This document shows positions 1 to 64,000 of a DNA stretch of 64,000 nt, piece by piece. The DNA is taken from NCBI GenBank assembly GCA_947489665.1, contig CANLEH010000002.1, positions 62,001 through 126,000 on the forward strand, read 5' to 3'. The notes beneath the pieces are model-generated. The model saw only the letters and a program-made list of their open reading frames with translations. It was not told the origin of the DNA and searched no databases. Each line of letters starts with the position of its first letter. Positions within the stretch are counted from its first letter, which is position 1. The position numbers and the translations under genes were made by a program. This stretch comes from an uncultured Roseicyclus sp. (GTDB taxonomy: Bacteria; Pseudomonadota; Alphaproteobacteria; Rhodobacterales; Rhodobacteraceae).

Positions 1-1
1 G

Positions 2-931
2 TTGGAGGCCGCTGACCGACCGGCGGACTGGATCATGTCGGCCATTGTGGGTGCGGCGGGGCTGGCGCCGGGTTTTCGCGCGCTTCGCCATGGCACAACC
101 TTGGCGCTGGCCAATAAGGAAAGCCTTGTGACGGCGGGCCCACTTCTTCTGCAAGAAGCGCGCACCCATGGCGCCACGATCTTGCCAGTCGATTCCGAGC
201 ATTCTGCGGTTTTTCAAGGCCTTGTGGGTGAGGATATGACCGCGGTTGAGCGGATCATCATCACCGCCTCTGGCGGCGGTTTGCGTGATTGGCCGGTTGA
301 CGCGCTGGCTTCTGCTACGCCTGAAGATGCGGGGGCACATCCGAACTGGGATATGGGGCAGCGGATCACGATTGATAGCGCGTCGATGTTCAACAAGGCG
401 ATGGAGCTGATCGAAACCAAGGAATTCTTCGGCGTCGCACCTGCCCAAATCGAAACGGTCATTCACCCGCAGAGCATCGTGCACGCCCTTGTCGGCTTTA
501 ACGATGGGGCATTGATGGCCCATCTGGGCGCGCCGGACATGCGGCACGCCATTGGCTATGCGCTCAACTACCCGGATCGCAAACATTTGCCTGTGTCCCG
601 CATCGACCTTACTGAATTGGCGACACTGGAATTCTATACCGCCTGCGAGACGCGATACCCGGCGCTGAAAATCGCGCGCGCGGTGATGGAAACGGGCGGC
701 CATGCGGGCTGCGTGTTCAACGCAGCCAAGGAAATCGCGTTGGACGGATTCCTCGCCGGACGCATCGGTTTTATGGACATGAGCGGCGTTGTTGAGGCCA
801 CACTTGACGCGATCTCGTCAAAGATCGGCCTTTCAAATGCCGTTGATACCCTTGAGGACGTGCTGCAAACGGACCAAATGGCACGTAAGACAGCCTGGAC
901 CATGATCGAGCACCACGAAGAAAAGGCATAG
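2..931 (+). CDS. dxr: 1-deoxy-D-xylulose 5-phosphate reductoisomerase, C-terminal part
   Basis: Second enzyme of the MEP isoprenoid pathway: NADPH-dependent rearrangement and reduction of DXP to MEP in the cytosol. The gene enters from the left edge, so the NADPH-binding N-terminus is missing; about 309 residues remain. Visible family motifs are LANKESLV, PVDSEHSA (metal and substrate ligands), the flexible-loop SGGGLRD and the SASMFNKAMELIE helix, followed by the C-terminal helical domain. It ends in TAG at 929-931, directly before rseP, and heads an envelope-biogenesis gene string, as is usual in alphaproteobacteria. The TTG at 2 is only where the window opens, not a real start. Confidence 0.96.
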   Translation: MEAADRPADWIMSAIVGAAGLAPGFRALRHGTTLALANKESLVTAGPLLLQEARTHGATILPVDSEHSAVFQGLVGEDMTAVERIIITASGGGLRDWPVDALASATPEDAGAHPNWDMGQRITIDSASMFNKAMELIETKEFFGVAPAQIETVIHPQSIVHALVGFNDGALMAHLGAPDMRHAIGYALNYPDRKHLPVSRIDLTELATLEFYTACETRYPALKIARAVMETGGHAGCVFNAAKEIALDGFLAGRIGFMDMSGVVEATLDAISSKIGLSNAVDTLEDVLQTDQMARKTAWTMIEHHEEKA

Positions 932-934
932 TTG

Positions 935-2260
935 ATGGATCTTCTTCCCGCATTCGGCAATTTCGGCTTCACCCTGGTGGCGTTCGTTGCTGCCTTGTCG
1001 ATCATCGTGGCGATCCACGAATACGGCCACTACATCGTTGGCCGTTGGTCGGGCATTCATGCAGAGGTCTTTTCAATCGGTTTTGGCCCGGTCCTGTTCA
1101 GCCGCGTCGACAAACGCGGTACACGTTGGCAATTGGCCGCGCTGCCGTTTGGCGGCTATGTGAAATTCCTGGGCGACGCGAATGCGGCCTCGGCGGGTGC
1201 CGATGGGGCTGTTCTGGATGCGCTCGACCCGACGGAACGGCGTCGTTCCATGCCCGGGGCGCCATTATGGGCCAGGGCTGCAACCGTTGCGGCAGGCCCG
1301 ATCTTCAACTTCATCCTCTCCATCGCGATTTTTGCGGGCATCGTCATGGTCAGCGGTCAGGCTGTGGACGAGGCGCGCGTGGGCGCCCCCAAAGCTCTGC
1401 CGCCCGAGGTGGTCACGCTGGAGCCCGGCGATCTGATCACGGCAATCGAAGGCCAGCCGGTCGAAGAATTGCAGGACCTCTTCACGCTGGCCCGCGATCT
1501 GGAACCGGCGCCTTTGCTGACTTACGACATCGTCCGCAACGACGAGGCCATTCAGGTCGAAGCGGCCTTTCCGATGATGCCCATCGTGCAAAGTGTAGCG
1601 CCGCAATCTGCGGCCATTGCAGCCGGCATCGAAGAGGGCGATGTGATCCTGAGTGTGGATGGAACGCCCATCCACGGCTTCAGCCAGCTGCGCGATTTTG
1701 TTGATGCGTCTGAAGGCACGCCTTTGGCGCTGGAAGTGTGGCGCGCGGGTGAGATCCTGAACCTGACGCTGAGCCCACGCCAGACCGACATTCCGACCGG
1801 GGATGGGTTCGAGACGCGTTGGTTGATCGGCATCACCGGCGGATTGATTTTTGACCCAGAGCGGCAGGGTGTCGGCCCATGGGCTGCGCTCACCTATGGA
1901 GTCAATCAGGTTGGTTTCATTATCGAAAGCTCGCTGGATGGCCTGTGGCACATCATCACTGGCGCGATCTCAAGCTGTAACCTGCAAGGGCCTATCGGCA
2001 TTGCAGAAACGTCTGGCGCGGCGGCGAGCCAGGGCCTCGACAACTTCATCTGGTTCATTGCCGTTCTGTCGACGGCGGTTGGCCTGCTGAACCTGTTCCC
2101 GATTCCGGTTCTGGACGGTGGGCATCTGGTGTTCCACGCCTATGAAGGCGTCACCGGCAAGCCACCGTCGGACAAGGTGCTGCGTGTGTTCATGTCCGTG
2201 GGTTTGGCGATGCTTCTGTCGCTGATGCTCTTCGCGCTGACCAACGACATCTGGTGCTGA
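935..2260 (+). CDS. rseP: RIP metalloprotease RseP (site-2 protease)
   Basis: Inner-membrane zinc protease that cleaves anti-sigma factors and remnant signal peptides within the membrane. The 441-residue product has the zinc motif HEYGH near residues 28-32 inside the first membrane segment, two central periplasmic PDZ-like regions (about 120-290, including GIEEGDVILSVDG) and the C-terminal NLFPIPVLDGGHL motif that supplies the third zinc ligand, followed by a last membrane helix. ATG at 935 is preferred over TTG at 932; either way it follows the dxr stop immediately, so the genes are translationally coupled. Placement between dxr and bamA is the classical order. Confidence 0.96.
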   Translation: MDLLPAFGNFGFTLVAFVAALSIIVAIHEYGHYIVGRWSGIHAEVFSIGFGPVLFSRVDKRGTRWQLAALPFGGYVKFLGDANAASAGADGAVLDALDPTERRRSMPGAPLWARAATVAAGPIFNFILSIAIFAGIVMVSGQAVDEARVGAPKALPPEVVTLEPGDLITAIEGQPVEELQDLFTLARDLEPAPLLTYDIVRNDEAIQVEAAFPMMPIVQSVAPQSAAIAAGIEEGDVILSVDGTPIHGFSQLRDFVDASEGTPLALEVWRAGEILNLTLSPRQTDIPTGDGFETRWLIGITGGLIFDPERQGVGPWAALTYGVNQVGFIIESSLDGLWHIITGAISSCNLQGPIGIAETSGAAASQGLDNFIWFIAVLSTAVGLLNLFPIPVLDGGHLVFHAYEGVTGKPPSDKVLRVFMSVGLAMLLSLMLFALTNDIWC

Positions 2261-2375
2261 ACTGGTTCGAGTTTTGGAGGCAGCGAAACCCCCAAATCTC
2301 CACCCTCGGAACACGGTTCTGACACATTTTAACGCGATCAAAGGGGCAGTTCTTCTTTGATTGGACCAGTGACCC

Positions 2376-2513
2376 ATGCGTTATATCGCCCAAAGCACCC
2401 GCGGCATGACCCAGCTTATGATGCTGAACATGGACCGCTTTCTGACACCGCTTCTGATCGTGGCGGCGTTGACCTTGGCGGGTTGGGTCTTTGCGATGGC
2501 GCAACCCTGGTAA
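2376..2513 (+). CDS. small single-pass membrane protein candidate (45 aa)
   Basis: ATG at 2376 opens a 45-codon frame ending in TAA at 2511-2513. The product has a polar N-terminal half and one clear hydrophobic segment at its C-terminal end (LLIVAALTLAGWVFAMA), so it would be a small inner-membrane protein. It lies in the 450-base gap between rseP and bamA in the same direction. The upstream sequence has only a weak purine stretch as ribosome binding site. No family recognised; conservation among relatives would decide whether it is real. Confidence 0.35.
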   Translation: MRYIAQSTRGMTQLMMLNMDRFLTPLLIVAALTLAGWVFAMAQPW

Positions 2514-2712
2514 GGCGGCGTTAGGACGCCCTTAACCCTCACATCAAAAACAATTATCCGGCGGCCAGGGAACTGTGCCGCCGTGCTGGATTCGCCACAG
2601 GTTGTGACAATCGGCGAGAAAGGCACAACACTTCCACATCATGCGTTTGACTACCCTTTGGGGGCAGGATACCCAGTGGGTGTCTGCAAATTTGACCAAT
2701 GGGTGGGATTCT

Positions 2713-5040
2713 ATGGTCCTCCGTGCTTTTTCGCACTTGTCTGGCTTCACCGGACGTATCGCGACCCTCGCATTGATTGTGTGTGTGCTGCTGCTGTCGG
2801 CGCCTCTGGCAACCGCGCAGTCGTTTAATTTCAATAACTTCGATGTTCAGGGCAATGTGCGCACCAATGATGCGTCTGTGCTGGAAGTGGCTGGTATCAC
2901 GCCGGGCCAATCCGTCTCGGCGGGTCAGGTCAACGATGCGCTTCAGCGGCTTCAGAACTCCGGCCTGTTTGAGCGGGTCGAGGTTGCGCCGCGCGGCAAT
3001 ACGTTGGTCATCACCGTTGTGGAATTCCCGACGATCAACCGGATTTCCATTGAAGGAAATCGCCGGCTGGATGACGAAGATCTGCTGACTGTCATCTCCT
3101 CCACACCGCGCCGTGTCTATTCGCCTGTGACGGCTGAACGTGACGCGGCCGCGATTGCGGAAGCCTATCGCGAGTCCGGTCGTTTGACCGCGACCGCCGT
3201 GCCTCAGATCATCCGACGTGATGAGGGCCGTGTTGATCTTGTGTTCGAAGTGACGGAGGGCGCGGTCGTTGAAACGCAGCGCATCGCGTTTGTGGGCAAC
3301 CGGGATTATTCGGACCGCCGCCTGCGTCAGGTGCTGGAAAGCACGCAGGCCGGTTTGTTCCGGGCCTTGATCCGGTCGGACACGTTCATCCAGGATCGCA
3401 TCGCGCTGGATCAGCAATTGCTGACCGACTTCTATCAGGATCGCGGCTATATCGACTTTGAAATCCTCTCGGTCACGCCGGAGTTGAGCCGCGACCGTGG
3501 CGCATACTTCGTGACGTTCAACATCCGTGAAGGGCAGAGCTACCGGATCGGGAATGTTGGCGTACGGTCGGAGCTTCCGGGCGCGAATGCGACGGACTTC
3601 GAGGGCGCGATCAACATCCGCCAGGGTGTCCGTTACAGCCCGCGCATCATCGACAACGTCGTGACGCGGATGGAAAACCTCGCCGCTGATCAGGGCCTGC
3701 GCTTTGTGCGTATCGAGCCAGTCGTGACGCGCGATGATGCCAACCTGATCGTGAACGTGGAGTTCGTGATTTCGCGCGGTGAGCGCGTGTTTGTGGAGCG
3801 CATCGACATCGAGGGCAACCAGACGACGCTTGACCGAGTGATCCGCCGCCAGTTCGACGTGGTGGAAGGCGATCCGCTGGATCCGTCGCAAATTCGCGCA
3901 GCCGCCGAACGCATCCGCGCCACCGGCTTCTTTGCGGACGTCCAAGTCGAAGGCCGCCCGGGCACCTCGTCCGAGCAGGTCATCATCGACGTGGATGTTG
4001 AAGAGCAGCCCACAGGCTCTCTCGGCTTCTCCGCCAGCTATTCGACCGACAGCGGGGCTGGCTTTGCGATCAACTTCTCGGAAGAGAACTTCCTTGGTCG
4101 GGGGCAAGCGGTCGCGTTGAGCTTGAACACCGTCGATGGCTCGCAAGCGCTGACCTTCTCGTTCGAAGAGCCCGCGTTCCTGCGACGCGACCTCGCGGCT
4201 GGCTTGACGGCGTACTATCAGCAGACGCAGCAGCAGAACAACGCGAGCTTTGATACCGTTCGTTATGGAGTTGGTGTTGGATTTGCGTTCCCCGTGAGTG
4301 AGAACGGCCGCCTGCGTGTGTTCTACAACTACGACCACGACGAGGTGGCCGGTCTGGACAATACCGCTGGTGTGAACTCTCCGATCCTGCTGAACGAGCC
4401 GTTGGAAGCAGATACCTCGCGGGTTGGCTTTACCTACAGCTTTGACAACCGCGATACCGGTTTGAACCCCAACGCGGGCGTCGCGTTCGCGTTTACCGGT
4501 GAATATGCTGGTTTGGGTGGCGACACGGAATTCTTCCGCTCGGAAGTGCGTGCCGTGGCTGAAACCCGTGTGGCGCGTGAAGAGATTACCTTGCGGGCGA
4601 CTTTCGAGGGCGGTGCGATCAACGCGCTTGATGATGACGGCACCCGGATCGCCAACCGCTTCTCGCTCAATTCGCGTCAGATGCGCGGGTTTGAGGGCGG
4701 TGGCTTGGGACCCCGGGATACCGGTGTAACGAACCAGAACTTCCTCGGCGGTAACTATTTCGCAGTTGCACGATTTGAGGCTGCGTTCCCGCTTCCACTT
4801 CCGGATGAGTACGGTATTTCGGGTGGTGTCTTTGCCGATGTTGGCTCGGTCTGGGGCTTGGATGATACGGCCGGAGGCAACCCCGTTGACGACAGCTTCA
4901 TCCTACGCTCCGCAGTCGGCGTTTCGATCTTCTGGGATACGGCACTTGGGCCGCTGCGGTTCAACTTCTCGCATCCCATCCAGTACGAGGATTATGACCG
5001 GACCCGCAACTTCGACTTCACCGTCGAGGCGCGTTTCTGA
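2713..5040 (+). CDS. bamA: outer membrane protein assembly factor BamA
   Basis: Omp85 protein that inserts beta-barrel proteins in the outer membrane. Start ATG at 2713 is chosen because GGGTGGG lies just upstream and it gives a compact signal peptide (hydrophobic core ATLALIVCVLLLSAPLATA, cleavage after AQ); an in-frame ATG at 2641 would add 24 residues without signal character. The mature chain has five POTRA repeats (to about residue 420) and a C-terminal 16-strand barrel with the RGF motif of strand 13-loop 6 (QMRGFEGGG) and a terminal phenylalanine (EARF), the Bam recognition signal. Length of about 775 residues is normal. Neighbours rseP, ompH and the lpx genes fit. Confidence 0.96.
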   Translation: MVLRAFSHLSGFTGRIATLALIVCVLLLSAPLATAQSFNFNNFDVQGNVRTNDASVLEVAGITPGQSVSAGQVNDALQRLQNSGLFERVEVAPRGNTLVITVVEFPTINRISIEGNRRLDDEDLLTVISSTPRRVYSPVTAERDAAAIAEAYRESGRLTATAVPQIIRRDEGRVDLVFEVTEGAVVETQRIAFVGNRDYSDRRLRQVLESTQAGLFRALIRSDTFIQDRIALDQQLLTDFYQDRGYIDFEILSVTPELSRDRGAYFVTFNIREGQSYRIGNVGVRSELPGANATDFEGAINIRQGVRYSPRIIDNVVTRMENLAADQGLRFVRIEPVVTRDDANLIVNVEFVISRGERVFVERIDIEGNQTTLDRVIRRQFDVVEGDPLDPSQIRAAAERIRATGFFADVQVEGRPGTSSEQVIIDVDVEEQPTGSLGFSASYSTDSGAGFAINFSEENFLGRGQAVALSLNTVDGSQALTFSFEEPAFLRRDLAAGLTAYYQQTQQQNNASFDTVRYGVGVGFAFPVSENGRLRVFYNYDHDEVAGLDNTAGVNSPILLNEPLEADTSRVGFTYSFDNRDTGLNPNAGVAFAFTGEYAGLGGDTEFFRSEVRAVAETRVAREEITLRATFEGGAINALDDDGTRIANRFSLNSRQMRGFEGGGLGPRDTGVTNQNFLGGNYFAVARFEAAFPLPLPDEYGISGGVFADVGSVWGLDDTAGGNPVDDSFILRSAVGVSIFWDTALGPLRFNFSHPIQYEDYDRTRNFDFTVEARF

Positions 5041-5045
5041 TCGTC

Positions 5046-5642
5046 ATGGGAACCTTGACCAATGGTCTTTGCGCCGCCGCCCTCGGGTTGGCGGCGCTTG
5101 CATTCGCGCCGCCTGCGGCATCGCAAACGGGCCCGGTGCGGAATGATGTCCTTGTGCTGAACCAGGACCGGCTGCTGAACCAAACAGACTATGGAGCACG
5201 CATTCAGCAGGAATTGGAGGCCGCGTCCGTGGCACTGGCGGCGGAAAATCGGCGGATCGAAGAGCAGCTTACCACCGAAGAGCTTGAGTTGACGGATTTG
5301 CGCCAGACCCTTCCGGCGGATGAATTCCGCGTTCTTGCGGATGAATTCGACACCCGGGTCAGCGCAATCCGGGCCGCACAGGATGCCAAAACCCGTGATC
5401 TGCAAGCGCAGGCCGAGGCGGCGCGTCAGAGATTTTTCGAGGAAACCGTACCGATATTGCTGGAATTGGTGGAGGATCGCGGCGCATCCGTGTTGATGGA
5501 CAGCCGCACCGTTCTTTTATCGGCAGGTGGTGTGGATATCACTGAGGCAGCCATTGATGTGATCAACGAACGGCTGGGGCGCGGGGGCGATGAACCGCTG
5601 ATTGCGATCCCCGGACTTTCGACTGTTCCACAAGATGACTAG
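5046..5642 (+). CDS. OmpH/Skp-family periplasmic chaperone
   Basis: Predicted periplasmic holdase delivering unfolded outer-membrane proteins to BamA, five bases downstream of bamA. The 198-residue product has a signal peptide (AALGLAALAFAPPAASQ), the short N-terminal strand typical of Skp (VLVLNQDRLLNQTDYG) and a long charged coiled-coil arm (about residues 55-135, rich in E, R, A and Q), then a C-terminal segment with LMDSRTVLLSAGGVDIT, also typical of the family. The acidic proline-containing tail after residue 180 is an extension that varies between species. Confidence 0.9.
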   Translation: MGTLTNGLCAAALGLAALAFAPPAASQTGPVRNDVLVLNQDRLLNQTDYGARIQQELEAASVALAAENRRIEEQLTTEELELTDLRQTLPADEFRVLADEFDTRVSAIRAAQDAKTRDLQAQAEAARQRFFEETVPILLELVEDRGASVLMDSRTVLLSAGGVDITEAAIDVINERLGRGGDEPLIAIPGLSTVPQDD

Positions 5643-5715
5643 CCCACGACTTGCCGCGCGCGGGCTGAGTTGCTAGGCCACCGCGAACACACGCCCTAAC
5701 GCCGGAGCAGCCTCC

Positions 5716-6189
5716 ATGACGGTCGACACTCAGACCACCGCCGATATCGACCTGATCCAGCGCATTCTGCCGCATCGCTACCCGTTTCTGTTGATCGACA
5801 AGGTCCGCGAAATTGAGGCGTTCAAATCCGCGACAGGCATCAAGAATGTCACTGTGAACGAGCCTCATTTCCAAGGCCATTTTCCCGGCGTCCCGATCAT
5901 GCCGGGTGTGACAATTGTCGAAGCGATGGCGCAAACTGCGGCTGTGATGGTGGGTGTTTCTGCCGATTTGGCGGACAAGAATTTCCTAGTTTATTTCATG
6001 GGGATCGACAGCTGCAAGTTCCGCCGCAAGGTGGTGCCGGGGGACGTGCTTGAACTGCACGTCACGACCCTGCGCGGCAAGCCCGGCGGCAAGGTCTGGA
6101 AGTTTGAGGGACGCGCCGAGGTGGAGGGTGAGCTGGCCTGCGAATGCAGATTCACCGCCATGATGGATTTGCCGCAAGGAGCCGCTTGA
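5716..6189 (+). CDS. fabZ: 3-hydroxyacyl-[acyl-carrier-protein] dehydratase FabZ
   Basis: Dehydrates 3-hydroxyacyl-ACP in fatty acid elongation; it competes with LpxA for hydroxyacyl-ACP, which explains its place in lpx operons. The 157-residue hotdog-fold protein carries [14 protein letters not shown] near the start and the active-site stretch [11 protein letters not shown] with the catalytic histidine, followed by the helix [10 protein letters not shown] with the second catalytic acid. ATG at 5716 lies about 70 bases after ompH; its TGA stop shares a base with the lpxA ATG (TGATG), so translation is coupled. Confidence 0.96.
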
Positions 6190-6995
6190 TGGCGGTTGAT
6201 CCATCGGCGCGCATTCACCCGTCTGCGGTCATCGAAGACGGCGCCACGATTGGACCGGGATGCGAGATCGGCCCGTTTTGCGTTGTGGGACCCGAGGTGA
6301 CAATCGGTGCGGATGTTGTTCTGAAATCCCATGTGGTTGTCACAGGTTGGACTGATATCGGCGATGGGTGCGAGATTTTCCCATTCGCGTCGATTGGTGA
6401 AATCCCACAGGACAAGAAATTTGGCGGGGAGAGAACCCGCCTGATCGTTGGAAAGCGCAATCGCATTCGAGAAGGCGTGACGATGAATACCGGCACACAA
6501 GGTGGCGGCGGCGTCACACGCGTGGGCGATGACGGTCTATTCCTGGCCAATTGCCATGTGGCCCATGACTGTATCGTGGGCGACCGCGTTGTGATGGTGA
6601 ATTCCTCGGCGCTCGCCGGGCATTGTATCGTGGGCGATGACGTGATCCTGGGCGGGCTTTCGGGCGTGCATCAGTTCGTCCGCATCGGGCGTGGTGTGAT
6701 CGTTGGCGCGCTGAGCATGGTGACGAACGATGTCATTCCCTACGGTCTGGTGCAGGGGCCGCGGGGCCGGTTGGACGGGTTGAACCTAGTCGGGCTCAAA
6801 CGCCGGGGCGTGGCAAAGGCCGATATCACAGCCCTGCGCGCGGCGCTCCAGGCGCTCAAGCAAGGCGAAGGGGCGTCGTTTCAGGAACGCGCCAGACGGC
6901 TTGGCGACAGTGACGAGATTGACAGTGATTACGTTCGCGACATCGTCGACTTCGTCATGGGCGAAAGCGACCGATCCTATCTGACGCCGGAGTGA
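6189..6995 (+). CDS. lpxA: acyl-ACP--UDP-N-acetylglucosamine O-acyltransferase LpxA
   Basis: First step of lipid A synthesis: transfer of a 3-hydroxyacyl chain to O-3 of UDP-GlcNAc. The ATG at 6189 overlaps the fabZ stop by one base; longer in-frame starts inside fabZ are rejected. The 268-residue product has a left-handed beta-helix of hexapeptide repeats (for example IGPGCEIGPF, ATIGADVVL) and the catalytic histidine region NCHVAHDCIVGD, then a helical C-terminal domain (LKRRGVAKADITALRAAL). Length and motifs are normal. Confidence 0.96.
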   Translation: MAVDPSARIHPSAVIEDGATIGPGCEIGPFCVVGPEVTIGADVVLKSHVVVTGWTDIGDGCEIFPFASIGEIPQDKKFGGERTRLIVGKRNRIREGVTMNTGTQGGGGVTRVGDDGLFLANCHVAHDCIVGDRVVMVNSSALAGHCIVGDDVILGGLSGVHQFVRIGRGVIVGALSMVTNDVIPYGLVQGPRGRLDGLNLVGLKRRGVAKADITALRAALQALKQGEGASFQERARRLGDSDEIDSDYVRDIVDFVMGESDRSYLTPE

Positions 6996-6999
6996 TGTG

Positions 7000-7773
7000 A
7001 TGCGTGCAATTCTTGCCGGTGGCGGCGCCTTGCCGCGCCTCTTGCTCGAGGCGGAGATAGCCTATGTGGTCCAGTTCAAGGGCACGGTGATCGACCGTCA
7101 CAAGGGGCCGCCGATCAAGGCACGGTTGGAACAACTGGGTAAGTTGTTCGACGATTTGCGCGCCAAGGACGTCACGGAAGTGTGCCTGGCCGGTTCGATG
7201 GGCCGTCCATCGTTGGACCCCGTTGCGTTTGACCCGTTCACGGCGGCCAAGATGCCAATGCTTATACAAGCCATGGGGCAGGGTGATGATGCGCTGCTGC
7301 GGGCTGTCGTAGGCATCATTGAAAGCGAAGGCTTTTCGATCGTCGCCGCCCATGACATTCGGCCCGATCTGGTCGTGCCCGCGGGTGTCATTGCGGGCGC
7401 ACCAATGGGCGAGCGCGACGCCGCACGGGGGCGGGCGGTTCTGGATGCGTTGGGGCCGTTGGATGTTGGGCAGGGGGCTGTCGTCGGCAAGGGCCAGGTT
7501 CTGGGGATCGAGACGCTGCAAGGGACGGAGGCCTTGTTGCAGTTCGTGGCACAGACCGCCAAGGGCTCTGGCGGCGTGTTCGTCAAGCGCCCCAAAGCGG
7601 GCCAAGACTTGCGCATGGACATGCCAGCCATTGGCGTTGAGACGATCCATCAGGTCGCAGCCGCCGGATTGTCAGGCATTGAGGTCGCGCCGGGCGAGGT
7701 TCTTTTGCTGGATCGTCCTGCGATTGAGGCCGCCTGCGCCGAGACAGGGGTAAACCTGTGGGCGGGTCCGTGA
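7000..7773 (+). CDS. lpxI: UDP-2,3-diacylglucosamine diphosphatase LpxI
   Basis: Hydrolyses UDP-2,3-diacylglucosamine to lipid X plus UMP, the alphaproteobacterial replacement for LpxH. The 257-residue product starts MRAILAGGGALPRLL, the N-terminal fold of the family, contains the LAGSMGRPSLD segment and the C-terminal catalytic domain with AGVIAGAPMGERD and KGQVLGIETLQGTE. ATG at 7000 follows the lpxA stop by four bases; a GTG at 6997 is also in frame. It sits between lpxA and lpxB, the diagnostic position. Confidence 0.93.
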   Translation: MRAILAGGGALPRLLLEAEIAYVVQFKGTVIDRHKGPPIKARLEQLGKLFDDLRAKDVTEVCLAGSMGRPSLDPVAFDPFTAAKMPMLIQAMGQGDDALLRAVVGIIESEGFSIVAAHDIRPDLVVPAGVIAGAPMGERDAARGRAVLDALGPLDVGQGAVVGKGQVLGIETLQGTEALLQFVAQTAKGSGGVFVKRPKAGQDLRMDMPAIGVETIHQVAAAGLSGIEVAPGEVLLLDRPAIEAACAETGVNLWAGP

Positions 7774-7774
7774 C

Positions 7775-8926
7775 GTGGGCGCGCCGCTAAAGCTGTTCCT
7801 TGTTGCGGGGGAGCCTTCGGGCGACCGCTTGGGGGGCGCTTTGCTTGCGGGCTTTGAGGCTGCTGGATCTGACGTGTCGGCGCACGGGGTCGGTGGCCCC
7901 GACATGGCCGCGCAGGGCATGGCCTCGCTTTTCGCCTATGAGGAACTGGCCGTGATGGGCATTGCGGAGGTGCTTCCCAAATATCGCCAGCTCAAGCGAC
8001 GGATTGCGCAAACGGCAGAGGCGGCCATCGCCTCTGGCGCCGATGCATTGATCACAATAGACAGCCCCGATTTCGGCCTGCGCGTGGCCAAACAGGTGAA
8101 GGCCGTGCGGCCAGAGATGAAGACCATTCACTACGTCGCGCCGTCTGTTTGGGCATGGCGCCCGGGGCGCGCTGCGAAGATGGCGAAGGTCATCGACCAT
8201 GTGCTTGCCCTGCTGCCGTTCGAGCCGCCTTATATGGAGGCGGCCGGGATGACGTGCGACTTTGTCGGCCATCCGGTCGTGGCGGAGCCCGTCGCCTCGG
8301 CCGATGAGGCACGGGCCTTCCGGGCGGCACACGGCATAGCTGCCGAGGACAGGCTGGTTCTTGTGCTGCCGGGTTCGCGCCGGTCAGAGGTGGCGCGGCT
8401 GGCGCCGATCTTTGGTGAGGCGCTGGATGGCCTGCAAGCGAAGCTGGTTCTGCCGACACTGCCCCATATTCGGGAGGCGGTGACAGCGTTGACCCGTACC
8501 TGGGCCATCGCCCCGCTGATCATCGATGCCACAGATCTACCAACCAAACGCGCGGCCTTTGCCGCGGCGGATGTGGCCTTGGCGGCCTCTGGCACCGTGT
8601 CACTGGAGCTTGCCGCAAGTCGGACACCGATGGTGATCGCCTATGATTTCAACTGTGTCACGCGCGCACTGGTCAAACGGGCGATCCGGGTGGACACGGT
8701 GACATTGGTGAATCTTGTGTCCGAGACGCGCACGGTCCCGGAATTTCTGGCTGAGAATTGCCGACCCGATCTGATCCGTGCTGGACTGCTTGGCGTGCTG
8801 GCGGACCCGTCCGGCCAGCGTGCAGCGATGGAACAAACGTTGCTGCGTTTGGGCGAAGGCGGTGATGCGCCGGGCCTGCGCGCCGCGCAATCAGTGTTGC
8901 GCGTGCTTAGAGCACTTTGCGTTTGA
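7775..8926 (+). CDS. lpxB: lipid-A-disaccharide synthase LpxB
   Basis: GT19 glycosyltransferase joining lipid X and UDP-diacylglucosamine into the lipid A disaccharide on the inner membrane. The 383-residue product opens with LFLVAGEPSGDRLGG, and has the family motifs YVAPSVWAWRPGR, FVGHP and VLPGSRRSEV, and the acceptor-donor site SGTVSLELAASRTPMVIAY. The start is GTG at 7775, one base after the lpxI stop. The TGA stop (8924-8926) lies inside the left part of a palindromic element (8911-9010). Confidence 0.96.
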   Translation: MGAPLKLFLVAGEPSGDRLGGALLAGFEAAGSDVSAHGVGGPDMAAQGMASLFAYEELAVMGIAEVLPKYRQLKRRIAQTAEAAIASGADALITIDSPDFGLRVAKQVKAVRPEMKTIHYVAPSVWAWRPGRAAKMAKVIDHVLALLPFEPPYMEAAGMTCDFVGHPVVAEPVASADEARAFRAAHGIAAEDRLVLVLPGSRRSEVARLAPIFGEALDGLQAKLVLPTLPHIREAVTALTRTWAIAPLIIDATDLPTKRAAFAAADVALAASGTVSLELAASRTPMVIAYDFNCVTRALVKRAIRVDTVTLVNLVSETRTVPEFLAENCRPDLIRAGLLGVLADPSGQRAAMEQTLLRLGEGGDAPGLRAAQSVLRVLRALCV

Positions 8927-9010
8927 TTTGAATCGCAACCCGCTGCCTCGCGCCGATGCCGCGAACGCGGAACGCGATGAGAGTGCCTCGGATAAAAAGC
9001 GCAAAGTGCT
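8911..9010. repeat. interrupted palindromic element between lpxB and ybaK
   Basis: AGCACTTTGCG at 8911-8921 has an exact inverted copy, CGCAAAGTGCT, at 9000-9010. A second partner, CGCAA at 8934-8938, makes a small imperfect palindrome with 8917-8921. The left arm overlaps the last codons of lpxB and the right arm ends one base before the stop codon of the convergent ybaK gene, so the element fills the whole intergenic space. It may act as a bidirectional terminator, although no long T run follows, or be a member of a dispersed intergenic palindrome family. Confidence 0.55.
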
Positions 9011-9481
9011 TTAGCTGACGAAATCCGCCACTATTGCGCCCGCCATTTTCTGCAATGCGTTTGGGTTGATGGGAAAGATATGGCGCGGCGTACCGGCGGC
9101 GGCATATACGGTCTCGAACTCTGACAGGCGTGGGTCCCACCAGGCCCGGATCGGGTTGAGATGGCCGATGGGGGCGACGCCACCAATCGCAAAGCCCGTC
9201 TGCGCGCGGATTAATCCGGCATCGGCTTTGCCCAGGGGCTCACCCGCCACGGCACTGGCCTTTTTTGCATCTACCTGATTGCCGCCTGCCGTGACGAAGA
9301 GGACGGCGGCGCCGCTCGTCTCACCACGGAAAATAATCGATTTGGCAATCTGGTCCAATGCGCATCCTGCAGCGGCGGCAGCCTCGGCGGCTGTACGAGT
9401 GCCATCCGCCATTTCAAGCACATCGACATCCAACCCGGCCTCTTCCAGCGCCTGTTTCACCCTTTTCAACGACTTCGACAT
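9011..9481 (-). CDS. YbaK/prolyl-tRNA editing domain protein
   Basis: Predicted trans-editing deacylase that clears mischarged aminoacyl-tRNA (YbaK/ProXp class). The ATG at 9481 gives 156 residues beginning MSKSLKRVKQALEEAG. Visible family features are the central AKSIIFRG strand with the conserved lysine, a GGNQVDAKK segment, and the GFAIGGVAPIGH glycine-rich loop that is diagnostic of the YbaK fold. The exact tRNA substrate cannot be read from sequence. It converges on lpxB and is divergent from glnE. Confidence 0.88.
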   Translation of the reverse strand: MSKSLKRVKQALEEAGLDVDVLEMADGTRTAAEAAAAAGCALDQIAKSIIFRGETSGAAVLFVTAGGNQVDAKKASAVAGEPLGKADAGLIRAQTGFAIGGVAPIGHLNPIRAWWDPRLSEFETVYAAAGTPRHIFPINPNALQKMAGAIVADFVS

Positions 9482-9546
9482 GATCACCTGCTTGCCAATC
9501 CCGCCGGACCTTACAAGGATCACATTCGGTCACAAGAGGGCAGATC

Positions 9547-12351
9547 ATGAGCTTCGCAGCACGCCTCAGCCGGGCACCCATCGCGTTCGCCCCCGACCGG
9601 GGACAGGAGGCTCTGGCCAAAGTCCCCCATCTGGGGCCTGACCTGGCCGAGCTGATTGTGGGCGCTGCTGGGTCCTCCCCGTATCTCGCAGGGCTGATCT
9701 CGAAAGAAGGCCATTGGCTGTCACATGCGCTCGAAAAGCAGCCGGAAGATGTGATTGCCGAACTTATTGCTGAGACTGGCACACTTGATGCGGGCAGCCT
9801 CAATTCGGGATTGCGGCAGGCCAAGCGCCGGGCGGCCTTGATCGTAGCGCTTGCTGATCTCGGCGGTGTTTGGGGGCTGGCGACCCTCACACAGGCTTGG
9901 ACAGATTTCGCCGATGCCTGTGTCTCGGCGGCATTGGCCATCCACGTTGCAACACAGGCCCGGCGCGGGCGATTGCCCGGTATGACGGAAGAGGATGCCC
10001 TGAGTGACGGCGCAGGCATGGTGGCGCTTGCCATGGGCAAGATGGGCGCTGGGGAGTTGAACTATTCCAGCGACATAGACCTGATCTGCCTGTTTGATGA
10101 AACCCGCTTCGATGGTGCGGCAGAAGAGATGGAGGCGCGCGCCGCCTTTATCAAAGCGACCCGTGCGATGGCCGCCAGTCTGAATGATGCAACCGCCGAA
10201 GGCTATGTCTTCCGCACGGACCTGCGCCTGCGGCCCGATGCGAGCGTGACACCTGTCTGTATCTCCATGGCCGCGGCAGAGCGGTACTACGAGGCGGAAG
10301 GACGGACCTGGGAGCGTTCGGCCTATATCAAGGCCCGCGCAGCGGCCGGAGACGTCGCGGCCGGGCAGAGGTTTCTGGAAACCCTGACGCCGTTCGTGTG
10401 GCGCAAGCACCTCGATTTCGCGACGGTGGCCGAGACCATGGATATGCGGCAGCGCATTCGCGATCATAAGGGCCTGCACAGTCAGGCGCTGGAAGGGCGC
10501 AATATCAAATTGGGATCAGGCGGGATTCGCGAAATCGAATTCTTTGCCCAGACCAGGCAATTGGTGGCGGGTGGGCGCGACCCATCGCTGCGCCAGCCGC
10601 GCACCGTGAAGGCGTTGCAGGCCTTGGCGCGGGCGGACTGGATCACCCGGGACGTGGCGAGCGAATTGGCGGACCATTACGGTGCGCTTCGCGAGGTCGA
10701 GCATCGCTTGCAGATCATCGACGACGCGCAAACCCATAGCCTGCCGAAATCCGATGAAGGGTTTGACCGTTTGGCACGGCTAAGCGGCGAGGGGGATACA
10801 GCACGGTACTGCGCCGCGTTGGAGGCGCGTCTGAATGCGGTCGATGAGATCACCGGCGATCTTTATGCGCCAAAGACCCGCGCAAAGGTGGCGCCAGACC
10901 TGAGTGACAGTGCAAAGGATATCGTTGCCCGTTGGCCAGGCTATCCGGCGCTGCGTTCTGAACGGGGGCAGGGGATCTTTGAGCGTCTCAAACCTGATCT
11001 TCTGGCCCGGTTTGCGTCAGCGGACCGCCCCGATGAAGCCCTGGCGAATTTCGATGGCTTTCTGCGCGGCTTGCCAGCCGGTGTTCAGCTGTTCTCCTTG
11101 TTTGAGGCCAACCCAAGCCTCGTAGATCTAATTGCTGATATCTGCGCCACGGCACCGGGTCTTGCGACCTACCTTTCCCGCCAGTCCCGCGTTCTGGATG
11201 CGGTTCTGGATGGTCAGTTCTTCGCGGACTGGCCCGGCGCAGAGGGTCTGACCCAGGATTTGGAGCGGTTGCTGTTCCCCCTCGACTATGAGGCGCAGCT
11301 TGATACCGCGCGCCGTTGGCAGAAGGAGTGGCACTTTCGCGTCGGCGTTCACATGCTGAGGGGATTGATTGGGGCGGAGGGTGCCGCACAGCAATATTCC
11401 GACATAGCTGAAGCCATCGTTGCAGCCCTATGGCCATGCGTCTGTTCCGAGATCGCGCGACGGCACGGACCGGCCCCCGGACGAGGCGGGGTCGTGCTGG
11501 CCATGGGCAGTCTTGGCACAACCTCGATGACGACAACGTCTGACCTCGACATGATCGTGATTTTCGATGCCGGTGAGGTGGAGTTGACAGAGGGCCCGCG
11601 CCCGCTTGACCCGCGTGGCTGGTTTGCCAAAGCGACAAAAGCGATGATCACGGCCCTCAGCGCGCTGACAGGTGAAGGGAAGCTCTACGAGGTTGATATG
11701 CGTCTGCGCCCCTCGGGCGGGCAGGGGCCTGTCGCCACATCGCTTGCGGCCTTTGACCGATATCAGCGGGAAGAAGCCTGGACGTGGGAACATATGGCGC
11801 TGACTCGGGCGCGCGTTGTTGCGGGCGACGCGACTTTGGCGCGTGACGTGGAACAGGTGCGTTGCGATGTTATTGCCTCGCGCATGTCCGATACCGCCAA
11901 GATCCTGAGTGATGCTGCCGATATGCGCGTCCGTTTGGCCAAAGCGGGGCGGGCCGGGGATACCTGGGCAGTCAAGGAGGGACCGGGCGGTTTGCAGGAC
12001 ATCGCGTTGTGCGCGCAGGCTCTGGCACTGGCCGCCGGAAGCGCCAGCCGTCAGCCCCCCGCGCAAATCGCCGATGCGGTGACGGCCGGGCTGTTGGGGA
12101 AGGACGCTGGCGATGACCTGACTGATGCGCACACGCTTTTCTCTACGCTTCAACAAGGGGCCCGGCTTTTGACTGACCGTTCCTTGTCGCCTGAAACGGT
12201 AGGCGCGGGCGGTGTGAGTTTCCTGCTCCGCCTATTGAAGGTGACGGACCTGGACACTTTGGTGCCGCAGCTTGACACTTTGCGCGAACGCGCAGCCACT
12301 AGGGTCAACGAAATTTTGGGCGAAACTGGAAAGGACCCTACGGATGCGTGA
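9547..12351 (+). CDS. glnE: bifunctional glutamine synthetase adenylyltransferase/deadenylylase GlnE
   Basis: Controls glutamine synthetase by adenylylation and deadenylylation in response to PII proteins. The 934-residue product is close to the normal length and contains two nucleotidyltransferase domains: the N-terminal deadenylylating one with LAMGKMGAGELNYSSDIDL (about 160-180) and the C-terminal adenylylating one with LAMGSLGTTSMTTTSDLDM (about 650-670), each followed by the RTDLRLRP or EVDMRLRPSG strand. The region between them is the helical regulatory linker. Its last 8 bases overlap the next small gene. Confidence 0.96.
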   Translation: MSFAARLSRAPIAFAPDRGQEALAKVPHLGPDLAELIVGAAGSSPYLAGLISKEGHWLSHALEKQPEDVIAELIAETGTLDAGSLNSGLRQAKRRAALIVALADLGGVWGLATLTQAWTDFADACVSAALAIHVATQARRGRLPGMTEEDALSDGAGMVALAMGKMGAGELNYSSDIDLICLFDETRFDGAAEEMEARAAFIKATRAMAASLNDATAEGYVFRTDLRLRPDASVTPVCISMAAAERYYEAEGRTWERSAYIKARAAAGDVAAGQRFLETLTPFVWRKHLDFATVAETMDMRQRIRDHKGLHSQALEGRNIKLGSGGIREIEFFAQTRQLVAGGRDPSLRQPRTVKALQALARADWITRDVASELADHYGALREVEHRLQIIDDAQTHSLPKSDEGFDRLARLSGEGDTARYCAALEARLNAVDEITGDLYAPKTRAKVAPDLSDSAKDIVARWPGYPALRSERGQGIFERLKPDLLARFASADRPDEALANFDGFLRGLPAGVQLFSLFEANPSLVDLIADICATAPGLATYLSRQSRVLDAVLDGQFFADWPGAEGLTQDLERLLFPLDYEAQLDTARRWQKEWHFRVGVHMLRGLIGAEGAAQQYSDIAEAIVAALWPCVCSEIARRHGPAPGRGGVVLAMGSLGTTSMTTTSDLDMIVIFDAGEVELTEGPRPLDPRGWFAKATKAMITALSALTGEGKLYEVDMRLRPSGGQGPVATSLAAFDRYQREEAWTWEHMALTRARVVAGDATLARDVEQVRCDVIASRMSDTAKILSDAADMRVRLAKAGRAGDTWAVKEGPGGLQDIALCAQALALAAGSASRQPPAQIADAVTAGLLGKDAGDDLTDAHTLFSTLQQGARLLTDRSLSPETVGAGGVSFLLRLLKVTDLDTLVPQLDTLRERAATRVNEILGETGKDPTDA

Positions 12352-12616
12352 GGATGATCCCAATGATCCAAAGAACCTGATCCGAGAAGCCTTTCGCATT
12401 GAAGGGATCACGGCCTCGGAATGTCGATCCATCTTCGTCGACTGGGCACTGAGCCTTGCATCTTCCGATCCGAAACCAGCGATTTCAGCGCTGCTGGAGA
12501 AACATCGGGACGAGCCGGACGATCACCCTATGAAGGCTGTGCTAACTGAGGGACTTGCTAAAGCGCCGGATGCGCGCAGGCGGGGGGGACGCGCGGCGCG
12601 AGTGCAGGCGTCGTGA
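12344..12616 (+). CDS. conserved hypothetical protein (90 aa) coupled to glnE
   Basis: ATG at 12344 lies inside the last codons of glnE (8-base overlap), and the frame ends at 12616, overlapping a downstream GTG. The product is acidic at the N-terminus (REDDPNDPKNLIREAF), has a predicted helical core (ITASECRSIFVDWALSLA) and an Arg-rich tail. No membrane segment or signal peptide. Family not recognised; translational coupling to glnE suggests it is expressed with it. Function unknown. Confidence 0.7.
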   Translation: MREDDPNDPKNLIREAFRIEGITASECRSIFVDWALSLASSDPKPAISALLEKHRDEPDDHPMKAVLTEGLAKAPDARRRGGRAARVQAS

Positions 12617-12642
12617 TCCAGAAACTGCGAGGAGCTGTCAAC

Positions 12643-13074
12643 ATGTTGCGCCGGATTTTCGCCGCCTTGGTCCTTGCCATTGCTGCGACCCAGGCATCAG
12701 CCCAAAGCGGGTTGGCCAACCCTGGCGTCTTTGAGAGTTACGAAGCGATGCGGGCCGAGATTGATCCGCTGGTCGCTGACCTGCGCATTCAGACCTTGCT
12801 GCCGCGTGTCGCGGATACCAGCCAGATGGACACGGGCGAAATCATGGCCCTGGAAATCCAGATGCGCAACGCGCTGCGCGATCCTTTGACAGAGGTGGAG
12901 CTTATGATGCTGGCGCCCCTGGAGAACGGCTTTCGCCGCGAGATCCTAGCCTATCATGATGGCGGCACCGGCTATCTGTATCTGCTGCTGATGATCCATG
13001 AACGTGAAGAGGATCTGGTGGTCCTGCACATGGTGATGAACACTAGCCTGTCGCCGCTTCTGTCGATGTTCTAG
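12643..13074 (+). CDS. secreted hypothetical protein (143 aa)
   Basis: ATG at 12643 is preferred over the GTG at 12613 because GAGGAG stands about 9 bases upstream and the product then starts with a clean signal peptide (RRIFAALVLAIAATQASAQS). The mature part of about 122 residues is predicted mostly helical, with no cysteine and no recognised domain; it ends in a hydrophobic stretch (YLYLLLMIH ... LHMVMNTSLSPLLSMF). Third gene of the glnE string, and convergent with the GlxA-type regulator with one base between stop codons. Confidence 0.7.
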   Translation: MLRRIFAALVLAIAATQASAQSGLANPGVFESYEAMRAEIDPLVADLRIQTLLPRVADTSQMDTGEIMALEIQMRNALRDPLTEVELMMLAPLENGFRREILAYHDGGTGYLYLLLMIHEREEDLVVLHMVMNTSLSPLLSMF

Positions 13075-13075
13075 T

Positions 13076-14071
13076 TTAGGTTTTCAAGCGCGTGGCGTGC
13101 GTACCGCGTTCCCGGTAAGGGGTCGTGTCGTAGTGCGCGCGGTAGCATTTCGAGAAGTGCGACGGTGAAGCAAAGCCGCATGCAAGTGCCACGTTGATCA
13201 CGCTCATATCGGTTTGCATCAACAGGTTGCGCGCTTTGCCCAACCGCAATTCCATGTAGTAGCGCTTGGGCGAGCGGTTGAGATACCGCCTGAACAAGCG
13301 CTCCAACTGGCGGGTCGACATACCCACATCTTCTGCCAGTTGCGAGGGGCTGATCGGGTCCTCGATATTCTGTTCCATCATGCGGATCACGGCACCGAGT
13401 TTTGGGTGCCGCACCCCGATGCGGGTGGGAATCGACAGGCGCTGCGTGTCCTGATCGGTGCGGATCGAGGTGTAGATCAGCTGGTCCGCGACCAGATTGG
13501 CAAGCTCTTCGCCATGATCCTCGGCAATCAGTTTTAGCATCAAGTCGATGGAAGCGGTGCCGCCCGCCGTGGTGATCCGATTGCCGTCCACCACGAAGAC
13601 AGATTTGGTCAGAGTGACCTCTTCAAATTCTTCCGCGAAGCTATCCTGATTCTCCCAATGGATCGTGGCGCGTTTGCCATCCAACAGGCCCGCCTTGGCC
13701 AGGGTATAGCCCGCCGTACAGAGGCCCGCGATGACAGGACCCTTGCGGGCCTCGCGCCGCAACCAGCTGAGCAGTCTTTTGGTGGTCGCACCCGCAACGT
13801 CGATCCCGCCGCAGAGCAGAATGACATCTTCGCGCCGCACCTCATCGAGATCGGTATCGAGCCTGAACCAGATCCCGGCAGAGCTTTGCGCATATTCGCC
13901 GCCTTCGCCCGCAAGGCTCCACTCATACAACTCCTTGCCCGACATCCGGTTGGCGATGCGCAACGCCTCAACCGCGGAGGAGAAGCAAAGCATGGTAAAC
14001 TGATCGAGAAGAACGAAAACGAACCGCTTGGGGCCGTCGCCCGGGCGTGGTCTGGCGGTTGCATCCGTCAT
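13076..14071 (-). CDS. GlxA-family transcriptional regulator (DJ-1/PfpI plus AraC HTH)
   Basis: Two-domain regulator of 331 residues. The N-terminal half is an amidase-like DJ-1/PfpI domain (FVFVLLDQFTMLCFSSAVEALRIAN ... VIAGLCTAGYTLA, where the cysteine occupies the nucleophile-elbow position) and the C-terminal third is an AraC-type double helix-turn-helix (ISPSQLAEDVGMSTRQLERLF and INVALACGFASPSHFSKCYR). ATG at 14071 has GGGAGA upstream. This architecture includes GbdR, which controls choline/glycine-betaine use, but the targets here cannot be inferred. It is divergent from the DAHP synthase gene. Confidence 0.88.
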   Translation of the reverse strand: MTDATARPRPGDGPKRFVFVLLDQFTMLCFSSAVEALRIANRMSGKELYEWSLAGEGGEYAQSSAGIWFRLDTDLDEVRREDVILLCGGIDVAGATTKRLLSWLRREARKGPVIAGLCTAGYTLAKAGLLDGKRATIHWENQDSFAEEFEEVTLTKSVFVVDGNRITTAGGTASIDLMLKLIAEDHGEELANLVADQLIYTSIRTDQDTQRLSIPTRIGVRHPKLGAVIRMMEQNIEDPISPSQLAEDVGMSTRQLERLFRRYLNRSPKRYYMELRLGKARNLLMQTDMSVINVALACGFASPSHFSKCYRAHYDTTPYRERGTHATRLKT

Positions 14072-14261
14072 GCGCAGGTCTCCCTTGGGCGGCATCGGTT
14101 GATCCGTGCTTCACCCCAATGAAAAATCGAAATCACCAATTTCGCGCCTGTGCAATCCCACAATTGTTCATGTTGGCGCTCACACTTTTGCCAAATGCGG
14201 GATTGGAAGCCGCATGGCCCTTGTGTAGAGAGAGGGCCGACCCTTTGAGATGGAGACGAGA

Positions 14262-15635
14262 ATGGCCTCTGCAACGACCTGGACGAAATCGGATTGGCGC
14301 GCCAAACCGCGCGTGCAGATGCCGGATTATCTGGACGAATCCGCCCTGAACGACGTTGAAACGCAGTTGGGGAAATATCCGCCACTTGTGTTTGCCGGCG
14401 AGGCGCGCACGCTGAAGCACGAATTGGCCGCCGTGTCGCGCGGCGAAGGATTTCTTTTGCAAGGCGGCGATTGTGCCGAGAGTTTTTCGGAATTTTCCGC
14501 CGACAACATCCGCGACACCTTCAAGGTGATGCTGCAGATGGCGACGGTTCTGACCTTTGGTGCCAAGGTGCCCGTGGTGAAGATCGGCCGTATGGCAGGC
14601 CAGTTTGCCAAGCCACGCTCCGCACCCACCGAAGTGAAGGATGGGGTGGAGTTGCCGTCCTACCGCGGCGACATCATCAACGAATTGGATTTCACACCCG
14701 AAGCGCGCATCCCGAATCCGCAGAAGATGCTGCAGGCCTACACGCAGGCGGCTGCATCGCTGAACCTGCTGCGCGCCTTCTCGAAGGGTGGTTTTGCGGA
14801 TATCCACCGGGTGCATTCCTGGACGCTAGGCTTCACCGATATGGGTGACGCGGAGCGTTACGCGGATATGGCCAATCGCATCCAGGATGCGCTTGATTTC
14901 ATGTCTGCCGCTGGTTTCGCTCCGGGCAAGACCCACGAGCTCGAGCAGGTGGATTTCTACACCTCGCATGAGGCCTTGCTGCTGGAATATGAAGAGGCCC
15001 TGTGCCGCCTTGATTCCACATCCGGCAAATGGCTGGCCGGTTCCGGTCACATGATCTGGATCGGCGACCGTACGCGGCACCCGGACGGGGCGCATGTGGA
15101 GTTCTGCAAGGGCGTGTTGAACCCGATTGGGATCAAATGCGGTCCTTCGATTTCACGCTCGGACCTGAAGGAGCTTCTCGACACGCTGAACCCGAATCGC
15201 GAAGCGGGCCGTATTGTTCTGATCAACCGCTTTGGCGCCGGAAACGTGGCCGATCACATGCCCAAGCTGATCCGCGCGGTCGAAGAGGAAGCCCATCCTG
15301 TTGTCTGGTCCTGCGATCCGATGCACGGCAACACGATCAAGTCCGACAGCGGCTACAAAACGCGTCCGTTCGATAGCGTGCTGCGCGAGGTGCAGGAATT
15401 CTTCGCAGTGCACCGCGCCGAGGGCACCGTGCCGGGTGGCGTGCATTTCGAGATGACCGGGCAAGATGTGACGGAATGCACGGGCGGTGTCCGCGCGGTC
15501 ACGGATGAGGATCTGTCCAGCCGGTACCACACCGCCTGTGACCCGCGTCTGAATGCCTCGCAGTCGTTGGAACTAGCCTTCCTTGTGGCGGAAGAGCTTT
15601 CGGCCAGCCGCGAGGCGCTGCGGGCAGCCGGTTAA
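14262..15635 (+). CDS. aroG: class II 3-deoxy-7-phosphoheptulonate synthase
   Basis: Commits erythrose-4-phosphate and PEP to the shikimate pathway. The 457-residue sequence is the plant-type (AroA-II) DAHP synthase: LDESALNDVETQLGKYPPLV near the N-terminus, GFLLQGGDCAESF with the metal-binding cysteine, KPRSAPTEV, a middle KCGPSIS segment, and the C-terminal VWSCDPMHGN and PGGVHFEMTGQDVTEC motifs. Start ATG at 14262 is preferred because GGAGA precedes it; ATG 14250 has no ribosome binding site. Single-gene unit with a strong terminator just downstream. Confidence 0.95.
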   Translation: MASATTWTKSDWRAKPRVQMPDYLDESALNDVETQLGKYPPLVFAGEARTLKHELAAVSRGEGFLLQGGDCAESFSEFSADNIRDTFKVMLQMATVLTFGAKVPVVKIGRMAGQFAKPRSAPTEVKDGVELPSYRGDIINELDFTPEARIPNPQKMLQAYTQAAASLNLLRAFSKGGFADIHRVHSWTLGFTDMGDAERYADMANRIQDALDFMSAAGFAPGKTHELEQVDFYTSHEALLLEYEEALCRLDSTSGKWLAGSGHMIWIGDRTRHPDGAHVEFCKGVLNPIGIKCGPSISRSDLKELLDTLNPNREAGRIVLINRFGAGNVADHMPKLIRAVEEEAHPVVWSCDPMHGNTIKSDSGYKTRPFDSVLREVQEFFAVHRAEGTVPGGVHFEMTGQDVTECTGGVRAVTDEDLSSRYHTACDPRLNASQSLELAFLVAEELSASREALRAAG

Positions 15636-15643
15636 CAAAAGAA

Positions 15644-15671
15644 GCGCGCGCCTTTTCGATCAGGCGCGCGC
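15644..15671. terminator. bidirectional rho-independent terminator
   Basis: GCGCGCGCC at 15644-15652 and GGCGCGCGC at 15663-15671 form a perfect 9-bp stem with a 10-base loop. A T-rich tract follows on the plus strand (CCTTGTTTT) and the minus strand reads CTTCTTTTG after the stem. It lies between the convergent DAHP synthase and PAS-domain genes and can serve both. Confidence 0.8.
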
Positions 15672-15687
15672 ACCTTGTTTTGCAAAG

Positions 15688-16395
15688 TCAGGCTTTGCCG
15701 CCTTCAATGACTTGGAATACGGGACGCGCATGGTGTTCCATTTGGCGGGCTTCGATACGCGCAAGCGCTGCCCCCTTACGCAGTCTCGGCTTACGCGTTT
15801 GCACCATCTTCGGCAGCGGAACCTCTCCAAGCGCGCGCGCTGAGGCGAGGCCAGGCAGGCTTGCATGCTCTGGGATATCGTGGCTCCAGCACTCGGACAC
15901 CCGGAACCTTCCACGCAGATCGGAGATTGCGGTTGTCGCGGCCGCCTCTGAATAGAGGGCAATGGCCCGGTTCAACTGCCCGCGTGTGTCGGCCAGTGGC
16001 AGGATCATGAGCTGCCCTTCGTAGCGCGCGCCGAATTGCTGGCGCAGTGCCAGCGACAAAACGCTAATGGCAGGCGTCGTGATGGCCGTTTCTGCGGCAT
16101 CGAGTGCCTTGGTGCGGTCATCCATCTCGAAAAGTGCGCGAAACGGCATGCCGCGCAACTCCATGCCCATGCGTTGGGAAAGAGCCGCCCCGGACAAGCG
16201 AATGCGCACGGTTCCCGCCCGTGGGCGTTCAAGAATGCAGATGCGAGACAGGAATTGTGGGATCTTGGCAGGGTTAATTTCAACACGGCCCGGCACCGGA
16301 CGCCCGGCGCGCAAATCGTCCCAGTGACGCAACAACGATAAGCATCGCGCATCAAGGCGCTCAAATCCCGCAGCTTGCAAATGGGTATCGGTCAT
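15688..16395 (-). CDS. PAS domain-containing protein (PAS_5-like)
   Basis: 235-residue soluble protein starting at ATG 16395, which has GGAGG upstream. The first 150 residues resemble the alphaproteobacterial PAS_5 family: a DDLRAGRPVPGRVEINPAKI lead, then a strand-rich fold (LSRICILERP ... VRIRLSGAALSQRMGMELRGM). The C-terminal part is basic with a VFQVIEGGKA end. No output domain (kinase, GGDEF, HTH) is attached, so it may be a stand-alone sensor. Signal and partner unknown. Confidence 0.7.
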   Translation of the reverse strand: MTDTHLQAAGFERLDARCLSLLRHWDDLRAGRPVPGRVEINPAKIPQFLSRICILERPRAGTVRIRLSGAALSQRMGMELRGMPFRALFEMDDRTKALDAAETAITTPAISVLSLALRQQFGARYEGQLMILPLADTRGQLNRAIALYSEAAATTAISDLRGRFRVSECWSHDIPEHASLPGLASARALGEVPLPKMVQTRKPRLRKGAALARIEARQMEHHARPVFQVIEGGKA

Positions 16396-16563
16396 GGGTC
16401 GGCCTCCGCCAATATGCATTCGTTTACTGTTCGTAGCCCCCCGAAAGAACACGTCCTGCGGCTTGACCGCGGGTCTGCGTTCCTGTCCTTTTTCATCTAC
16501 ACTGAATAAAATTTTATGTGCAGGGGGAGAGTGGCGGGATGGTTAATGGGTTTGGGGGCGCAG

Positions 16564-17451
16564 GTGGCAACTAAAGGTCTTGCGTCAATGACTGCATTCG
16601 GGGCGTCAGATGGGTCTGACGGGGCGCTCAGCTGGCAATGGGAAATTCGCGGTGTGAATGGGCGGGGTCTTGATCTGCGGCTGCGTCTGCCCGACGGCTT
16701 GGGCGCGTTGGAGCAGCCCGTGCGGGCCGCGCTTCAAAAAGCGTTGGCGCGGGGGAATGTGTCCCTCTCCCTCAAATTGCAGCGAGCGGCCAGCGGAGGC
16801 GCACACGTCTTGCAGTCAGACGCGCTGGACGCGGCCCTGTCGGCACTGGCCACGGTGGAGCAGCAAGCTGGTGGCAGATTGGCCGCCTCATCAGCTGCGG
16901 ACATACTCTCCTTGAAGGGTGTATTTGAGGCCACGGATAATGTGCACGTTCCGGACCAGGCGGTGCTTATGTCTGAGGCCGAGGCCCTTATCGCAGCTTT
17001 CGTGGAGATGCGGAAAGGGGAGGGTGCGGCGCTGGCCGAGGTTATGAACGGTCAACTGGATCGCATTGCGGAACTGACCGAAGCGGCAGCCGCAACGGCC
17101 ACGGTACGCTCTGCCGCCGCTGGCACCCGTCTGCGCCAGCAGGTCACCGATTTGCTGAATGTCACCGAAGTGGTCGATGAAGCCCGTCTGGCGCAGGAAC
17201 TGGCCGTGCTGGCCGTGAAGGCCGACGTGACGGAGGAACTCGACCGCCTGCGCGCGCATATTGTGGCGGCACGTGACCTGATTGCAGGGGGTGGTGCCGT
17301 CGGGCGCAAACTCGACTTTCTGATGCAGGAGTTCAACCGCGAGGCAAATACGCTCTGTTCCAAATCAGGCGATGCGGCGCTGACCGCGATCGGCCTTGAC
17401 CTGAAACTGACCATCGATCAGATGCGCGAACAGGTTCAGAACGTGGAATGA
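16564..17451 (+). CDS. YicC/YloC family endoribonuclease
   Basis: YicC-type protein, a family with RNase activity on small RNAs in E. coli. The recognisable body starts LASMTAFGA, followed by [18 protein letters not shown], and ends with the diagnostic C-terminal segment [25 protein letters not shown] at 16564 with a G-rich stretch upstream is the best guess; ATG at 16546 or 16516 would add residues not typical of the family. Its stop overlaps the gmk start (ATGA), and yicC-gmk is a very common pair. Confidence 0.9.
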
Positions 17452-18101
17452 GCATGCCAGAGACATCCAGACGCGGACTATTGATCATCCTGTCCTCTCC
17501 ATCTGGAGCGGGCAAGTCGACCTTGGCCCGTCGCCTGATAGCGTGGGACGGCACCCTATCGTTCAGTGTATCGGCCACCACGCGTGCGCCGCGCAAAGGC
17601 GAAGTTGACGGCCAAGACTACCATTTTCTGGATGAAGCTCGCTTCAAGGCGATGGTGCGCGATGGTGAAATGCTGGAACATGCCCATGTCTTCGGCAATT
17701 TCTATGGCTCCCCCATGGGTCCTGTTGCGGATGCGATTGAGGCCGGGCGTGACGTTCTTTTCGACATTGATTGGCAAGGCGCGCAACAGATCCAGAAAAG
17801 CGCACTGGCCGCGCATGTCCTTTCGATTTTTATTCTACCGCCGTCGATTGCAGAGCTGCGCCGCAGATTGGAAACCCGCGCACAGGACGATGCCGAGGTG
17901 ATCGCGAAGCGGATGCAGAAAAGCTGGGACGAGATCAGCCATTGGGATGGCTACGATTATGTGCTGGTCAACGATGATCTGAATGCGACCGAAGCGCATC
18001 TGAAAACCATTGTCACAGCAGAACGGATGAAGGCCAGCCAGCAGCCCGCGCTGATGGAGCATGTGCGCATGCTACAATCCGAGTTTGAGGACGCCCCATG
18101 A
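17448..18101 (+). CDS. gmk: guanylate kinase
   Basis: Phosphorylates GMP to GDP. The 217-residue product has the P-loop [15 protein letters not shown] (about residues 15-29), the GMP-binding region [22 protein letters not shown] and the conserved [10 protein letters not shown] and YVLVNDDL motifs. The start overlaps the yicC stop by four bases and the stop overlaps the carbonic anhydrase start by four bases, so three genes are translationally coupled. Confidence 0.96.
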
Positions 18102-18619
18102 CCCTCTATGCATTGAACGATATCAGTCCGCAAATTGCGGACGATACCTGGATCGCCTCAGATGCCAATGTGATTGGCAATGTCGTGCTGGAGCCGGGTG
18201 CAAGCATCTGGTTTTCCTGCACGCTGCGTGGCGACAACGAGGAAATCCGCGTCGGGCGCGGCTCAAACATTCAGGAAAATGTGGTGTGTCACACCGATCC
18301 CGGTTGCCCGTTGAGCATTGGGCCGGATTGCACGATTGGCCACAAGGCCATGCTGCATGGATGTACCATTGGCGCAGGCACCCTGATCGGAATGGGGGCG
18401 ACTGTGTTGAACGGCGCCACGGTCGGCGCGGGCTGCCTGATTGGGGCCGGGGCGCTGATCCCCGAAGGAAAGGTTATTCCAGACGGCTCGCTTGTGATGG
18501 GCATGCCGGGCAAGGTTGTACGAGAGCTTGATGAGGCTGCACGTGCCGGCTTATTAGCCTCGGCAGAGCATTACAGGCAGAACATGCGCCGCTTTCGGGA
18601 TGGCTTGCGGGCGCTTTAA
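18098..18619 (+). CDS. gamma carbonic anhydrase family protein
   Basis: 173-residue trimeric left-handed beta-helix protein of the YrdA/PaaY class. Hexapeptide repeats run from about residue 15 to 140, and the conserved metal-ligand histidines are seen in [10 protein letters not shown] and [13 protein letters not shown]. The C-terminal helix has [19 protein letters not shown]. Metal binding is likely; carbonic anhydrase activity is not proven for most members. Coupled to gmk and convergent with chpT (4-base overlap of ends). Confidence 0.9.
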
Positions 18620-19239
18620 CGCGCCGTCAATCTCACCGCAGCCTCGTTCGCCACGTAGGACATTTCCAGCCCAAGGGCCGAGGCCGCGTGCACAGCAACG
18701 GCAAATTGCGCCTGTGATGGCTTCAGGTTCATTTCATCGGGCACCTCGCCGCCCGCAAGAATACCCCAAAGATCGTCATCCACGGCCAGTCGGGGGCCGT
18801 GAGCCTCTACCGCCAGTCCACCGTCCTGCCCATCCTGCAAGTAAAGATCGCCGCCCATGGGCAGGCTCGTTTCCGCACAAAGAAGCATCAAGAGCAGCAG
18901 CTTGATCTCTTGCCGTGGCCGGTCGCCTTCGATCCGCCAATGTCCGGTGATCCGGCTTTGATGGAAATACCCATCCACCGCCTCGCGCGCTTCGCGGTTG
19001 CTTGTGCTCTGGTCGGGGCCGGCGCCACCGAATGCCAAACGGAACAGCCGAATGCGGGCTTCCGCTGCGCGCACAGCGTCGCGGATCAACTCCATCTCGG
19101 GCCCGTCCGCCTTCCCGGTCATCTCCAAAAGCTCGACACCATTGCCGATCGCACCCAATGGGTTAACTAGATCGTGGCACAGCCGTGATGCGACCAGGTC
19201 AGCCAGCCGCGTCGGCAGTTGGGAATGCGCATCAAGCAT
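18616..19239 (-). CDS. chpT: histidine phosphotransferase ChpT
   Basis: Shuttles phosphate from the hybrid kinase CckA to CtrA and CpdR in the alphaproteobacterial cell-cycle and motility/gene-transfer phosphorelay. The 207-residue protein has the H-box ADLVASRLCHDLVNPLGAI with the phospho-accepting histidine near residue 23, a four-helix-bundle dimerisation region, and a degenerate ATPase-like C-terminal domain. ATG at 19239 has AAGGA upstream; longer starts have none. Divergent from the DUF3553 gene. Confidence 0.88.
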   Translation of the reverse strand: MLDAHSQLPTRLADLVASRLCHDLVNPLGAIGNGVELLEMTGKADGPEMELIRDAVRAAEARIRLFRLAFGGAGPDQSTSNREAREAVDGYFHQSRITGHWRIEGDRPRQEIKLLLLMLLCAETSLPMGGDLYLQDGQDGGLAVEAHGPRLAVDDDLWGILAGGEVPDEMNLKPSQAQFAVAVHAASALGLEMSYVANEAAVRLTAR

Positions 19240-19261
19240 GGTGGAAAGGTCCTTTGGGTTT

Positions 19262-19462
19262 ATGGAACGAAATACACACGCCGCCGATATCACAGCGATC
19301 CTTGAACCCGGTATGTATGTTCAACATCCCGCCGCACCGGATTGGGGGGTGGGGCAGGTGCAATCAAACATCGGCGGCAAGGTCACCGTTAATTTCGAAC
19401 ATGAGGGCAAGGTTGTGTTGGATGGCCGGGTCGTGGGTCTGGTCATCGTAGATCCCTCATAA
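19262..19462 (+). CDS. DUF3553 domain-containing small protein (66 aa)
   Basis: ATG at 19262 gives 66 residues with a single small beta domain (PGMYVQHPAAPDWGVGQV, then GGKVTVNFEHEGKVVLDG), matching DUF3553, which resembles the CarD/Tudor-like fragment at the end of UvrD-type proteins. No signal or membrane segment. A nucleic-acid-related role is inferred from the fold only. Divergent from chpT with 22 bases between start codons, so the promoters must overlap the coding starts. Confidence 0.78.
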   Translation: MERNTHAADITAILEPGMYVQHPAAPDWGVGQVQSNIGGKVTVNFEHEGKVVLDGRVVGLVIVDPS

Positions 19463-19631
19463 ACTCGACCTAAGCGATAGCGGAAACTGGTTAACACGAA
19501 CTTAACGTTGGCGTCAGCTTCGCGTCCAGCGCGCATCGCGGTTGCTTGCAAATGGGCCTGCCTCCGCTTAACCCTGCGCGCCAACGCTCCCCGCGCCGCG
19601 CGCTGCGCACTACGAGGATACACCTCGCACC

Positions 19632-20405
19632 ATGTCTATGGACGAGCCCAAATTCGAGTTGCGCCTGGCCGCGAGTGACGCAGATGTCTTGGCGGCACAA
19701 CGTTTGCGTTACCATGTTTTTGTAGAAGAACTGGGCGGTGATGGCGCGCTTGTCGATCATGACGAGAGGATAGAAGCAGACCGCTTCGATCCCTTTTTTG
19801 AGCATCTTCTGCTGCTGGATAAGCGCCGTGCGCCTGAGGACCAGGTCGTTGGTGTCTATCGCCTTATGTGCGCGGACGGCGCAAAACGGGCAGGCGGATT
19901 CTACTCCGAAGATGAATATGATCTGAGCGTGCTGCACAGTTCCGGTCGGAGGTTGTTGGAATTGGGCCGGTCCTGCTTGCACCGCGATTATCGCGGCGGG
20001 GCGGCCATGATGCATTTGTGGAACGGCCTGGCGGACTACATTTCCTCCCATAAGATCGAGTTGATGTTTGGCGTGGCGAGCTTTCACGGCCTCGATGCCA
20101 CGCCGTTGGCGGGGCAACTCTCTTTGCTGCACCATCGCCACCTCGCGCCTGAAGATATTCGCCCCCAGGCCCGTGCGGATGGCTTTCAACGGATGGATTT
20201 GATCGCGCCTGAAAGCCTGGACCGTCCTGCAGCGATCCGTCAGATGCCGGCGTTGATCAAAGCCTATCTGCGGCTTGGTGGATATGTCGGGCAGGGCGCG
20301 TACATTGATGAGCCGTTTAATTGTATCGACGTCTGCCTTGTGATGGACGTGACCCGCATGTCCGACACCCATCGCGCGATCTACCAACGCGGGGCGGCGC
20401 GATGA
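19632..20405 (+). CDS. olsB: L-ornithine N(alpha)-acyltransferase OlsB
   Basis: Transfers a 3-hydroxyacyl group from ACP to ornithine, the first step of ornithine lipid synthesis. The 257-residue GNAT-fold sequence starts FELRLAASDADVLAAQRLRYHVFVEE, continues with LLLLDKR and VVGVYRLM, and has LELGRSCLHRDYRGGAAM with the acyl-transfer loop. It overlaps olsA by four bases (ATGA), the usual olsBA operon. Ornithine lipids substitute for phospholipids in phosphate-poor sea water in many marine bacteria. Confidence 0.92.
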   Translation: MSMDEPKFELRLAASDADVLAAQRLRYHVFVEELGGDGALVDHDERIEADRFDPFFEHLLLLDKRRAPEDQVVGVYRLMCADGAKRAGGFYSEDEYDLSVLHSSGRRLLELGRSCLHRDYRGGAAMMHLWNGLADYISSHKIELMFGVASFHGLDATPLAGQLSLLHHRHLAPEDIRPQARADGFQRMDLIAPESLDRPAAIRQMPALIKAYLRLGGYVGQGAYIDEPFNCIDVCLVMDVTRMSDTHRAIYQRGAAR

Positions 20406-21235
20406 GCGGCACGTGGTACGGTGAAGAGCCTCCCACGCCGCGTGCAATTAGCGCCCTGGACTGGCTTCGCATTGCGTGGCGCGGCGGGCCGTTGGTCGTT
20501 CTGCTGCTGATTTGCTTCCCGCTCTTGCTGGTTTGCCGACCGCTGGAACGGGCAATCTGGGGCCTCAAACGCCCCTTCACGCCCTACATCACCCAGTTTG
20601 TGTGCATTTGGGCGTGCCGGTTTCTGTCGCTGCAGCGCGAGGTTGTCGGCATGCCGATGCGTGGGGCTGGTGCCTATGTCAGCAACCATGTCTCCTTTCT
20701 GGATATTTTCGTGCTGAACGCCTGCAAGCGGCTGTATTTCGTCGCCAAGGCCGAGGTCAGCACTTGGCCCGGTGTCGGGTGGCTGGCGCGCGGAACGGGC
20801 ACTGTCTTCATTCGCCGCGACCGACGTGAAGCGGCGGCGCAAACAAAACTGTTCGAGGATCGCTTGATCGCGGGCCACCATCTTCTGTTTTTCCCGGAAG
20901 GCACGTCGACGGATGGAAAGCAGGTGCTGCCGTTCAAGACAACGCTGTTCGCGGCGTTCTTTTCCGACCGATTGCAGGGTGAGATTTCGGTCCAACCTGT
21001 CAGTCTGCGTTATCACGCGCCCGCGGGTGCACATCCAGGCCACTACGGATGGTGGGGGGACATGGATTTCGGGCCGAGCTTGCTGCAAATTCTGGCCACG
21101 CCCGGCCGTGGTCGGGTCGAGGTGATTTATCATCCTCCGCTTCCGGTGAACGCAATCAGCAATCGAAAAGCCCTCGCACAGGCCGCCGAGGCGGCAGTAC
21201 GGCATGGGTTGGAGACGGGGACTGCTCTGGTCTAG
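20402..21235 (+). CDS. olsA: lyso-ornithine lipid O-acyltransferase OlsA (PlsC family)
   Basis: Second step of ornithine lipid synthesis: acyl-ACP-dependent O-acylation of lyso-ornithine lipid at the inner membrane. The 277-residue product has an N-terminal membrane segment (GGPLVVLLLICFPLLLVC), the acyltransferase motif NHVSFLD (NHxxxxD), the RRDRREA and FPEGTSTDG motifs and a C-terminal VIYHPPLP strand. ATG at 20402 overlaps the olsB stop; its own stop overlaps by three bases the end of the convergent ThiE-like gene. Confidence 0.92.
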   Translation: MSGTWYGEEPPTPRAISALDWLRIAWRGGPLVVLLLICFPLLLVCRPLERAIWGLKRPFTPYITQFVCIWACRFLSLQREVVGMPMRGAGAYVSNHVSFLDIFVLNACKRLYFVAKAEVSTWPGVGWLARGTGTVFIRRDRREAAAQTKLFEDRLIAGHHLLFFPEGTSTDGKQVLPFKTTLFAAFFSDRLQGEISVQPVSLRYHAPAGAHPGHYGWWGDMDFGPSLLQILATPGRGRVEVIYHPPLPVNAISNRKALAQAAEAAVRHGLETGTALV

Positions 21236-21864
21236 TCGAGCGGTGCCAACAGGGACTGGAGCGCCGATAATGGATTATCCTGCCCCCAAATCTCCGGGCC
21301 GATTGCAAAAAAATCGGTCACGGGTGCCAGGGCTGCGACAAGATCGGTATCCAACGCCCCTTCGGCCACCACGGGCAGTTCGATCATCTGCGACCACCAG
21401 GCAAACAACTCCGCCTCGGCGCGCGTCCCGTCGCCGAGGCTGCTTTCCCCGACAGGCCCAAAGCTGATGTAATCGGCACCGGCCTCACCTGCATTCATCC
21501 CGTCATGGCGCGAGGCCCCACAATAACTGCCGAGGATTGCATCGGCCCCGAGCGTCTTGCGGGCGGCGCGGATTGACCTTGCGCCATCGGGCAAGTGCAC
21601 GCCATCCAGACCAAGCCGCTCGACCAGTTGGATATGACGATCAATCACTAACGGCACGTCGCGCGCGTGGGCCACTTCGCGGCACGTATCTGCGGCACGG
21701 GCGAGCGCATCTTCTTCATCACCGGCCAACGCCATCCGCACGCACGCAATCTCAACCCCGTCTAGGATCTGCGCAAGTTGCGGTGCAAAGACCGAAGGGT
21801 CAAAATTATGCGGCGTGATCAAGTAGATTTGCGGGCGATCGACGGACGTGTCTTCGGTGGCCAT
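21232..21864 (-). CDS. thiamine phosphate synthase-like protein, divergent active site
   Basis: 210-residue TIM-barrel of the ThiE/TenI class, starting at ATG 21864 with AGGAG upstream. The fold is recognised by IYLITPH, LGLDGVHLPDG, GADYISFGPVG and LPVVAEGALD. Residues that make ThiE catalytic look changed: the QLREK strand is ACVRMAL, NDR is IDR, and the GPVFPTxTK phosphate loop is GPVGESSLGD. It is therefore more likely a TenI-like or otherwise repurposed relative than a working thiamine phosphate synthase. Single gene between olsA and trmJ. Confidence 0.75.
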   Translation of the reverse strand: MATEDTSVDRPQIYLITPHNFDPSVFAPQLAQILDGVEIACVRMALAGDEEDALARAADTCREVAHARDVPLVIDRHIQLVERLGLDGVHLPDGARSIRAARKTLGADAILGSYCGASRHDGMNAGEAGADYISFGPVGESSLGDGTRAEAELFAWWSQMIELPVVAEGALDTDLVAALAPVTDFFAIGPEIWGQDNPLSALQSLLAPLD

Positions 21865-21969
21865 GGCGCGCTCCTGCCAAGCGAGTTTTGAGGCTGATAA
21901 CCTTCCCAATCCGGCGGGGCAATGGGGCGATGGCTTGCAGCCTTGAGGGCCATTGGCTAAGCGGCGCGT

Positions 21970-22737
21970 ATGACAGACGCCATGACTACTCCACGCCAAC
22001 CGGCTTTCGTTCTTGTCCGCCCGCAAATGGGCGAAAATATTGGCGCGGCCGCCCGCGCGATGTGGAACTTTGGGCTCGACCATATGCGCGTTGTTGCGCC
22101 GCGCGACGGATGGCCGAATGAGCGCGCAGTAGCGCTGGCCAGCGGGGCAGGGCGTTTGCTGGATCAGGCGGGGCTGTTTGAGGATGTGCCCGGCGCCCTG
22201 TCCGATTGTACCTATGTCTTCGCAACCACGGCGCGGGAACGCGGTATGACCAAACCGGTCGTGACGCCGCAGCGTGCAATGGAGCAGGCCCGGGCCATTG
22301 CGGCCGAGGGTGGCAAGGTGGGTGTCCTGTTTGGCCCTGAGCGCGCAGGTCTTGAGAATGCCGATATCGCACGGGCGGACGCCATCATTTCCGTACCCGT
22401 CAATCCCGACTTCCCGTCGCTGAACTTGGCGCAATGCGTCTTGCTGTGCGGCTATGAATGGCGGCGACAATCGGTGGACGTTGCACCGGAGGTGATGGAG
22501 CTGGCCAAGACGGATTTTGCCAGTGGTCTGGAAGTCAGTGCGCTTGGCGATCATTATGAAGCGCAACTGGAGGAGGCCGGTTTCTTCTGGCCACCAGAGA
22601 AGGCCGACAGCATGAAGCTGACGCTGCGCAATCTGTGGGGTCGGTTGAACCTGACCCGTGCCGATGTCCAAACCCTGCATGGCGTCCTGCGCCAAATGCG
22701 CCGGTGGGCGGAGCGCAAGCGCAAGGACCCCAAGTAA
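21970..22737 (+). CDS. trmJ: TrmJ/YfhQ-family tRNA/rRNA 2'-O-methyltransferase (SpoU class)
   Basis: SPOUT-fold methyltransferase for ribose 2'-O-methylation, most likely of tRNA position 32. The 255-residue product has RPQMGENIGAAARAMWNFG (motif 1), GVLFGPERAGLENADI (motif 2) and VPVNPDFPSLNLAQCVLLCGYEW (motif 3, cofactor knot), followed by a helical C-terminal domain containing LTLRNLWGRLNLTRADVQTLHGVLR, typical of TrmJ. ATG 21970 or 21982 are both possible starts. Upstream of ctaA in the same direction. Confidence 0.88.
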   Translation: MTDAMTTPRQPAFVLVRPQMGENIGAAARAMWNFGLDHMRVVAPRDGWPNERAVALASGAGRLLDQAGLFEDVPGALSDCTYVFATTARERGMTKPVVTPQRAMEQARAIAAEGGKVGVLFGPERAGLENADIARADAIISVPVNPDFPSLNLAQCVLLCGYEWRRQSVDVAPEVMELAKTDFASGLEVSALGDHYEAQLEEAGFFWPPEKADSMKLTLRNLWGRLNLTRADVQTLHGVLRQMRRWAERKRKDPK

Positions 22738-22819
22738 GCCGCGTGCATCGATGTCGCGGGCGCTTGAAGGGGCAGAGGGGCCGGGTTAGGTCTGCGGGCA
22801 AGAGCGAAGAGGGACGACA

Positions 22820-23959
22820 ATGGCCGGTGGACGCAGTATTTTCGAAGAGGTCAGCGAAGCACAAAAGCCCGCGGCAACGCCGGGTGGCGTGACGGGCGAA
22901 CGTGGTCGGGGCCGGCGGCGTGTGCGGATCTTCATCATGATTCTGTTTGTGATGGTGGTCGTTCAGATTGCCGTGGGTGGCCTGACGCGGCTGACGGATT
23001 CAGGGCTGTCGATCACCGAATGGGCCCCGATCAGCGGTGCGATCCCGCCGCTCAATGAAGCGGATTGGGAAGCCGAGCTGGAGGCCTACCGCGCAACCAC
23101 CGAATACCAGGAACAAAACCGCGGCATGTCGATGTCCGAGTTCAAGTTCATTTACTGGTGGGAGTGGGGGCACCGGCAATGGGCACGGGTCCTTGGGCTT
23201 GTATGGGCCGTTGGGTTTCTGGGGCTTTTGGCGACAAGGTCTGTCCCGACGGGTTGGTCCGGGCGATTGCTTTTGTTGGGCGCGCTCGGCGGGCTGCAAG
23301 GCCTTGCGGGGTGGTGGATGGTCCATTCTGGCCTTGCGCCGGGGATGTTCGATGTCGCGTCTTACCGGCTCGCGGTTCATCTGGTGTTGGCCTTCGTGAT
23401 CCTTGCGTTAATGGCCTGGTACATCCTGACGCTCGGTCGCGCAGAGGCGGAGCTTATGACGGCCCGCCGCGATGCCGACCGAAAACTGAACGGTATGGCG
23501 ACCGGTCTATTGCATCTGACCTTTGTGCAAATCCTGCTTGGCGCATTGATTGCGGGCATTGATGCGGGCCGAAACTATATCGACTGGCCTTTGATGGCCG
23601 GGGCATTCACGCCGCCCGATATGTGGGTGCTGGAGCCGTGGTATCGGAACCTCTTTGAAAATGACGGGACCGTTCAATTCATTCATCGCATCACCGGCTA
23701 TGTGTTGCTGCTGTTCGGCATCGGCGCGTGGTTTGCGGCGCGCAAAAGCTCCCGCACCGCGACGCGGCGCGCCTTTGATTGGGTGGCGGTCATGATGTTC
23801 GGCCAGATTGTTCTTGGTATCGTCACCGTCATGCACTCCTCGCCGTGGTATCTGGCGATTCTGCACCAATTCGGGGCGGTCGTGCTTGTGACACTCATAC
23901 TGCGCGCGCGGTTCCTCGCACGTTACCCCTTGCCACAATCTGTCAGAGGAGCCGCCTGA
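22820..23959 (+). CDS. ctaA: heme A synthase CtaA/COX15
   Basis: Oxidises the heme O methyl to formyl to make heme A for aa3-type cytochrome oxidase. The 379-residue type-2 COX15 protein has a basic N-terminus and eight membrane segments in two four-helix bundles. Conserved heme-ligand histidines are visible in WEWGHRQWARVLGL, LAVHLVLAF, VQFIHRITGYVL and LAILHQFGAVV; GGLTRLTDSGLSITEW is the diagnostic first helix-loop. GAGGGA precedes the ATG. The stop overlaps the next ATG (TGATG). Confidence 0.95.
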   Translation: MAGGRSIFEEVSEAQKPAATPGGVTGERGRGRRRVRIFIMILFVMVVVQIAVGGLTRLTDSGLSITEWAPISGAIPPLNEADWEAELEAYRATTEYQEQNRGMSMSEFKFIYWWEWGHRQWARVLGLVWAVGFLGLLATRSVPTGWSGRLLLLGALGGLQGLAGWWMVHSGLAPGMFDVASYRLAVHLVLAFVILALMAWYILTLGRAEAELMTARRDADRKLNGMATGLLHLTFVQILLGALIAGIDAGRNYIDWPLMAGAFTPPDMWVLEPWYRNLFENDGTVQFIHRITGYVLLLFGIGAWFAARKSSRTATRRAFDWVAVMMFGQIVLGIVTVMHSSPWYLAILHQFGAVVLVTLILRARFLARYPLPQSVRGAA

Positions 23960-25425
23960 TGGCAGCCATCGACGATCTACTCGCGTTCCAAAAGACCACC
24001 GAAGCCCTGGGTCAAGTGATGGGCCGTCTGGGTTGGGACCAGGAGACCATGATGCCGCCCGGCGCCGCCGCGCAACGCGGTGAGGAAATGGCGGCGCTTG
24101 AATCCGTTCTGCATGCCCGCCGAACCGATCCGCGTGTTGGCGAATGGCTTGAGGCCGCGGAACCCGCTGACGCAGTGCAAACCGCCCAACTGCGCGAAAT
24201 CCGGCGCGGGTATGAACGGGCGGTGAAGGTTCCAGGCGATCTGGCCGCAGAACTGGCGCGTCTGACCTCGGTCAGCCAAGGCATCTGGGCCAAGGCGCGC
24301 GCTGCGGATGATGTCGCGGCCTTTCTGCCGACCCTGAAGCAGGTCGTTGCCCTGCGCCGCGACGAAGCGGCTGCTATCGCCGATGGCGGTGATCTTTACG
24401 ATACGCTTCTGCAAGACTACGAGCCCGGTGCGACCGCCGCCGAGATTGCGGCCCTGTTCGACCGTATGCGCCCGCGTCTGGTCGATCTGCGCGGTCAACT
24501 GTCCGAGGTCGACATGCCCAACGCGCTGTCCGGGACCTTCCCGAAGGCAGCGCAGATGGCCCTTGGGGCGGAAATCGCAAAGGTCTTCGGGTATGATTTC
24601 AACACCGGACGTCTGGATCTAGCGGTCCATCCGTTCAGCTCTGGCTCGGGCGCCGATGTGCGGATCACGACCCGCGTGGATGAGGGCGAACCGCTTGGGT
24701 GCCTGTATTCCACGATCCATGAGGTGGGCCACGCCACCTATGAACAGAACATCGCCGAGGCTTTGCGCCTAACGTCGATCGGGCAGGGCGTGTCGATGGG
24801 TGTCCACGAAAGCCAAAGCCGCATCTACGAAAACCAGCTTGCGCGATCTGCTCCGTTTACGCGGTTCCTGCATGGTCGGATGGAGGCGCATTTTGGCGCG
24901 CTTTCAGCCAATGCCGAGGACTTCGCGCGGGTCATCAATCGGGTCGAGACCGGGTACATTCGCACCGAAGCGGATGAGGTCCATTATAACCTTCACATCA
25001 TGCTGCGGTTCGATCTGGAGCGGCAGTTGTTCGGCGGCGGGCTTGAGGTCGATGACCTGGAAGAGGCGTGGAACACGCGCTTTGCCTCCGACTTTGGTCT
25101 GGAGGTCGATCGCCCCTCAAATGGTGTGCTGCAGGACGTGCACTGGTCAGTCGGGTTGTTCGGCTATTTCCCGACTTATTCTCTGGGCAATGTCTATGCG
25201 GGCTGTTTGCATGAGGCGCTGCGCCGGGATGTGGGGGCTCTGGACGCTCAGCTGGAGGCGGGCGATCCATCAACGGCGCTGGCGTGGCTGCGCGAGAACC
25301 TGCAGCGCCATGGGGGTCTGAGGACGCCGCGTGAAACGATCATGCATGCCACGGGTGGGGAAATCAGTGAGGCGCCGCTGCTCGACTACCTGGACGCGAA
25401 ATATGGGGCGCTGTTTGGGGTTTGA
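23959..25425 (+). CDS. M32 family carboxypeptidase (carboxypeptidase Taq)
   Basis: 488-residue cytosolic zinc carboxypeptidase. The zinc motif HEVGH is in YSTIHEVGHATYEQN (about residues 252-266), followed by the M32 signature GVHESQSRIYENQLARS, the ADEVHYNLHIMLRFDLER motif, and near the end DVHWSVGLFGYFPTYSLGN. Length is typical. The start overlaps the ctaA stop by one base, so the two are translationally coupled although functionally unrelated. Substrates are short peptides; no signal peptide is present. Confidence 0.93.
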   Translation: MAAIDDLLAFQKTTEALGQVMGRLGWDQETMMPPGAAAQRGEEMAALESVLHARRTDPRVGEWLEAAEPADAVQTAQLREIRRGYERAVKVPGDLAAELARLTSVSQGIWAKARAADDVAAFLPTLKQVVALRRDEAAAIADGGDLYDTLLQDYEPGATAAEIAALFDRMRPRLVDLRGQLSEVDMPNALSGTFPKAAQMALGAEIAKVFGYDFNTGRLDLAVHPFSSGSGADVRITTRVDEGEPLGCLYSTIHEVGHATYEQNIAEALRLTSIGQGVSMGVHESQSRIYENQLARSAPFTRFLHGRMEAHFGALSANAEDFARVINRVETGYIRTEADEVHYNLHIMLRFDLERQLFGGGLEVDDLEEAWNTRFASDFGLEVDRPSNGVLQDVHWSVGLFGYFPTYSLGNVYAGCLHEALRRDVGALDAQLEAGDPSTALAWLRENLQRHGGLRTPRETIMHATGGEISEAPLLDYLDAKYGALFGV

Positions 25426-25520
25426 GCGCGCTTATCCCGGTTGATAAGTGGGTTTAAGCTCCTGACACATATACAAAAGAACCTTTTTGTTTACCAAATC
25501 TTAGCCCCTGCATTCCGCCC

Positions 25521-26312
25521 TCAGGACCAGTTGGGCGGGCGTTTTTCCAGGAAGGCGTTGATGCCTTCGTCGGTGTCACGGTTGAGCATGTTCTCCACCA
25601 TGACTTCGCCGGTGAGCGCATAGGCCTCCGATGTGGTCAATTCCGCCTGGGCATAGAAGGCCTGCTTCCCGACGCGAACCGCGGAGCCGAGTTTTGCGGC
25701 GATGGTCGCGGCCAGATCGGCCGTGGTGGCCTCTAACCCTTCGGCGGGGGCAATACGATTGATCAGGCCCGCGTCTCTCGCCTCTGGCGCTGTCAGGAAC
25801 TTGCCGGTCGTCAGCATCTCGAAGACCTGCTTTCGGTGCATGACGCGGGAAAGTGCCACCATGGGTGTGGAGCAAAAGAGGCCGATGTTGACGCCGTTGA
25901 CTCCGAATTTCGCCTCTTCCTCGGCCACGGCCAGATCGCAGGAGGCGACAAGCTGACAGCCCGCGGCGGCGGCAAGGCCGTTGACCTGCGCAATGACGGG
26001 CTGGGGCAGGCGGGGGATCGTCTGCATCAGATGCGCGCAGCGGTCGAACAGGTCCTTCCAGGCGGCGGCGCCGTTATCCTCAGATTGACGGGCGGCTTGC
26101 ATCTGCTTGAGGTCATGGCCCGCGCAAAAGGCGCGGCCAGCGCCTTTCAGCACGATAACCTTCTGATCGGCATCGTCTTTGAGGTGATCGAATTCCGATT
26201 GCAAGGCGGCCAACATCTCATCGCTCAGCGCGTTGAGGTTCTTGGGCGAATTGAGCGTCAGATGTGTGATCGCGCCGTGATCGTCCCGCAGAACGAGGGG
26301 TTCTGTCGTCAT
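25521..26312 (-). CDS. enoyl-CoA hydratase/isomerase family protein (ECHDC3-like)
   Basis: 263-residue crotonase-fold protein starting at ATG 26312, with GGGAGG upstream. The oxyanion-hole regions are AGRAFCAGHDLKQM and NGLAAAAGCQLVASCDLAVA, and VNIGLFCSTPMVALSR is typical of the ECHDC3 subgroup rather than the fatty-acid-oxidation enzymes. The C-terminal end (ENMLNRDTDEGINAFLEKRPPNW) is the usual crotonase tail. Exact CoA substrate unknown. Divergent from the thioesterase gene 70 bases away, possibly sharing a control region. Confidence 0.88.
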   Translation of the reverse strand: MTTEPLVLRDDHGAITHLTLNSPKNLNALSDEMLAALQSEFDHLKDDADQKVIVLKGAGRAFCAGHDLKQMQAARQSEDNGAAAWKDLFDRCAHLMQTIPRLPQPVIAQVNGLAAAAGCQLVASCDLAVAEEEAKFGVNGVNIGLFCSTPMVALSRVMHRKQVFEMLTTGKFLTAPEARDAGLINRIAPAEGLEATTADLAATIAAKLGSAVRVGKQAFYAQAELTTSEAYALTGEVMVENMLNRDTDEGINAFLEKRPPNWS

Positions 26313-26382
26313 GGGGGCGCCTCCCTTGCGCGTGTGTTCAAGTTGCGGGAAAGGTAGCCGGGACTGAGGACGGGGGGAAGCC

Positions 26383-26802
26383 ATGCCGGTCAAGATGAAC
26401 GCCGAAGAGGTTGCAACCTATCTCGACGAGGTATTTCCGCAGGTTCGCGGCGATTTCGTGATCGAAGACGTCCGCGATATGGCGGTGCGCGTGCGCATGC
26501 CGGTGGCCGAGCGGCATTTGCGCCCCGGTGGCACTGTGTCGGGCCCGGCTATGTTCGCGCTGGCCGATGTGTCGGTCTATATCGCTGTGATGGCCATGGT
26601 GGGCCGTGAAGCGCTGGCCGTCACGACAAGCGGCTCTTTCGACTTCATGCGCAAGCCGGTCGCGGGTGCCGACATGGTCTGTGAGTGCCGCTTGCTGAAA
26701 CTGGGTCGCGTGCTGGCGGTTGGCGAGTGCCTGCTGTTCTCGGACGGGAAGGAGGCCCCGGTGGCGCGCATGTCGATGACCTATTCGATTCCACCGAAGT
26801 AG
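26383..26802 (+). CDS. PaaI-family hotdog thioesterase
   Basis: 139-residue hotdog-fold acyl-CoA thioesterase candidate. The conserved core is HLRPGGTVSGPAMFALADVSVYIAVMAM, where the acidic residue of the central helix is the catalytic position, followed by the TTSGSFDFMRKP strand and the LGRVLAVGECLLFS strand. Cytosolic, no extra domain. Divergent from the ECHDC3-like crotonase, which suggests a shared acyl-CoA clearance role, but that is inference. Confidence 0.85.
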   Translation: MPVKMNAEEVATYLDEVFPQVRGDFVIEDVRDMAVRVRMPVAERHLRPGGTVSGPAMFALADVSVYIAVMAMVGREALAVTTSGSFDFMRKPVAGADMVCECRLLKLGRVLAVGECLLFSDGKEAPVARMSMTYSIPPK

Positions 26803-26852
26803 CACCTCTTTCAAAAGGAGCGGCTTGCGCCGCGTTTTGATAATCGAGGAGT

Positions 26853-26900
26853 GGGGGACGCTGCCCCCTTAGTCCTTCGGACTTTCCCCCTAAGGTATTT
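26853..26900. terminator. nested hairpins between convergent thioesterase and speD
   Basis: GGGGG at 26853 pairs with CCCCC at 26864-26868; AGTCC/GGACT (26871-26875/26879-26883) forms a second small stem, and CCTTAG/CTAAGG can enclose it; TATTTTTG follows. The alternative pairings overlap. It sits between two convergent genes and is probably a bidirectional terminator. The sequence CCCCCTAAGGTATTTTTG resembles gene-end elements that recur in Rhodobacteraceae; that resemblance is from memory only. Confidence 0.55.
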
Positions 26901-26920
26901 TTGACCAATGGAAGACAGGG

Positions 26921-27292
26921 TCAGCGTACGCCGCGGTGCAACTCTGTCACGCGGACATTGTCGGTGTGGAAGGCAGCTTTCAGGATTGGGATGGCCGCGT
27001 TTGGGTCCGTGTCGCCGCACATGAATATGTCGAAGGCGGCAAAGCCGATTTCGGGCCAAGTGTGACAAGAGATGTGGCTCTCTGCGAGGATCGCCATCGC
27101 GGTGACGCCTTGGGGCGAGAAGTGGTGAGAATGCAAGCTGAGGAGGGTCGCGCCGGTGGCTTCGGTCGCGTCGCGTAGCGCCTGTTCAATATATGCGCGA
27201 TCATTGAGGTGTGCCGCATCGTGGAGATCCACGATCAGATGCGTTCCGGCATAAGTGATGCCGTCTTTGGCTGTGAGGTGCGTCGCGGTCAT
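26921..27292 (-). CDS. speD: S-adenosylmethionine decarboxylase proenzyme
   Basis: Pyruvoyl enzyme making decarboxylated SAM, the aminopropyl donor for spermidine. The 123-residue class 1B proenzyme starts MTATHLTAKDGITYAGTHLI and contains the self-processing site in AESHISCHTWPE, where the serine becomes the pyruvoyl group, and a FMCGDTDPNAAI segment. No speE is adjacent. A polyamine-type ABC transporter lies 3 kb away. It is divergent from the rplM promoter region. Confidence 0.94.
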   Translation of the reverse strand: MTATHLTAKDGITYAGTHLIVDLHDAAHLNDRAYIEQALRDATEATGATLLSLHSHHFSPQGVTAMAILAESHISCHTWPEIGFAAFDIFMCGDTDPNAAIPILKAAFHTDNVRVTELHRGVR

Positions 27293-27419
27293 GGCGGAGG
27301 GTATGGCCTGTGTCTGTGAGCGAGGGCAAGGGGCGGAATTCCGTGGGAAATATGTGGGGTAAAATAAAACCCCATTACTAAGTCGTTGTTTTTGTTTAAT
27401 CCGTTACGTCTTTGTGTTC

Positions 27420-27447
27420 TTGACGTGGGCGCAAAGATGCTTAGAAA
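27420..27447 (+). promoter_or_regulatory. sigma-70-type promoter for rplM-rpsI
   Basis: TTGACG (27420-27425) and TAGAAA (27442-27447) are separated by 16 bases, a plausible -35/-10 pair. Transcription would start near 27454, just before the leader hairpin. It is inferred from sequence only. Confidence 0.5.
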
Positions 27448-27453
27448 GCGCCC

Positions 27454-27549
27454 ATGTTCGAGGGGCACGTGCCCCTCTTTCGTTTTTCTTTCGCGCCGCA
27501 GGGCGCTGACCCGAGCGCCTTCCGGCGCAAATCCGTTAGGAAACGCAAA
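27454..27549 (+). promoter_or_regulatory. structured 5' leader of rplM (possible attenuator)
   Basis: About 95 untranslated bases contain three successive hairpins. The first, GAGGGGCACGTGCCCCTC at 27460-27477, is a perfect palindrome followed by TTTCGTTTTTC and has the form of an intrinsic terminator. The others are GCGCC/GGCGC stems at 27493-27506 and 27515-27528. AGGA at 27538 is the rplM ribosome binding site. Since the upstream gene (speD) runs the other way, the terminator-like hairpin lies inside the rplM transcript, which suggests attenuation or autogenous control of L13-S9 synthesis. Confidence 0.5.
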
Positions 27550-28011
27550 ATGAAAACCTTCTCTGCCACGCCGGCGGATATCGACAAGAAGTGGATCCTG
27601 ATCGACGCCGAGGGCGTTGTTCTGGGCCGTCTTGCCTCGATCGTCGCCATGCGTCTTCGCGGCAAGCACAAAGCCTCGTTCACGCCGTCCATGGATATGG
27701 GCGACAATGTCATCGTCATCAACGCCGACAAGGTGCAGCTGACGGGCAACAAGCGCAACAAGCCGAACTACTGGCACACGGGGTATCCGGGTGGGATCAA
27801 GTCCCGCACCACCGGCCAGATCCTGGAAGGCGCGCACCCAGAGCGTGTTGTCATGCAGGCCGTCAAGCGGATGCTGCCGGGCAACAAGCTGAGCCGTCAG
27901 CAGATGACCAACCTGCGCGTTTATGCCGGTGCTGAGCACCCGCACGAGGCGCAGGATCCTACCGTTCTCGACGTGGCGTCGATGAACAAGAAAAACACGC
28001 GGAGCGCATGA
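27550..28011 (+). CDS. rplM: 50S ribosomal protein L13
   Basis: Early-assembly large-subunit protein. The 153-residue product starts [15 protein letters not shown] and has the family core [48 protein letters not shown] and [19 protein letters not shown], ending with the basic tail usual in alphaproteobacteria. AGGA precedes ATG 27550. One base separates its stop from the rpsI start, the universal rplM-rpsI operon. Confidence 0.98.
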
Positions 28012-28012
28012 T

Positions 28013-28507
28013 ATGACTGAGACACTCACATCGCTCGACGAATTGCGCGGCACTGTAGAGGGCACGGAGGCCGCAGCGCCCGTGGTTGAGACGATCCACC
28101 GTGAGCCACAGCGCGATGCGCTTGGCCGCTCCTACGCCACTGGCAAGCGGAAGGACGCGGTCGCCCGTGTCTGGATCAAGCCGGGCTCCGGCAAGGTCAC
28201 CGTCAACGGAAAAGAGATGGACAAGTATTTCGCCCGTCCCGTGCTTCAGATGATCCTGCGCCAGCCCTTCACCGTGGCAGGTGTTGATGGCGAATTTGAT
28301 GTCATGGCGACTGTCAAGGGCGGTGGTCTTTCGGGTCAGGCCGGTGCGGTCAAGCACGGTATCTCGAAGGCGCTGCAACTGTATGAGCCGTCGTTGCGGG
28401 GCGCGCTGAAGGCTGCCGGGTTCCTGACCCGCGACAGCCGCGTGGTGGAACGCAAGAAGTTCGGTCGCCGCAAGGCCCGCCGGAGCTTCCAGTTCTCCAA
28501 GCGCTGA
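28013..28507 (+). CDS. rpsI: 30S ribosomal protein S9
   Basis: Small-subunit head protein reaching the P site. The 164-residue product has an acidic N-terminal extension of about 40 residues found in alphaproteobacterial S9, then the core [57 protein letters not shown] and the conserved C-terminal KR dipeptide that touches P-site tRNA. A terminator follows at 28535. Confidence 0.98.
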
Positions 28508-28534
28508 TCCTCACGCCTTTTGGAATTTCGGATG

Positions 28535-28560
28535 GGGCTGCCCGATTGGGTGGCCCTTTT
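28535..28560 (+). terminator. rho-independent terminator after rpsI
   Basis: GGGCTGCCC (28535-28543) pairs with GGGTGGCCC (28548-28556) over nine positions including two G-U pairs, loop GATT, followed by TTTTCC. It is 28 bases past the rpsI stop codon. Confidence 0.75.
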
Positions 28561-28668
28561 CCTTTGTGGGATTGGCACATCACACCAGCCCATTTTCTGC
28601 CCGGAATGTGCCGCATGCGTGCCGCAATCGTTACCTAGGACAGCCCCATATTCTGGGGAGCAGATGTC

Positions 28669-29724
28669 ATGCATGCACCAACGCAACGCGCCGAATGGTC
28701 ATTTCTGATCACGCATTTGGGTGGATTAACAACAGCTTTGATGGCCTGTTTGGTCGCGTCCCTTTCGTTGCGACTTGTCGGTGCGACAGATCCCGCGACG
28801 AGCGCAGCCTCGCTCACCATCTTTGTGATCTTCATGTTTGCTGATCCCGTTGGCGCATGGCGCGGTACGCGGGATTGGTCGACATTTCGGGTCAGACTTG
28901 GGGCCGGAGGCATTGTAGCCCTGCTTTTGTCGACGGTGTTCAACCTTGCCACGGAACACAGCGATTGGGCCATTGCCTCGGTCAGTCGCGATGGGTTCGG
29001 TGGAGTGTCGCTGACCATGATTTTGGCGATGGTTATCGTCCCGATCGTGACCTTTGGACCTGTGATCGAGCGCATTTTGTCGGGTAAGGGCCCGAACGGT
29101 GAGCGTCTGACATGGGACAGCTTCCAGATCGGCCTGACCTTCCCGCTTTATATTAGCCTGCACTTCGGGCTGATGGGCGCGATTGCCGTTGCGCTTTGGA
29201 ACCTGGGCGTGCCGTGGCTGGCCGGTGTTCTGACCCTGACAGCCGGCGCGCTTGTAGCGGTTGGTGATGCTTGGACCGCCGCGCCTGCAAGCAGGCTGCC
29301 AAGTTGGCAGCGCACAAGCTCGGACGATGACAATATTTCGTCGGCTGAGAGTGCGTGGCAAGATTTCCGCGCCGCGATCCGCAGCGCGTTTCCATCGGCA
29401 CTTTTCCTGGCGGGTCTGACCTTCACGACCGTGGCGCTGGCCGCGTCCGTCGGGACAATGACAAGCGTTGGCGCGGACAGCCTGAATGGGGCTTTCATGC
29501 ATCTGGCCGCCATCCTCGGTGTCATCGTCGCCGCCTTGATGGGCCTTTCGGCCTTTGCCATGGCGATTGCGTCTGCGACGGCCTCGATCCTGGCCCACCG
29601 CTCTGGTCGGGACGCGGCAGAGGCTGAGCGACTGATCAAGGAAAGCCTTGGGCGTCTGTTCATGGGCGGTACGGCGTTCGTTCGGCCAAACGGCAAGGTG
29701 TCTGGGGCCCAATCCGCCCGTTAA
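28669..29724 (+). CDS. hypothetical multi-pass membrane protein (351 aa)
   Basis: About eight hydrophobic segments are visible (for example LTTALMACLVASLSLRLVG, LTMILAMVIVPIVTFGP, LAGVLTLTAGALVAVG, LAAILGVIVAALMGLSAFAMAI) with a cytoplasm-like hydrophilic stretch around residues 205-240 (WQRTSSDDDNISSAES). No transporter signature or known domain was recognised. It is monocistronic between rpsI and a small secreted protein gene; function unknown. Confidence 0.7.
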   Translation: MHAPTQRAEWSFLITHLGGLTTALMACLVASLSLRLVGATDPATSAASLTIFVIFMFADPVGAWRGTRDWSTFRVRLGAGGIVALLLSTVFNLATEHSDWAIASVSRDGFGGVSLTMILAMVIVPIVTFGPVIERILSGKGPNGERLTWDSFQIGLTFPLYISLHFGLMGAIAVALWNLGVPWLAGVLTLTAGALVAVGDAWTAAPASRLPSWQRTSSDDDNISSAESAWQDFRAAIRSAFPSALFLAGLTFTTVALAASVGTMTSVGADSLNGAFMHLAAILGVIVAALMGLSAFAMAIASATASILAHRSGRDAAEAERLIKESLGRLFMGGTAFVRPNGKVSGAQSAR

Positions 29725-29872
29725 GATCAAACCTAAGGGTGCGGGTCTTGCTCCGTGTCATCACAGAATTGTGAGCATGTCTTGCACAACAAGACAGCCT
29801 TCCCAAATCCGCGCGTGCGGGGGGACGAACAGCCCCGCGTTTCGTGATTGTGATTGAGAGGAGCACAAGACC

Positions 29873-30124
29873 ATGACCCGTATCTTCAGTGTTTTCCTGG
29901 CCGCTTTTGCGATTGCAACCCCGGCCTTGGCGACCGGCGACGCAGCGGCAGACCTGGCCTCTGAGCCGACGATCCTGGTGAAGTCCGCCGAATTGACGAC
30001 GGAAATCACCGCGTGCGATCCGGCCCTTGATAGCGCTTGCGAGGCGATCCAAAGCGATGCTGACTTTACGTCCGTCTCTACCCAGCCGAACCCCAAGGTT
30101 CCGCCAGCCGAGATCGAAGGCTAA
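29873..30124 (+). CDS. small secreted hypothetical protein (83 aa)
   Basis: Begins with a signal peptide (RIFSVFLAAFAIATPALA, cleavage before TGDAAA). The mature part of about 62 residues is acidic, with two cysteines in ITACDPALDSACEAI that could form a short disulfide loop, and a proline-rich end. GAGAGGAGCA precedes the ATG. No family recognised. A GC-rich stem-loop follows at 30145. Confidence 0.65.
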   Translation: MTRIFSVFLAAFAIATPALATGDAAADLASEPTILVKSAELTTEITACDPALDSACEAIQSDADFTSVSTQPNPKVPPAEIEG

Positions 30125-30144
30125 CCGCACCAATACTCTGTCCT

Positions 30145-30167
30145 GAGGGGCGCCACGCGCGCCCCTC
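30145..30167 (+). terminator. GC-rich stem-loop after the 83-aa secreted protein gene
   Basis: GAGGGGCGC at 30145-30153 and GCGCCCCTC at 30159-30167 form a perfect 9-bp stem with loop CACGC. No T run follows, so termination efficiency is uncertain; it may also protect the 3' end of the upstream transcript. Confidence 0.5.
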
Positions 30168-30236
30168 AACACGCCTCTTGTGATTGTGCGGCCGAACGGC
30201 AATCCTGCCCGCTCAAGGGGCGTGCAGGGCGCGGGG

Positions 30237-31301
30237 ATGGCACAAGGTTTATCGAGGGATGCAAGACAGGGTCTGACCATTGTCAGCCCGGCGCTGATCT
30301 TTGCGCTGTTGCTTCTGGCATTTCCTTTGCTGACGATCATTGCGTTCAGCTTCTGGACCCAGAATTTCCTTGAAATCGACCGGACCTTTACGCTTGAGAA
30401 CTATTCCGAGGCGCTGACCGATCCGCTCTACCGGGCCCTGATGATGCGCAGTTTGCGGATCGCGGCCTCGGTCACTGCGGTCACTGTCGTTCTGGCGTTC
30501 CCGATTGCCTATTTCATCAGCTTTTACGTCCGGCCCGAGAAGAAAGCGATCTGGCTGTTCCTGATCACGATCCCTTTCTGGACCAGCTACCTGATCCGCA
30601 TCTTCCTTTGGCGGGTGATTCTGGCGTTTGACGGACCTGTCAACGGGACCCTGATGGAATTGGGTCTGATTGAAGAGCCGCTTTCGTGGATCCTCTACAA
30701 TGCCAATGCGGTCGTCATCACACTTGCCCATGCTTTTGCGCCCTTTGCGATCCTTCCGATCTTCGTGAGCCTCGAAAAGATCGACCGTTCGCTTCTGGAG
30801 GCCGCCAAGGATCTGGGTGAGGGGGCAGTGATGACGTTTTTCCGCGTGACCTTACCGCTCGCCATGCCGGGCGTGCTGGCGGCGGTGTTGATCGTCTTCA
30901 TCCCGACGGTGGGCGACTACGTTACGCCGCGGCTGGTCGGCGGATCAGGCGGCACGATGATTGCCAACATGATCTATGTGCAGATTTTTGACCTGTCGAA
31001 CCGGCCGATGGGGGCGACACTGGCCGTTGTGGCGATGTTGACGGTGACGATCACACTGGCCTGGGCCATCCTGCATGTGCGGTTCTGGGTGCATCTGAAT
31101 GATCGCGTCGGCGGCGGGATTGCAGGCCTTGCGCTGGCGGGCGCGGCTGCGGTGGTTGATGTCGGCATCCTGTGGTGGCTGTGGACCAACGGGGCGGATT
31201 GGTTTGGCCCTGCGGGCGTCTTGGGCGTGATGGCCGCAATCATGGCGGGCGGCGCGATCTCGATTGCGGTCTTCCTGCCGAAGGGGAGGTGGGGGATATG
31301 A
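30237..31301 (+). CDS. potB: ABC transporter permease, spermidine/putrescine type (PotB-like)
   Basis: Inner-membrane permease of a polyamine/opine-class importer. From ATG 30237 the product has 354 residues. The binding-protein-dependent transport signature (EAA loop) reads LLEAAKDLGEGAVMTFFRVTLPLAMPGV; PTVGDYVTPRLVGG is the usual PotB motif. Two extra hydrophobic segments at the C-terminus (after about residue 290) make it longer than E. coli PotB. GTG 30180 would add 19 residues. The stop overlaps the potC start (ATGA). Confidence 0.88.
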   Translation: MAQGLSRDARQGLTIVSPALIFALLLLAFPLLTIIAFSFWTQNFLEIDRTFTLENYSEALTDPLYRALMMRSLRIAASVTAVTVVLAFPIAYFISFYVRPEKKAIWLFLITIPFWTSYLIRIFLWRVILAFDGPVNGTLMELGLIEEPLSWILYNANAVVITLAHAFAPFAILPIFVSLEKIDRSLLEAAKDLGEGAVMTFFRVTLPLAMPGVLAAVLIVFIPTVGDYVTPRLVGGSGGTMIANMIYVQIFDLSNRPMGATLAVVAMLTVTITLAWAILHVRFWVHLNDRVGGGIAGLALAGAAAVVDVGILWWLWTNGADWFGPAGVLGVMAAIMAGGAISIAVFLPKGRWGI

Positions 31302-32104
31302 GGATCCGGCCCCTTGGCGTCTTTGCGGTTTTATATCTGGTGTTCCTCTATGCGCCGATCGTGCTGCTGCCGCTGTTTGCGTTCAACGACGGGACGGTCA
31401 TTGCGTTCCCGCTGCGCGGATTCACTTGGGGCTGGTTTGCGGAACTGGGCAATATCCCGGCCTTGCACGAGGCCACGTTGAATTCGCTGATCATTGCCTG
31501 CTCGGTCGCGATCCTTGCGACCTGTTTGGGGATGTTCGCAGCGCGCGCGGCGACCCGTTACAACTTCCCTTTAAAGGGCGGGATCATGGGGTTCATCATG
31601 CTGCCACTGGTCCTGCCAGAGGTGATCGTGGCGATCTCGCTGCTTGTGGTGTTGATGCAGTTGGGGCTGGAAACGTCGATCTTCACGATCATTCTGGGCC
31701 ATACCCTTTTGTGCATGCCCTTTGCGATTGCGATCCTGCAGGGCAGTTTCGCCGGACTCGATCAATCGCTGGAAGAAGCGGCGGTTGACCTGGGAGAGAC
31801 GCGCGCGGGCGCGTTCCGTCTGGTGATCTTGCCGCTGGTCGTGCCTGGTATTATCGCCTCACTCCTGATCTGTTTCATCATCTCCTTGGATGAATTCATC
31901 ATCGCCTTCTTCCTGTCGGGCAACGAGCCTACCCTGCCTGTGTATTTATGGGGACAATTGCGGTTCCCGGCACGCCTGCCGGTGGTCATGGCGCTTGGGA
32001 CAATCCTGGTCGCACTGTCGATTGTGTTGCTGATCGTGGCAGACGGGTTTCGGCGCCGGGGCTTGCGGAAGATGGGTCAAAATGATGCGGGAGGGTTCCT
32101 GTGA
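31298..32104 (+). CDS. potC: ABC transporter permease, spermidine/putrescine type (PotC-like)
   Basis: Second permease subunit, 268 residues with six membrane segments. The EAA loop is SLEEAAVDLGETRAGAFRLVILPLVVPGI and SLDEFIIAFFLSG is the typical PotC motif. ATG 31298 overlaps the potB stop by four bases; its own stop overlaps the GTG start of the ATPase gene. The N-terminal hydrophobic segment (LGVFAVLYLVFLYAPIVLLPLF) is the first membrane helix, not a cleaved signal. Confidence 0.9.
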   Translation: MRIRPLGVFAVLYLVFLYAPIVLLPLFAFNDGTVIAFPLRGFTWGWFAELGNIPALHEATLNSLIIACSVAILATCLGMFAARAATRYNFPLKGGIMGFIMLPLVLPEVIVAISLLVVLMQLGLETSIFTIILGHTLLCMPFAIAILQGSFAGLDQSLEEAAVDLGETRAGAFRLVILPLVVPGIIASLLICFIISLDEFIIAFFLSGNEPTLPVYLWGQLRFPARLPVVMALGTILVALSIVLLIVADGFRRRGLRKMGQNDAGGFL

Positions 32105-33189
32105 ACTTGGATATGAATTCTGGGCCACTGATCAGCCTGAACGGCGTGAACAAGTATTACGGCGATTACCACGCGCTACGGGACATCTCGGCCGAGATTG
32201 GGGCCGGGGAGTTCTTTTCGCTTCTCGGGCCCTCGGGCTGCGGCAAGACCACACTTCTACGTGCGATTGCCGGGTTTGAGGAGATTTCCGGCGGGACGAT
32301 CACCTTGTCGGGCAAGGACATGGCGGGGGTGCCACCGAACCTGCGGCCCACGAACATGGTGTTCCAGAGCTACGCGATTTTTCCCCATCTGAGTGTTGAG
32401 CAAAATGTCGGCTTCGGATTGCGGAAGTCGGGTATGGGTGCAGCGAACAAGGCGCGGGCGATAGGCGCGGCGCTCGACATGGTGGGGCTTGGGCATCTGG
32501 GCGGGCGCGCAGCCCATGCCCTTTCAGGCGGTCAACGTCAGCGTGTGGCACTGGCGCGGGCTCTGATCCTCAAGCCGAAGGTGCTTTTGCTCGACGAGCC
32601 GCTTTCTGCGCTGGATCGCAAGATGCGCGAAGACATGCAGGTCGAATTGATGAAGCTGCAGCGTGAGGTTGGCATCACGTTCGTGCTTGTCACCCACGAT
32701 CAGGAAGAGGCGCTTGTAATGTCCGACCGCATCGCCGTGATGTTCGAAGGCGAGATTGCGCAGCTTGCGGACCCGGAGGAATTGTACCGGCGTCCCGCGA
32801 CGAAGCGTGTGGCCGATTTCATCGGCGTGATGAACTTTCTGCCCGCGCAGGCCGGCGAAAGACTTGAGGTTGCGGGTCTTGGGCCGGTTGATCTGGAGGG
32901 CGTGATCAGCCCGCAGGGCGCAGTATCCGGTGCGTGTTCGGTGGGCTTGCGGCCGGAAACATTGTCACTGCTTTATGACGGCGAGACCGCCCGATCGCGT
33001 GAGGTCCGCGGCGTGGTGGATGAAGTCGTCTACTACGGCGACATGACCTATTACGACGTGCGGTTGGACGGGCTGGAGGCGCCCGTTCGGCTGTCGATGC
33101 GCAATACTGTCGGACGCGACGTATTGGACGTTGGGGCGCAGGCACGTGTGGGTTGGGACCCAAGGGCGATGGTGGTGTTTCCAGACTAA
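32101..33189 (+). CDS. potA: ABC transporter ATP-binding protein, spermidine/putrescine type (PotA-like)
   Basis: 362-residue ATPase driving the importer. Walker A is GPSGCGKTTLL (about residues 43-53), the Q-loop is in NMVFQSYAIFPHL, the signature is LSGGQRQRVALARAL, Walker B is VLLLDEPLSALD, and the H-loop follows in VTHDQEEAL. The C-terminal 110 residues form the TOBE domain. GTG at 32101 is preceded by GGGAGG and overlaps the potC stop. No binding-protein gene belongs to this operon; a PotD-like gene lies at 46.5-47.6 kb. Confidence 0.92.
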   Translation: MNLDMNSGPLISLNGVNKYYGDYHALRDISAEIGAGEFFSLLGPSGCGKTTLLRAIAGFEEISGGTITLSGKDMAGVPPNLRPTNMVFQSYAIFPHLSVEQNVGFGLRKSGMGAANKARAIGAALDMVGLGHLGGRAAHALSGGQRQRVALARALILKPKVLLLDEPLSALDRKMREDMQVELMKLQREVGITFVLVTHDQEEALVMSDRIAVMFEGEIAQLADPEELYRRPATKRVADFIGVMNFLPAQAGERLEVAGLGPVDLEGVISPQGAVSGACSVGLRPETLSLLYDGETARSREVRGVVDEVVYYGDMTYYDVRLDGLEAPVRLSMRNTVGRDVLDVGAQARVGWDPRAMVVFPD

Positions 33190-33332
33190 GCAACGCGCCT
33201 GGATCGGTCTGGGAGAGCTCCCGCATCTGGCTCAGCTCGCCTGTTTTCAACAGGCAAGCCTCCGCCATTTGGGCGTGGCGCGCCGGGGTCCGCTTGCGCG
33301 GCCCGTCGGCGCGCGTGGCCAGCGGCGGGCGG

Positions 33333-33563
33333 CTAGGACGCGCGCCTGATGTGAAAGCGCGTGGCGTCGTTTTCCTCGGTAGCGGACAGCAGAATGTGGC
33401 CCTGCTCGGCACAGAAATGTGGAACGTCGACATGGGCGGCAGGGTCAGTGGCGAGAAGGTGCACCTCGGCCCCTGTTGCAACAGAAGCCAGCGCTTTGCG
33501 CAGGCGCAAGACGGGTAAGGGGCACAGCAAGTCGCGTGCGTCGATTAGGATCGGATCGGCCAT
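33333..33563 (-). CDS. TusA/SirA-family sulfurtransferase
   Basis: 76-residue protein starting at ATG 33563 (MADPILIDARDLLCPLPVLRLRKAL). The CPxP motif (LCPLPV) holds the sulfur-carrying cysteine. This small family relays persulfide for tRNA thiolation or other sulfur pathways. It is divergent from ccdA, and both work with thiols, but whether they cooperate is unknown. The 140 bases before it (33190-33332) show nothing recognisable. Confidence 0.88.
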   Translation of the reverse strand: MADPILIDARDLLCPLPVLRLRKALASVATGAEVHLLATDPAAHVDVPHFCAEQGHILLSATEENDATRFHIRRAS

Positions 33564-33656
33564 GCCCGGCAGGTAACGCGCCGGCGCGCTCACGTCTACG
33601 CGATTGTGCCGGATTGGCGCGTGACGCGGCACGGCAGGGCGTCTAAGGGTTGAGGC

Positions 33657-34412
33657 ATGTTCGGAATTGATCTGTTTGACGCGTCGCTTTTGCCTGCGAT
33701 GCTGGTGGCCCTGACGGCGGGCGTGCTGAGTTTTCTCAGCCCCTGCGTGTTGCCGATTGTGCCGCCCTACCTCGCCTATATGGGCGGCATCACTATGACA
33801 GACATCCAGGACGAGGCCCGCGCCGCGCGGCGCAAGGCGTTGCTGCCGGCCCTGTTCTTCGTGATGGGGCTGTCCACCGTTTTCATCTTCCTTGGCTTTA
33901 CCGCGTCAATCCTTGGGCAGTTTTTCCTGCAAAACCAAATCCTTCTGGCGCGGATCTCAGGCGCCGTCGTGATCATCTTCGGGCTGCATTTTCTGGGCAT
34001 CATCCGCATCCCCTTGTTGGACCGCGAGGCACGGCTGGATGCGGGCGACAAGGGCGGATCGACCCTTGGTGCCTATGTTCTGGGTCTGGCCTTTGCCTTT
34101 GGCTGGACGCCGTGCATCGGCCCGCAGCTTGGCGCGATCCTGTCGATTGCCGCTACGGAAGCCAGTGTTGAGCGCGGCACCGCCCTGTTGGCGGTTTATG
34201 CCATTGGGCTCGGGCTGCCCTTCCTGCTGGCCGCGGCCTTCATCGACCGCGCGCAGGGGTTGATGGCAAAGATGAAACGGCACATGAAGATGATTGAACG
34301 TATCATGGGGGGATTGCTGGTCGCCGTCGGCATCGCCCTGATGACGGGCGCGTTTTCGGCGTTTGCCTTCTGGCTGCTTGAGACCTTCCCAGCCCTTGGC
34401 GCCTTGGGCTGA
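33657..34412 (+). CDS. ccdA: cytochrome c biogenesis protein CcdA
   Basis: Membrane thiol-disulfide transporter passing electrons from cytosolic thioredoxin to periplasmic oxidoreductases for cytochrome c maturation. The 251-residue product has six hydrophobic segments; the two redox cysteines are in FLSPCVLPIVPPYLAY and FGWTPCIGPQLGAIL, symmetric in segments 1 and 4. Length is that of the short CcdA type without DsbD extensions. Confidence 0.93.
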   Translation: MFGIDLFDASLLPAMLVALTAGVLSFLSPCVLPIVPPYLAYMGGITMTDIQDEARAARRKALLPALFFVMGLSTVFIFLGFTASILGQFFLQNQILLARISGAVVIIFGLHFLGIIRIPLLDREARLDAGDKGGSTLGAYVLGLAFAFGWTPCIGPQLGAILSIAATEASVERGTALLAVYAIGLGLPFLLAAAFIDRAQGLMAKMKRHMKMIERIMGGLLVAVGIALMTGAFSAFAFWLLETFPALGALG

Positions 34413-34454
34413 ATTGCCCTAGTGCTGCCGAAATCGACCGCTATTGTGGCGGTC

Positions 34455-35714
34455 ATGGCCAGCGTTTCTCGCAGACATGTCCTCTATATCCCCGGCTTCG
34501 ATCCGGTGCCGCCGCGCGCCTATCGGGAACGCTACCGGCGGGAGGCCGCGCGGCAGTCGGACATCTCAGGTTACGTGATTGAGAAGGGGGAGCCGCCGGA
34601 AGGCGCCCGCTTCGGCTGGCACGCGGATGCACAGATCGAGGGGGCAGAGGTCTCCGCCGATCTGGAAGTGCTGTACTGGGCGGACATCGTGCGGGACCGG
34701 ATGCAGGGTGGGATTGCCGCGACCTACATGGCGCTAGTCCGCACCGCATGGGCCTATATCGGTTCAGGCGCATTGTGGCGACTGATGCGGCTCAGGAAAG
34801 GGCCAGTGATTGCAGCCCTATACCCGGTGGTCGTTCTGCTATTGCAAGGCCTTGTGGCATTGGCCATTGCCGGTTGCGCGGCTTGGCTGATCTATCGCGG
34901 CGCCCATGGGTTGATGGCTATGATCGGCGCGGATGTGCTGGCCGACCCGTTCGATGCATTCCGGCCCTTTGCGTGGCTGGGGGGCGTGGGGCTTGGCTAT
35001 CTGTTCCTGCGCTGGTGCGCGCGGCGCGATCATCTTTATGCTTGGTACCTGATGAAGGACTACGCGTTTTCCTCCTCTCTGAAGGGCGCTTTCCCCCCTG
35101 AGCAGGAGGCGCGCATGCGCGATTTTGCGGACCGGATTGCCGAGGTTTTGCGCAAGGATGTGGACGAAGTTCTGATCGTCGGCCATTCCTCAGGCGCTTA
35201 TATCGCGGTATCCGTTCTGGCGGACCTGATCCGGGCCGGGCGCGTTCCCGAGAATGGGCCAGTGCTGTCCTTGCTGACCCTTGGCCATGTGGTGCCGATG
35301 GTGTCGTTCCTGCCAAAGGCCGGGCGATTGCGGGCGGATCTGGCATTCATGGGCACAGGTGATGTGCCGTGGGTCGATGTCACGGCCCCAAGTGATGGCT
35401 GCGCCTTTGCGCTGTGTGATCCCGTCTCTGTCTCTGGCGTCGCACTGGAAGGCAAGCGTTGGCCTTTGGTGATTTCAGCGGCCTTCACCCAGACCTTGTC
35501 AGACGCCGAACAGGCGCGGCTGAAATGGAAGCTGTTTGAGCTGCACTTCCAGTACCTGAATGCCTTTGATTGTCTACCCGAAGGCACGGAGGCCTATGAC
35601 TATTTCCGAGTGACCGCTGGCCCCTTGCCGTTGTGGGACCGGTTTGGCGCGCGGTCCCCATCAAAGTCGCGCCTTGAGGTGCCAGTGAACAAGTTCACGG
35701 ATATCGCCGCGTGA
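34455..35714 (+). CDS. membrane-anchored alpha/beta-hydrolase-like protein (419 aa)
   Basis: The N-terminus reads RRHVLYIPGFDPVPPRAYRERYRREA, an alpha/beta-hydrolase first strand. Two hydrophobic segments around residues 120-190 (VIAALYPVVVLLLQGLVALAIAGCAAWL and FAWLGGVGLGYLFL) interrupt the chain, and the nucleophile elbow GHSSG follows in VLIVGHSSGAYIAVSVLAD. It looks like a lipase/esterase fold with an inserted membrane hairpin. The family is not firmly recognised. ATG 34455 is the likely start. The stop overlaps the GTG of the P450 gene by four bases, which implies a joint role. Confidence 0.72.
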   Translation: MASVSRRHVLYIPGFDPVPPRAYRERYRREAARQSDISGYVIEKGEPPEGARFGWHADAQIEGAEVSADLEVLYWADIVRDRMQGGIAATYMALVRTAWAYIGSGALWRLMRLRKGPVIAALYPVVVLLLQGLVALAIAGCAAWLIYRGAHGLMAMIGADVLADPFDAFRPFAWLGGVGLGYLFLRWCARRDHLYAWYLMKDYAFSSSLKGAFPPEQEARMRDFADRIAEVLRKDVDEVLIVGHSSGAYIAVSVLADLIRAGRVPENGPVLSLLTLGHVVPMVSFLPKAGRLRADLAFMGTGDVPWVDVTAPSDGCAFALCDPVSVSGVALEGKRWPLVISAAFTQTLSDAEQARLKWKLFELHFQYLNAFDCLPEGTEAYDYFRVTAGPLPLWDRFGARSPSKSRLEVPVNKFTDIAA

Positions 35715-37060
35715 CGGACCTGCCGCCAAAACCTCCGGCGCGGGCCGAGCGTGTCTCCCTCTTGCGTTACATGCGGCTCTTTCGTGACGATATCCTGTCC
35801 GCGCAACCCGCGCGGCTTTATCGGGCTTGGATGGCAGAGTTTCGGACGCCATTCTTCCGCTCCTACATGATCAACCAGCCCTCGCTGGTGGAGGAGGTCC
35901 TGAAAGCGCGCCCGCTCGACTTTCCGAAATCAGACCGGGTTGGCGAGGGGCTGAGGCCTTTGCTGGGGAACTCGGTGTTCCTAACCAACGGCCCAGAATG
36001 GCAAAGACAAAGGCGGATCATTGACCCGGCTTTTGAGGGCGGACGACTGCGCGACACGTTTCCGGCAATGTGGGCCGCAGGCGAGGCCTCGACGACGCGG
36101 ATGCCAGAAGGTGTGGTGGAAGTTGAAGAGGAGATGAGCCATGCGGCGGCAGATGTAATCTTTCGCACGCTCTTTTCGCTGCCGATCGAGGCCGAGATCG
36201 CCACACGCGTTTTTCACGAATTCCGCGCCTATCAGCGGACGCAACCGATCTTGAACGCGGCGGCTTTTGTGCCGCTGCCCAAGTGGCTGCCGCGGGGTCA
36301 TAGGGCCGAAACGCGGCGCACAGCAAAGGCGATCCGAGCGCTGATTACTGAGATGACCGAGGCGCGGATGGCCGAGATCAAGTCCGGGACCGCGCCCGAT
36401 GATCTGGCGACAAAGATCATGACGACCCGGGATCCGGAAACGGGCGAGCGCTTCACGACCGAAGAAATGGTCGATCAGGTCGCGATTTTCTTTCTGGCGG
36501 GGCACGAAACGAGCGCCTCGGCGCTTGGTTGGGCGCTGTATCTGCTGGCGCGCTATCCCGCATGGCAGGACAAGGTTGCGGCGGAAGCCGCACTTTTGCC
36601 CGATGCACCGGATTTTGGTGCGATGTCAAAGCTGCGTGTTACCCGCGATGTGTTTCGCGAGGCGCTGCGGCTTTACCCGCCGGTGCCGATGATGGTGCGC
36701 GAGACGACCTGCCCCGAGACCTTCCGAGACCGGCCAGTCAAAGTGGGCAGCCAAGTGGTAATTTCGCCGTGGCATCTGCATCGGCAAGAGCGGTTGTGGG
36801 AGAACCCGGACGGGTTTGATCCCGGGCGGTGGGAAACGGAGAACGGTAAGCAATGTATGCGTGAGGCGTTCATTCCCTTTTCGGCTGGCGCGCGCGTCTG
36901 CACCGGAGCGGGGTTTGCGATGGTTGAGGGGCCGCTTCTGCTGGCGATGCTGGTGCGGTCGTTCCGGTTTGAGCGGGTTGAGGGGGATGATCCGGTGCCG
37001 GTCGCGTATCTGACGGTGCGGGCGAAGGATGGGATCCGGTTGCGTGTGGCGCGGCGGTAG
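35711..37060 (+). CDS. cytochrome P450
   Basis: 449-residue soluble heme monooxygenase. The I-helix oxygen-activation motif is FLAGHETSASALGW, the K-helix ExxR is EALRLYPPVP, and the heme-thiolate loop is FSAGARVCTGAGFAMVEG with the axial cysteine. The sequence resembles the CYP4/CYP102-like fatty-acid-hydroxylase side of the superfamily more than bacterial camphor-type P450s. The GTG start overlaps the stop of the hydrolase gene. No ferredoxin or reductase gene is adjacent. Substrate unknown; coupling to a lipase-like protein suggests a lipid. Confidence 0.92.
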   Translation: MTDLPPKPPARAERVSLLRYMRLFRDDILSAQPARLYRAWMAEFRTPFFRSYMINQPSLVEEVLKARPLDFPKSDRVGEGLRPLLGNSVFLTNGPEWQRQRRIIDPAFEGGRLRDTFPAMWAAGEASTTRMPEGVVEVEEEMSHAAADVIFRTLFSLPIEAEIATRVFHEFRAYQRTQPILNAAAFVPLPKWLPRGHRAETRRTAKAIRALITEMTEARMAEIKSGTAPDDLATKIMTTRDPETGERFTTEEMVDQVAIFFLAGHETSASALGWALYLLARYPAWQDKVAAEAALLPDAPDFGAMSKLRVTRDVFREALRLYPPVPMMVRETTCPETFRDRPVKVGSQVVISPWHLHRQERLWENPDGFDPGRWETENGKQCMREAFIPFSAGARVCTGAGFAMVEGPLLLAMLVRSFRFERVEGDDPVPVAYLTVRAKDGIRLRVARR

Positions 37061-37070
37061 AGGCGTGGGC

Positions 37071-37136
37071 GGAAATCTGGAGATTTCCATTGGGAAAACG
37101 GCAGTTTTCCGGGCCAGAAAAACTCGAGTTTTTCTG
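37071..37136. terminator. three consecutive perfect hairpins between convergent genes
   Basis: Three palindromes follow each other: GGAAATCT/AGATTTCC with a 2-base loop (37071-37088), GGAAAAC/GTTTTCC with loop GGCA (37093-37110), and a fully self-complementary 22-base palindrome centred on CTCGAG (37115-37136). The last contains A5 and T5 runs, so it can terminate in both directions. They separate the plus-strand P450 gene from the minus-strand small gene whose stop codon begins at 37139 and ends at 37137, one base from the palindrome. Confidence 0.7.
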
Positions 37137-37390
37137 CTAGCGCGCGTCAATCTGGGCAAGCGGTCGAAGGATACGAACCGGTTCGCAGTTACAGAAAAAA
37201 CGATCTGGCCCGCATTTTCGACGGCTCGAAACCCGCGCCTGTAGACTTCGTTGATGAACGCCTCCCGTCCATAGTAGCGCTCAACATCGCGCATATTGCG
37301 ACGGACGACCTTTCCATCGCGGACGAGTTTGGTTCCAAAGATGTCCGCAAGAAATGCTTCGGGGCTGACGTTTGGGGGCTGCTTATCCAT
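37137..37390 (-). pseudogene. small conserved protein gene with a one-base frame disruption at a run of six A
   Basis: From ATG 37390 the frame encodes MDKQPPNVSPEAFLADIF and continues through YRRGFRAVENAGQIVF, a small Rhodobacteraceae protein sometimes mislabelled as phosphoribosylanthranilate isomerase. At the A6 run 37195-37200 (T6 on the coding strand) the frame slips: read as it stands it runs on through the hairpins and antisense to the P450 gene. With one extra T the product continues FCNCEPVRILRPLAQIDAR and stops at 37137 after 84 residues, exactly beside the terminator palindromes. Either a pseudogene, a sequence error, or a -1 slippage site. Last gene of the fumC string. Confidence 0.7.
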
Positions 37391-37424
37391 CCCCAAACAC
37401 TATCCAGCCTTGGTTAACTGGACC

Positions 37425-37646
37425 TTACCGCCTTTTGAGTTCCGCCAAGATATGCACTCGGATCGCTGAGGCGAGCCCGGCGGATACGCCGCGTGCGGCG
37501 TCGATTTCGGCGACCAGCGCGTTCACGGACATCTCGCGCGCCTCGGCCATCGCCTGAAGTTCCTCCCAGAACGCATCCTCAAGCGACACGCTGGTGCGGT
37601 GGCCTTGCAAGGTCAGGGAGCGTTTGCGGGGGCGGGCGTCAGTCAT
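37425..37646 (-). CDS. ribbon-helix-helix domain protein (73 aa)
   Basis: Small DNA-binding-type protein. The sequence RKRSLTLQGHRTSVSLEDAFWEELQAMAEAREMSVNALVAEID is a ribbon-helix-helix fold of the RHH_4 class, with the strand HRTSVSLE and two helices; the rest (SAIRVHILAELKRR) is a basic helix. ATG 37646 overlaps the DUF4169 stop by 8 bases. Its DNA targets are unknown; the constant company of fumC and DUF4169 suggests co-expression. Confidence 0.82.
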   Translation of the reverse strand: MTDARPRKRSLTLQGHRTSVSLEDAFWEELQAMAEAREMSVNALVAEIDAARGVSAGLASAIRVHILAELKRR

Positions 37647-37818
37647 CGCGTTTGTGTGCGTCGAGGTCGCGGGTGTCTTTGGCTTTGCGTTTTGCGTCGG
37701 TCAGACGCTCAGCCTTGGTGCGGCCGTGTTTGGCCGCATTGGCATCGGCCTGGCGGCGGTCTTCGTCCCGGGCACGAGACTTTCGCGCTCGGGACAGGCT
37801 GACGACTTTTCCCGTCAC
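37639..37818 (-). CDS. DUF4169 family protein (59 aa)
   Basis: Short gene read directly from the minus strand: GTG at 37818 overlaps the fumC stop (GTGA) and the frame stops at 37639, 8 bases into the RHH gene. The product is [19 protein letters not shown] followed by a very basic, alanine-rich helix with [16 protein letters not shown], the DUF4169 hallmark. No membrane segment. Function unknown; the family is nearly always next to fumC in Rhodobacteraceae. Confidence 0.8.
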
Positions 37819-39203
37819 TTCGGGCCGATCATGGTTTCGGGACGCACGACGCGGTCAAAGGTTTCTTCATCCACAAAGCCCAGACAGATCGCCTCTTCCT
37901 TGAGGGTCGTGCCGTTCTTGTGCGCGGTTTTGGCGACCGTGGTGGCGTTGTCGTATCCGATGGTGGGGGCAAGCGCGGTGACCAGCATAAGGCTTTCGTT
38001 CATGATCTTGTCGATGCGTTGCGTATTCGCCTCGATCCCGGCGACGCAATTGTCGGTGAAGGCCACGCAAGCGTCACCCACCAGCTGCATCGATTGCAGG
38101 ACGTTATAGGCCATCATCGGCTTGTAGACGTTCAGCTCGAAATGGCCCTGGCTGCCGGCGAAGCCGACGGCGGCATCATTGCCGATCACATGGGCGCAGA
38201 CCTGCGTCATCGCCTCACACTGAGTCGGGTTCACCTTGCCCGGCATGATGGACGAACCGGGCTCATTCTCTGGCAGCATCAGCTCACCCAGGCCGCAGCG
38301 GGGGCCAGAGCCGAGCAAGCGGATGTCATTGGCGATCTTGAAGAGCGAGGCAGCGACGGTCTTCATCGCGCCCGACATGGCGACCATTGCGTCGTGGCCC
38401 GCAAGTGCCTCGAATTTGTTCGGGGCAGTGACAAAGGGCAGGCCGGTGATCCGCGCCATGTTGGCCGCAACCTCCTCACCCCAGCCTTTAGGCGAGTTCA
38501 GGCCAGTGCCAACAGCCGTGCCGCCTTGCGCCAGCTCGTAGATGTCGCCAAGGGCCGCTTCGATGCGTTCGATGCTCTTGCGGACCTGATGGGCGTAGCC
38601 GCCGAATTCCTGTTCAAGCGTGAGCGGCGTGGCATCCATCGTATGGGTCCGGCCGATCTTGATGATGCCTTCAAAGGCCGCCGCACGCTCTTCCAGCGCG
38701 GCCAGCAGCTTGCGCAGGCCCGGCAAAGTCACATCGCGCGCCGTCATGGCGGTGGCGATGTGCATGGCAGTGGGGAACGTGTCGTTCGACGACTGGCCCA
38801 TATTGCAATGGTCGTTGGGGTGTACGGGGGTTTTGGAGCCGATCTCACCGCCAAGGATCTCAATCGCGCGGTTGGCGATCACTTCGTTCGAATTCATGTT
38901 CGATTGCGTGCCGGAACCCGTCTGCCAGACAACCAGCGGAAAGTTGTCGTCGAGCTTGCCGTCGATCACCTCCTGCGCTGCTTCAATAATGGCCTCGCCG
39001 ATCCCATCGAGCTTGCCAGCTTTGTGGTTGGCCTCAGCACAGGCGCGCTTGATAACACCCAGGGCGCGGACAACAGCTACGGGCTGTTTTTCCCAACCGA
39101 TTGGGAAATTCAGGATCGAGCGCTGCGTCTGCGCGCCCCAATACTTGTCGGAGGGAACCTCCAGCGGGCCAAAGCTGTCGGTCTCTGTACGGGTCTGGGT
39201 CAT
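37815..39203 (-). CDS. fumC: class II fumarate hydratase
   Basis: Hydrates fumarate to L-malate in the TCA cycle; oxygen-stable, iron-free tetramer. The 462-residue product starts at ATG 39203 with GGAGGA upstream. Visible motifs are [38 protein letters not shown] with active-site residues, [17 protein letters not shown], and the superfamily signature [16 protein letters not shown]. First gene of an overlapping string fumC-DUF4169-RHH-small gene. Confidence 0.97.
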
Positions 39204-39354
39204 ATTGTCCTCCGGTATGCGGCTTACGAAGCGGTTTACCGGGGCCGGAAGGGGGGTGCAACGCATGGTCGGCCGCAGGTTTGCGCTACCAGTGGCGATG
39301 CGTCGATGGCCAGTTGCCCACCGCCCACAAAAACAGGGCAGGCGGTGGACGAGG

Positions 39355-39654
39355 CTAAGCGCCGGGCAGCGCGATCAACCGGCTCGATCCCATGCGCGTC
39401 AGCGCTCGCCGCTTTGCCAATAGCGGTTGATAGTCGGGGTCACTGTACCAATTGTCGAAGGCATCCTCGGAGGGAAATGCCAGCACAGCAACCATGTTCG
39501 CCGTGCTGCTGCCTTCCACCATGGACGGCGCCATGGACGCTGCCACGACCCTGCCGCCGTGCCGCTCATAAAGCGGCCCTAACGGCTTGGCATAGCTTTC
39601 CATGAACGCCTCGGGGTCGGTCACATCGAGTTGCGCGATAACGTAATGGGCCAT
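39355..39654 (-). CDS. DUF1330 domain-containing protein (99 aa)
   Basis: Single-domain ferredoxin-like alpha/beta protein: [34 protein letters not shown], then [28 protein letters not shown], the DUF1330 pattern. ATG 39654 is chosen; two bases separate it from the SRPBCC gene stop, so the two are one unit. Biochemical role unknown. The gap of 150 bases to fumC (39204-39354) shows no further gene. Confidence 0.85.
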
Positions 39655-39655
39655 G

Positions 39656-40129
39656 TTACGCAGCCACACGCACGATTTCTTCGCCACGTTCGACATACGC
39701 TTTGTTGCCGTCCAACAGCTTCGCCAGCAAGCCGTGCATCTGCGGTTTCATCAGCGGCAGCATCAAATAGCCAAGCGGGCCGAACGGCGGCGTGAAGTGC
39801 ATGGTCATCGTCACCTCCGAGCGTTTTGGGCCAAGGGCACGGAAGTCGAACACGGCGCGGGCATTCTTGATCGGCATGTTTGACTCGTAGATGTCGATCT
39901 CCAGCCGCCGGTGCGGGTCGTAGCCGGTGATCTTCTCCTTGAGGTAGGTTTTGCCATCGGTCAGATCACATTGCCGCTCGGCCCCTTTGCCCGAAGGCTG
40001 GCGTGAATTGATCAGGTAAGAGGCGTTGAGGTTCGGATTGAACTTGGCGATGTCCCCAAAATCGTCCCATGACGCCCAAAGGGCATCCAGGGGGACTTGG
40101 ACTTGGCGGGTGACGGATACATTCGGCAT
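39656..40129 (-). CDS. SRPBCC family protein (157 aa)
   Basis: START/Bet v1-like lipid- or ligand-binding fold: SVTRQVQVPLDALWASWDDFGDIAKFNPNL at the N-terminus, a central strand set (RRLEIDIYESNMPIKNARAVFDFRALGP) and a long C-terminal helix (MHGLLAKLLDGNKAYVERGEEIV). ATG 40129 has GGAG upstream. In operon with DUF1330 and divergent from a LysR regulator, which probably controls it; the 130-base gap would hold that control region. Confidence 0.85.
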   Translation of the reverse strand: MPNVSVTRQVQVPLDALWASWDDFGDIAKFNPNLNASYLINSRQPSGKGAERQCDLTDGKTYLKEKITGYDPHRRLEIDIYESNMPIKNARAVFDFRALGPKRSEVTMTMHFTPPFGPLGYLMLPLMKPQMHGLLAKLLDGNKAYVERGEEIVRVAA

Positions 40130-40260
40130 GGGTGGGCTCCTCAAGGATGCGAAAGATGAGCCAGATGTAACGGCTCGAATTTTATCCAGAAGTGCCACAT
40201 ACGCACCGCTGCGGTCAGAATTCGGTCCACTTCGTGCTGCAGCATCTGCTATAAGCCCCC

Positions 40261-41139
40261 ATGGATTGGAGCGGACTTCCCTATTTCCTTGCTGTGGCAC
40301 GCAACGGAAGCCTGCGTGGCGCGGCGGATGCGTTGGACGCAACCCATGCAACCGTGGATCGCCATCTGCGCGCGCTTGAAACGGCCTATGGTGTGCGTCT
40401 GTTCGATCGCACGCCGCGTGGGCTGATCCTGACGCAAGCCGGTGAGACCCTGATCCCGCAAGCGGAAGAGGCCGAGGCCGCGGTGATTGCCGCGCGCCGT
40501 CAGTTGACCGGGCTGGATCGGGAGCCGGCAGGTTTGATCCGCCTGACGATGCCGCCGGGGCTGGCCTTTGACGTTATGGCCCCGATCCTTGGGACGTTCA
40601 CCGCCAAACATCCGCAGATCGAGCTTGATATCGACATCTCCAACCGCATCCAAAGCCTCGAACGGGCGGAGGTCGATGTTTCTGTAAGGGTCGGGTTCTC
40701 GGTAGATGATGATGTCGTGGGCCGGAAGGTCGCCCAGACCGCCGCACGCGTCTACGCCAGCCAAAGTTATCTCGACCGAAATTGGTCAGATCGCGGGCCG
40801 CAAGGGCAGGGGCTCTCGTGGATTGGTTGGGGTGACGAAGGCGCATGGGTGAAGGAAACCGCCTTTCCCAGGGCTCGCCTCCGGCACGCCGTTCGTGGCT
40901 TCTATATGCAGGTGAACCTGGTACGCGCGGGGCTTGGGATGGCGCGTCTGCCGGTCTATTTCGAAACAGTCTTTCCGGATCTGGTCCCTGTTCCGGGCGT
41001 GGCGCCTTGGCTTGACCGCTCAGTCTGGATTTTGCTGCATTCCGACCTGCGCCGAACCAAGCGGGTGCGTTTGCTTGTTGATCACATGGCGAAAGAGCTG
41101 AAAGAACGTCGGTCGCTTTTTCTAGGACCGCTTGCTTAG
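40261..41139 (+). CDS. LysR family transcriptional regulator
   Basis: 292-residue regulator. The N-terminal winged HTH starts MDWSGLPYFLAVARNGSLRGAADALDATHATVDRHLRALE, the LysR pattern, and is followed by the coupling helix and a periplasmic-binding-like effector domain (AGLIRLTMPPGLAFDVMAP ... VDVSVRVGFS). The group resembles the AmpR/GcvA-like 'LysR substrate' set. Divergent from the SRPBCC-DUF1330 pair, its most likely target. Its end overlaps the convergent methyltransferase gene by four bases. Confidence 0.9.
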   Translation: MDWSGLPYFLAVARNGSLRGAADALDATHATVDRHLRALETAYGVRLFDRTPRGLILTQAGETLIPQAEEAEAAVIAARRQLTGLDREPAGLIRLTMPPGLAFDVMAPILGTFTAKHPQIELDIDISNRIQSLERAEVDVSVRVGFSVDDDVVGRKVAQTAARVYASQSYLDRNWSDRGPQGQGLSWIGWGDEGAWVKETAFPRARLRHAVRGFYMQVNLVRAGLGMARLPVYFETVFPDLVPVPGVAPWLDRSVWILLHSDLRRTKRVRLLVDHMAKELKERRSLFLGPLA

Positions 41140-41696
41140 CTGGATTGCGAAAAGCGATAGACGCGGGCTGGTGGCATGTTCCACCAAATCTTGTGGCTTT
41201 TGCGCCAGGTCAGTCCCAACTCCTCGCGCACTATTTTTGTGACGGGTGGTTTAGGCCCATAGGTGAACTGGACATAGTCGCCACCGGGCTGAACCTTCTT
41301 TGCAAAGCCCGTCATGATGTCGCGCTGAAGCTGTGTGGGCATGGACAAGAGCGGCAGACCAGAGACAACCGCCTGTACATTCTCCACCGGCAGATCGCCG
41401 CAATCGCCCGCGCTCATCTGATAGACGTTGAGGCCCGGGAAATTGTCCCGGAGGCGGTCGCAGAAATCCGGGTTCATCTCGATCGAATGGCAGGCTTCCG
41501 GCGCGATTCCGGCGTCCAGAATGGCCCGCGTGATGTTGCCGGTACCCGCCCCCAATTCGATGACCGGACCTTTTGCCGGATCAAGCTCCGCCGCCATCTC
41601 TGCACACAGGCCCTTGGAAGAGGGCGCAAGGGCTACAACCTGATGCGGTTTGCGCAAAAGCTGGCCCATGAACAGGGCAAAATCGCTGGTGGCCAT
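41136..41696 (-). CDS. SAM-dependent methyltransferase, phospholipid N-methyltransferase-like
   Basis: 186-residue class I methyltransferase. Motif I is VIELGAGTGNITRAIL with the acidic motif II residue in CHSIEMNPDFCDRL; the sequence resembles the rRNA-dimethylase-like PmtA enzymes that methylate phosphatidylethanolamine (HQVVALAPSSKGLCAEMA at the N-terminus, GLPLLSMP after motif IV, YVQFTYGPKPP near the end). Phosphatidylcholine synthesis is therefore a possible role, but related proteins act on other substrates. Confidence 0.78.
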   Translation of the reverse strand: MATSDFALFMGQLLRKPHQVVALAPSSKGLCAEMAAELDPAKGPVIELGAGTGNITRAILDAGIAPEACHSIEMNPDFCDRLRDNFPGLNVYQMSAGDCGDLPVENVQAVVSGLPLLSMPTQLQRDIMTGFAKKVQPGGDYVQFTYGPKPPVTKIVREELGLTWRKSHKIWWNMPPARVYRFSQSS

Positions 41697-41728
41697 TCGG
41701 ATCTTCCTGGACGTTGGGGCGCGGAGGG

Positions 41729-42223
41729 TCAGGTATTGCGGCGAAAGGTGTCGAGGCTCACGACCTCTGCATCGCGCGGAGCGGTATCAGAACCATCTTC
41801 GTCTGCCCCGGTTTCTCCGTCGGGGCCACCATCATCGGGCGACGGCCCATCCGGCTCCTCTTCATTTCGCTCAAACCGCCAGCCGAATTCGACGGACGGG
41901 TCGACGAAGGTCAGGATCGCATCGAACGGCACCTTAAGGCGTTCGGGCGCGTCGCCGAAATTCAGGGTCACGGCAAAGTGGGATTGCTCGACGACCAGAT
42001 CGTCATACCAGTTCTGGATCACGATCATCATCTCTTCGGGGTACCGATCGCGCAGCCAGTCGGCCAAGTCGACTTCTTCGTGGCGCGTGTTGAAAGTAAT
42101 GAAGAAATGATGTTCACCCGGCAGACCATTGTCTGACACGCCTTGCAGCACCTCACGGATAACACCGCAAACAGCCTCATGCATGAGGCGGCCATAGGGA
42201 ATGGAGGACGTGCTTTCAGGCAT
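41729..42223 (-). CDS. sspB: ClpXP adaptor protein SspB
   Basis: Alphaproteobacterial SspB, which hands ssrA-tagged proteins to ClpXP. The 164-residue product starts PESTSSIPYGRLMHEAVCGVIREVL and has GLPGEHHFFITFNT, LADWLRDRYPEEMMIVIQNWYDDL, the peptide-binding FAVTLNFG and FVDPSVEFGWRFE. A long acidic linker (about residues 123-150) leads to a C-terminal EVVSLDTFRRN that should be the ClpX-binding tail. The ssrA RNA gene is 2.3 kb away. Confidence 0.9.
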   Translation of the reverse strand: MPESTSSIPYGRLMHEAVCGVIREVLQGVSDNGLPGEHHFFITFNTRHEEVDLADWLRDRYPEEMMIVIQNWYDDLVVEQSHFAVTLNFGDAPERLKVPFDAILTFVDPSVEFGWRFERNEEEPDGPSPDDGGPDGETGADEDGSDTAPRDAEVVSLDTFRRNT

Positions 42224-42297
42224 GAATATGAACCGGTTGCGTGCAGACCTGATCACCATACGAGATTCGTGCCGATATGAAAGGCGGTCTGGCGGGA

Positions 42298-42663
42298 TCA
42301 GGTGGCAGGCGTGTTCGCAATGACCAACCATGCGGCGAGCGCGGCTTCGGTCCCGAAGAACGTCCAGCTTTGGCGTGATCCGGCCTGATCACGCAGGATC
42401 GAAGTCACACGACCCACGGCGGCCCCGCCATAGGCAAGACCCAGTGCGATCCATGCCATCGGCTCGTTCAGGAACAGCACGCCCGCGCCGATACCGACGA
42501 ACAAGCAGCCCGATACGGCGGACACTTCGGTATAGGCCATGTTGGTGGGTCCGGACTTCATATCCAGCACATCCATGGTCCAGCGCGGCGCAAGCCAGCC
42601 GAGCAGACCCAATCCTATGGTCAGGACGGCGACAGCGTAGTTGATATAGTCGATGGCGGTCAT
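42298..42663 (-). CDS. DUF4345-like small membrane protein (121 aa)
   Basis: Four hydrophobic segments are visible (YINYAVAVLTIGLGLLGWL, VSAVSGCLFVGIGAGVLFL, MAWIALGLAYGGAAVGRV, TEAALAAWLVIANT), matching the compact four-helix DUF4345 membrane proteins. SGPTNMAYTEVSAVSG is the conserved loop. Stand-alone gene upstream of sspB; function unknown. Confidence 0.75.
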   Translation of the reverse strand: MTAIDYINYAVAVLTIGLGLLGWLAPRWTMDVLDMKSGPTNMAYTEVSAVSGCLFVGIGAGVLFLNEPMAWIALGLAYGGAAVGRVTSILRDQAGSRQSWTFFGTEAALAAWLVIANTPAT

Positions 42664-42867
42664 GTGTTTTTGAACCCGATTGTGTGCCCTATTGAACCTT
42701 TAACGGCGTCGGCCCGGCTTTGGATCACTCTAATGCTGAAAAAGCGGGCAAATATCAGTTCAGGGGGACCCGACAAAAATTCTTTCTTTTGCTACTGGGT
42801 AAGGCACCTTATGGTTGATTTTAAGATATTTTTTCCAATTTGGAAACAATAGGCACTGGGGGTGCGC
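42664..42867 (+). other. AT-rich intergenic spacer upstream of the VWA-Hint gene
   Basis: About 200 bases noticeably richer in A and T than the surroundings, especially 42770-42852. It contains TTGATT at 42815 and AT-rich hexamers that could form a promoter, and a 13-base palindrome TTCCAATTTGGAA at 42833-42845 just before the gene. No convincing coding frame. The base composition suggests a silenced or acquired locus. Confidence 0.5.
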
Positions 42868-44448
42868 ATGGTTTCTTCTACCGATATTCAAACTGAGGTT
42901 GATAACGACGTGATCAACGGGATCCCGGTTGAATTGACTGGGGAGGCGCCTCTCTTTGCAACGGATACCTTTGAGATTTCCGCCGACATAACCACGGGCG
43001 GCAATATTCAGGACATCAATGTCGCGCTAGTTATCGACACTTCAGGGTCTTCTAACAATTCATCCGGATCGGACGTCGATGGTGACGGCACAATTGATAC
43101 TTTTCTGGACGCGCAAAAGGCCGCCGCAAATGCGTTGTTCGATAACTTGGTTGCCGCAGGCTACAATCCCGCTGATGTGACGATCTCGCTGATCGAATAT
43201 AGCGGGTCGGCAAGCACCGTCGGCGACTTTACACTTAATGACGAAACTGCCTTCAAGAACGCCGTGGATGGCCTCACTGGCTCCGGGGCGACGAATTTTG
43301 ACGACGCCCTCGACCAGGTAATTTCCGATTGGCGGGGGACCACAACGGACGGCACTGCTGACGACAATCCGGAATCAGAGGTGACTGCGAACGATACAAA
43401 CCTTGTGATCTTTCTGTCCGATGGTGTGCCTACGGTTGGAGGCACCAATTTCACCAACGAGCTCAACATACTGGACAATGAGTTTGACGCGGACATCACG
43501 GCGATCGGCTTGGGGGCCAACTCCGATTTGACCCAGTTGGAAGTCATCGACAACACCGGATCCGCAACGCAGTTGACGGATATTTCTCAGCTGAACGCTC
43601 TTATCAATGCGCCTCCGCCGCTCCCTGATCTGCAGCAGATCGATATTGTCGTCGATGGTGTTGTTCTTGCGACGTATCCTGCAAACGATCCTGCGATAAT
43701 CCAAACCGCGCTTGGCTACAGGCTCGATTGTGTGGAGATCATGGGATATCCTTACACGATCGGTGACTCTCTCGACGTTGAAATCGTTGCGACCTTCACC
43801 CCGGGCGGGGATCAATTATCGGTCGATTTCTTGTCCTTGCCGATGTTTGTATGCTTTGTGTCCGGTACACGCATCCTGACGCCCGATGGGCCTGTCGCAA
43901 TTGAAGGGCTTGAGGTTGGCTCAAGGGTGATCACACGGGACCACGGAATTCAGCGCCTCCGTTGGATAGGGTCGACCAAACTGCCCAAACACGCCTTGAT
44001 GAGGCGCCCGGAATTACGCCCGGTCCGGATCACGGCCGGGAGCCTAGGGAACGACCTTCCAGAACATGATTTGTGCGTCTCCCGGCAGCACCGTGTTTTG
44101 GTCCGCGACTGGCGTGCCGAAATGCTGTTCGGCAGCCCTGAGGGCGTGCTCACTCCAGCGTTCACGTTAATGAATGACTCCACAATACGCATGGACGATG
44201 TTTCGGAAGACGGGGTTGAGTATTTCCATATGGCGTTTGATGGTCATGAGGTCGTCTATTCTGAGGGGGTGGAGACGGAAAGCTTTCATCCGGCCGCCGA
44301 TACCGTTTCTGTTCTGACGGAGCCGCAGAGGCAAGAACTTTATACCCTGTTCCCAGAACTGGAGTCCGGGGTTTCTAGCATGACGGCCGCGCGGGTGGGG
44401 CTTAAGGGCCGGGACGGCAAAGCGCTCAGGATGCTTCCGTCAAGGTGA
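42868..44448 (+). CDS. von Willebrand factor A domain fused to Hint (Hedgehog/intein) domain
   Basis: 526 residues from ATG 42868 (GGGGG upstream). Residues 50-245 form a VWA domain: MIDAS DTSGSS near 57-62, threonine in GSGATNFDDAL and aspartate in VIFLSDGVPT. A calcium-loop-like DVDGDGTID lies inside the MIDAS loop at about 69-77. A linker leads to Cys329 in CFVSGTRILTPDGPVAIEGL, the start of a Hint domain of the bacterial type, with ITRDHGIQRLRWIG, VSRQHRVLV and YFHMAFDGHEVVYSEGVETESF. No signal peptide, so export, if any, would be non-Sec. Hint domains can self-cleave; cleavage before Cys329 is possible but unproven. Confidence 0.85.
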   Translation: MVSSTDIQTEVDNDVINGIPVELTGEAPLFATDTFEISADITTGGNIQDINVALVIDTSGSSNNSSGSDVDGDGTIDTFLDAQKAAANALFDNLVAAGYNPADVTISLIEYSGSASTVGDFTLNDETAFKNAVDGLTGSGATNFDDALDQVISDWRGTTTDGTADDNPESEVTANDTNLVIFLSDGVPTVGGTNFTNELNILDNEFDADITAIGLGANSDLTQLEVIDNTGSATQLTDISQLNALINAPPPLPDLQQIDIVVDGVVLATYPANDPAIIQTALGYRLDCVEIMGYPYTIGDSLDVEIVATFTPGGDQLSVDFLSLPMFVCFVSGTRILTPDGPVAIEGLEVGSRVITRDHGIQRLRWIGSTKLPKHALMRRPELRPVRITAGSLGNDLPEHDLCVSRQHRVLVRDWRAEMLFGSPEGVLTPAFTLMNDSTIRMDDVSEDGVEYFHMAFDGHEVVYSEGVETESFHPAADTVSVLTEPQRQELYTLFPELESGVSSMTAARVGLKGRDGKALRMLPSR

Positions 44449-44567
44449 TGCAATCCAATTGATTTGATGGGACCGCTCGGCTCTTCGATTTTGGGCGTTC
44501 AGGCTCGAAACACGATTTCTTTGTTTCGCGGCAACTTTCGCGACTTTTGTCGGAAGGGGAAGGAAAT

Positions 44568-44880
44568 GCAGGCTTCTGTTGCCAGGTGCCTGCGAACCCC
44601 GCCAGCTCTGGCTAGAGAACTGGGCTTAAAGTCGGCGACTCAGGACAGCTTACGCTGCGAGAGCCATTGCCGGAGCACGATTGTCATTTGCAATTGTACT
44701 TGTCGGGCCGATACGGTGGCACCCCGCCGAGACAAAGCTAACCCCTTTAGACGTTCGTCGATCCTATTTCGGCCCCGTACCATCCCCAAATGAAGGATAT
44801 GTTGGTGGAGCCGCCGGGTACCGCCCCCGGGTCCGATCCGCTTATTACGAGCGCGTTTATGTCCATAGTCCCCGAGGGGA
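44568..44880 (-). ncRNA. ssrA: transfer-messenger RNA, circularly permuted two-piece form
   Basis: On the minus strand, the acceptor piece comes first (about 44880-44803) and ends CGGCTCCACCA; the 5' end of the coding piece GGGGCCG (from 44776) pairs with CGGCTCC to make the acceptor stem, leaving a 26-base intervening segment (44777-44802). The coding piece has the hallmark GAAATAGGATCGACG and a tag frame GCA...TAA at 44691-44650 encoding ANDNRAPAMALAA. It ends near 44568 after a GCAGGC/GCCTGC stem. The permuted order is the alphaproteobacterial type. Mature ends are estimates. tmRNA rescues stalled ribosomes and tags their products for ClpXP, here with SspB. Confidence 0.93.
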
Positions 44881-44887
44881 CGCTTTA

Positions 44888-44916
44888 CATATACGGATGG
44901 TCACGCGCCGGTTCAA
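44888..44916 (-). promoter_or_regulatory. sigma-70 promoter of ssrA
   Basis: On the minus strand TTGAAC (44916-44911) and TATATG (44893-44888) are 17 bases apart; transcription would begin near 44880, at the expected start of the acceptor piece. The -35 hexamer overlaps the stop codon of the upstream gntR gene. Confidence 0.65.
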
Positions 44917-45527
44917 CCTTCGTCGCTCGGCAAGGATTGGGCTTCCAGAAGGGCGCGGACGGTACCGATACGTGTTGCATCGGCCATGCGCGACATCACT
45001 TCGGGCAATCGGCCATCAATGCCAGAGCCGGTTTCCGCCGCCTCCGCCATGCGCCAGCGGAACAACCGCCACAGGGCAGCCTTGAGCGCGTTGGCCAGAA
45101 TATCGCTCGACATTTCGCCGGTAATAATACTCAGCGTTGTCGATCGGATCGCGAAATTGGTCTCAAGGTTCATTTCTTTCGCGGCGCTGACCTGACGCTC
45201 CAACGCGACGATATAGGCATTGGCTTCTACCGAAAGTGGACGATCCCCTTCGATGTCCGCCGCCACTTTCAAAAGCGCGAAGGCAAGGTCGATATCTCGC
45301 TGTCGGTCTTCCGCCTTCAACGGCGAGACGACCGTTCCAACACCGGAGCGGACTTCAACCAAGCGCTCATAGGCCAAACCCTGTAGGGCCTGTCGGACGG
45401 GTGTGCGCGAGACCCCGAATTCCTGAGCCAAGGCCTGTTCGTGCAAGACCGGGCTGGCTGTCGGCGCCTCCAGGCAAATGCGCTTGCGCAGCGCATTGGC
45501 GATTGTTTCTGCATTGTTTTTGGCCAT
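44913..45527 (-). CDS. GntR family transcriptional regulator
   Basis: 204 residues from ATG 45527. The N-terminal winged HTH is typical GntR/FadR: LHEQALAQEFGVSRTPVRQALQGLAYERLVEVRSGVGTVVSP. The C-terminal part (about 75-204) is helical, like a short FCD-type effector domain, but without the usual metal-binding histidines. A longer start at 45587 would place the CTGTATACAG palindrome inside the coding sequence, so the shorter start is preferred. Divergent from the phosphatase-like gene; the palindrome between them is the likely autoregulatory operator. Confidence 0.82.
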   Translation of the reverse strand: MAKNNAETIANALRKRICLEAPTASPVLHEQALAQEFGVSRTPVRQALQGLAYERLVEVRSGVGTVVSPLKAEDRQRDIDLAFALLKVAADIEGDRPLSVEANAYIVALERQVSAAKEMNLETNFAIRSTTLSIITGEMSSDILANALKAALWRLFRWRMAEAAETGSGIDGRLPEVMSRMADATRIGTVRALLEAQSLPSDEG

Positions 45528-45574
45528 TTGGACGCGGGCAACCTGTGTTTGCAAAGTGTTGGGGTCAAGTATAT

Positions 45575-45584
45575 CTGTATACAG
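45575..45584. promoter_or_regulatory. GntR operator candidate CTGTATACAG (site 1)
   Basis: A perfect 10-base palindrome in the 77-base gap between the divergent gntR and phosphatase start codons. TGTATACAG recurs twice more upstream of the small unit at 46.27 kb. FadR/GntR-class regulators typically bind NTNGTATACNAN-like sites, which supports the call. Confidence 0.65.
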
Positions 45585-45604
45585 CATTACTTGAAAGCCA
45601 ACGC

Positions 45605-46162
45605 ATGTCTCTTCCAAAACGCCACGACACTGATCCGGTCCTGCCGGGCTCGATCCGTGCGGTCATCCCGCACCCTGCGGGTGGGGCGATCGCCATGGCC
45701 GGGTTCCCCGGCCTCGAGACAAGCATCGACGGATCAGCCCTTTTCTTGCCGGAGGCGTGCCGCGAGACATTGCAGGGCCTGCGCGAGCTCGGGGCGACAT
45801 CTCTCACTCTGTTGGTAGAAGCGGACGAGCTGGATGCGGAGTTCATTCCGTCGCTCATCGACATCGCAAATGAGGTGGGCCTTTCGATCACCCACTTTCC
45901 GATCGTGGACTATTCCGTTCCCACCGAGGCGCAAAGCAATGACTGGGACACCAGCCGCTCACACCGTGCCGCTGCGTTGTCGCGCAACGAAACTTGTGCG
46001 TTTGCTTGCCAATATGGGGCAGGGCGCAGCGGATTGATGGCTGCCCGGGTCCTGATGGAAGGCGGTATGACCGTCGATGCCGCGATTGCCCTGGTCCGCA
46101 GTCATTTTGCGGAAGCCATCGAAAGTGATGAGCAAGAAGAATGGTTGCGCCGCGCTGGGTGA
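45605..46162 (+). CDS. protein-tyrosine/dual-specificity phosphatase-like protein (185 aa)
   Basis: The P-loop signature CX5R is in FACQYGAGRSGLMAARVLMEGG, with the nucleophile cysteine followed by GAGRSG; FPIVDYSVPTEAQSND supplies a possible general-acid aspartate. The N-terminal half (VIPHPAGGAIAMAGFPGLET ... LQGLRELGATSLTLLVEADEL) fits the CDKN3-like compact dual-specificity fold. ATG 45605 is 78 bases from the divergent gntR start. Substrate unknown (protein, phosphoinositide or nucleotide are all possible). Confidence 0.82.
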   Translation: MSLPKRHDTDPVLPGSIRAVIPHPAGGAIAMAGFPGLETSIDGSALFLPEACRETLQGLRELGATSLTLLVEADELDAEFIPSLIDIANEVGLSITHFPIVDYSVPTEAQSNDWDTSRSHRAAALSRNETCAFACQYGAGRSGLMAARVLMEGGMTVDAAIALVRSHFAEAIESDEQEEWLRRAG

Positions 46163-46220
46163 CGTGGCGTCAATTGGCTGTTTTGCTCCATTTTTGATCT
46201 AATTGGTCTCAAAACCAACT

Positions 46221-46248
46221 TGTATACAGCTGTGTGAACATGTATACA
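46221..46248. promoter_or_regulatory. tandem GntR operator candidates TGTATACA (sites 2 and 3)
   Basis: TGTATACA at 46221-46228 and 46241-46248 are exactly 20 bases apart, so two dimers would bind on one face of the helix. Both read TGTATACAG and are preceded by AAC plus one base. They overlap the only plausible promoter position for the small transcription unit that follows, suggesting repression by the adjacent GntR protein. Confidence 0.6.
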
Positions 46249-46272
46249 GGTAGGTGAAAGGGAGCGAGGCGA

Positions 46273-46419
46273 TTGAAGCGTGCCCGGAGCAATCCGGAGG
46301 TCACTTCGCAAACTTCACCTTTGCAGCCGCGGTCGACTTACCCGTGTCGCGGCTGCGGCTGCAAAGGACAAAATATACACCGTCCGACTGAGTGGCGGCA
46401 GGACCGTAAGGTCACCTAG
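46273..46419 (+). CDS. candidate 48-aa cysteine-motif microprotein
   Basis: TTG at 46273 has AAGGGAG about 8 bases upstream and opens 48 codons ending at TAG 46417-46419, one base before a strong terminator. The product would start KRARSNPEVTSQ and contain a tight CRGCGC cluster (C-x2-C-x-C) in a basic context, possibly metal-binding. Tandem GntR operators lie upstream. A 13-bp inverted repeat inside the frame (46318-46330/46355-46367) would be unusual in a coding sequence, so the unit may instead be a small RNA. Codon third positions are only moderately GC-rich. Confidence 0.35.
   Translation: MKRARSNPEVTSQTSPLQPRSTYPCRGCGCKGQNIHRPTEWRQDRKVT
46318..46367 (+). repeat. long inverted repeat (13-bp perfect stem) in the small GntR-controlled unit
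   Basis: CCTTTGCAGCCGC at 46318-46330 is exactly repaired by GCGGCTGCAAAGG at 46355-46367; the 24-base loop can add GTCG pairings. A smaller GACC-GTAA-GGTC hairpin lies at 46402-46413. With the terminator at 46421 the transcript would have three stable hairpins, as expected for a structured small RNA of about 200 bases. Confidence 0.6.
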
Positions 46420-46420
46420 A

Positions 46421-46458
46421 ACGCGACGGGCTCACCCCCGATCGCGTTTTTTCTTTTC
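46421..46458 (+). terminator. rho-independent terminator of the small unit
   Basis: ACGCGA-CGGG (46421-46430) pairs with CCCG-A-TCGCGT (46437-46447) through ten base pairs with one bulged A; the loop is short and TTTTTTCTTTTC follows. It stops plus-strand transcription ahead of the convergent potD-like gene. Confidence 0.8.
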
Positions 46459-46471
46459 TGGACATTGGCTC

Positions 46472-46502
46472 AAAAAGAAACGCGCCCGGCAATGCGGGCG
46501 CG
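46472..46502 (-). terminator. rho-independent terminator of the potD-like gene
   Basis: On the minus strand CGCGCCCG pairs with CGGGCGCG (46502-46495 with 46488-46481) around a 6-base loop and is followed by TTTCTTTTT. It lies 28 bases past the stop codon of the minus-strand binding-protein gene. Confidence 0.8.
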
Positions 46503-46529
46503 CTTGGTTTCGTGGATTGTGGTAGGGGA

Positions 46530-47564
46530 TCAGAAGCCTGCTTTGATCCGCTCAAACGCTTCGGCTTGACGCTCGCGCTGCTCGTTCGAGATCGGCAGCT
46601 GCGCCAGCACAGGCACGGTCACTTCACCAAGACCAGCGGCCTCCATCGCCTCGGCGCCAAGGGCCTGCAGGGCCGCGTCATTGGCCGATCCGAAGCCATT
46701 GCCCAGAAGCGGGCCCGCGGAGGCATCGCTGAGCACGGCGTTCACATAATCATACGCCAAGGCCTCTTCGCCGGGGGCTTCGACCATGTTCACATAACCG
46801 CAGAGCCAGACGGACGTGCCCTCGGTCGTGTTGCGGGCGAAGCCCACGTTGAAGCCTTCTTCCGCCATGGCGACGGGAACCTCGTTCCAGACCCATGCAG
46901 CCAAAACCTCGCCCGAGCCGATCAACTGGCTGATCTCGGCGGGGTCGGTCCAATAGGTGCGCAGGTTCTGGTGGATGCTACGCAGCCAATCGGTGGCGGC
47001 CTCGAACTGTTCATCCGTGACGTTTGCCCAGTCGGTCACGCCGGTGGCGAGGTATGCCAGCGCGTAGGCGTCATCCACATTGTCGGGGATCGACAGACGC
47101 CCGGCATAGGCGGGGTTGTTGAAGATCTCCAAGCTCGCGACATCCTCAGCCGACAGCTCATCGGCGTTGTAGGCCACCGCAGTGGAGCCATAGTCAGTCG
47201 GTAGGAAGAACAGCTCTTCACTGCCCGCCAGCACATCTTGGCCCACGAGATCGGCGTTCAAGGTCTCGAACGCCGCGATCTGATCCTGATCCCATGCCTC
47301 GATAATGCCCGACGCCTGCCAGCGTGGGACGGAGCCTGCGCAGATATGCGTCACGTCGGATTGGAAGCCTGCCAAAAGGCGCTGAAACGCTTCGTCTTCA
47401 TCGCCGAAGAACACGAATTCCGGCGCGCCGTGGGCATCGATGAATGGCTGGTGGAAGCTCGGATCCTCGAACCCGGAATAGTCAAAAACGGTGAGGCCTT
47501 CGGCAGAGGCCGCGCCCGAAAGGGCGAGCGTCGCGGCTGAGGCGAGCAGCGTGGTCTTGGTCAT
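46530..47564 (-). CDS. periplasmic solute-binding protein, spermidine/putrescine class (PotD-like)
   Basis: 344-residue secreted protein with a signal peptide (TTLLASAATLALSGAASA). The mature chain resembles PotD/PotF-type binding proteins: GLTVFDYSGFEDPSFHQPF, FLPTDYGSTAVAYNADEL, AGRLSIPDNVDDAYALAYLATG and a C-terminal PISNEQRERQAEAFERIKAGF. Single gene with its own terminator. The potBCA operon 13 kb away lacks a binding protein, so this may be its partner. Substrate could be a polyamine or another cationic compound. Confidence 0.85.
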   Translation of the reverse strand: MTKTTLLASAATLALSGAASAEGLTVFDYSGFEDPSFHQPFIDAHGAPEFVFFGDEDEAFQRLLAGFQSDVTHICAGSVPRWQASGIIEAWDQDQIAAFETLNADLVGQDVLAGSEELFFLPTDYGSTAVAYNADELSAEDVASLEIFNNPAYAGRLSIPDNVDDAYALAYLATGVTDWANVTDEQFEAATDWLRSIHQNLRTYWTDPAEISQLIGSGEVLAAWVWNEVPVAMAEEGFNVGFARNTTEGTSVWLCGYVNMVEAPGEEALAYDYVNAVLSDASAGPLLGNGFGSANDAALQALGAEAMEAAGLGEVTVPVLAQLPISNEQRERQAEAFERIKAGF

Positions 47565-47805
47565 GTTTTATGGTCCCTGTTGGCGTCTCGTTACGATCAG
47601 ACTGCCGGAGAGTTTAGGGCGCAGGCGCGCTGCGGTCCAGTGGATTTGACCGCGTGGTTGCAAGGTTGAAACCGGGGGTTAAAGTGCTGACAAACATACA
47701 AAAAGAGGTGTACCTTATTGAGGTTTCGACGTGCCAACAGTTCTGGTTTAGCTTGACGAGGCAGAACGCAATGCGAGGATGAGCCACGCAAAACACAGGG
47801 ACGAC

Positions 47806-48657
47806 ATGGACACACGCATCACGGCCACATCGCTCTTTTTCGGAGCGATCGGCGACCTTCTGAACAACTTTGGTGCCCTCCTCAGGATCGGCGGACCTTG
47901 GTTCGCCCTTTACATCGCGCTCCACATCCTTGCCGGACGCGTCTACGCCCATTGGGTGCTGTACGATGTCAATGCACGCAGCCCCGTGCCCAGTGAATGG
48001 TACGTGAACCTCATGTTCCTGGTGATGCTCGGCACGGTTGCCGCGTCCTGGCATCGGTTCGTTGTCTTGAAAGAGGCGCCCAGTTTTTTGCCGCAAATGC
48101 GGTTGATGATCATCCTTAAATACATGCTGGCCTGGGTCGTGATCGGGATCATCATCGGGTTGATGTTGCTGTTCTTCTTCGGGCTACCTGCGCTGTTGCT
48201 GTCGGCACTCGTTGATAAGGCGCTGCAGGACGTTGTAGTGATGACTTTGCAGGATGACATCTTTGATCCAACGAGCCTATCAGCTGGCCTTCTGGCACTG
48301 GCAGTTGGTTTTGTCTTCCTGATCATTTTCAGCTCGATCCTCCTGCTGTTCCGCATGGGCATCGGCCTGCCTTCGGTTGCCATTCTGGATGGGCAGGGAA
48401 TTGGCATGCGCGCCTCGTGGCGCGCCACGCGCGGGGTTGCAGGTGCGGTGTTCGGGGCGAGCCTATGGGCGACATGCGCCTCGATCATCCTGTACGCCGC
48501 CTCGTTCGGCGTGCTGGTCGCGCTGGATCAGGACTATTCCACCGGGCGCGAGGTGATCATGCGGGTGGGCTTCGCGCTCGTCGACATTGTAACAATGCTT
48601 GTAGGCACCGCCGTTCTGACGCGGATCTACCGCGCTGTGCCGGAAGAGTCACTCTGA
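47806..48657 (+). CDS. hypothetical multi-pass membrane protein (283 aa)
   Basis: Six or so hydrophobic segments (for example NLMFLVMLGTVAASW, MLAWVVIGIIIGLMLLFFFGLPALLL, LLALAVGFVFLIIFSSILLLFRMG, GAVFGASLWATCASIILYAASFGVLV). Start ATG 47806 has AGGG eight bases upstream. The arrangement resembles YciC-like or glycerophosphodiester-phosphodiesterase-associated membrane domains, but no firm family call is possible. Its end overlaps the convergent gntR gene by 31 bases. The 240 bases before it contain CTGACAAACATACAAAA (47687-47703). Confidence 0.65.
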   Translation: MDTRITATSLFFGAIGDLLNNFGALLRIGGPWFALYIALHILAGRVYAHWVLYDVNARSPVPSEWYVNLMFLVMLGTVAASWHRFVVLKEAPSFLPQMRLMIILKYMLAWVVIGIIIGLMLLFFFGLPALLLSALVDKALQDVVVMTLQDDIFDPTSLSAGLLALAVGFVFLIIFSSILLLFRMGIGLPSVAILDGQGIGMRASWRATRGVAGAVFGASLWATCASIILYAASFGVLVALDQDYSTGREVIMRVGFALVDIVTMLVGTAVLTRIYRAVPEESL

Positions 48658-49400
48658 GGCAATTTTTCGTTTTGGGCTTGCGCGCGCGCCTCGAAGACCG
48701 ATTGCGCCAACGCTTTGGTGTAGGCCTCAAGTTCGGAGAGGGCGGCGATGACCGCCTCGCCATCGCCCGCATCTTCGGCATCGGCGATGAGTGCATGAAG
48801 GCGCACGATTTCGGCCCGGTCGCGGGCCGTGAAGGTGATCATGTTCATCAGGGGCTGCATCGCCTCAACCGCGCCGGCCAGCTGATAGGACATGACCGGA
48901 TTGCCCGCGCCATCGACCAGCGCGCGGTGAAAGGCGACGTCTGAGGCGCAGAAGGCTTCATCAGAAAGGCCCGGCTGCGCCTGTCGCACGATCTCGGCCC
49001 GCATGGTTGCCAGGTGGTCGGCGTCGCGGCGCGCAGCCGAGAGGCGTGCGCAGGCACGTTCAAGCGCAAAGCGTGCCTCGCACGCGGTATCGAAGCTGAC
49101 ATTGTTCATGCCCAGTAGCAGCGTCGAGGTTGTGATGTGGCCGCGATAGGCATCTTCATAGCTGAGACGGTTCACGAAAGCGCCGCCAAAGGCCCCGCGT
49201 TGGGTTCGGATGAGGCTTTGTGCGGCCAGCCGCTTGAGGGCTTCACGAACGGTGGAGCGCGAAACTTCGAACTGTTCGGACAGCTCGGACTCGGACGGCA
49301 AGCGTTCGTCGACGATCAGTTTTCCGGCGACAATGGCATCGCGGATCGCGGCAGCGATTTGCGCGGAAAGATCGGCGGAGCTGTTTGGGTCGATTTTCAT
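48627..49400 (-). CDS. GntR/FadR family transcriptional regulator with FCD domain
   Basis: 257 residues. N-terminal winged HTH: LIVDERLPSESELSEQFEVSRSTVREALKRLAAQSLIRTQRG, followed by an all-helical FCD effector domain (FDTACEARFALERACARLSA ... SDVAFHRALVDGAGNPVMSYQLAG ... LHALIADAEDAGDGEAV) with the metal-ligand pattern of the family. Divergent from the DUF2182 operon; a strong inverted repeat lies just upstream of its start codon at 49402-49425. Confidence 0.9.
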   Translation of the reverse strand: MKIDPNSSADLSAQIAAAIRDAIVAGKLIVDERLPSESELSEQFEVSRSTVREALKRLAAQSLIRTQRGAFGGAFVNRLSYEDAYRGHITTSTLLLGMNNVSFDTACEARFALERACARLSAARRDADHLATMRAEIVRQAQPGLSDEAFCASDVAFHRALVDGAGNPVMSYQLAGAVEAMQPLMNMITFTARDRAEIVRLHALIADAEDAGDGEAVIAALSELEAYTKALAQSVFEARAQAQNEKLPQSDSSGTAR

Positions 49401-49401
49401 T

Positions 49402-49425
49402 TGTCAGACATTTAATTGTCTGACA
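49402..49425. promoter_or_regulatory. operator candidate TGTCAGACA-N6-TGTCTGACA
   Basis: A perfect 9-bp inverted repeat (49402-49410 and 49417-49425, spacer TTTAAT) begins one base upstream of the gntR start codon and 40 bases before the GTG of the DUF2182 gene. Each half is itself palindromic (TGTC-A/T-GACA), as expected for a GntR dimer pair. It should control both divergent units. Confidence 0.7.
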
Positions 49426-49465
49426 TCACATTCGGCAAGCAGAATCACCGTTTAGGGAGTGGCCG

Positions 49466-50350
49466 GTGACGCATGTAATCCGCAACACGCTGTGGCTTGG
49501 CTTCTTTGGCGGCATTCTGGTGGCGTGGGTTGTGCTGTATCAAATGGCAAGCGGAATGGGGCTGGATTGGCTCGGGCGCATGTCCATGGGTATGGACATG
49601 GAGATGTCCGAGCCAATGGACATGGACGTTATGGCCATGGATGGCGACACGCCGTCAGATGACGAGACGGCGATGCCGATGGCCATGGACGGTGACATGG
49701 CGATGGACGAGATGGAGATGGGCGGCATGGATATGTCTGCCATGACCCGCTTCGGTCCGCTCTTTGGCATGTGGTCGATCATGATGGCGGCGATGATGTT
49801 GCCGACGCTCGTGCCAACCTTGGTGAACTACGAACGTCTAATGACCTCCGCCGATGGCACGCGGGCCGGGTGGTTGGGCGTGTTGGGCGGCTATTCCATC
49901 GTCTGGATCGGGGTCGCCGCAATTTTTGCCATGGTCCAAATCGGGCTTCTGCGCGCAGGGATCATCGACATGATGGGTGTGCCGAACGCCTTGTGGGTCT
50001 CGGGCGCGCTGCTGATCGTGGTCGGTGCGTTCCAGTTCACCCGCGCGAAAGAGGTCTGCCATGGCGTGTGCCATGCGCCGATGAACTACTTTCTGGGCCA
50101 TTGGAAGACGGGATTTGCGGGTGGCGTGCGGATGGGCCTGGGCCTTGGCGTGTTCTGCGCGGGCTGCTGCTGGGGCTTCATGGCTCTGGGATTTGTGGGC
50201 GGCATGATGAGCCTGCTCTGGATGGGCCTCGCCACGTTGTTCATGGTGATCGAAAAGCTGCCCCAGGTGGGGCATTATGTGACCAAGCCACTGGGAGTGG
50301 CGCTGATTTTGGGCGGTTTGGCTGTGCTCGGCTATCCGTTCATCGCTTGA
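49466..50350 (+). CDS. DUF2182 predicted metal-binding membrane protein with Met/Asp-rich insert
   Basis: 294 residues from GTG 49466 (AGGGAG upstream). The first membrane segment is followed by an unusual loop of about 55 residues (roughly 38-93) dominated by Met, Asp and Gly, in repeats such as MGMDMEMS and MDMDVMAMDG, resembling copper-binding methionine-rich loops. The membrane body has MWSIMMAAMMLPTLVP, the DUF2182 core, and cysteine/histidine sites CHGVCHAPMNYF and CAGCCWGFM. Probably a metal-handling integral membrane protein; no transport activity has been assigned to the family. First gene of an operon with DUF1326 and DinB. Confidence 0.85.
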   Translation: MTHVIRNTLWLGFFGGILVAWVVLYQMASGMGLDWLGRMSMGMDMEMSEPMDMDVMAMDGDTPSDDETAMPMAMDGDMAMDEMEMGGMDMSAMTRFGPLFGMWSIMMAAMMLPTLVPTLVNYERLMTSADGTRAGWLGVLGGYSIVWIGVAAIFAMVQIGLLRAGIIDMMGVPNALWVSGALLIVVGAFQFTRAKEVCHGVCHAPMNYFLGHWKTGFAGGVRMGLGLGVFCAGCCWGFMALGFVGGMMSLLWMGLATLFMVIEKLPQVGHYVTKPLGVALILGGLAVLGYPFIA

Positions 50351-50361
50351 GGGAGAGAGAT

Positions 50362-51075
50362 ATGGCCGTAAAGAAACGCCCCGACGCGGACCGCTTGCCG
50401 GTCAGCCAGCGGATCGACCAGCGGATGGACAACCCCAAGCGGCGGCAGTTGAAGCCGCGCGATTGGGCCATCAAGGGGGAGCTGATCCTGAACTGCTCCT
50501 GCACCGTGTTCTGCCCATGTGTGGTCTCGCTTGGGAAACATGATCCCACGGATGGGGATTGTAAGGCCTGGATGGGCATTGCCATCGACGAGGGCCATTT
50601 CGAAGGCGAAGACCTGAGCGGCCTGAACGTGGGCTTGATGGTCTATATCCCCGGCAAGATGGCCGAGGGCGGCTGGCAGGTCGCAGCCTATGTCGATGAG
50701 CGCGCCAGCGGGAAGGCCTATCAGGGGCTGCTGGAGATCTTCTCGGGCGCCGCGGGCGGGACCACGGGGCTGTTCACGCTTCTGGTGTCCGACATCGTTT
50801 CGGCGGAGCGCGAGAAGGTTGAGATCACGCGCGACGGCAAGAAGCGTGGGCTGTTTGTGGGCAAGAAGATCCAGGGCGAGATCGAGATGATCGACGGCGC
50901 GTCGCCCGATCACCCAGTGATGATCACAAACTCCAAGTACTGGATGGGGCCCGACATCATCGCGGCGCGTGGTCTGAAATCGAAGGTGCGCGACTTCGGC
51001 AAGATGTGGGATTTCTCAGGCAAGTCGGCGGAAATCTGTCCCATCGAATGGGGCGGTTCGGCGGGCGGCAAGTAA
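50362..51075 (+). CDS. DUF1326 domain-containing protein (237 aa)
   Basis: Soluble protein, start ATG 50362 with GGGAGAGAG upstream. The conserved N-terminal site LILNCSCTVFCPCVVSLG holds four closely spaced cysteines (CSC and CPC), a likely metal site, followed by the DUF1326 core (WMGIAIDEGHFEGEDLSGLNV, VMITNSKYWMGPDI). Frequently encoded beside DUF2182, as here, 11 bases downstream. Reaction unknown. Its stop overlaps the DinB start (TAATG). Confidence 0.85.
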   Translation: MAVKKRPDADRLPVSQRIDQRMDNPKRRQLKPRDWAIKGELILNCSCTVFCPCVVSLGKHDPTDGDCKAWMGIAIDEGHFEGEDLSGLNVGLMVYIPGKMAEGGWQVAAYVDERASGKAYQGLLEIFSGAAGGTTGLFTLLVSDIVSAEREKVEITRDGKKRGLFVGKKIQGEIEMIDGASPDHPVMITNSKYWMGPDIIAARGLKSKVRDFGKMWDFSGKSAEICPIEWGGSAGGK

Positions 51076-51590
51076 TGGTCGGCCCCGACTACGCGCGGAC
51101 CATGGCGCGATACAACGCCTGGCAGAACCAGTGGATGTTTCAGGCCTGTAATGAGTTGTCGGACGCGCAGCGCACTGAGGATCGCGGGCTGTTCTGGCGT
51201 TCGATCCAGGGTACTCTGAGCCATTCCTTCTGGGGCGACATGATCTGGATCTCGCGCTTTGACGGCGGCGCGGGGCCTGAGGCGCCGTTGACCGACACTG
51301 CGGATGCCTATGACTGGCCTACGATGATGGTGGAGCGGCCCAAGCTGGACGCGCGCATCGCGGCTTGGGCCTGGGGCACGGATGACAGCGATTTCGAGGG
51401 CGATCTAAGTTGGTATTCGCAAGGCGTGGGGCGTCAGATGACCATGCCGCGAACGTTGTGTGCCATGCAGCTGTTCAACCACCAAACCCATCATCGCGGG
51501 CAGGTGCATGCCGCGCTGACCGCACTTGGAGTCAAGACCGTCGACACGGACCTGCCGTTCATGCCGGACGAGGTGCCGGAATGGGTTTAA
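51075..51590 (+). CDS. DinB family protein (171 aa)
   Basis: Four-helix-bundle DinB/YfiT-like protein. The metal-binding histidines expected of the family appear in GTLSHSFWGDMIWI and QLFNHQTHHRGQVHAALTALG, the diagnostic HxxHHRGQ-type motif. Such proteins are often thiol-dependent transferases with a divalent metal. Translationally coupled to DUF1326. Its end overlaps the next minus-strand gene by four bases. Confidence 0.9.
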   Translation: MVGPDYARTMARYNAWQNQWMFQACNELSDAQRTEDRGLFWRSIQGTLSHSFWGDMIWISRFDGGAGPEAPLTDTADAYDWPTMMVERPKLDARIAAWAWGTDDSDFEGDLSWYSQGVGRQMTMPRTLCAMQLFNHQTHHRGQVHAALTALGVKTVDTDLPFMPDEVPEWV

Positions 51591-52066
51591 CGGGTCTCGG
51601 CGTAGCCTGCGTAATCACCCGGGTCGATGAAGTTGATATCCTCGGCGCCCCAGGTGTCGTCGTCGGGTGTATCGAGCGTCAGCACGATCGAGATGTAGCG
51701 GCCCGGCTGGCCGGAATTGAGCGCGGCCACGCCGGTCTCGGTCTCAATGGCAAAGGGGATGATCGCCACGGGAAGGCCATCAGGCGAGGTGCGGTAACGC
51801 GCGGGCAGGATCATGCCGTCCCACGTTGCGCCAGCCTCGCCCCGCGTGCCGTCCCAAAGCTCTTCGGCGGTCTCGGGGTTAACGGCGGCCTCAGCGAAGA
51901 AGTCGGCATTCGTGGCGTTGGAATGGGGCGCGATCAACGATGCGTCCTGCGCGCGCATGCCGTGCAGAACGGCAGACGCGACGGCCTCAGCGCTTTGGGT
52001 TTGGGCAGGGGCCGCAGCGCCGGTGGTCAACAGGGCGCCGAGCGCCACAAAAAAAACGCGTGTCAT
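51587..52066 (-). CDS. secreted hypothetical protein (159 aa)
   Basis: Signal peptide (RVFFVALGALLTTGAAAPAQ) followed by about 138 residues rich in Ala, Asp and Thr with no cysteines or recognised domain; VASAVLHGMRAQDASLIAPHSNATNADFFAEAA and RYISIVLTLDTPDDDTW are the most structured parts. Probably periplasmic. Divergent from dmdA with a 74-base gap. Confidence 0.7.
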   Translation of the reverse strand: MTRVFFVALGALLTTGAAAPAQTQSAEAVASAVLHGMRAQDASLIAPHSNATNADFFAEAAVNPETAEELWDGTRGEAGATWDGMILPARYRTSPDGLPVAIIPFAIETETGVAALNSGQPGRYISIVLTLDTPDDDTWGAEDINFIDPGDYAGYAETR

Positions 52067-52140
52067 GGAAAAAATCCTTCAATGAGATGGCCTAACCCTA
52101 AGACACAAAATGACTTTCGCCAAGGTAAGGAGACCCGGCC

Positions 52141-53244
52141 ATGGCATTGATTTCACCGTCCCGCCGGTTGCGCAGAACGCCGTTTTCCGAGGGCGTCGAG
52201 GCGGCCGGCGTAAAGGCCTACACGATCTATAACCGCATGTTATTGCCCACTGTTTTCCGCTCGGTCGAGGAGGACTACCGCCATCTGAAGGATGCGGTGC
52301 AGCTGTGGGACGTGGCGGTTGAGCGCCAGGTTGAGGTGCGCGGGCCCGATGCAGGCAAGCTGATCCAGATGCTGACCCCGCGCGACCTGCGCGGCATGCT
52401 GCCAGGGCAGTGCTATTACATGCCAGTGGTCGATGAGACGGGCGGCATGCTGAACGATCCGGTGGTCGTGAAGCTGAGCGAGGATCGCTGGTGGATCTCG
52501 ATCGCAGACAGCGATTTGTTGTTGTGGGTCAAGGGGGTAGCCTATGGCTATCGCCTGGATGTGCTGGTCGATGAACCCGACGTATCACCCCTGGCCGTAC
52601 AAGGCCCCAAGGCCGATGAGCTGATGGCGCGGGTCTTTGGCGATAGCATCCGGGACGTGAAATTCTTCCGCTTCGGCTGGTTCGATTTTCAGGGTCGCAG
52701 CATGGCGATTGCCCGGTCTGGTTATTCGAAACAGGGCGGATTCGAGATTTACGTAGAAGGCTCCGATATCGGCATGCCGCTTTGGAATGCGTTGATGGAG
52801 GCTGGCAAAGACCTTGATGTACATGCCGGATGCCCAAACAACATCGAGCGGATCGAAGGCGGATTATTGAGTTATGGCAATGACATGACCGACGATAACA
52901 CGCCTCATGAATGCGGGCTTGGACGGTTCTGCAACACCGCGACCGCGATTGGGTGCATTGGCCGCGACGCTCTGCTACGGGTGTCGATGGAAGGTCCGGT
53001 GCAGCAAATCCGGCCAATCGCGATCAACGCGACGTCCTTGCCGAGCTGCGATCGCGCCTGGCCGCTTTTGGCCGGTTCGCGCCGTGTGGGACAGGTGACA
53101 TCGGCGGCGATGAGCCCCGATTTCAAGGAAGGGGTCGCCATTGGCATGGTGCGCATGACCCACTGGGATGCGGGCACACCCCTGCATCTGGAGACGCCGG
53201 AGGGCAGCTTTGATGCTGAAGTCCGGGAAGATTTTTGGAAATGA
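52141..53244 (+). CDS. dmdA: dimethylsulfoniopropionate demethylase DmdA
   Basis: Tetrahydrofolate-dependent removal of a methyl group from DMSP to give methylmercaptopropionate, the first step of the demethylation route. The 367-residue glycine-cleavage-T-fold protein has the DmdA-typical start SRRLRRTPFSEGVEAAGVKAYTIYNRMLLPTVF, then VQLWDVAVERQVEVRGPDA, SPLAVQGPKADELMARVFG, ARSGYSKQGGFEIYVEG and HAGCPNNIERIEGGLLSYGNDMT. AAGGAG precedes the ATG. It is followed by acuI, the arrangement known in Ruegeria, which argues strongly against a generic aminomethyltransferase. Confidence 0.93.
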   Translation: MALISPSRRLRRTPFSEGVEAAGVKAYTIYNRMLLPTVFRSVEEDYRHLKDAVQLWDVAVERQVEVRGPDAGKLIQMLTPRDLRGMLPGQCYYMPVVDETGGMLNDPVVVKLSEDRWWISIADSDLLLWVKGVAYGYRLDVLVDEPDVSPLAVQGPKADELMARVFGDSIRDVKFFRFGWFDFQGRSMAIARSGYSKQGGFEIYVEGSDIGMPLWNALMEAGKDLDVHAGCPNNIERIEGGLLSYGNDMTDDNTPHECGLGRFCNTATAIGCIGRDALLRVSMEGPVQQIRPIAINATSLPSCDRAWPLLAGSRRVGQVTSAAMSPDFKEGVAIGMVRMTHWDAGTPLHLETPEGSFDAEVREDFWK

Positions 53245-53289
53245 ATCCAGCGTTCTGCTGGGCGTTCTTAAAGTGACGGGAGAGATGAG

Positions 53290-54282
53290 ATGAGCTTTAA
53301 TGCCCTGGTGGTCGAGAAGAATGACGAAGGCAAGACCAGCGCCGCAGTCACCCAGATCACCGATGATCAGCTGCCCGACGGTGATGTGACTGTGGCGGTC
53401 GAGTATTCGACCGTGAACTACAAGGATGGCCTGTGCATCGGGCCGGGCGGCGGGCTTGTACGGACCTACCCGCATGTGCCGGGCATCGACTTTAGCGGTA
53501 CTGTCGAAGCCTCTGATAACCCGAACTATTCTGCCGGTGACAAGGTTGTCCTGACGGGCTGGCGCGTGGGTGAGGCGCACTGGGGCGGCTATGCTCAGAA
53601 GGCGCGCGTGAAGGGCGATTGGTTGGTGCCGCTGCCCGATGGGCTGACGAGCCGTCAGGCAATGGCCGTGGGCACGGCTGGATTTACCGCCATGCTGGCC
53701 GTTATGGCGCTTGAAGATCACGGTCTAACCCCCGGAAACGGTGAGGTTTTGGTGACGGGTGCCGCCGGTGGCGTGGGCTCCGTCGCGACTGCAATTCTCG
53801 CTAATCTGGGCTATGAGGTGGCCGCTGTAACGGGGCGGCCGGAGCAGGCGGATTACCTGAAATCGTTGGGTGCAAGCCGGATCGTTCCCCGCGAGGAGCT
53901 GAACGAAACCACGAAAAGACCTTTGGAAGCAGAGACTTGGGCCGGGTGCGTGGACGCCGTGGGCGGCGACATGTTGGCCCGTGTGCTGGGGCAGATGAAA
54001 TATGGCGCCTCCGTCTCGGCCGTCGGCCTGGCCGGTGGCGCGGGACTGCCTGCAACCGTAATTCCCTTTTTGTTGCGGGGGGTTAACCTGCTTGGCATCG
54101 ACTCCGTGATGCAGCCCTACGACAACCGAGTGCGGGCCTGGCAGCGTATCGCCAAGGACCTACCGATGGACAAGCTTGAGGCGATGGTTCAGCCCGCGAC
54201 GCTGGCCGATCTGCCCGATCTTGGCCGCGCGATCCTGAAGGGTGGTGTGCGGGGCCGCGTCGTGGTTGACGTGAACGCATGA
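53290..54282 (+). CDS. acuI: acrylyl-CoA reductase AcuI
   Basis: NADPH-dependent medium-chain reductase converting acryloyl-CoA to propionyl-CoA, which clears the toxic product of DMSP cleavage. The 330-residue YhdH-type protein contains STVNYKDGLCIG, HVPGIDFSGTVEAS, WRVGEAHWGGYAQKARV, the nucleotide-binding VTGAAGGVGSVATAILANLGY and LKGGVRGRVVVDV at the end. No zinc ligands, as expected. It lies 45 bases after dmdA. Only the demethylation enzyme and the reductase are present here; no DMSP lyase gene is in the window. Confidence 0.93.
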   Translation: MSFNALVVEKNDEGKTSAAVTQITDDQLPDGDVTVAVEYSTVNYKDGLCIGPGGGLVRTYPHVPGIDFSGTVEASDNPNYSAGDKVVLTGWRVGEAHWGGYAQKARVKGDWLVPLPDGLTSRQAMAVGTAGFTAMLAVMALEDHGLTPGNGEVLVTGAAGGVGSVATAILANLGYEVAAVTGRPEQADYLKSLGASRIVPREELNETTKRPLEAETWAGCVDAVGGDMLARVLGQMKYGASVSAVGLAGGAGLPATVIPFLLRGVNLLGIDSVMQPYDNRVRAWQRIAKDLPMDKLEAMVQPATLADLPDLGRAILKGGVRGRVVVDVNA

Positions 54283-54294
54283 CACCCGAAACCC

Positions 54295-54345
54295 TGACCA
54301 TCTGGTCACATATGTGACCGTTTGGTCGGAGTTTTTCGCGAAAAA
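54295..54345. repeat. cluster of palindromes between acuI and the Lrp gene
   Basis: TGACCA-TC-TGGTCA (54295-54308), GGTCACATATGTGACC (54304-54319) and TTTTTCGCGAAAAA (54332-54345) follow each other in the 83-base gap between convergent genes. A near direct repeat TTTGGTCGGAGTTT/TTTGGTCAGAGTTT also occurs at about 54321 and 54353. The last palindrome can act as a bidirectional terminator; the GGTCA palindromes could also be a regulator site. Confidence 0.55.
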
Positions 54346-54365
54346 GCGTCCATTTGGTCAGAGTT

Positions 54366-54824
54366 TCAGAGGGGCAGGGCCTGCCCCTCTTTCAATTCCT
54401 CCATCACGAAGCTGGCGGAGACGTCGCCCATCTCCACTCGCTCGATCAACCGCTGATAGAGGCGGTCGTAATCGGCCATGTCCGCGACGCGGGCGCGGAT
54501 CAGATAATCCAGATCGCCGGTCATCCGGTAGACGCCGAGAATCTCCGGGATCGCGCGTACGGCGCGGCGGAACTGATCGAGCCAGTCTGCAGAATGGTGC
54601 GCGGCGCGGACTTGGATGAAGACCATCAGGCCGAGGCCGATGGCGGTGGGGTCCACGATGGCAACACGGCCTTTGATGACCCCGCGCTCTTCCAGCGCCT
54701 TGATGCGGCGCCAGACGGCATTGCGGCTTAGGCCGACATGGCGGCCCAGTTCCTCCAACGGTTCATCGGCACGGGCTTGCAGATGGGTGAGGATTCGGCG
54801 GTCAGTTTCATCAAGTGTCATCAT
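54366..54824 (-). CDS. Lrp/AsnC family transcriptional regulator
   Basis: 152 residues from ATG 54824 (54821 is also possible). N-terminal HTH: LDETDRRILTHLQARADEPLEELGRHVGLSRNAVWRRIKALEERGVI; the C-terminal RAM/AsnC effector domain follows with VFIQVRAAHHSADWLDQF and VYRMTGDLDYLIRARVADMADYDRL. Typical length. Divergent from the DUF6356-glutamine amidotransferase pair, which may be its target. Confidence 0.92.
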   Translation of the reverse strand: MMTLDETDRRILTHLQARADEPLEELGRHVGLSRNAVWRRIKALEERGVIKGRVAIVDPTAIGLGLMVFIQVRAAHHSADWLDQFRRAVRAIPEILGVYRMTGDLDYLIRARVADMADYDRLYQRLIERVEMGDVSASFVMEELKEGQALPL

Positions 54825-54942
54825 GCTGGGGCATTTATCGGGAAATCCTCCACACGTCACGCAGAATTCACCAGATATTTGGGAGCGTTTCCCCAAAGAT
54901 CCGTGACAGTCTTTGCGAAAGCACGAACAGGAGTATCCCCAC

Positions 54943-55149
54943 ATGATCAACCGCGTCTTCTTTGAGCATCCCGCAAGTGTGGATGAAAGCTACCTTCAGC
55001 ATGCGGCTTTTGCGGGCAGGTTTTCGGGCAAGCTGTTTCTGGCGGCAGGTGCCGCGGCGGTGCACGCGGTAATCCCGTGTCTGTTCGAGAAGACCGCGAG
55101 CCGGATGATTGCCGAGATGTACGCCAAGACCCACAATCGGGGCGCGTGA
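54943..55149 (+). CDS. DUF6356 family small protein (68 aa)
   Basis: ATG 54943 with AGGAG upstream. The sequence INRVFFEHPASVDESYLQHAAFAGRFSGKLFLAAGAAAVHAVIPCLFEKTASRMI matches a small conserved alphaproteobacterial family with one hydrophobic helix (LFLAAGAAAVHAVIPCLF), so it is probably membrane-associated. One base separates it from the next gene, forming an operon. Function unknown. Confidence 0.78.
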   Translation: MINRVFFEHPASVDESYLQHAAFAGRFSGKLFLAAGAAAVHAVIPCLFEKTASRMIAEMYAKTHNRGA

Positions 55150-55150
55150 G

Positions 55151-55945
55151 ATGTGCCGATGGGCGGCCTATCTGGGTGCGCCAATCTTCATCGAAGATCT
55201 GGTCAGCGCGCCGGGCCATTCCCTGATCGAGCAATCGCGGCAAGCGACGGAGTGCAAGACCGCGACCAATGCTGATGGGTTCGGGCTGGCCTGGTATGCG
55301 GAGCGGCCTGAGCCGGGGCTTTACCGGGATGTGTTTCCGGCATGGTCTGATCCGAATTTGGCAGCGCTTTGCCGAACGGTGAAATCCCACGCGTTTCTGG
55401 CCCATGTGCGCGCGTCCACGGGTGCAGCGACCAGCCGGAACAATTGCCATCCCTTTGCCCATGGGCGGTGGAGTTTCATGCACAACGGCCAGATCGGCGG
55501 GTTTGACGGGTTTCGACGCCGCGCGGATATGGGCGTGAGTGATGCGCTTTATCCGTATCGCAAGGGCGCCACGGACAGCGAGTTACTGTTTCTTTACGCT
55601 TTGGAGGCAGGGTTGGACGCGGACCCGGTGGGGGCCATGGTTGCCGCGCATGACGCCTTGCGCGAATTGTCGATCACTCACGGAACGGCCCCGCACCTGC
55701 GATCCTCAGCGGCGTGGAGCGACGGGCGCAGATTGTACGCTCTGCGCCTGTCCTCCGACGCGATTGCGCCCTCGGTCTATTACCGGTGGAGTGCGTCACG
55801 GCAAGGATGGGCCGTGGTGAGTGAGCCGTTAGAAATCGGGCAGGGTGGCTGGACGGAGCTGCCCGCCGGACATGTCGCAGTGTTTGAGGGGGATAGGGTT
55901 GAGGTGCAGGAACTGGTCAGGTCAGCTTTTCAAGCTTCAGCGTGA
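55151..55945 (+). CDS. class II glutamine amidotransferase (YafJ/EgtC-like)
   Basis: 264 residues. The N-terminal nucleophile cysteine is residue 2 (MCRWAAYLG), and the other Ntn-hydrolase residues are visible in ATNADGFGLAWY, FLAHVRASTG, NCHPFAHGRWSFMHNGQIGGF and RKGATDSELLF. The stand-alone amidotransferase family includes EgtC and YafJ; a partner synthetase is not adjacent, so the real substrate is unknown. It overlaps the next, convergent gene by 29 bases. Confidence 0.9.
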   Translation: MCRWAAYLGAPIFIEDLVSAPGHSLIEQSRQATECKTATNADGFGLAWYAERPEPGLYRDVFPAWSDPNLAALCRTVKSHAFLAHVRASTGAATSRNNCHPFAHGRWSFMHNGQIGGFDGFRRRADMGVSDALYPYRKGATDSELLFLYALEAGLDADPVGAMVAAHDALRELSITHGTAPHLRSSAAWSDGRRLYALRLSSDAIAPSVYYRWSASRQGWAVVSEPLEIGQGGWTELPAGHVAVFEGDRVEVQELVRSAFQASA

Positions 55946-56294
55946 CCCCGTCTTTGTTGTCACCTGGACTGTCGCTGATCAGGAAGAAGACATAGCCATC
56001 CGGTTTGAGGGTGAATTCCCTTGGCCTTGCATTCTTGATCGCCTCTTCGGGGGTATCGAACCCACCATTGTCGTCCACGACAAGGCCATCCGCGCGCGGT
56101 GTGGCGAAGGCCGGGGACCATACCACAAACCGCGTTCGCCAGCGCGGGGGCGAGCCGGTGCTCCACGCGGTTCGATCGCTCCCCCCTTCAATGGCCTGAA
56201 CGCGATACGTTCCGGGGCCAAAATGGCCGCCAAAAAAGGAGCGGTCGGGTCTTCCCTCGTCTCTGGCGCCGAGCGTGAACGTAAAGGGTTCCAT
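55917..56294 (-). CDS. hypothetical protein (125 aa)
   Basis: Soluble, beta-rich sequence (FTFTLGARDEGRPDRSFFGGHFGPGTYRVQAIEGG ... PREFTLKPDGYVFFLISDSP) with many Gly, Pro and Arg; no signal peptide or cysteine and no family recognised. The 29-base overlap with the amidotransferase end and the reasonable composition support it as a gene. Function unknown. Confidence 0.55.
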   Translation of the reverse strand: MEPFTFTLGARDEGRPDRSFFGGHFGPGTYRVQAIEGGSDRTAWSTGSPPRWRTRFVVWSPAFATPRADGLVVDDNGGFDTPEEAIKNARPREFTLKPDGYVFFLISDSPGDNKDGVTLKLEKLT

Positions 56295-56360
56295 GTTGGT
56301 ATGCTCCGGTTCGGTTGGTGTTTGGCGGAGCGTAACACAGAAGCGCCAAAAAACACGGGG

Positions 56361-56981
56361 TTAGTGCCCCACGTAGAGATCACCACGATGGTTGATCGCG
56401 ACGATCCCGTTCACCATGGCAACCCCAAGCAGCGACCAGCCGACAAGCACCGGATCCAGCAGCGCGAAGGCGGCGGCGAAGATCAGGGCGTCGACGCCGA
56501 ATTGCACATAGCCCGCGCGCAGGCCGGTCTTTTCCTGCAGGTAATAGGCGAGGATGCCGATCCCGCCGAGGGACGCGCCATGACGGAAGATCGCGAGCAC
56601 CCCGAGGCCAAGCGTGGCGCCGGCAAGGAAGGCCGCGACGCCGGGATGGATATAGTCGAGGCGCAGGACGTGGGGCGCAAGCTCGGCCATCACCGACAAA
56701 AGCGTCACGCCGATCACGGTCTTGAGCACGAAGCGCCAGCCGAGGCGCATCAGCGCCAGCGCATAGAACGGGATGTTCACCACAAAAAATACCCAACCGA
56801 AGGACCAGCCGCTGACATAGCTGACCAACACGGCAAGGCCCGCGACCTGACCAGTGATGAGGCCCGCATGGGTCAGCAGGTGAATGCCGAGTGCGCACAA
56901 TGCTGTGCCGAGGATCAGCGCCTGCGCGTCCTCGAACGGGGTATGTTGATGGCCTTCGGATCTGAGGTCAATTTGGGTCAT
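56361..56981 (-). CDS. YitT family membrane protein
   Basis: 206 residues from ATG 56981; ATG 56993 would add four. Five hydrophobic segments (LILGTALCALGIHLLTHAGLI, AGLAVLVSYVSGW, WVFFVVNIPFYALALMRLG, TVIGVTLLSVMAELAP, YVQFGVDALIFAAAFALL) fit the DUF161/YitT fold, including the glycine-rich GASLGGIGILAYYLQEKTG loop. Family function unknown, possibly transport. Single gene. Confidence 0.85.
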   Translation of the reverse strand: MTQIDLRSEGHQHTPFEDAQALILGTALCALGIHLLTHAGLITGQVAGLAVLVSYVSGWSFGWVFFVVNIPFYALALMRLGWRFVLKTVIGVTLLSVMAELAPHVLRLDYIHPGVAAFLAGATLGLGVLAIFRHGASLGGIGILAYYLQEKTGLRAGYVQFGVDALIFAAAFALLDPVLVGWSLLGVAMVNGIVAINHRGDLYVGH

Positions 56982-57109
56982 GTTTGCTGACATAAAAGAG
57001 TGTCTGAACAAATCAATAGCCCGAGGCGCTGTGCGAGGCGGCTATGCACGGCGTGCATGGAATTTGGCGGCGATTGCTCAAGTCTTGGGCAGGGTCGCAA
57101 CCCGCGCGC

Positions 57110-57865
57110 CTAGATCGAGCCTGCTTCGACCATGTAATTGTTGGCAGAACACATCGCCGCATCATCGGAGGCGAGGAACAGGGCCATGCGCACGACGTAG
57201 ACCGGGTCGATGGGGTCGGGCAGGCATTGGCGGGCGGTTTGGGCGGCGAGTGCCTCGTCCGTGACCCAGAGCTCTTTCTGACGGTCGGTCATGATCCAGC
57301 CGGGGACCACGGTGTTCACGCGGATGCGGTGGCGGCCCAGATCACGCGCCATGGTCCGGGTCAGGCCGTGCACGGCAGCTTTGGCCGTGGCATAGGCGGG
57401 GAAGCCGCCGCCGGCCTCCCACCATGAATTGGAGCCCATGTTGATGATCGAGCCCTTGCCAGCGGCGATCATGCCGGGCGCGACGGATTGGATGGCGAAG
57501 AATATGTGGCGGAGATTGGTTTGCATCCGCTCGTCCCAATAGTCGGGCGTGACGTCCTTCCAGTTATGCCGGTCATCGCGAGCGGCATTGTTGACCAGGA
57601 CCTCGGCCGGGCCGTTGGTAGCGGCGAGTGTGTCGAAGGCCGCGCGCAGGGCGTCGATGTCGCGCAGATCGCAGGGGTGAAACACTGTGCCGGTCTCAGC
57701 GGCGAGCGCGGTGCCGCGTTCAGTGTCGATATCGACGAAGCCCACCTTGGCGCCTTGATCTGCGAAGGCGCGAACGAGCCCTTCGCCAATGCCCGACGCG
57801 CCGCCGGTGATGAAGACACTGGCACCCTTGAGCGAGGGGTAGGTTGCGAATTGCGGTTGGGTCAT
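57110..57865 (-). CDS. short-chain dehydrogenase/reductase
   Basis: 251-residue NAD(P)-binding oxidoreductase. The cofactor motif is FITGGASGIGEGLVRAFADQG with VGFVDID (an acidic residue after the second strand, favouring NAD), NNAARD is the conserved NAG variant, and YATAKAAVHGL holds the catalytic Tyr and Lys. C-terminal WIMTDRQKELWVTDEAL is the substrate loop. The closest types are sugar or polyol dehydrogenases; substrate not determined. Confidence 0.9.
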   Translation of the reverse strand: MTQPQFATYPSLKGASVFITGGASGIGEGLVRAFADQGAKVGFVDIDTERGTALAAETGTVFHPCDLRDIDALRAAFDTLAATNGPAEVLVNNAARDDRHNWKDVTPDYWDERMQTNLRHIFFAIQSVAPGMIAAGKGSIINMGSNSWWEAGGGFPAYATAKAAVHGLTRTMARDLGRHRIRVNTVVPGWIMTDRQKELWVTDEALAAQTARQCLPDPIDPVYVVRMALFLASDDAAMCSANNYMVEAGSI

Positions 57866-57928
57866 GGAAGCAGTCCTTGCAGCGTTGTGTGCAAGGTCGG
57901 ACGCGGCTGCGGAAAGGTCAATGGCTGC

Positions 57929-58333
57929 TCAGGCGACGGGCCAGATGACCTCCCCCTTTTCGTCGTGGACCGGGCCGTCGGGCAGCGTGTCGAGCAGAGC
58001 CTCGACGGTATGGGATGGACGGCAGAGGTCGACACCTTTCGGTGTGCAGACGATGGGGCGGTTCACGAGGATCGGATGGGCAATCATCGCATCGAGCAGG
58101 GCGTCATCGCTGATTGAGGGGTCGGTCAGGCCAAGCTCTTCTGCGTTGGTCTTGTGCGTGCGCAGGGCCCCGCGCGGGGTGAGGTCGGCGGCGGCGAAGA
58201 GACCCAGAAGCTGCGGGCGGGTCCAGCCGGTTTGGAGGTATTCGATGACCTCAGGCTCTGCCCCGGAGGCGCGGATAATGGCGAGGACGTTGCGGGAGGT
58301 TCCGCAGGCGGGATTGTGGTGGATGACGATCAT
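57929..58333 (-). CDS. arsC: arsenate reductase, glutaredoxin-coupled ArsC
   Basis: 134 residues from ATG 58333. The catalytic cysteine is in HHNPACGTSRNVLAIIRASG, followed by the ArsC pattern VIEYLQTGWTRPQLLGLF, LRTHKTNAEELGL, AMIAHPILVNRPIVCTPKGVDLCRPS with the arsenate-binding arginines. No arsenite exporter or ArsR is next to it, so it may be an orphan detoxification gene or a Spx-like relative, but the motif set favours ArsC. Confidence 0.9.
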   Translation of the reverse strand: MIVIHHNPACGTSRNVLAIIRASGAEPEVIEYLQTGWTRPQLLGLFAAADLTPRGALRTHKTNAEELGLTDPSISDDALLDAMIAHPILVNRPIVCTPKGVDLCRPSHTVEALLDTLPDGPVHDEKGEVIWPVA

Positions 58334-58392
58334 GGGGCGTGGCGTAGCGGGGGTTTGTAACAGGGATGTGTCAGTTGGTCCGGCGCGGTGCG

Positions 58393-58692
58393 TCAGGATT
58401 GCGGGATGTTGATGATGCGCTTTGCCCAAAGGATCAACAGAGTGACAAGCAGGGGAGCCAGCCAGGCCATGCCCAAGGCGAAGAAGATGGGGTTTGTCTC
58501 GTCAATGTCAGAGCAGGGGACGTAATTGACCTCGGACCAATCCCTGCGCGTCCCGCAATTCAGGCGGGTTGCTTCGACAAGGCCCGCGATGACGAGGCCC
58601 ATGAAAAACAGGCCGATCGCCGAGGGGATTGAAAGCGCACCCCAAAAGAGGATGCGCCAACGGCGTGGGAGGTGTTTGGGTGGGACCGTCAT
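58393..58692 (-). CDS. hypothetical two-helix membrane protein (99 aa)
   Basis: Two hydrophobic segments (WGALSIPSAIGLFFMGLVIAGLV and FFALGMAWLAPLLVTLLILWA) enclose a loop with two cysteines (LNCGTRRDWSEVNYVPCSD), likely periplasmic and disulfide-bonded. The N-terminus is basic. No family recognised. Confidence 0.65.
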   Translation of the reverse strand: MTVPPKHLPRRWRILFWGALSIPSAIGLFFMGLVIAGLVEATRLNCGTRRDWSEVNYVPCSDIDETNPIFFALGMAWLAPLLVTLLILWAKRIINIPQS

Positions 58693-58765
58693 GGGGGCAC
58701 CTTATGGCCGTCCTGCGGCCCGCCAAGTGGTGGAAAACCCCAGCTTGCCCCTCGTGGCGCTCCGG

Positions 58766-59980
58766 TTAGCCCGCGAGCGCCTTGTTCAGGTTCTCATCGA
58801 TCTTCTCAAGGAAGCCCATCGTGGTCAGCCACTTCTGATCGGGGCCGACGAGAAGCGCGAGGTCCTTGGTCATGAAGCCCGATTCCACGGTTTCCACGAT
58901 CACGCGTTCCAGCGTCTCGGCGAATTCCATGAGCTTGGCGTTGTCGTCGAGCTTGGCACGGTGCTTGAGGCCCCCGGTCCAGGCGTAGATGGAGGCGATG
59001 GAGTTGGTGGAGGTGGCTTTGCCCTCCTGATGGTTGCGGTAGTGGCGCGTGACGGTGCCGTGGGCGGCCTCGGATTCGACGATCTTGCCGTCGGGGGTCA
59101 TCAGAACCGAGGCCATCATGCCGAGCGAGCCGAAGCCTTGGGCCACGACGTCTGATTGCACGTCGCCATCGTAGTTTTTGCAGGCCCAGACGAAACCGCC
59201 GTTCCATTTGATCGCGCAGGCGACCATGTCGTCGATCAGGCGGTGCTGGTATTCGATGCCTTTTTCGTCGAACTGGTCCTTGAATTCGGCGTCGAAGACT
59301 TCCTGAAAGATCTCAAGGAAGCGGCCATCATATTGTTTTAGAATGGTGTTTTTGGTCGAGAGGTAAACGGGCCAGCCGAGGTTGAGGCCGTAGTTGAACG
59401 ACGCCCGCGCGAAGTCATAAATCGATTTATCGATGTTATACATCGACATGAACACGCCGGGGCCGTCTGCCTGGTAGACTTCCCGCTCATCGACGGTGCC
59501 GTCTTCGCCCACGAATTTCATCGTGAGTGTGCCGGGGCCGGGGAACTTCATGTCGGTGGCTTTGTACTGGTCGCCGAAGGCGTGGCGGCCCACGACGATG
59601 GGCTGGGTCCAGCCGGGCACAAGGCGGGGGACGTTTTTGCAGATGATCGGCTGCCGGAAGATCACGCCACCCAGGATGTTGCGGATCGTGCCATTGGGCG
59701 AGCGCCACATCTTCTTGAGGCCGAATTCTTCGACGCGGGCTTCGTCCGGCGTGATGGTGGCGCATTTGACGGCGACGCCGATTTCCTTGGTTTTCTCGGC
59801 CGCGTCGATGGTGATCTGGTCTTCGGTCTCGTCGCGGGCCTCAATGCCCAGATCGTAATAGAGCAGGTCGATGTCGAGATAGGGCAGGATCAGCTTGTCC
59901 TTGATGAAGGCCCACATGATGCGGGTCATCTCGTCGCCGTCCATCTCGACGATGGGGTTGTCTACTTTGATTTTGGTCAT
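58766..59980 (-). CDS. icd: NADP-dependent isocitrate dehydrogenase, homodimeric eukaryotic type
   Basis: Oxidative decarboxylation of isocitrate to 2-oxoglutarate in the TCA cycle. The 404-residue product starts [22 protein letters not shown] and has [21 protein letters not shown] (substrate serine), [55 protein letters not shown] and [25 protein letters not shown], all typical of the class related to eukaryotic IDP enzymes. A second, unrelated IDH lies upstream in the same direction, 300 bases away. Confidence 0.96.
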
Positions 59981-60050
59981 GTCTGGATCCCGGTCGGTCG
60001 CGATTGTGTTTGGTTAGAGCGGAGTGGGGGGCTTGAGGCAAGGGGTGGGG

Positions 60051-60107
60051 CCTTGCCGGGATGGCATATGGCCCACCCGCCCGCCCCCATACGCCATCCC
60101 GGCAAGG
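60051..60107. repeat. large inverted repeat (21-bp arms) upstream of icd
   Basis: CCTTGCCGGGATGGC at 60051-60065 pairs exactly with GCCATCCCGGCAAGG at 60093-60107, and with the next six bases the arms extend to 21 bp with one mismatch; the 15-base loop is C-rich. It lies 70 bases upstream of the icd start codon on the minus strand, inside the 300-base gap between two IDH genes. Possible 5' leader hairpin of icd or part of a repeated intergenic element. Confidence 0.65.
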
Positions 60108-60200
60108 GGCGGACGATGCGTGGGCTGTGAGGACGGATTTTTGCTGAGAAGCGGTTCAGGGAGCAGTGTGCTCCTGAACGCGCATGGTCGAGGGTCTTCC

Positions 60201-60269
60201 GAGTCGTCCGGGCGTCAAGGACAAGCCGCTTGCGCGGTCGCTTTGCGATCCTTGACCCCCGGAAGACTC
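60201..60269. repeat. second large imperfect palindrome between the IDH genes
   Basis: CCGGGCGTCAAGGA (60208-60221) faces TCCTTGACCCCCGG (60249-60262) with 13 of 14 pairs, enclosed by GAGTC/GACTC (60201-60205/60265-60269). The loop holds further GC-rich pairings. It starts 12 bases past the stop codon of the monomeric IDH on the minus strand, a terminator position, but has no T run. The rest of 60000-60280 shows no coding frame of interest. Confidence 0.6.
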
Positions 60270-60280
60270 GGGGTTTGACG

Positions 60281-62473
60281 TTAGCCGATAATCCCGTTCA
60301 GCGTCGCGGAGGGGCGCATGACAGCAGCCAGTTTGTCGTCTGCGTTCATGTAATAGCCGCCGGTATCGGCTGCACTGCCTGCGCCAGCGTCGAGTTCGGC
60401 GATGATGGTCGCTTCATTTTCAGCGAGCGCCTGTGCCATGGGGGCGAATTCAGCGGCGAGGTCCGCGTCGGGGCCTTCTGCCAACGCCTCGGCCCAGTAG
60501 CGGGCGAACCAGTAATGGCTGTCGCGGTTGTCGGGCTGGCCGACCTTGCGACCCGGCGAGCGGTTGTCGTCGAGGATGCCTTGGGTTGCGGCCTCCACGG
60601 CATCGCCTAGCGTGCGGGCCTTTTCATTGCCTTTGGCGTCGGCGAGGAATTTGAAGCTTTCGCCAAGCGCACAGAATTCGCCGAGGCTGTCCCAACGGAG
60701 GTGGTTCTCGGCGTGGAGTTGCTGGACGTGTTTGGGAGCGGAGCCGCCCGCGCCGGTCTCGAACAATCCACCGCCCTGCATGAGCTTCACGATGGAGAGC
60801 ATCTTGGCCGAGGTAGCGAGTTCGAGGATCGGGAAGAGGTCGGTAAGGTAGTCGCGCAGCACGTTGCCGGTGATGGCGATGGTATTTTCGCCCTTGGTGA
60901 TGGTCTCAAGAGACGCGCGGGTGGCTTCGCGGGGAGCCATGATCTCGAATTTATCAGCGACACCAGCGGCTTCCAGGATGGGCTTCACGTAAGCGATCAG
61001 CTGCGCGTCATGGGCGCGGGTTTCGTCCAGCCAGAAGATGGAGCGGAAGCCGGTGGCCTTTTGGCGGGAGATGGCAAGCTGCACCCAGTCTTCGATGGGG
61101 GCCTTGCGGGCGGAGGCGGAGCGCCAAATGTCACCGGGCTGCACGTCGTGGCTGTGCAAGACAGTGCCGTCATCAAGGATCATCTTGACGGTGCCGGCCT
61201 CCGCGATCTCGAAGGTTGTGGGGTGGGAGCCGTATTCTTCGGCCTTCTGGGCCATCAGGCCGAGGTTCTGGACGGTGCCCGCGGTGGCGGGGTTGAGCGC
61301 GCCGTTGGCTTTGAAGAAGTTGATGCTCTCGTCATAGACAGGCGCGTAGGAGTTGTCGGGGATGACGCAGACGGCGTCTGCCTCGTTGCCGTCCGGGCCC
61401 CATCCTTTGCCGCCTGCGCGGATGAGCGCAGGCATGGAGGCGTCAATGATGACGTCGGAAGGGACGTGCAGGTTGGTGATGCCGCGGTCGCTGTCGACCA
61501 TGTACATCGGCGGGCGGTCGGCCATGGTGGCGTCGATGGCGGACATGATTTCGGAATGGCCGTTTACCCGTTCCAGCAGGTCGCCGAGGCCGGAATTGGG
61601 GTTCACGCCAAGCGCCGCCATCTCATCGCCAAACTGGTCGAAGACGGGGGCGAGGAAGGATTTGACGGCATGGCCGAAAATGATCGGGTCGGAGACCTTC
61701 ATCATGGTGGCCTTCATGTGCAGCGAGAAGAGGACACCTTCGGCCTTGGTCTTCTCGATTTCCTCAGCGAGGAAGGCATCGAGGGCGGCGGCGGACATGT
61801 ACGTCGCGTCGACGACGGTGCCGGCGGGGTAGGAGAGGCCGTCTTTGAGGGTCGTGGTGCCGGATGCGGTTTCCAGAACGATCTTAGCGCCCGTGGCCTC
61901 AGCCAAGGTCGCGGAAACCTCGTTGGAGCGGAAATCACCGCCGGACATTGAAGCGACACGGGTTTTGCTGTCAGCGGTCCATTCGCCCATGCGGTGCGGG
62001 TTGTTCTGGGCGTAGCTTTTGACGGCGGCGGCGGCGCGGCGGTCGGAATTGCCTTCGCGCAGGACCGGGTTCACGGCAGAGCCTTTGATGCCGTCATATT
62101 TGGCGCGGATCGCCCTTTCCTCGTCGGTCGAAGGGTTCTCCGGGTAGTCGGGCAGCGCGTAGCCTTTGGCCTGAAGCTCCTCAATCGCGGCGACAAGCTG
62201 CGGGACGGAGGCGGAGATGTTGGGGAGTTTGATGACGTTGGCGTCTGGCGTTTTTACCAGCTCACCCAGGGCGGCAAGGTCGTCGGGAATACGCTGATCC
62301 GGCGTCAAATGTTCAGGGAAGGTGGCGAGGATACGGCCTGCGAGGCTGATGTCCTTGGTGCCGACAGTGATGCCCGCGGCTGAGGCGAAGCGCTGGATGA
62401 TCGGCAGGAGCGAGGCAGAGGCCAGCTCAGGCGCTTCGTCAACCTTGGTGTAGATGATGTCGGGATTGGTCAT
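60281..62473 (-). CDS. NADP-dependent isocitrate dehydrogenase, monomeric type
   Basis: 730-residue monomeric IDH (IDH-II), unrelated in length to the dimeric enzyme. Family motifs: [21 protein letters not shown] at the N-terminus, [102 protein letters not shown] and a C-terminal [19 protein letters not shown]. It catalyses the same reaction as icd next door. The ATG is at 62473. Having both forms adjacent suggests isoenzyme regulation or replacement. Confidence 0.95.
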
Positions 62474-62545
62474 GGCGCGTGCCCTCCGGTCCGGGGTGGG
62501 AGAATTTGAGGCGCTTCTAGCGGAGGAGGCGCGCGCAGGGAAGGG

Positions 62546-62563
62546 GGTATACGATTGTATACC
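62546..62563. promoter_or_regulatory. palindrome GGTATAC-GATT-GTATACC upstream of the monomeric IDH gene
   Basis: A perfect 7-bp inverted repeat with a 4-base spacer, 73 bases upstream of the IDH start codon on the minus strand. GTATAC is shared with the GntR operator candidates at 45.6 and 46.2 kb, but the spacing differs. It may be a repressor site for the IDH gene. Confidence 0.45.
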
Positions 62564-62622
62564 GTGCGCGGAGTGTCACAGGCGGTGAAGAGTTTGACGC
62601 GGTTCGCTGCGCTGGGGACGAT

Positions 62623-63330
62623 TTACTGTGTGGCTGTCTTCAGCGCGGCGCTGAGGGTTTCGCCGAGCGCCACCATCGCCTCTAGCTGTTCGGTCGAGTG
62701 GATCGTGGACTTGAGGTTCAGCTGTAAACCGTCGGGGGAGCGAATGATCGTGGGCATGGCGCCTTTGGGCATGGCGTCATGGGGGCTGACCAGGGCGTCG
62801 TGAAAGGCAATGGGAAGCAGAGCCTCACGGGCATCCGACGTCGCCAGGATCGCGCCGGCGGCCCCGGTGGCCTCCACAGCGTCAAGCTCGGACGCGCGGT
62901 CGCCGACGACGCCGAAGAAGGTCTTCATCATATGTTTGCCCATCACGCCGTCGCCCATGGTGTCGAGAAAGCGTTCCATGTTGGCGGCCTTGTCGTCGGA
63001 CATGGCCAGGCTCATCACCGCGAGGCCTGAGGGGATGGCCGCGTCTGGGTCGGTCCAGGTGAGGCTGCGATTGGTCGTGTCCGTGGCGCCGCCACCGGTA
63101 TTTGAGCCAAACCGTTCCTCCACAACCCAATTGGCGGTGCGGCTGGTGATCTGTGTGATCCGGGTATAGCCCGAGGCGTCTGTCGTTACATCATGCCGCC
63201 AGCCGTTGCGGTCTGCCAGCGCGTGGATCGCCTCCGCTTTGACCTGGGATTTGCGTTTGGCGAAGATCATGAACGCCGTGCCCGCGAAGGCGGCGATGAT
63301 CAGGATCGGGATCATGATGTTGAAGTCCAT
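62623..63330 (-). CDS. hypothetical membrane-anchored protein (235 aa)
   Basis: ATG 63330 gives an N-terminal hydrophobic segment (IMIPILIIAAFAGTAFMIF) followed by a basic stop-transfer (AKRKSQ) and about 210 soluble residues. Blocks such as RITQITSRTANWVVEERFGSNTGGGATDTTNRSLTW and SPDGLQLNLKSTIHSTEQLEAMV are regular but match no family I recognise. Probably a single-pass inner-membrane protein of unknown role. Confidence 0.65.
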   Translation of the reverse strand: MDFNIMIPILIIAAFAGTAFMIFAKRKSQVKAEAIHALADRNGWRHDVTTDASGYTRITQITSRTANWVVEERFGSNTGGGATDTTNRSLTWTDPDAAIPSGLAVMSLAMSDDKAANMERFLDTMGDGVMGKHMMKTFFGVVGDRASELDAVEATGAAGAILATSDAREALLPIAFHDALVSPHDAMPKGAMPTIIRSPDGLQLNLKSTIHSTEQLEAMVALGETLSAALKTATQ

Positions 63331-63407
63331 GGAGATATCGCCCCAGCTATTGCGTTGAACAGAGCGTAAACCGGCGTGCACCGCTTGCAAGAGTAAGAGA
63401 GTTACGA

Positions 63408-63893
63408 TCAGCCACGGCGTTCAAGAAAGTAAGTTACGATCCACGAAAATAGTGCAAATACAAGCAGCAAGGCTGTGGCCAGGATCGCGAGCAAAAGACC
63501 TGCAGTAAGCGTCGCACTTTCAAATCCAGTGTCAAATATGGAGGAGGCGCAGTCAAACTCGCGAATGTTAGTGTAAATCGTCAATAGCAGGAGGCAGACC
63601 AAAAGACCGAGCCCACCCCATTGAGGAAATGTGCCGATCCGCGAAGGCGCTGTAAGACGGGTCACGATTGCGGCGACACCACCGGGGAGAAGGAGGGTGC
63701 CTACAAGAAGCAGGTGTAACGGCCATCCTAGCCAGAATACTCTCAAAAAGCCGGTAAAGGACGGCAATTGAGGTGACTCACCTCGGAGCTCGGCGGCCGA
63801 ACAATGGGCCGACACTGTGTCTTTGATCGATAGAGCAAGTGCAATGGTGAGCGCGACACAAGCCCAATAGCCGAAAAGCCGTGCTCCGGTCAT
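63408..63893 (-). CDS. hypothetical four-helix membrane protein (161 aa)
   Basis: Four hydrophobic segments (GYWACVALTIALALSI, PLHLLLVGTLLLPGGVAAIV, LGLLVCLLLLTIYTN, LTAGLLLAILATALLLVFALFSWIVTYF) with two periplasmic-side loops that each hold a cysteine. Composition is less GC-driven than its neighbours. No family recognised; 20 bases after the preceding minus-strand gene. Confidence 0.6.
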   Translation of the reverse strand: MTGARLFGYWACVALTIALALSIKDTVSAHCSAAELRGESPQLPSFTGFLRVFWLGWPLHLLLVGTLLLPGGVAAIVTRLTAPSRIGTFPQWGGLGLLVCLLLLTIYTNIREFDCASSIFDTGFESATLTAGLLLAILATALLLVFALFSWIVTYFLERRG

Positions 63894-63913
63894 TCACAGC
63901 ACGGCGGCGGCGT

Positions 63914-64000
63914 TCATGCCCCTGCCTCTGGTGGCGCCGGGAGTGTTGCCAGCTTCTGCTCCAGCAACGCCCGCGCGCGGCGTTCGGCCATGATGGTGCG
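63914..64000 (-). CDS. C-terminal end of an unidentified protein, truncated by the window
   Basis: Read on the minus strand, the frame entering from the right edge ends ERRARALLEQKLATLPAPPEAGA and stops with TGA at 63916-63914. The charged helix followed by a proline/alanine-rich tail is too short to identify. It probably forms an operon with the membrane protein gene 20 bases downstream. Confidence 0.5.
   Translation of the reverse strand, partial: RTIMAERRARALLEQKLATLPAPPEAGA

Follow-up and report, generated by a model that had tools for sequence, protein, structure and literature searches.

Conserved TGTATACA palindromes suggest that a GntR-type regulator controls a phosphatase-like gene and a predicted structured RNA

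Many GntR regulators use binding sites with a GTATAC core. In Agrobacterium fabrum, the VanR-group GntR repressor Atu1419 (PDB 6za3) binds ATGTATACAT overlapping −10 boxes (PMC7797058). The GntR regulator that we describe here belongs to the same fold group as Atu1419 but is only 19% identical to it. The two proteins also differ in that Atu1419 has a metal site of the FCD type that includes histidines, whereas the sole invariant histidine of our regulator lies in the DNA-binding domain; and Atu1419 is tied to hydroxycinnamic-acid genes, whereas our regulator is tied to a phosphatase-like gene and a predicted RNA gene (for Atu1419, PMC7797058). AlkR (VanR) of Pseudomonas aeruginosa (PDB 9isw), which is reported to regulate an alkane monooxygenase, is 18% identical to our regulator.

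The phosphatase-like protein has a CX5R motif and a conserved upstream Asp in common with the CDKN3, Tc-R-P, and PRL-like dual-specificity phosphatases. It differs from them in having an extra N-terminal region and in being linked to GntR and, in other genera, to transporters. Paracoccus belongs to the same family as the genus studied here or to a near one. In Paracoccus denitrificans, the sRNA-29/NirR circuit joins a GntR regulator to a small RNA of 84 nt, which is proposed to raise the level of gntR mRNA (PMC6686037); here, in contrast, we propose that GntR controls the RNA gene. In the literature searched, we found no report of a GntR/phosphatase/RNA module or of the RNA among the matches listed.

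We studied a 64-kb stretch of DNA, which we refer to as the window. The gntR gene (44913..45527, − strand) encodes a 204-aa regulator of the GntR superfamily with a winged helix (Pfam GntR, PF00392, E = 5e-15; this profile also matches 16/16 members of A2) and a six-helix, VanR-like C-terminal domain. In the AF2 model of the protein (pLDDT 91.6), the six helices run from residue 72 onward, and the fold matches that span both domains are AlkR(VanR), McbR, TM0439, and Atu1419. The Pfam FCD profile (PF07729) gave no match to the window protein at E 0.1 or to the 16 members at E 0.01, so we call the regulator VanR-like in fold only and do not assign it to the VanR group. The initial annotation had referred to FadR/GntR regulators in general; the model and the structure matches indicate a VanR-like fold. 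The start codon that is common to the orthologues is the ATG at 45527. (With the mechanical ORF start at 45617, the operator described below would fall within gntR.) A possible −10 box for gntR (TATACT, 45568..45573, − strand), which was picked by eye from the consensus, adjoins that operator.

The divergent gene (45605..46162, + strand) encodes a PTP/dual-specificity-phosphatase-like enzyme with the CX5R motif CQYGAGRSG. Its Pfam matches above the cut-off are Tc-R-P (2e-6) and CDKN3 (8e-5), and it matches PTP structures in the PDB. C135, R141, and D102 are invariant across all 13 phosphatase rows, and we infer that D102 is the general-acid Asp of this putative phosphatase.

The window contains three exact copies of TGTATACA, at 45576-45583, 46221-46228, and 46241-46248, and all three read TGTATACAG on the + strand. 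Dinucleotide shuffles contained a mean of 0.08 copies per window, and a count of three was reached in 0 of 100. So, the three palindromes that the initial annotation reported are real and are located where it had placed them, and the 20-base spacing between the two that precede a small transcription unit is also real. Operator 1, which lies between gntR and the phosphatase gene, extends to a perfect 10-bp palindrome, CTGTATACAG (45575..45584, unstranded). Operators 2 (46221..46228) and 3 (46241..46248), both TGTATACA and unstranded, lie before the small unit.

To compare this arrangement across the genus, we used 13 genomes, including the window's own genome (G000, 4.13 Mb). The phosphatase was found in all 13 and gntR in 12 (72-100% identity, own genome included). 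In these 12 genomes, gntR and the phosphatase gene are divergent neighbors, with one palindrome in the intervening space and one ahead of the small unit. Operator 1 is kept in all 12 (nine exact, three with one mismatch), as is operator 3 (11 exact, one with one mismatch). Thus, the 24 expected operator places hold 20 exact sites and four with one mismatch, while the rest of the 42,303 bases in the 12 loci contain three extra copies at the −35 position and one further one-mismatch site. Conservation of the operators wherever gntR is kept had been set beforehand as the test of a shared regulon, and it was seen in 12/12 genomes. The claim of two operators before the small unit needs to be narrowed, however: the downstream copy is conserved, but the copy 20 bp upstream (operator 2) is present in only three of the 12 genomes (G000, G001, and G006).

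The thirteenth genome, G007, has lost most of the locus. Its gntR is down to two short fragments (by tblastn), and the locus contains no operator site with up to one mismatch. The small unit is absent from the locus as well, and a covariance search of G007 gave only two 15-bit matches, on other contigs. The phosphatase is kept, with an open reading frame. As the tmRNA, phosphatase, and solute-binding protein genes of G007 are all on one contig, the absence is not due to a gap. A shared regulon predicts the joint loss of gntR, the operators, and the RNA, as in G007, albeit that this is one event in a draft genome that is 83% complete. The proposal that one GntR controls gntR itself, the phosphatase gene, and the small unit thus gains from both sides: the operators are present in 12/12 genomes with gntR and were lost along with gntR and the RNA in G007. 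We consider the control hypothesis to be well supported by these sequence comparisons.

We also searched a sample of 295 genomes from the family, nearly one per genus, with profiles. gntR is present in 12 of them (own genome included) and a close phosphatase (at least 120 bits; the next score is 90) in nine, and each of these nine also has gntR. The expected co-occurrence of this GntR and the CQYGAGRSG phosphatase in relatives was found (P = 5e-15, or 1e-13 when the own genome is left out, ignoring ancestry and with a cut-off that was chosen after the scores were seen). Shared ancestry contributes to this association. In the 11 other genomes, exact TGTATACA lies upstream of the gntR homologue at eight of 12 loci. 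As for the rest, the site upstream of gntR has one mismatch in G260, the second gntR copy of G198 has a site with two mismatches, G220 has no site near gntR, and the G065 site is not at gntR but at a neighboring phosphonate-binding (transporter) gene. A matrix built from 14 exact sites in ten loci of other genera gave the three window sites its top three scores (23.4, 19.6, and 17.9; the next was 7.1), with operator 3 highest. The sites in the matrix were picked for having the exact core, which leaves the flanks as the only independent part.

In three other genera, the phosphatase gene is part of an ABC transporter gene cluster that has the same operators. In G108, G233, and G254, it comes after the ABC transporter genes for a solute-binding protein and permeases, and operators lie upstream of the permease gene, the binding-protein gene, or both. 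(In G254, the binding protein was recognized by eye, and gntR is on another contig.) We take the family-3 binding protein of these clusters to be of the amino-acid type. In G065, the gntR/phosphatase pair lies beside ABC genes that look polyamine-type by eye and beside a phosphonate-type set that has a phosphatase of its own. This second enzyme is of the DSP type (L198:65-676, + strand), has TGTATACA at its start, and heads the phosphonate-type ABC transporter cluster. In G155, an operator is upstream of peptidase-C39/HlyD-type export genes.

The small unit was the unexpected part of the locus. By all of the tests made here, it is predicted to be a structured non-coding RNA of about 195 nt (46254..46452, + strand, from the predicted start to the T-run) and not a protein gene; the initial annotation had left this small unit unnamed. 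We aligned the 12 sequences from the genus over about 122 positions, and the RNAalifold consensus has 35 pairs in three helices. Two-sided changes occur in 20 of the 35 pairs, 95.2% of the cells pair, and none of 500 shuffles attained these values. When the structures are slid, the paired fraction drops to 31-45%. The single-sequence fold of 46250-46460 has a z of −4.66. Hairpin 1 (46264..46309, + strand) consists of a stem, the invariant GAAGCGUGCC strand, which is unpaired except for its last C, and a GNRA-capped CCGGA/UCCGG hairpin at 46284-46297; the tetraloop and its compensating stem are found in 12/12 sequences. Hairpin 2 (46318..46367, + strand) is a long stem, in which 15 of 20 pairs have two-sided changes, with an invariant CCGUGUC that lies partly in the loop and partly next to it. 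The loops of the RNA are invariant among the 12 sequences.

A covariance model gave the window RNA a score of 131.7 bits (the window is one of the model's 12 source sequences) and found one strong copy per genome in 12 of the 13 genus genomes (97-132 bits, again the model's own source sequences). We rejected the idea that the RNA is a repeated element, as the strong copy is single in these 12 genomes and the other matches (to E 1) are antisense or at most 30 bits. A search of 44400-46560 against 4227 Rfam families, up to E 5, gave no match within 46250-46460. Outside this genus, our searches did not detect the RNA. Specifically, among 394 family genomes (with strict filters and nine candidates per genome), the only matches were in G000 and G006, both from this genus; 13 other-genera loci, the G007 locus (L200), and six Rhizobiales loci gave no convincing match (the best was 12.5 bits); 385 genomes from the class gave three weak matches of about 24 bits, with neither motif in the matched stretch; and blastn of the small unit against the 295 family genomes hit the own genome only.

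The layout of the RNA gene suggests how it could be controlled. The TATACA within operator 3 (46243-46248) is probably the −10 box of the RNA gene, and in 12/12 genomes, as a raw count, the TATACA of this operator (TATACC in G011) is preceded at 16-17 bp by a hexamer starting with TTG. In G000, G001, and G006, this hexamer (TTGTAT) comes from the extra operator 20 bp upstream, and the exact 20-bp spacing of the operators would follow from the −35/−10 geometry. In other words, operator 2 overlies the probable −35 box of the window's RNA gene (46220..46225, + strand), which agrees with the −35 consensus at 3/6 positions. Both TATACA and TTGTAT are poor matches to the consensus, and a consensus sigma-70 scan reported no promoter for the RNA gene. 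As a conserved operator is at the probable −10 position, a bound repressor should block RNA polymerase.

At its other end, the RNA gene has an intrinsic-terminator-like sequence (46420..46452, + strand) with a stem at 46420-46448 (dG −15.9) and a T-run at 46447-46452, so the putative terminator that had been noted for the small unit is present. A simple terminator scan did not report it. A dedicated search found a terminator-like hairpin and T-run in 11 of the 12 genomes: at about 190-197 nt in six of them and at 239-313 nt in the other five. In G003, a closer stem and T-run can be seen by eye, and in G004 the same hairpin/T-run search found no terminator-like hairpin. Some of the downstream hairpins with T-runs may belong to the convergent neighbor, which in the window encodes a PotD-like ABC solute-binding protein (46530..47564, − strand; SBP_bac_8 at 5e-12, and a PotD match with E of 1e-9 that is far under the family cut-off).

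Given the genes, the operators and how these are conserved, the joint loss in G007, and the structure and promoter/terminator layout of the RNA, all of which were read from sequence, we think there is a good chance that the locus works as follows. A VanR-like GntR repressor would bind the TGTATACA palindromes and repress three promoters: its own, that of the divergent PTP/DSP-like phosphatase gene, and that of the structured RNA gene, which is a separate unit. At this last promoter, repressor on the operator at the probable −10 box would exclude RNA polymerase sterically. A small-molecule effector (a metabolite) would release GntR, and the phosphatase and the RNA would then be made together. 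This would be a compact repressor module with a simple operator rule (an operator at the −10 box), to which is added a structured RNA that has clear covariation support and lies outside the curated families searched. As G007 kept the enzyme but lost the repressor, the operators, and the RNA, and as other genera have transporters in the RNA's stead, the locus offers a natural comparison, which bears on how the regulon of a transcription factor recruits an RNA gene.

The functions of the two products are more speculative. As the GntR/phosphatase pair is found with ABC transporters under the same operators elsewhere, the substrate of the phosphatase is probably a phosphorylated metabolite, either imported or derived. 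In this genus, the RNA probably works in trans, post-transcriptionally, to adjust uptake. Here the likely tie between the module and nutrient import is drawn by analogy with the other genera.

How the RNA would act could be explained in several ways. First, it could be an ordinary base-pairing sRNA that uses an invariant loop as a seed on ABC transporter mRNAs. We give this close to even odds. The stand-alone layout with promoter and terminator fits this idea, as does the presence of ABC transporters among the partners of GntR and the phosphatase elsewhere. However, within G000 the hairpin-loop 11-mer has no exact complement other than the RNA gene itself, which weakens the case for base pairing; the other genus genomes have at most four further such places. 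(Within the window, near-complements of the two loops lie at scattered places.) Also, the invariant strand of the internal loop, inside the stem, exceeds what a seed needs.

Second, the RNA might bind a protein or a ligand, as an aptamer, scaffold, or decoy, with both invariant loops forming one site and the phosphatase or GntR as a possible partner. The covarying stems, the invariant unpaired strands, and the GNRA tetraloop in 12/12 sequences are what such a binding site might look like, and the lack of an exact loop complement in G000 besides the RNA gene points the same way. On the other hand, G007 kept the phosphatase without the RNA, and overall we see this explanation as possible but the less likely of these two. 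Third, the RNA could represent a new class of structured regulatory RNA, as opposed to a base-pairing sRNA, whose two invariant loops bind a protein or metabolite of the module (GntR, the phosphatase, or the substrate or product of the phosphatase). It would thereby feed back on the GntR switch, an arrangement that arose in one genus while relatives have transporter genes. We find this improbable.

A different concern is whether the small GntR is the right regulator. A second GntR regulator, of the FCD type, is encoded at 48627-49400 (− strand), about 1 kb past the solute-binding protein gene. The palindromes might be operators of another GntR such as this one, with the small GntR as a passenger: the product of 48627-49400 has an FCD domain, and the FCD regulator Atu1419 binds a GTATAC palindrome (PMC7797058). 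But the palindrome tracks the small GntR across genera, and in G007 an ORF (L200:5331-6083) resembles the start of 48627-49400 by eye, yet the operators, gntR, and the RNA are gone, so we consider this quite unlikely.

Finally, it is very unlikely that GntR controls a short peptide rich in cysteine (48 aa, starting at the TTG at 46273, with CRGCGCKG) instead of a non-coding RNA, because, although an open frame exists in the small unit, with translated matches in 8 of 41 genomes and YPCxG-like short strings in several genomes, the frames of these strings differ, three of the eight translated matches contain stops, no protein family was matched, the stems covary while the loops are invariant, and the spacing of the two invariant RNA motifs (62-69 nt) takes all three remainders modulo 3 among the 12 genomes, so that no common protein could span both. 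The TTG-start ORF (48 codons, 46273..46419, + strand) has no Pfam or NCBIfam match, and we rejected it as a gene as no frame is common to the relatives. We also set aside a protein match to the small unit in G020 (L016), which by eye looks unrelated and contains two stops.

The initial annotation had called the module self-contained, and this is doubtful, as there are operator-like sites elsewhere. The G000 genome has ten further TGTATACAG places, and the pattern has 18 matches versus six for the reversed pattern, which is a threefold excess only. The GTATAC core may be common to related GntR regulators. The best of the 11 scored sites outside the window (22.9 bits) is at L209:1468 (contig C1, around 1523367); it is 46 bp upstream of a Hint-domain gene, which is a candidate for a further member of the regulon. 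Two other TGTATACA sites (L202:1476 and L202:2284) have a common AACTTGA flank and look like the operators of a different GntR.

On its other side, gntR adjoins the gene for the tmRNA (ssrA) at its 3′ end (44565..44920, − strand; Rfam alpha_tmRNA, 274 bits). ARAGORN placed this tmRNA at 44559-44895, with the tag ANDNRAPAMALAA. Near the tmRNA is a gene for a possibly secreted protein with VWA and Hint_2 domains (42862-44448, + strand); its Hint domain is of the same family as that of the L209 gene. The SspB adaptor family handles tmRNA-tagged proteins, and an SspB gene (41729-42331, − strand) is 2.2 kb from the tmRNA. In G007, the tmRNA is beside the gntR remnant, and an SspB-like ORF can be recognized there by eye.
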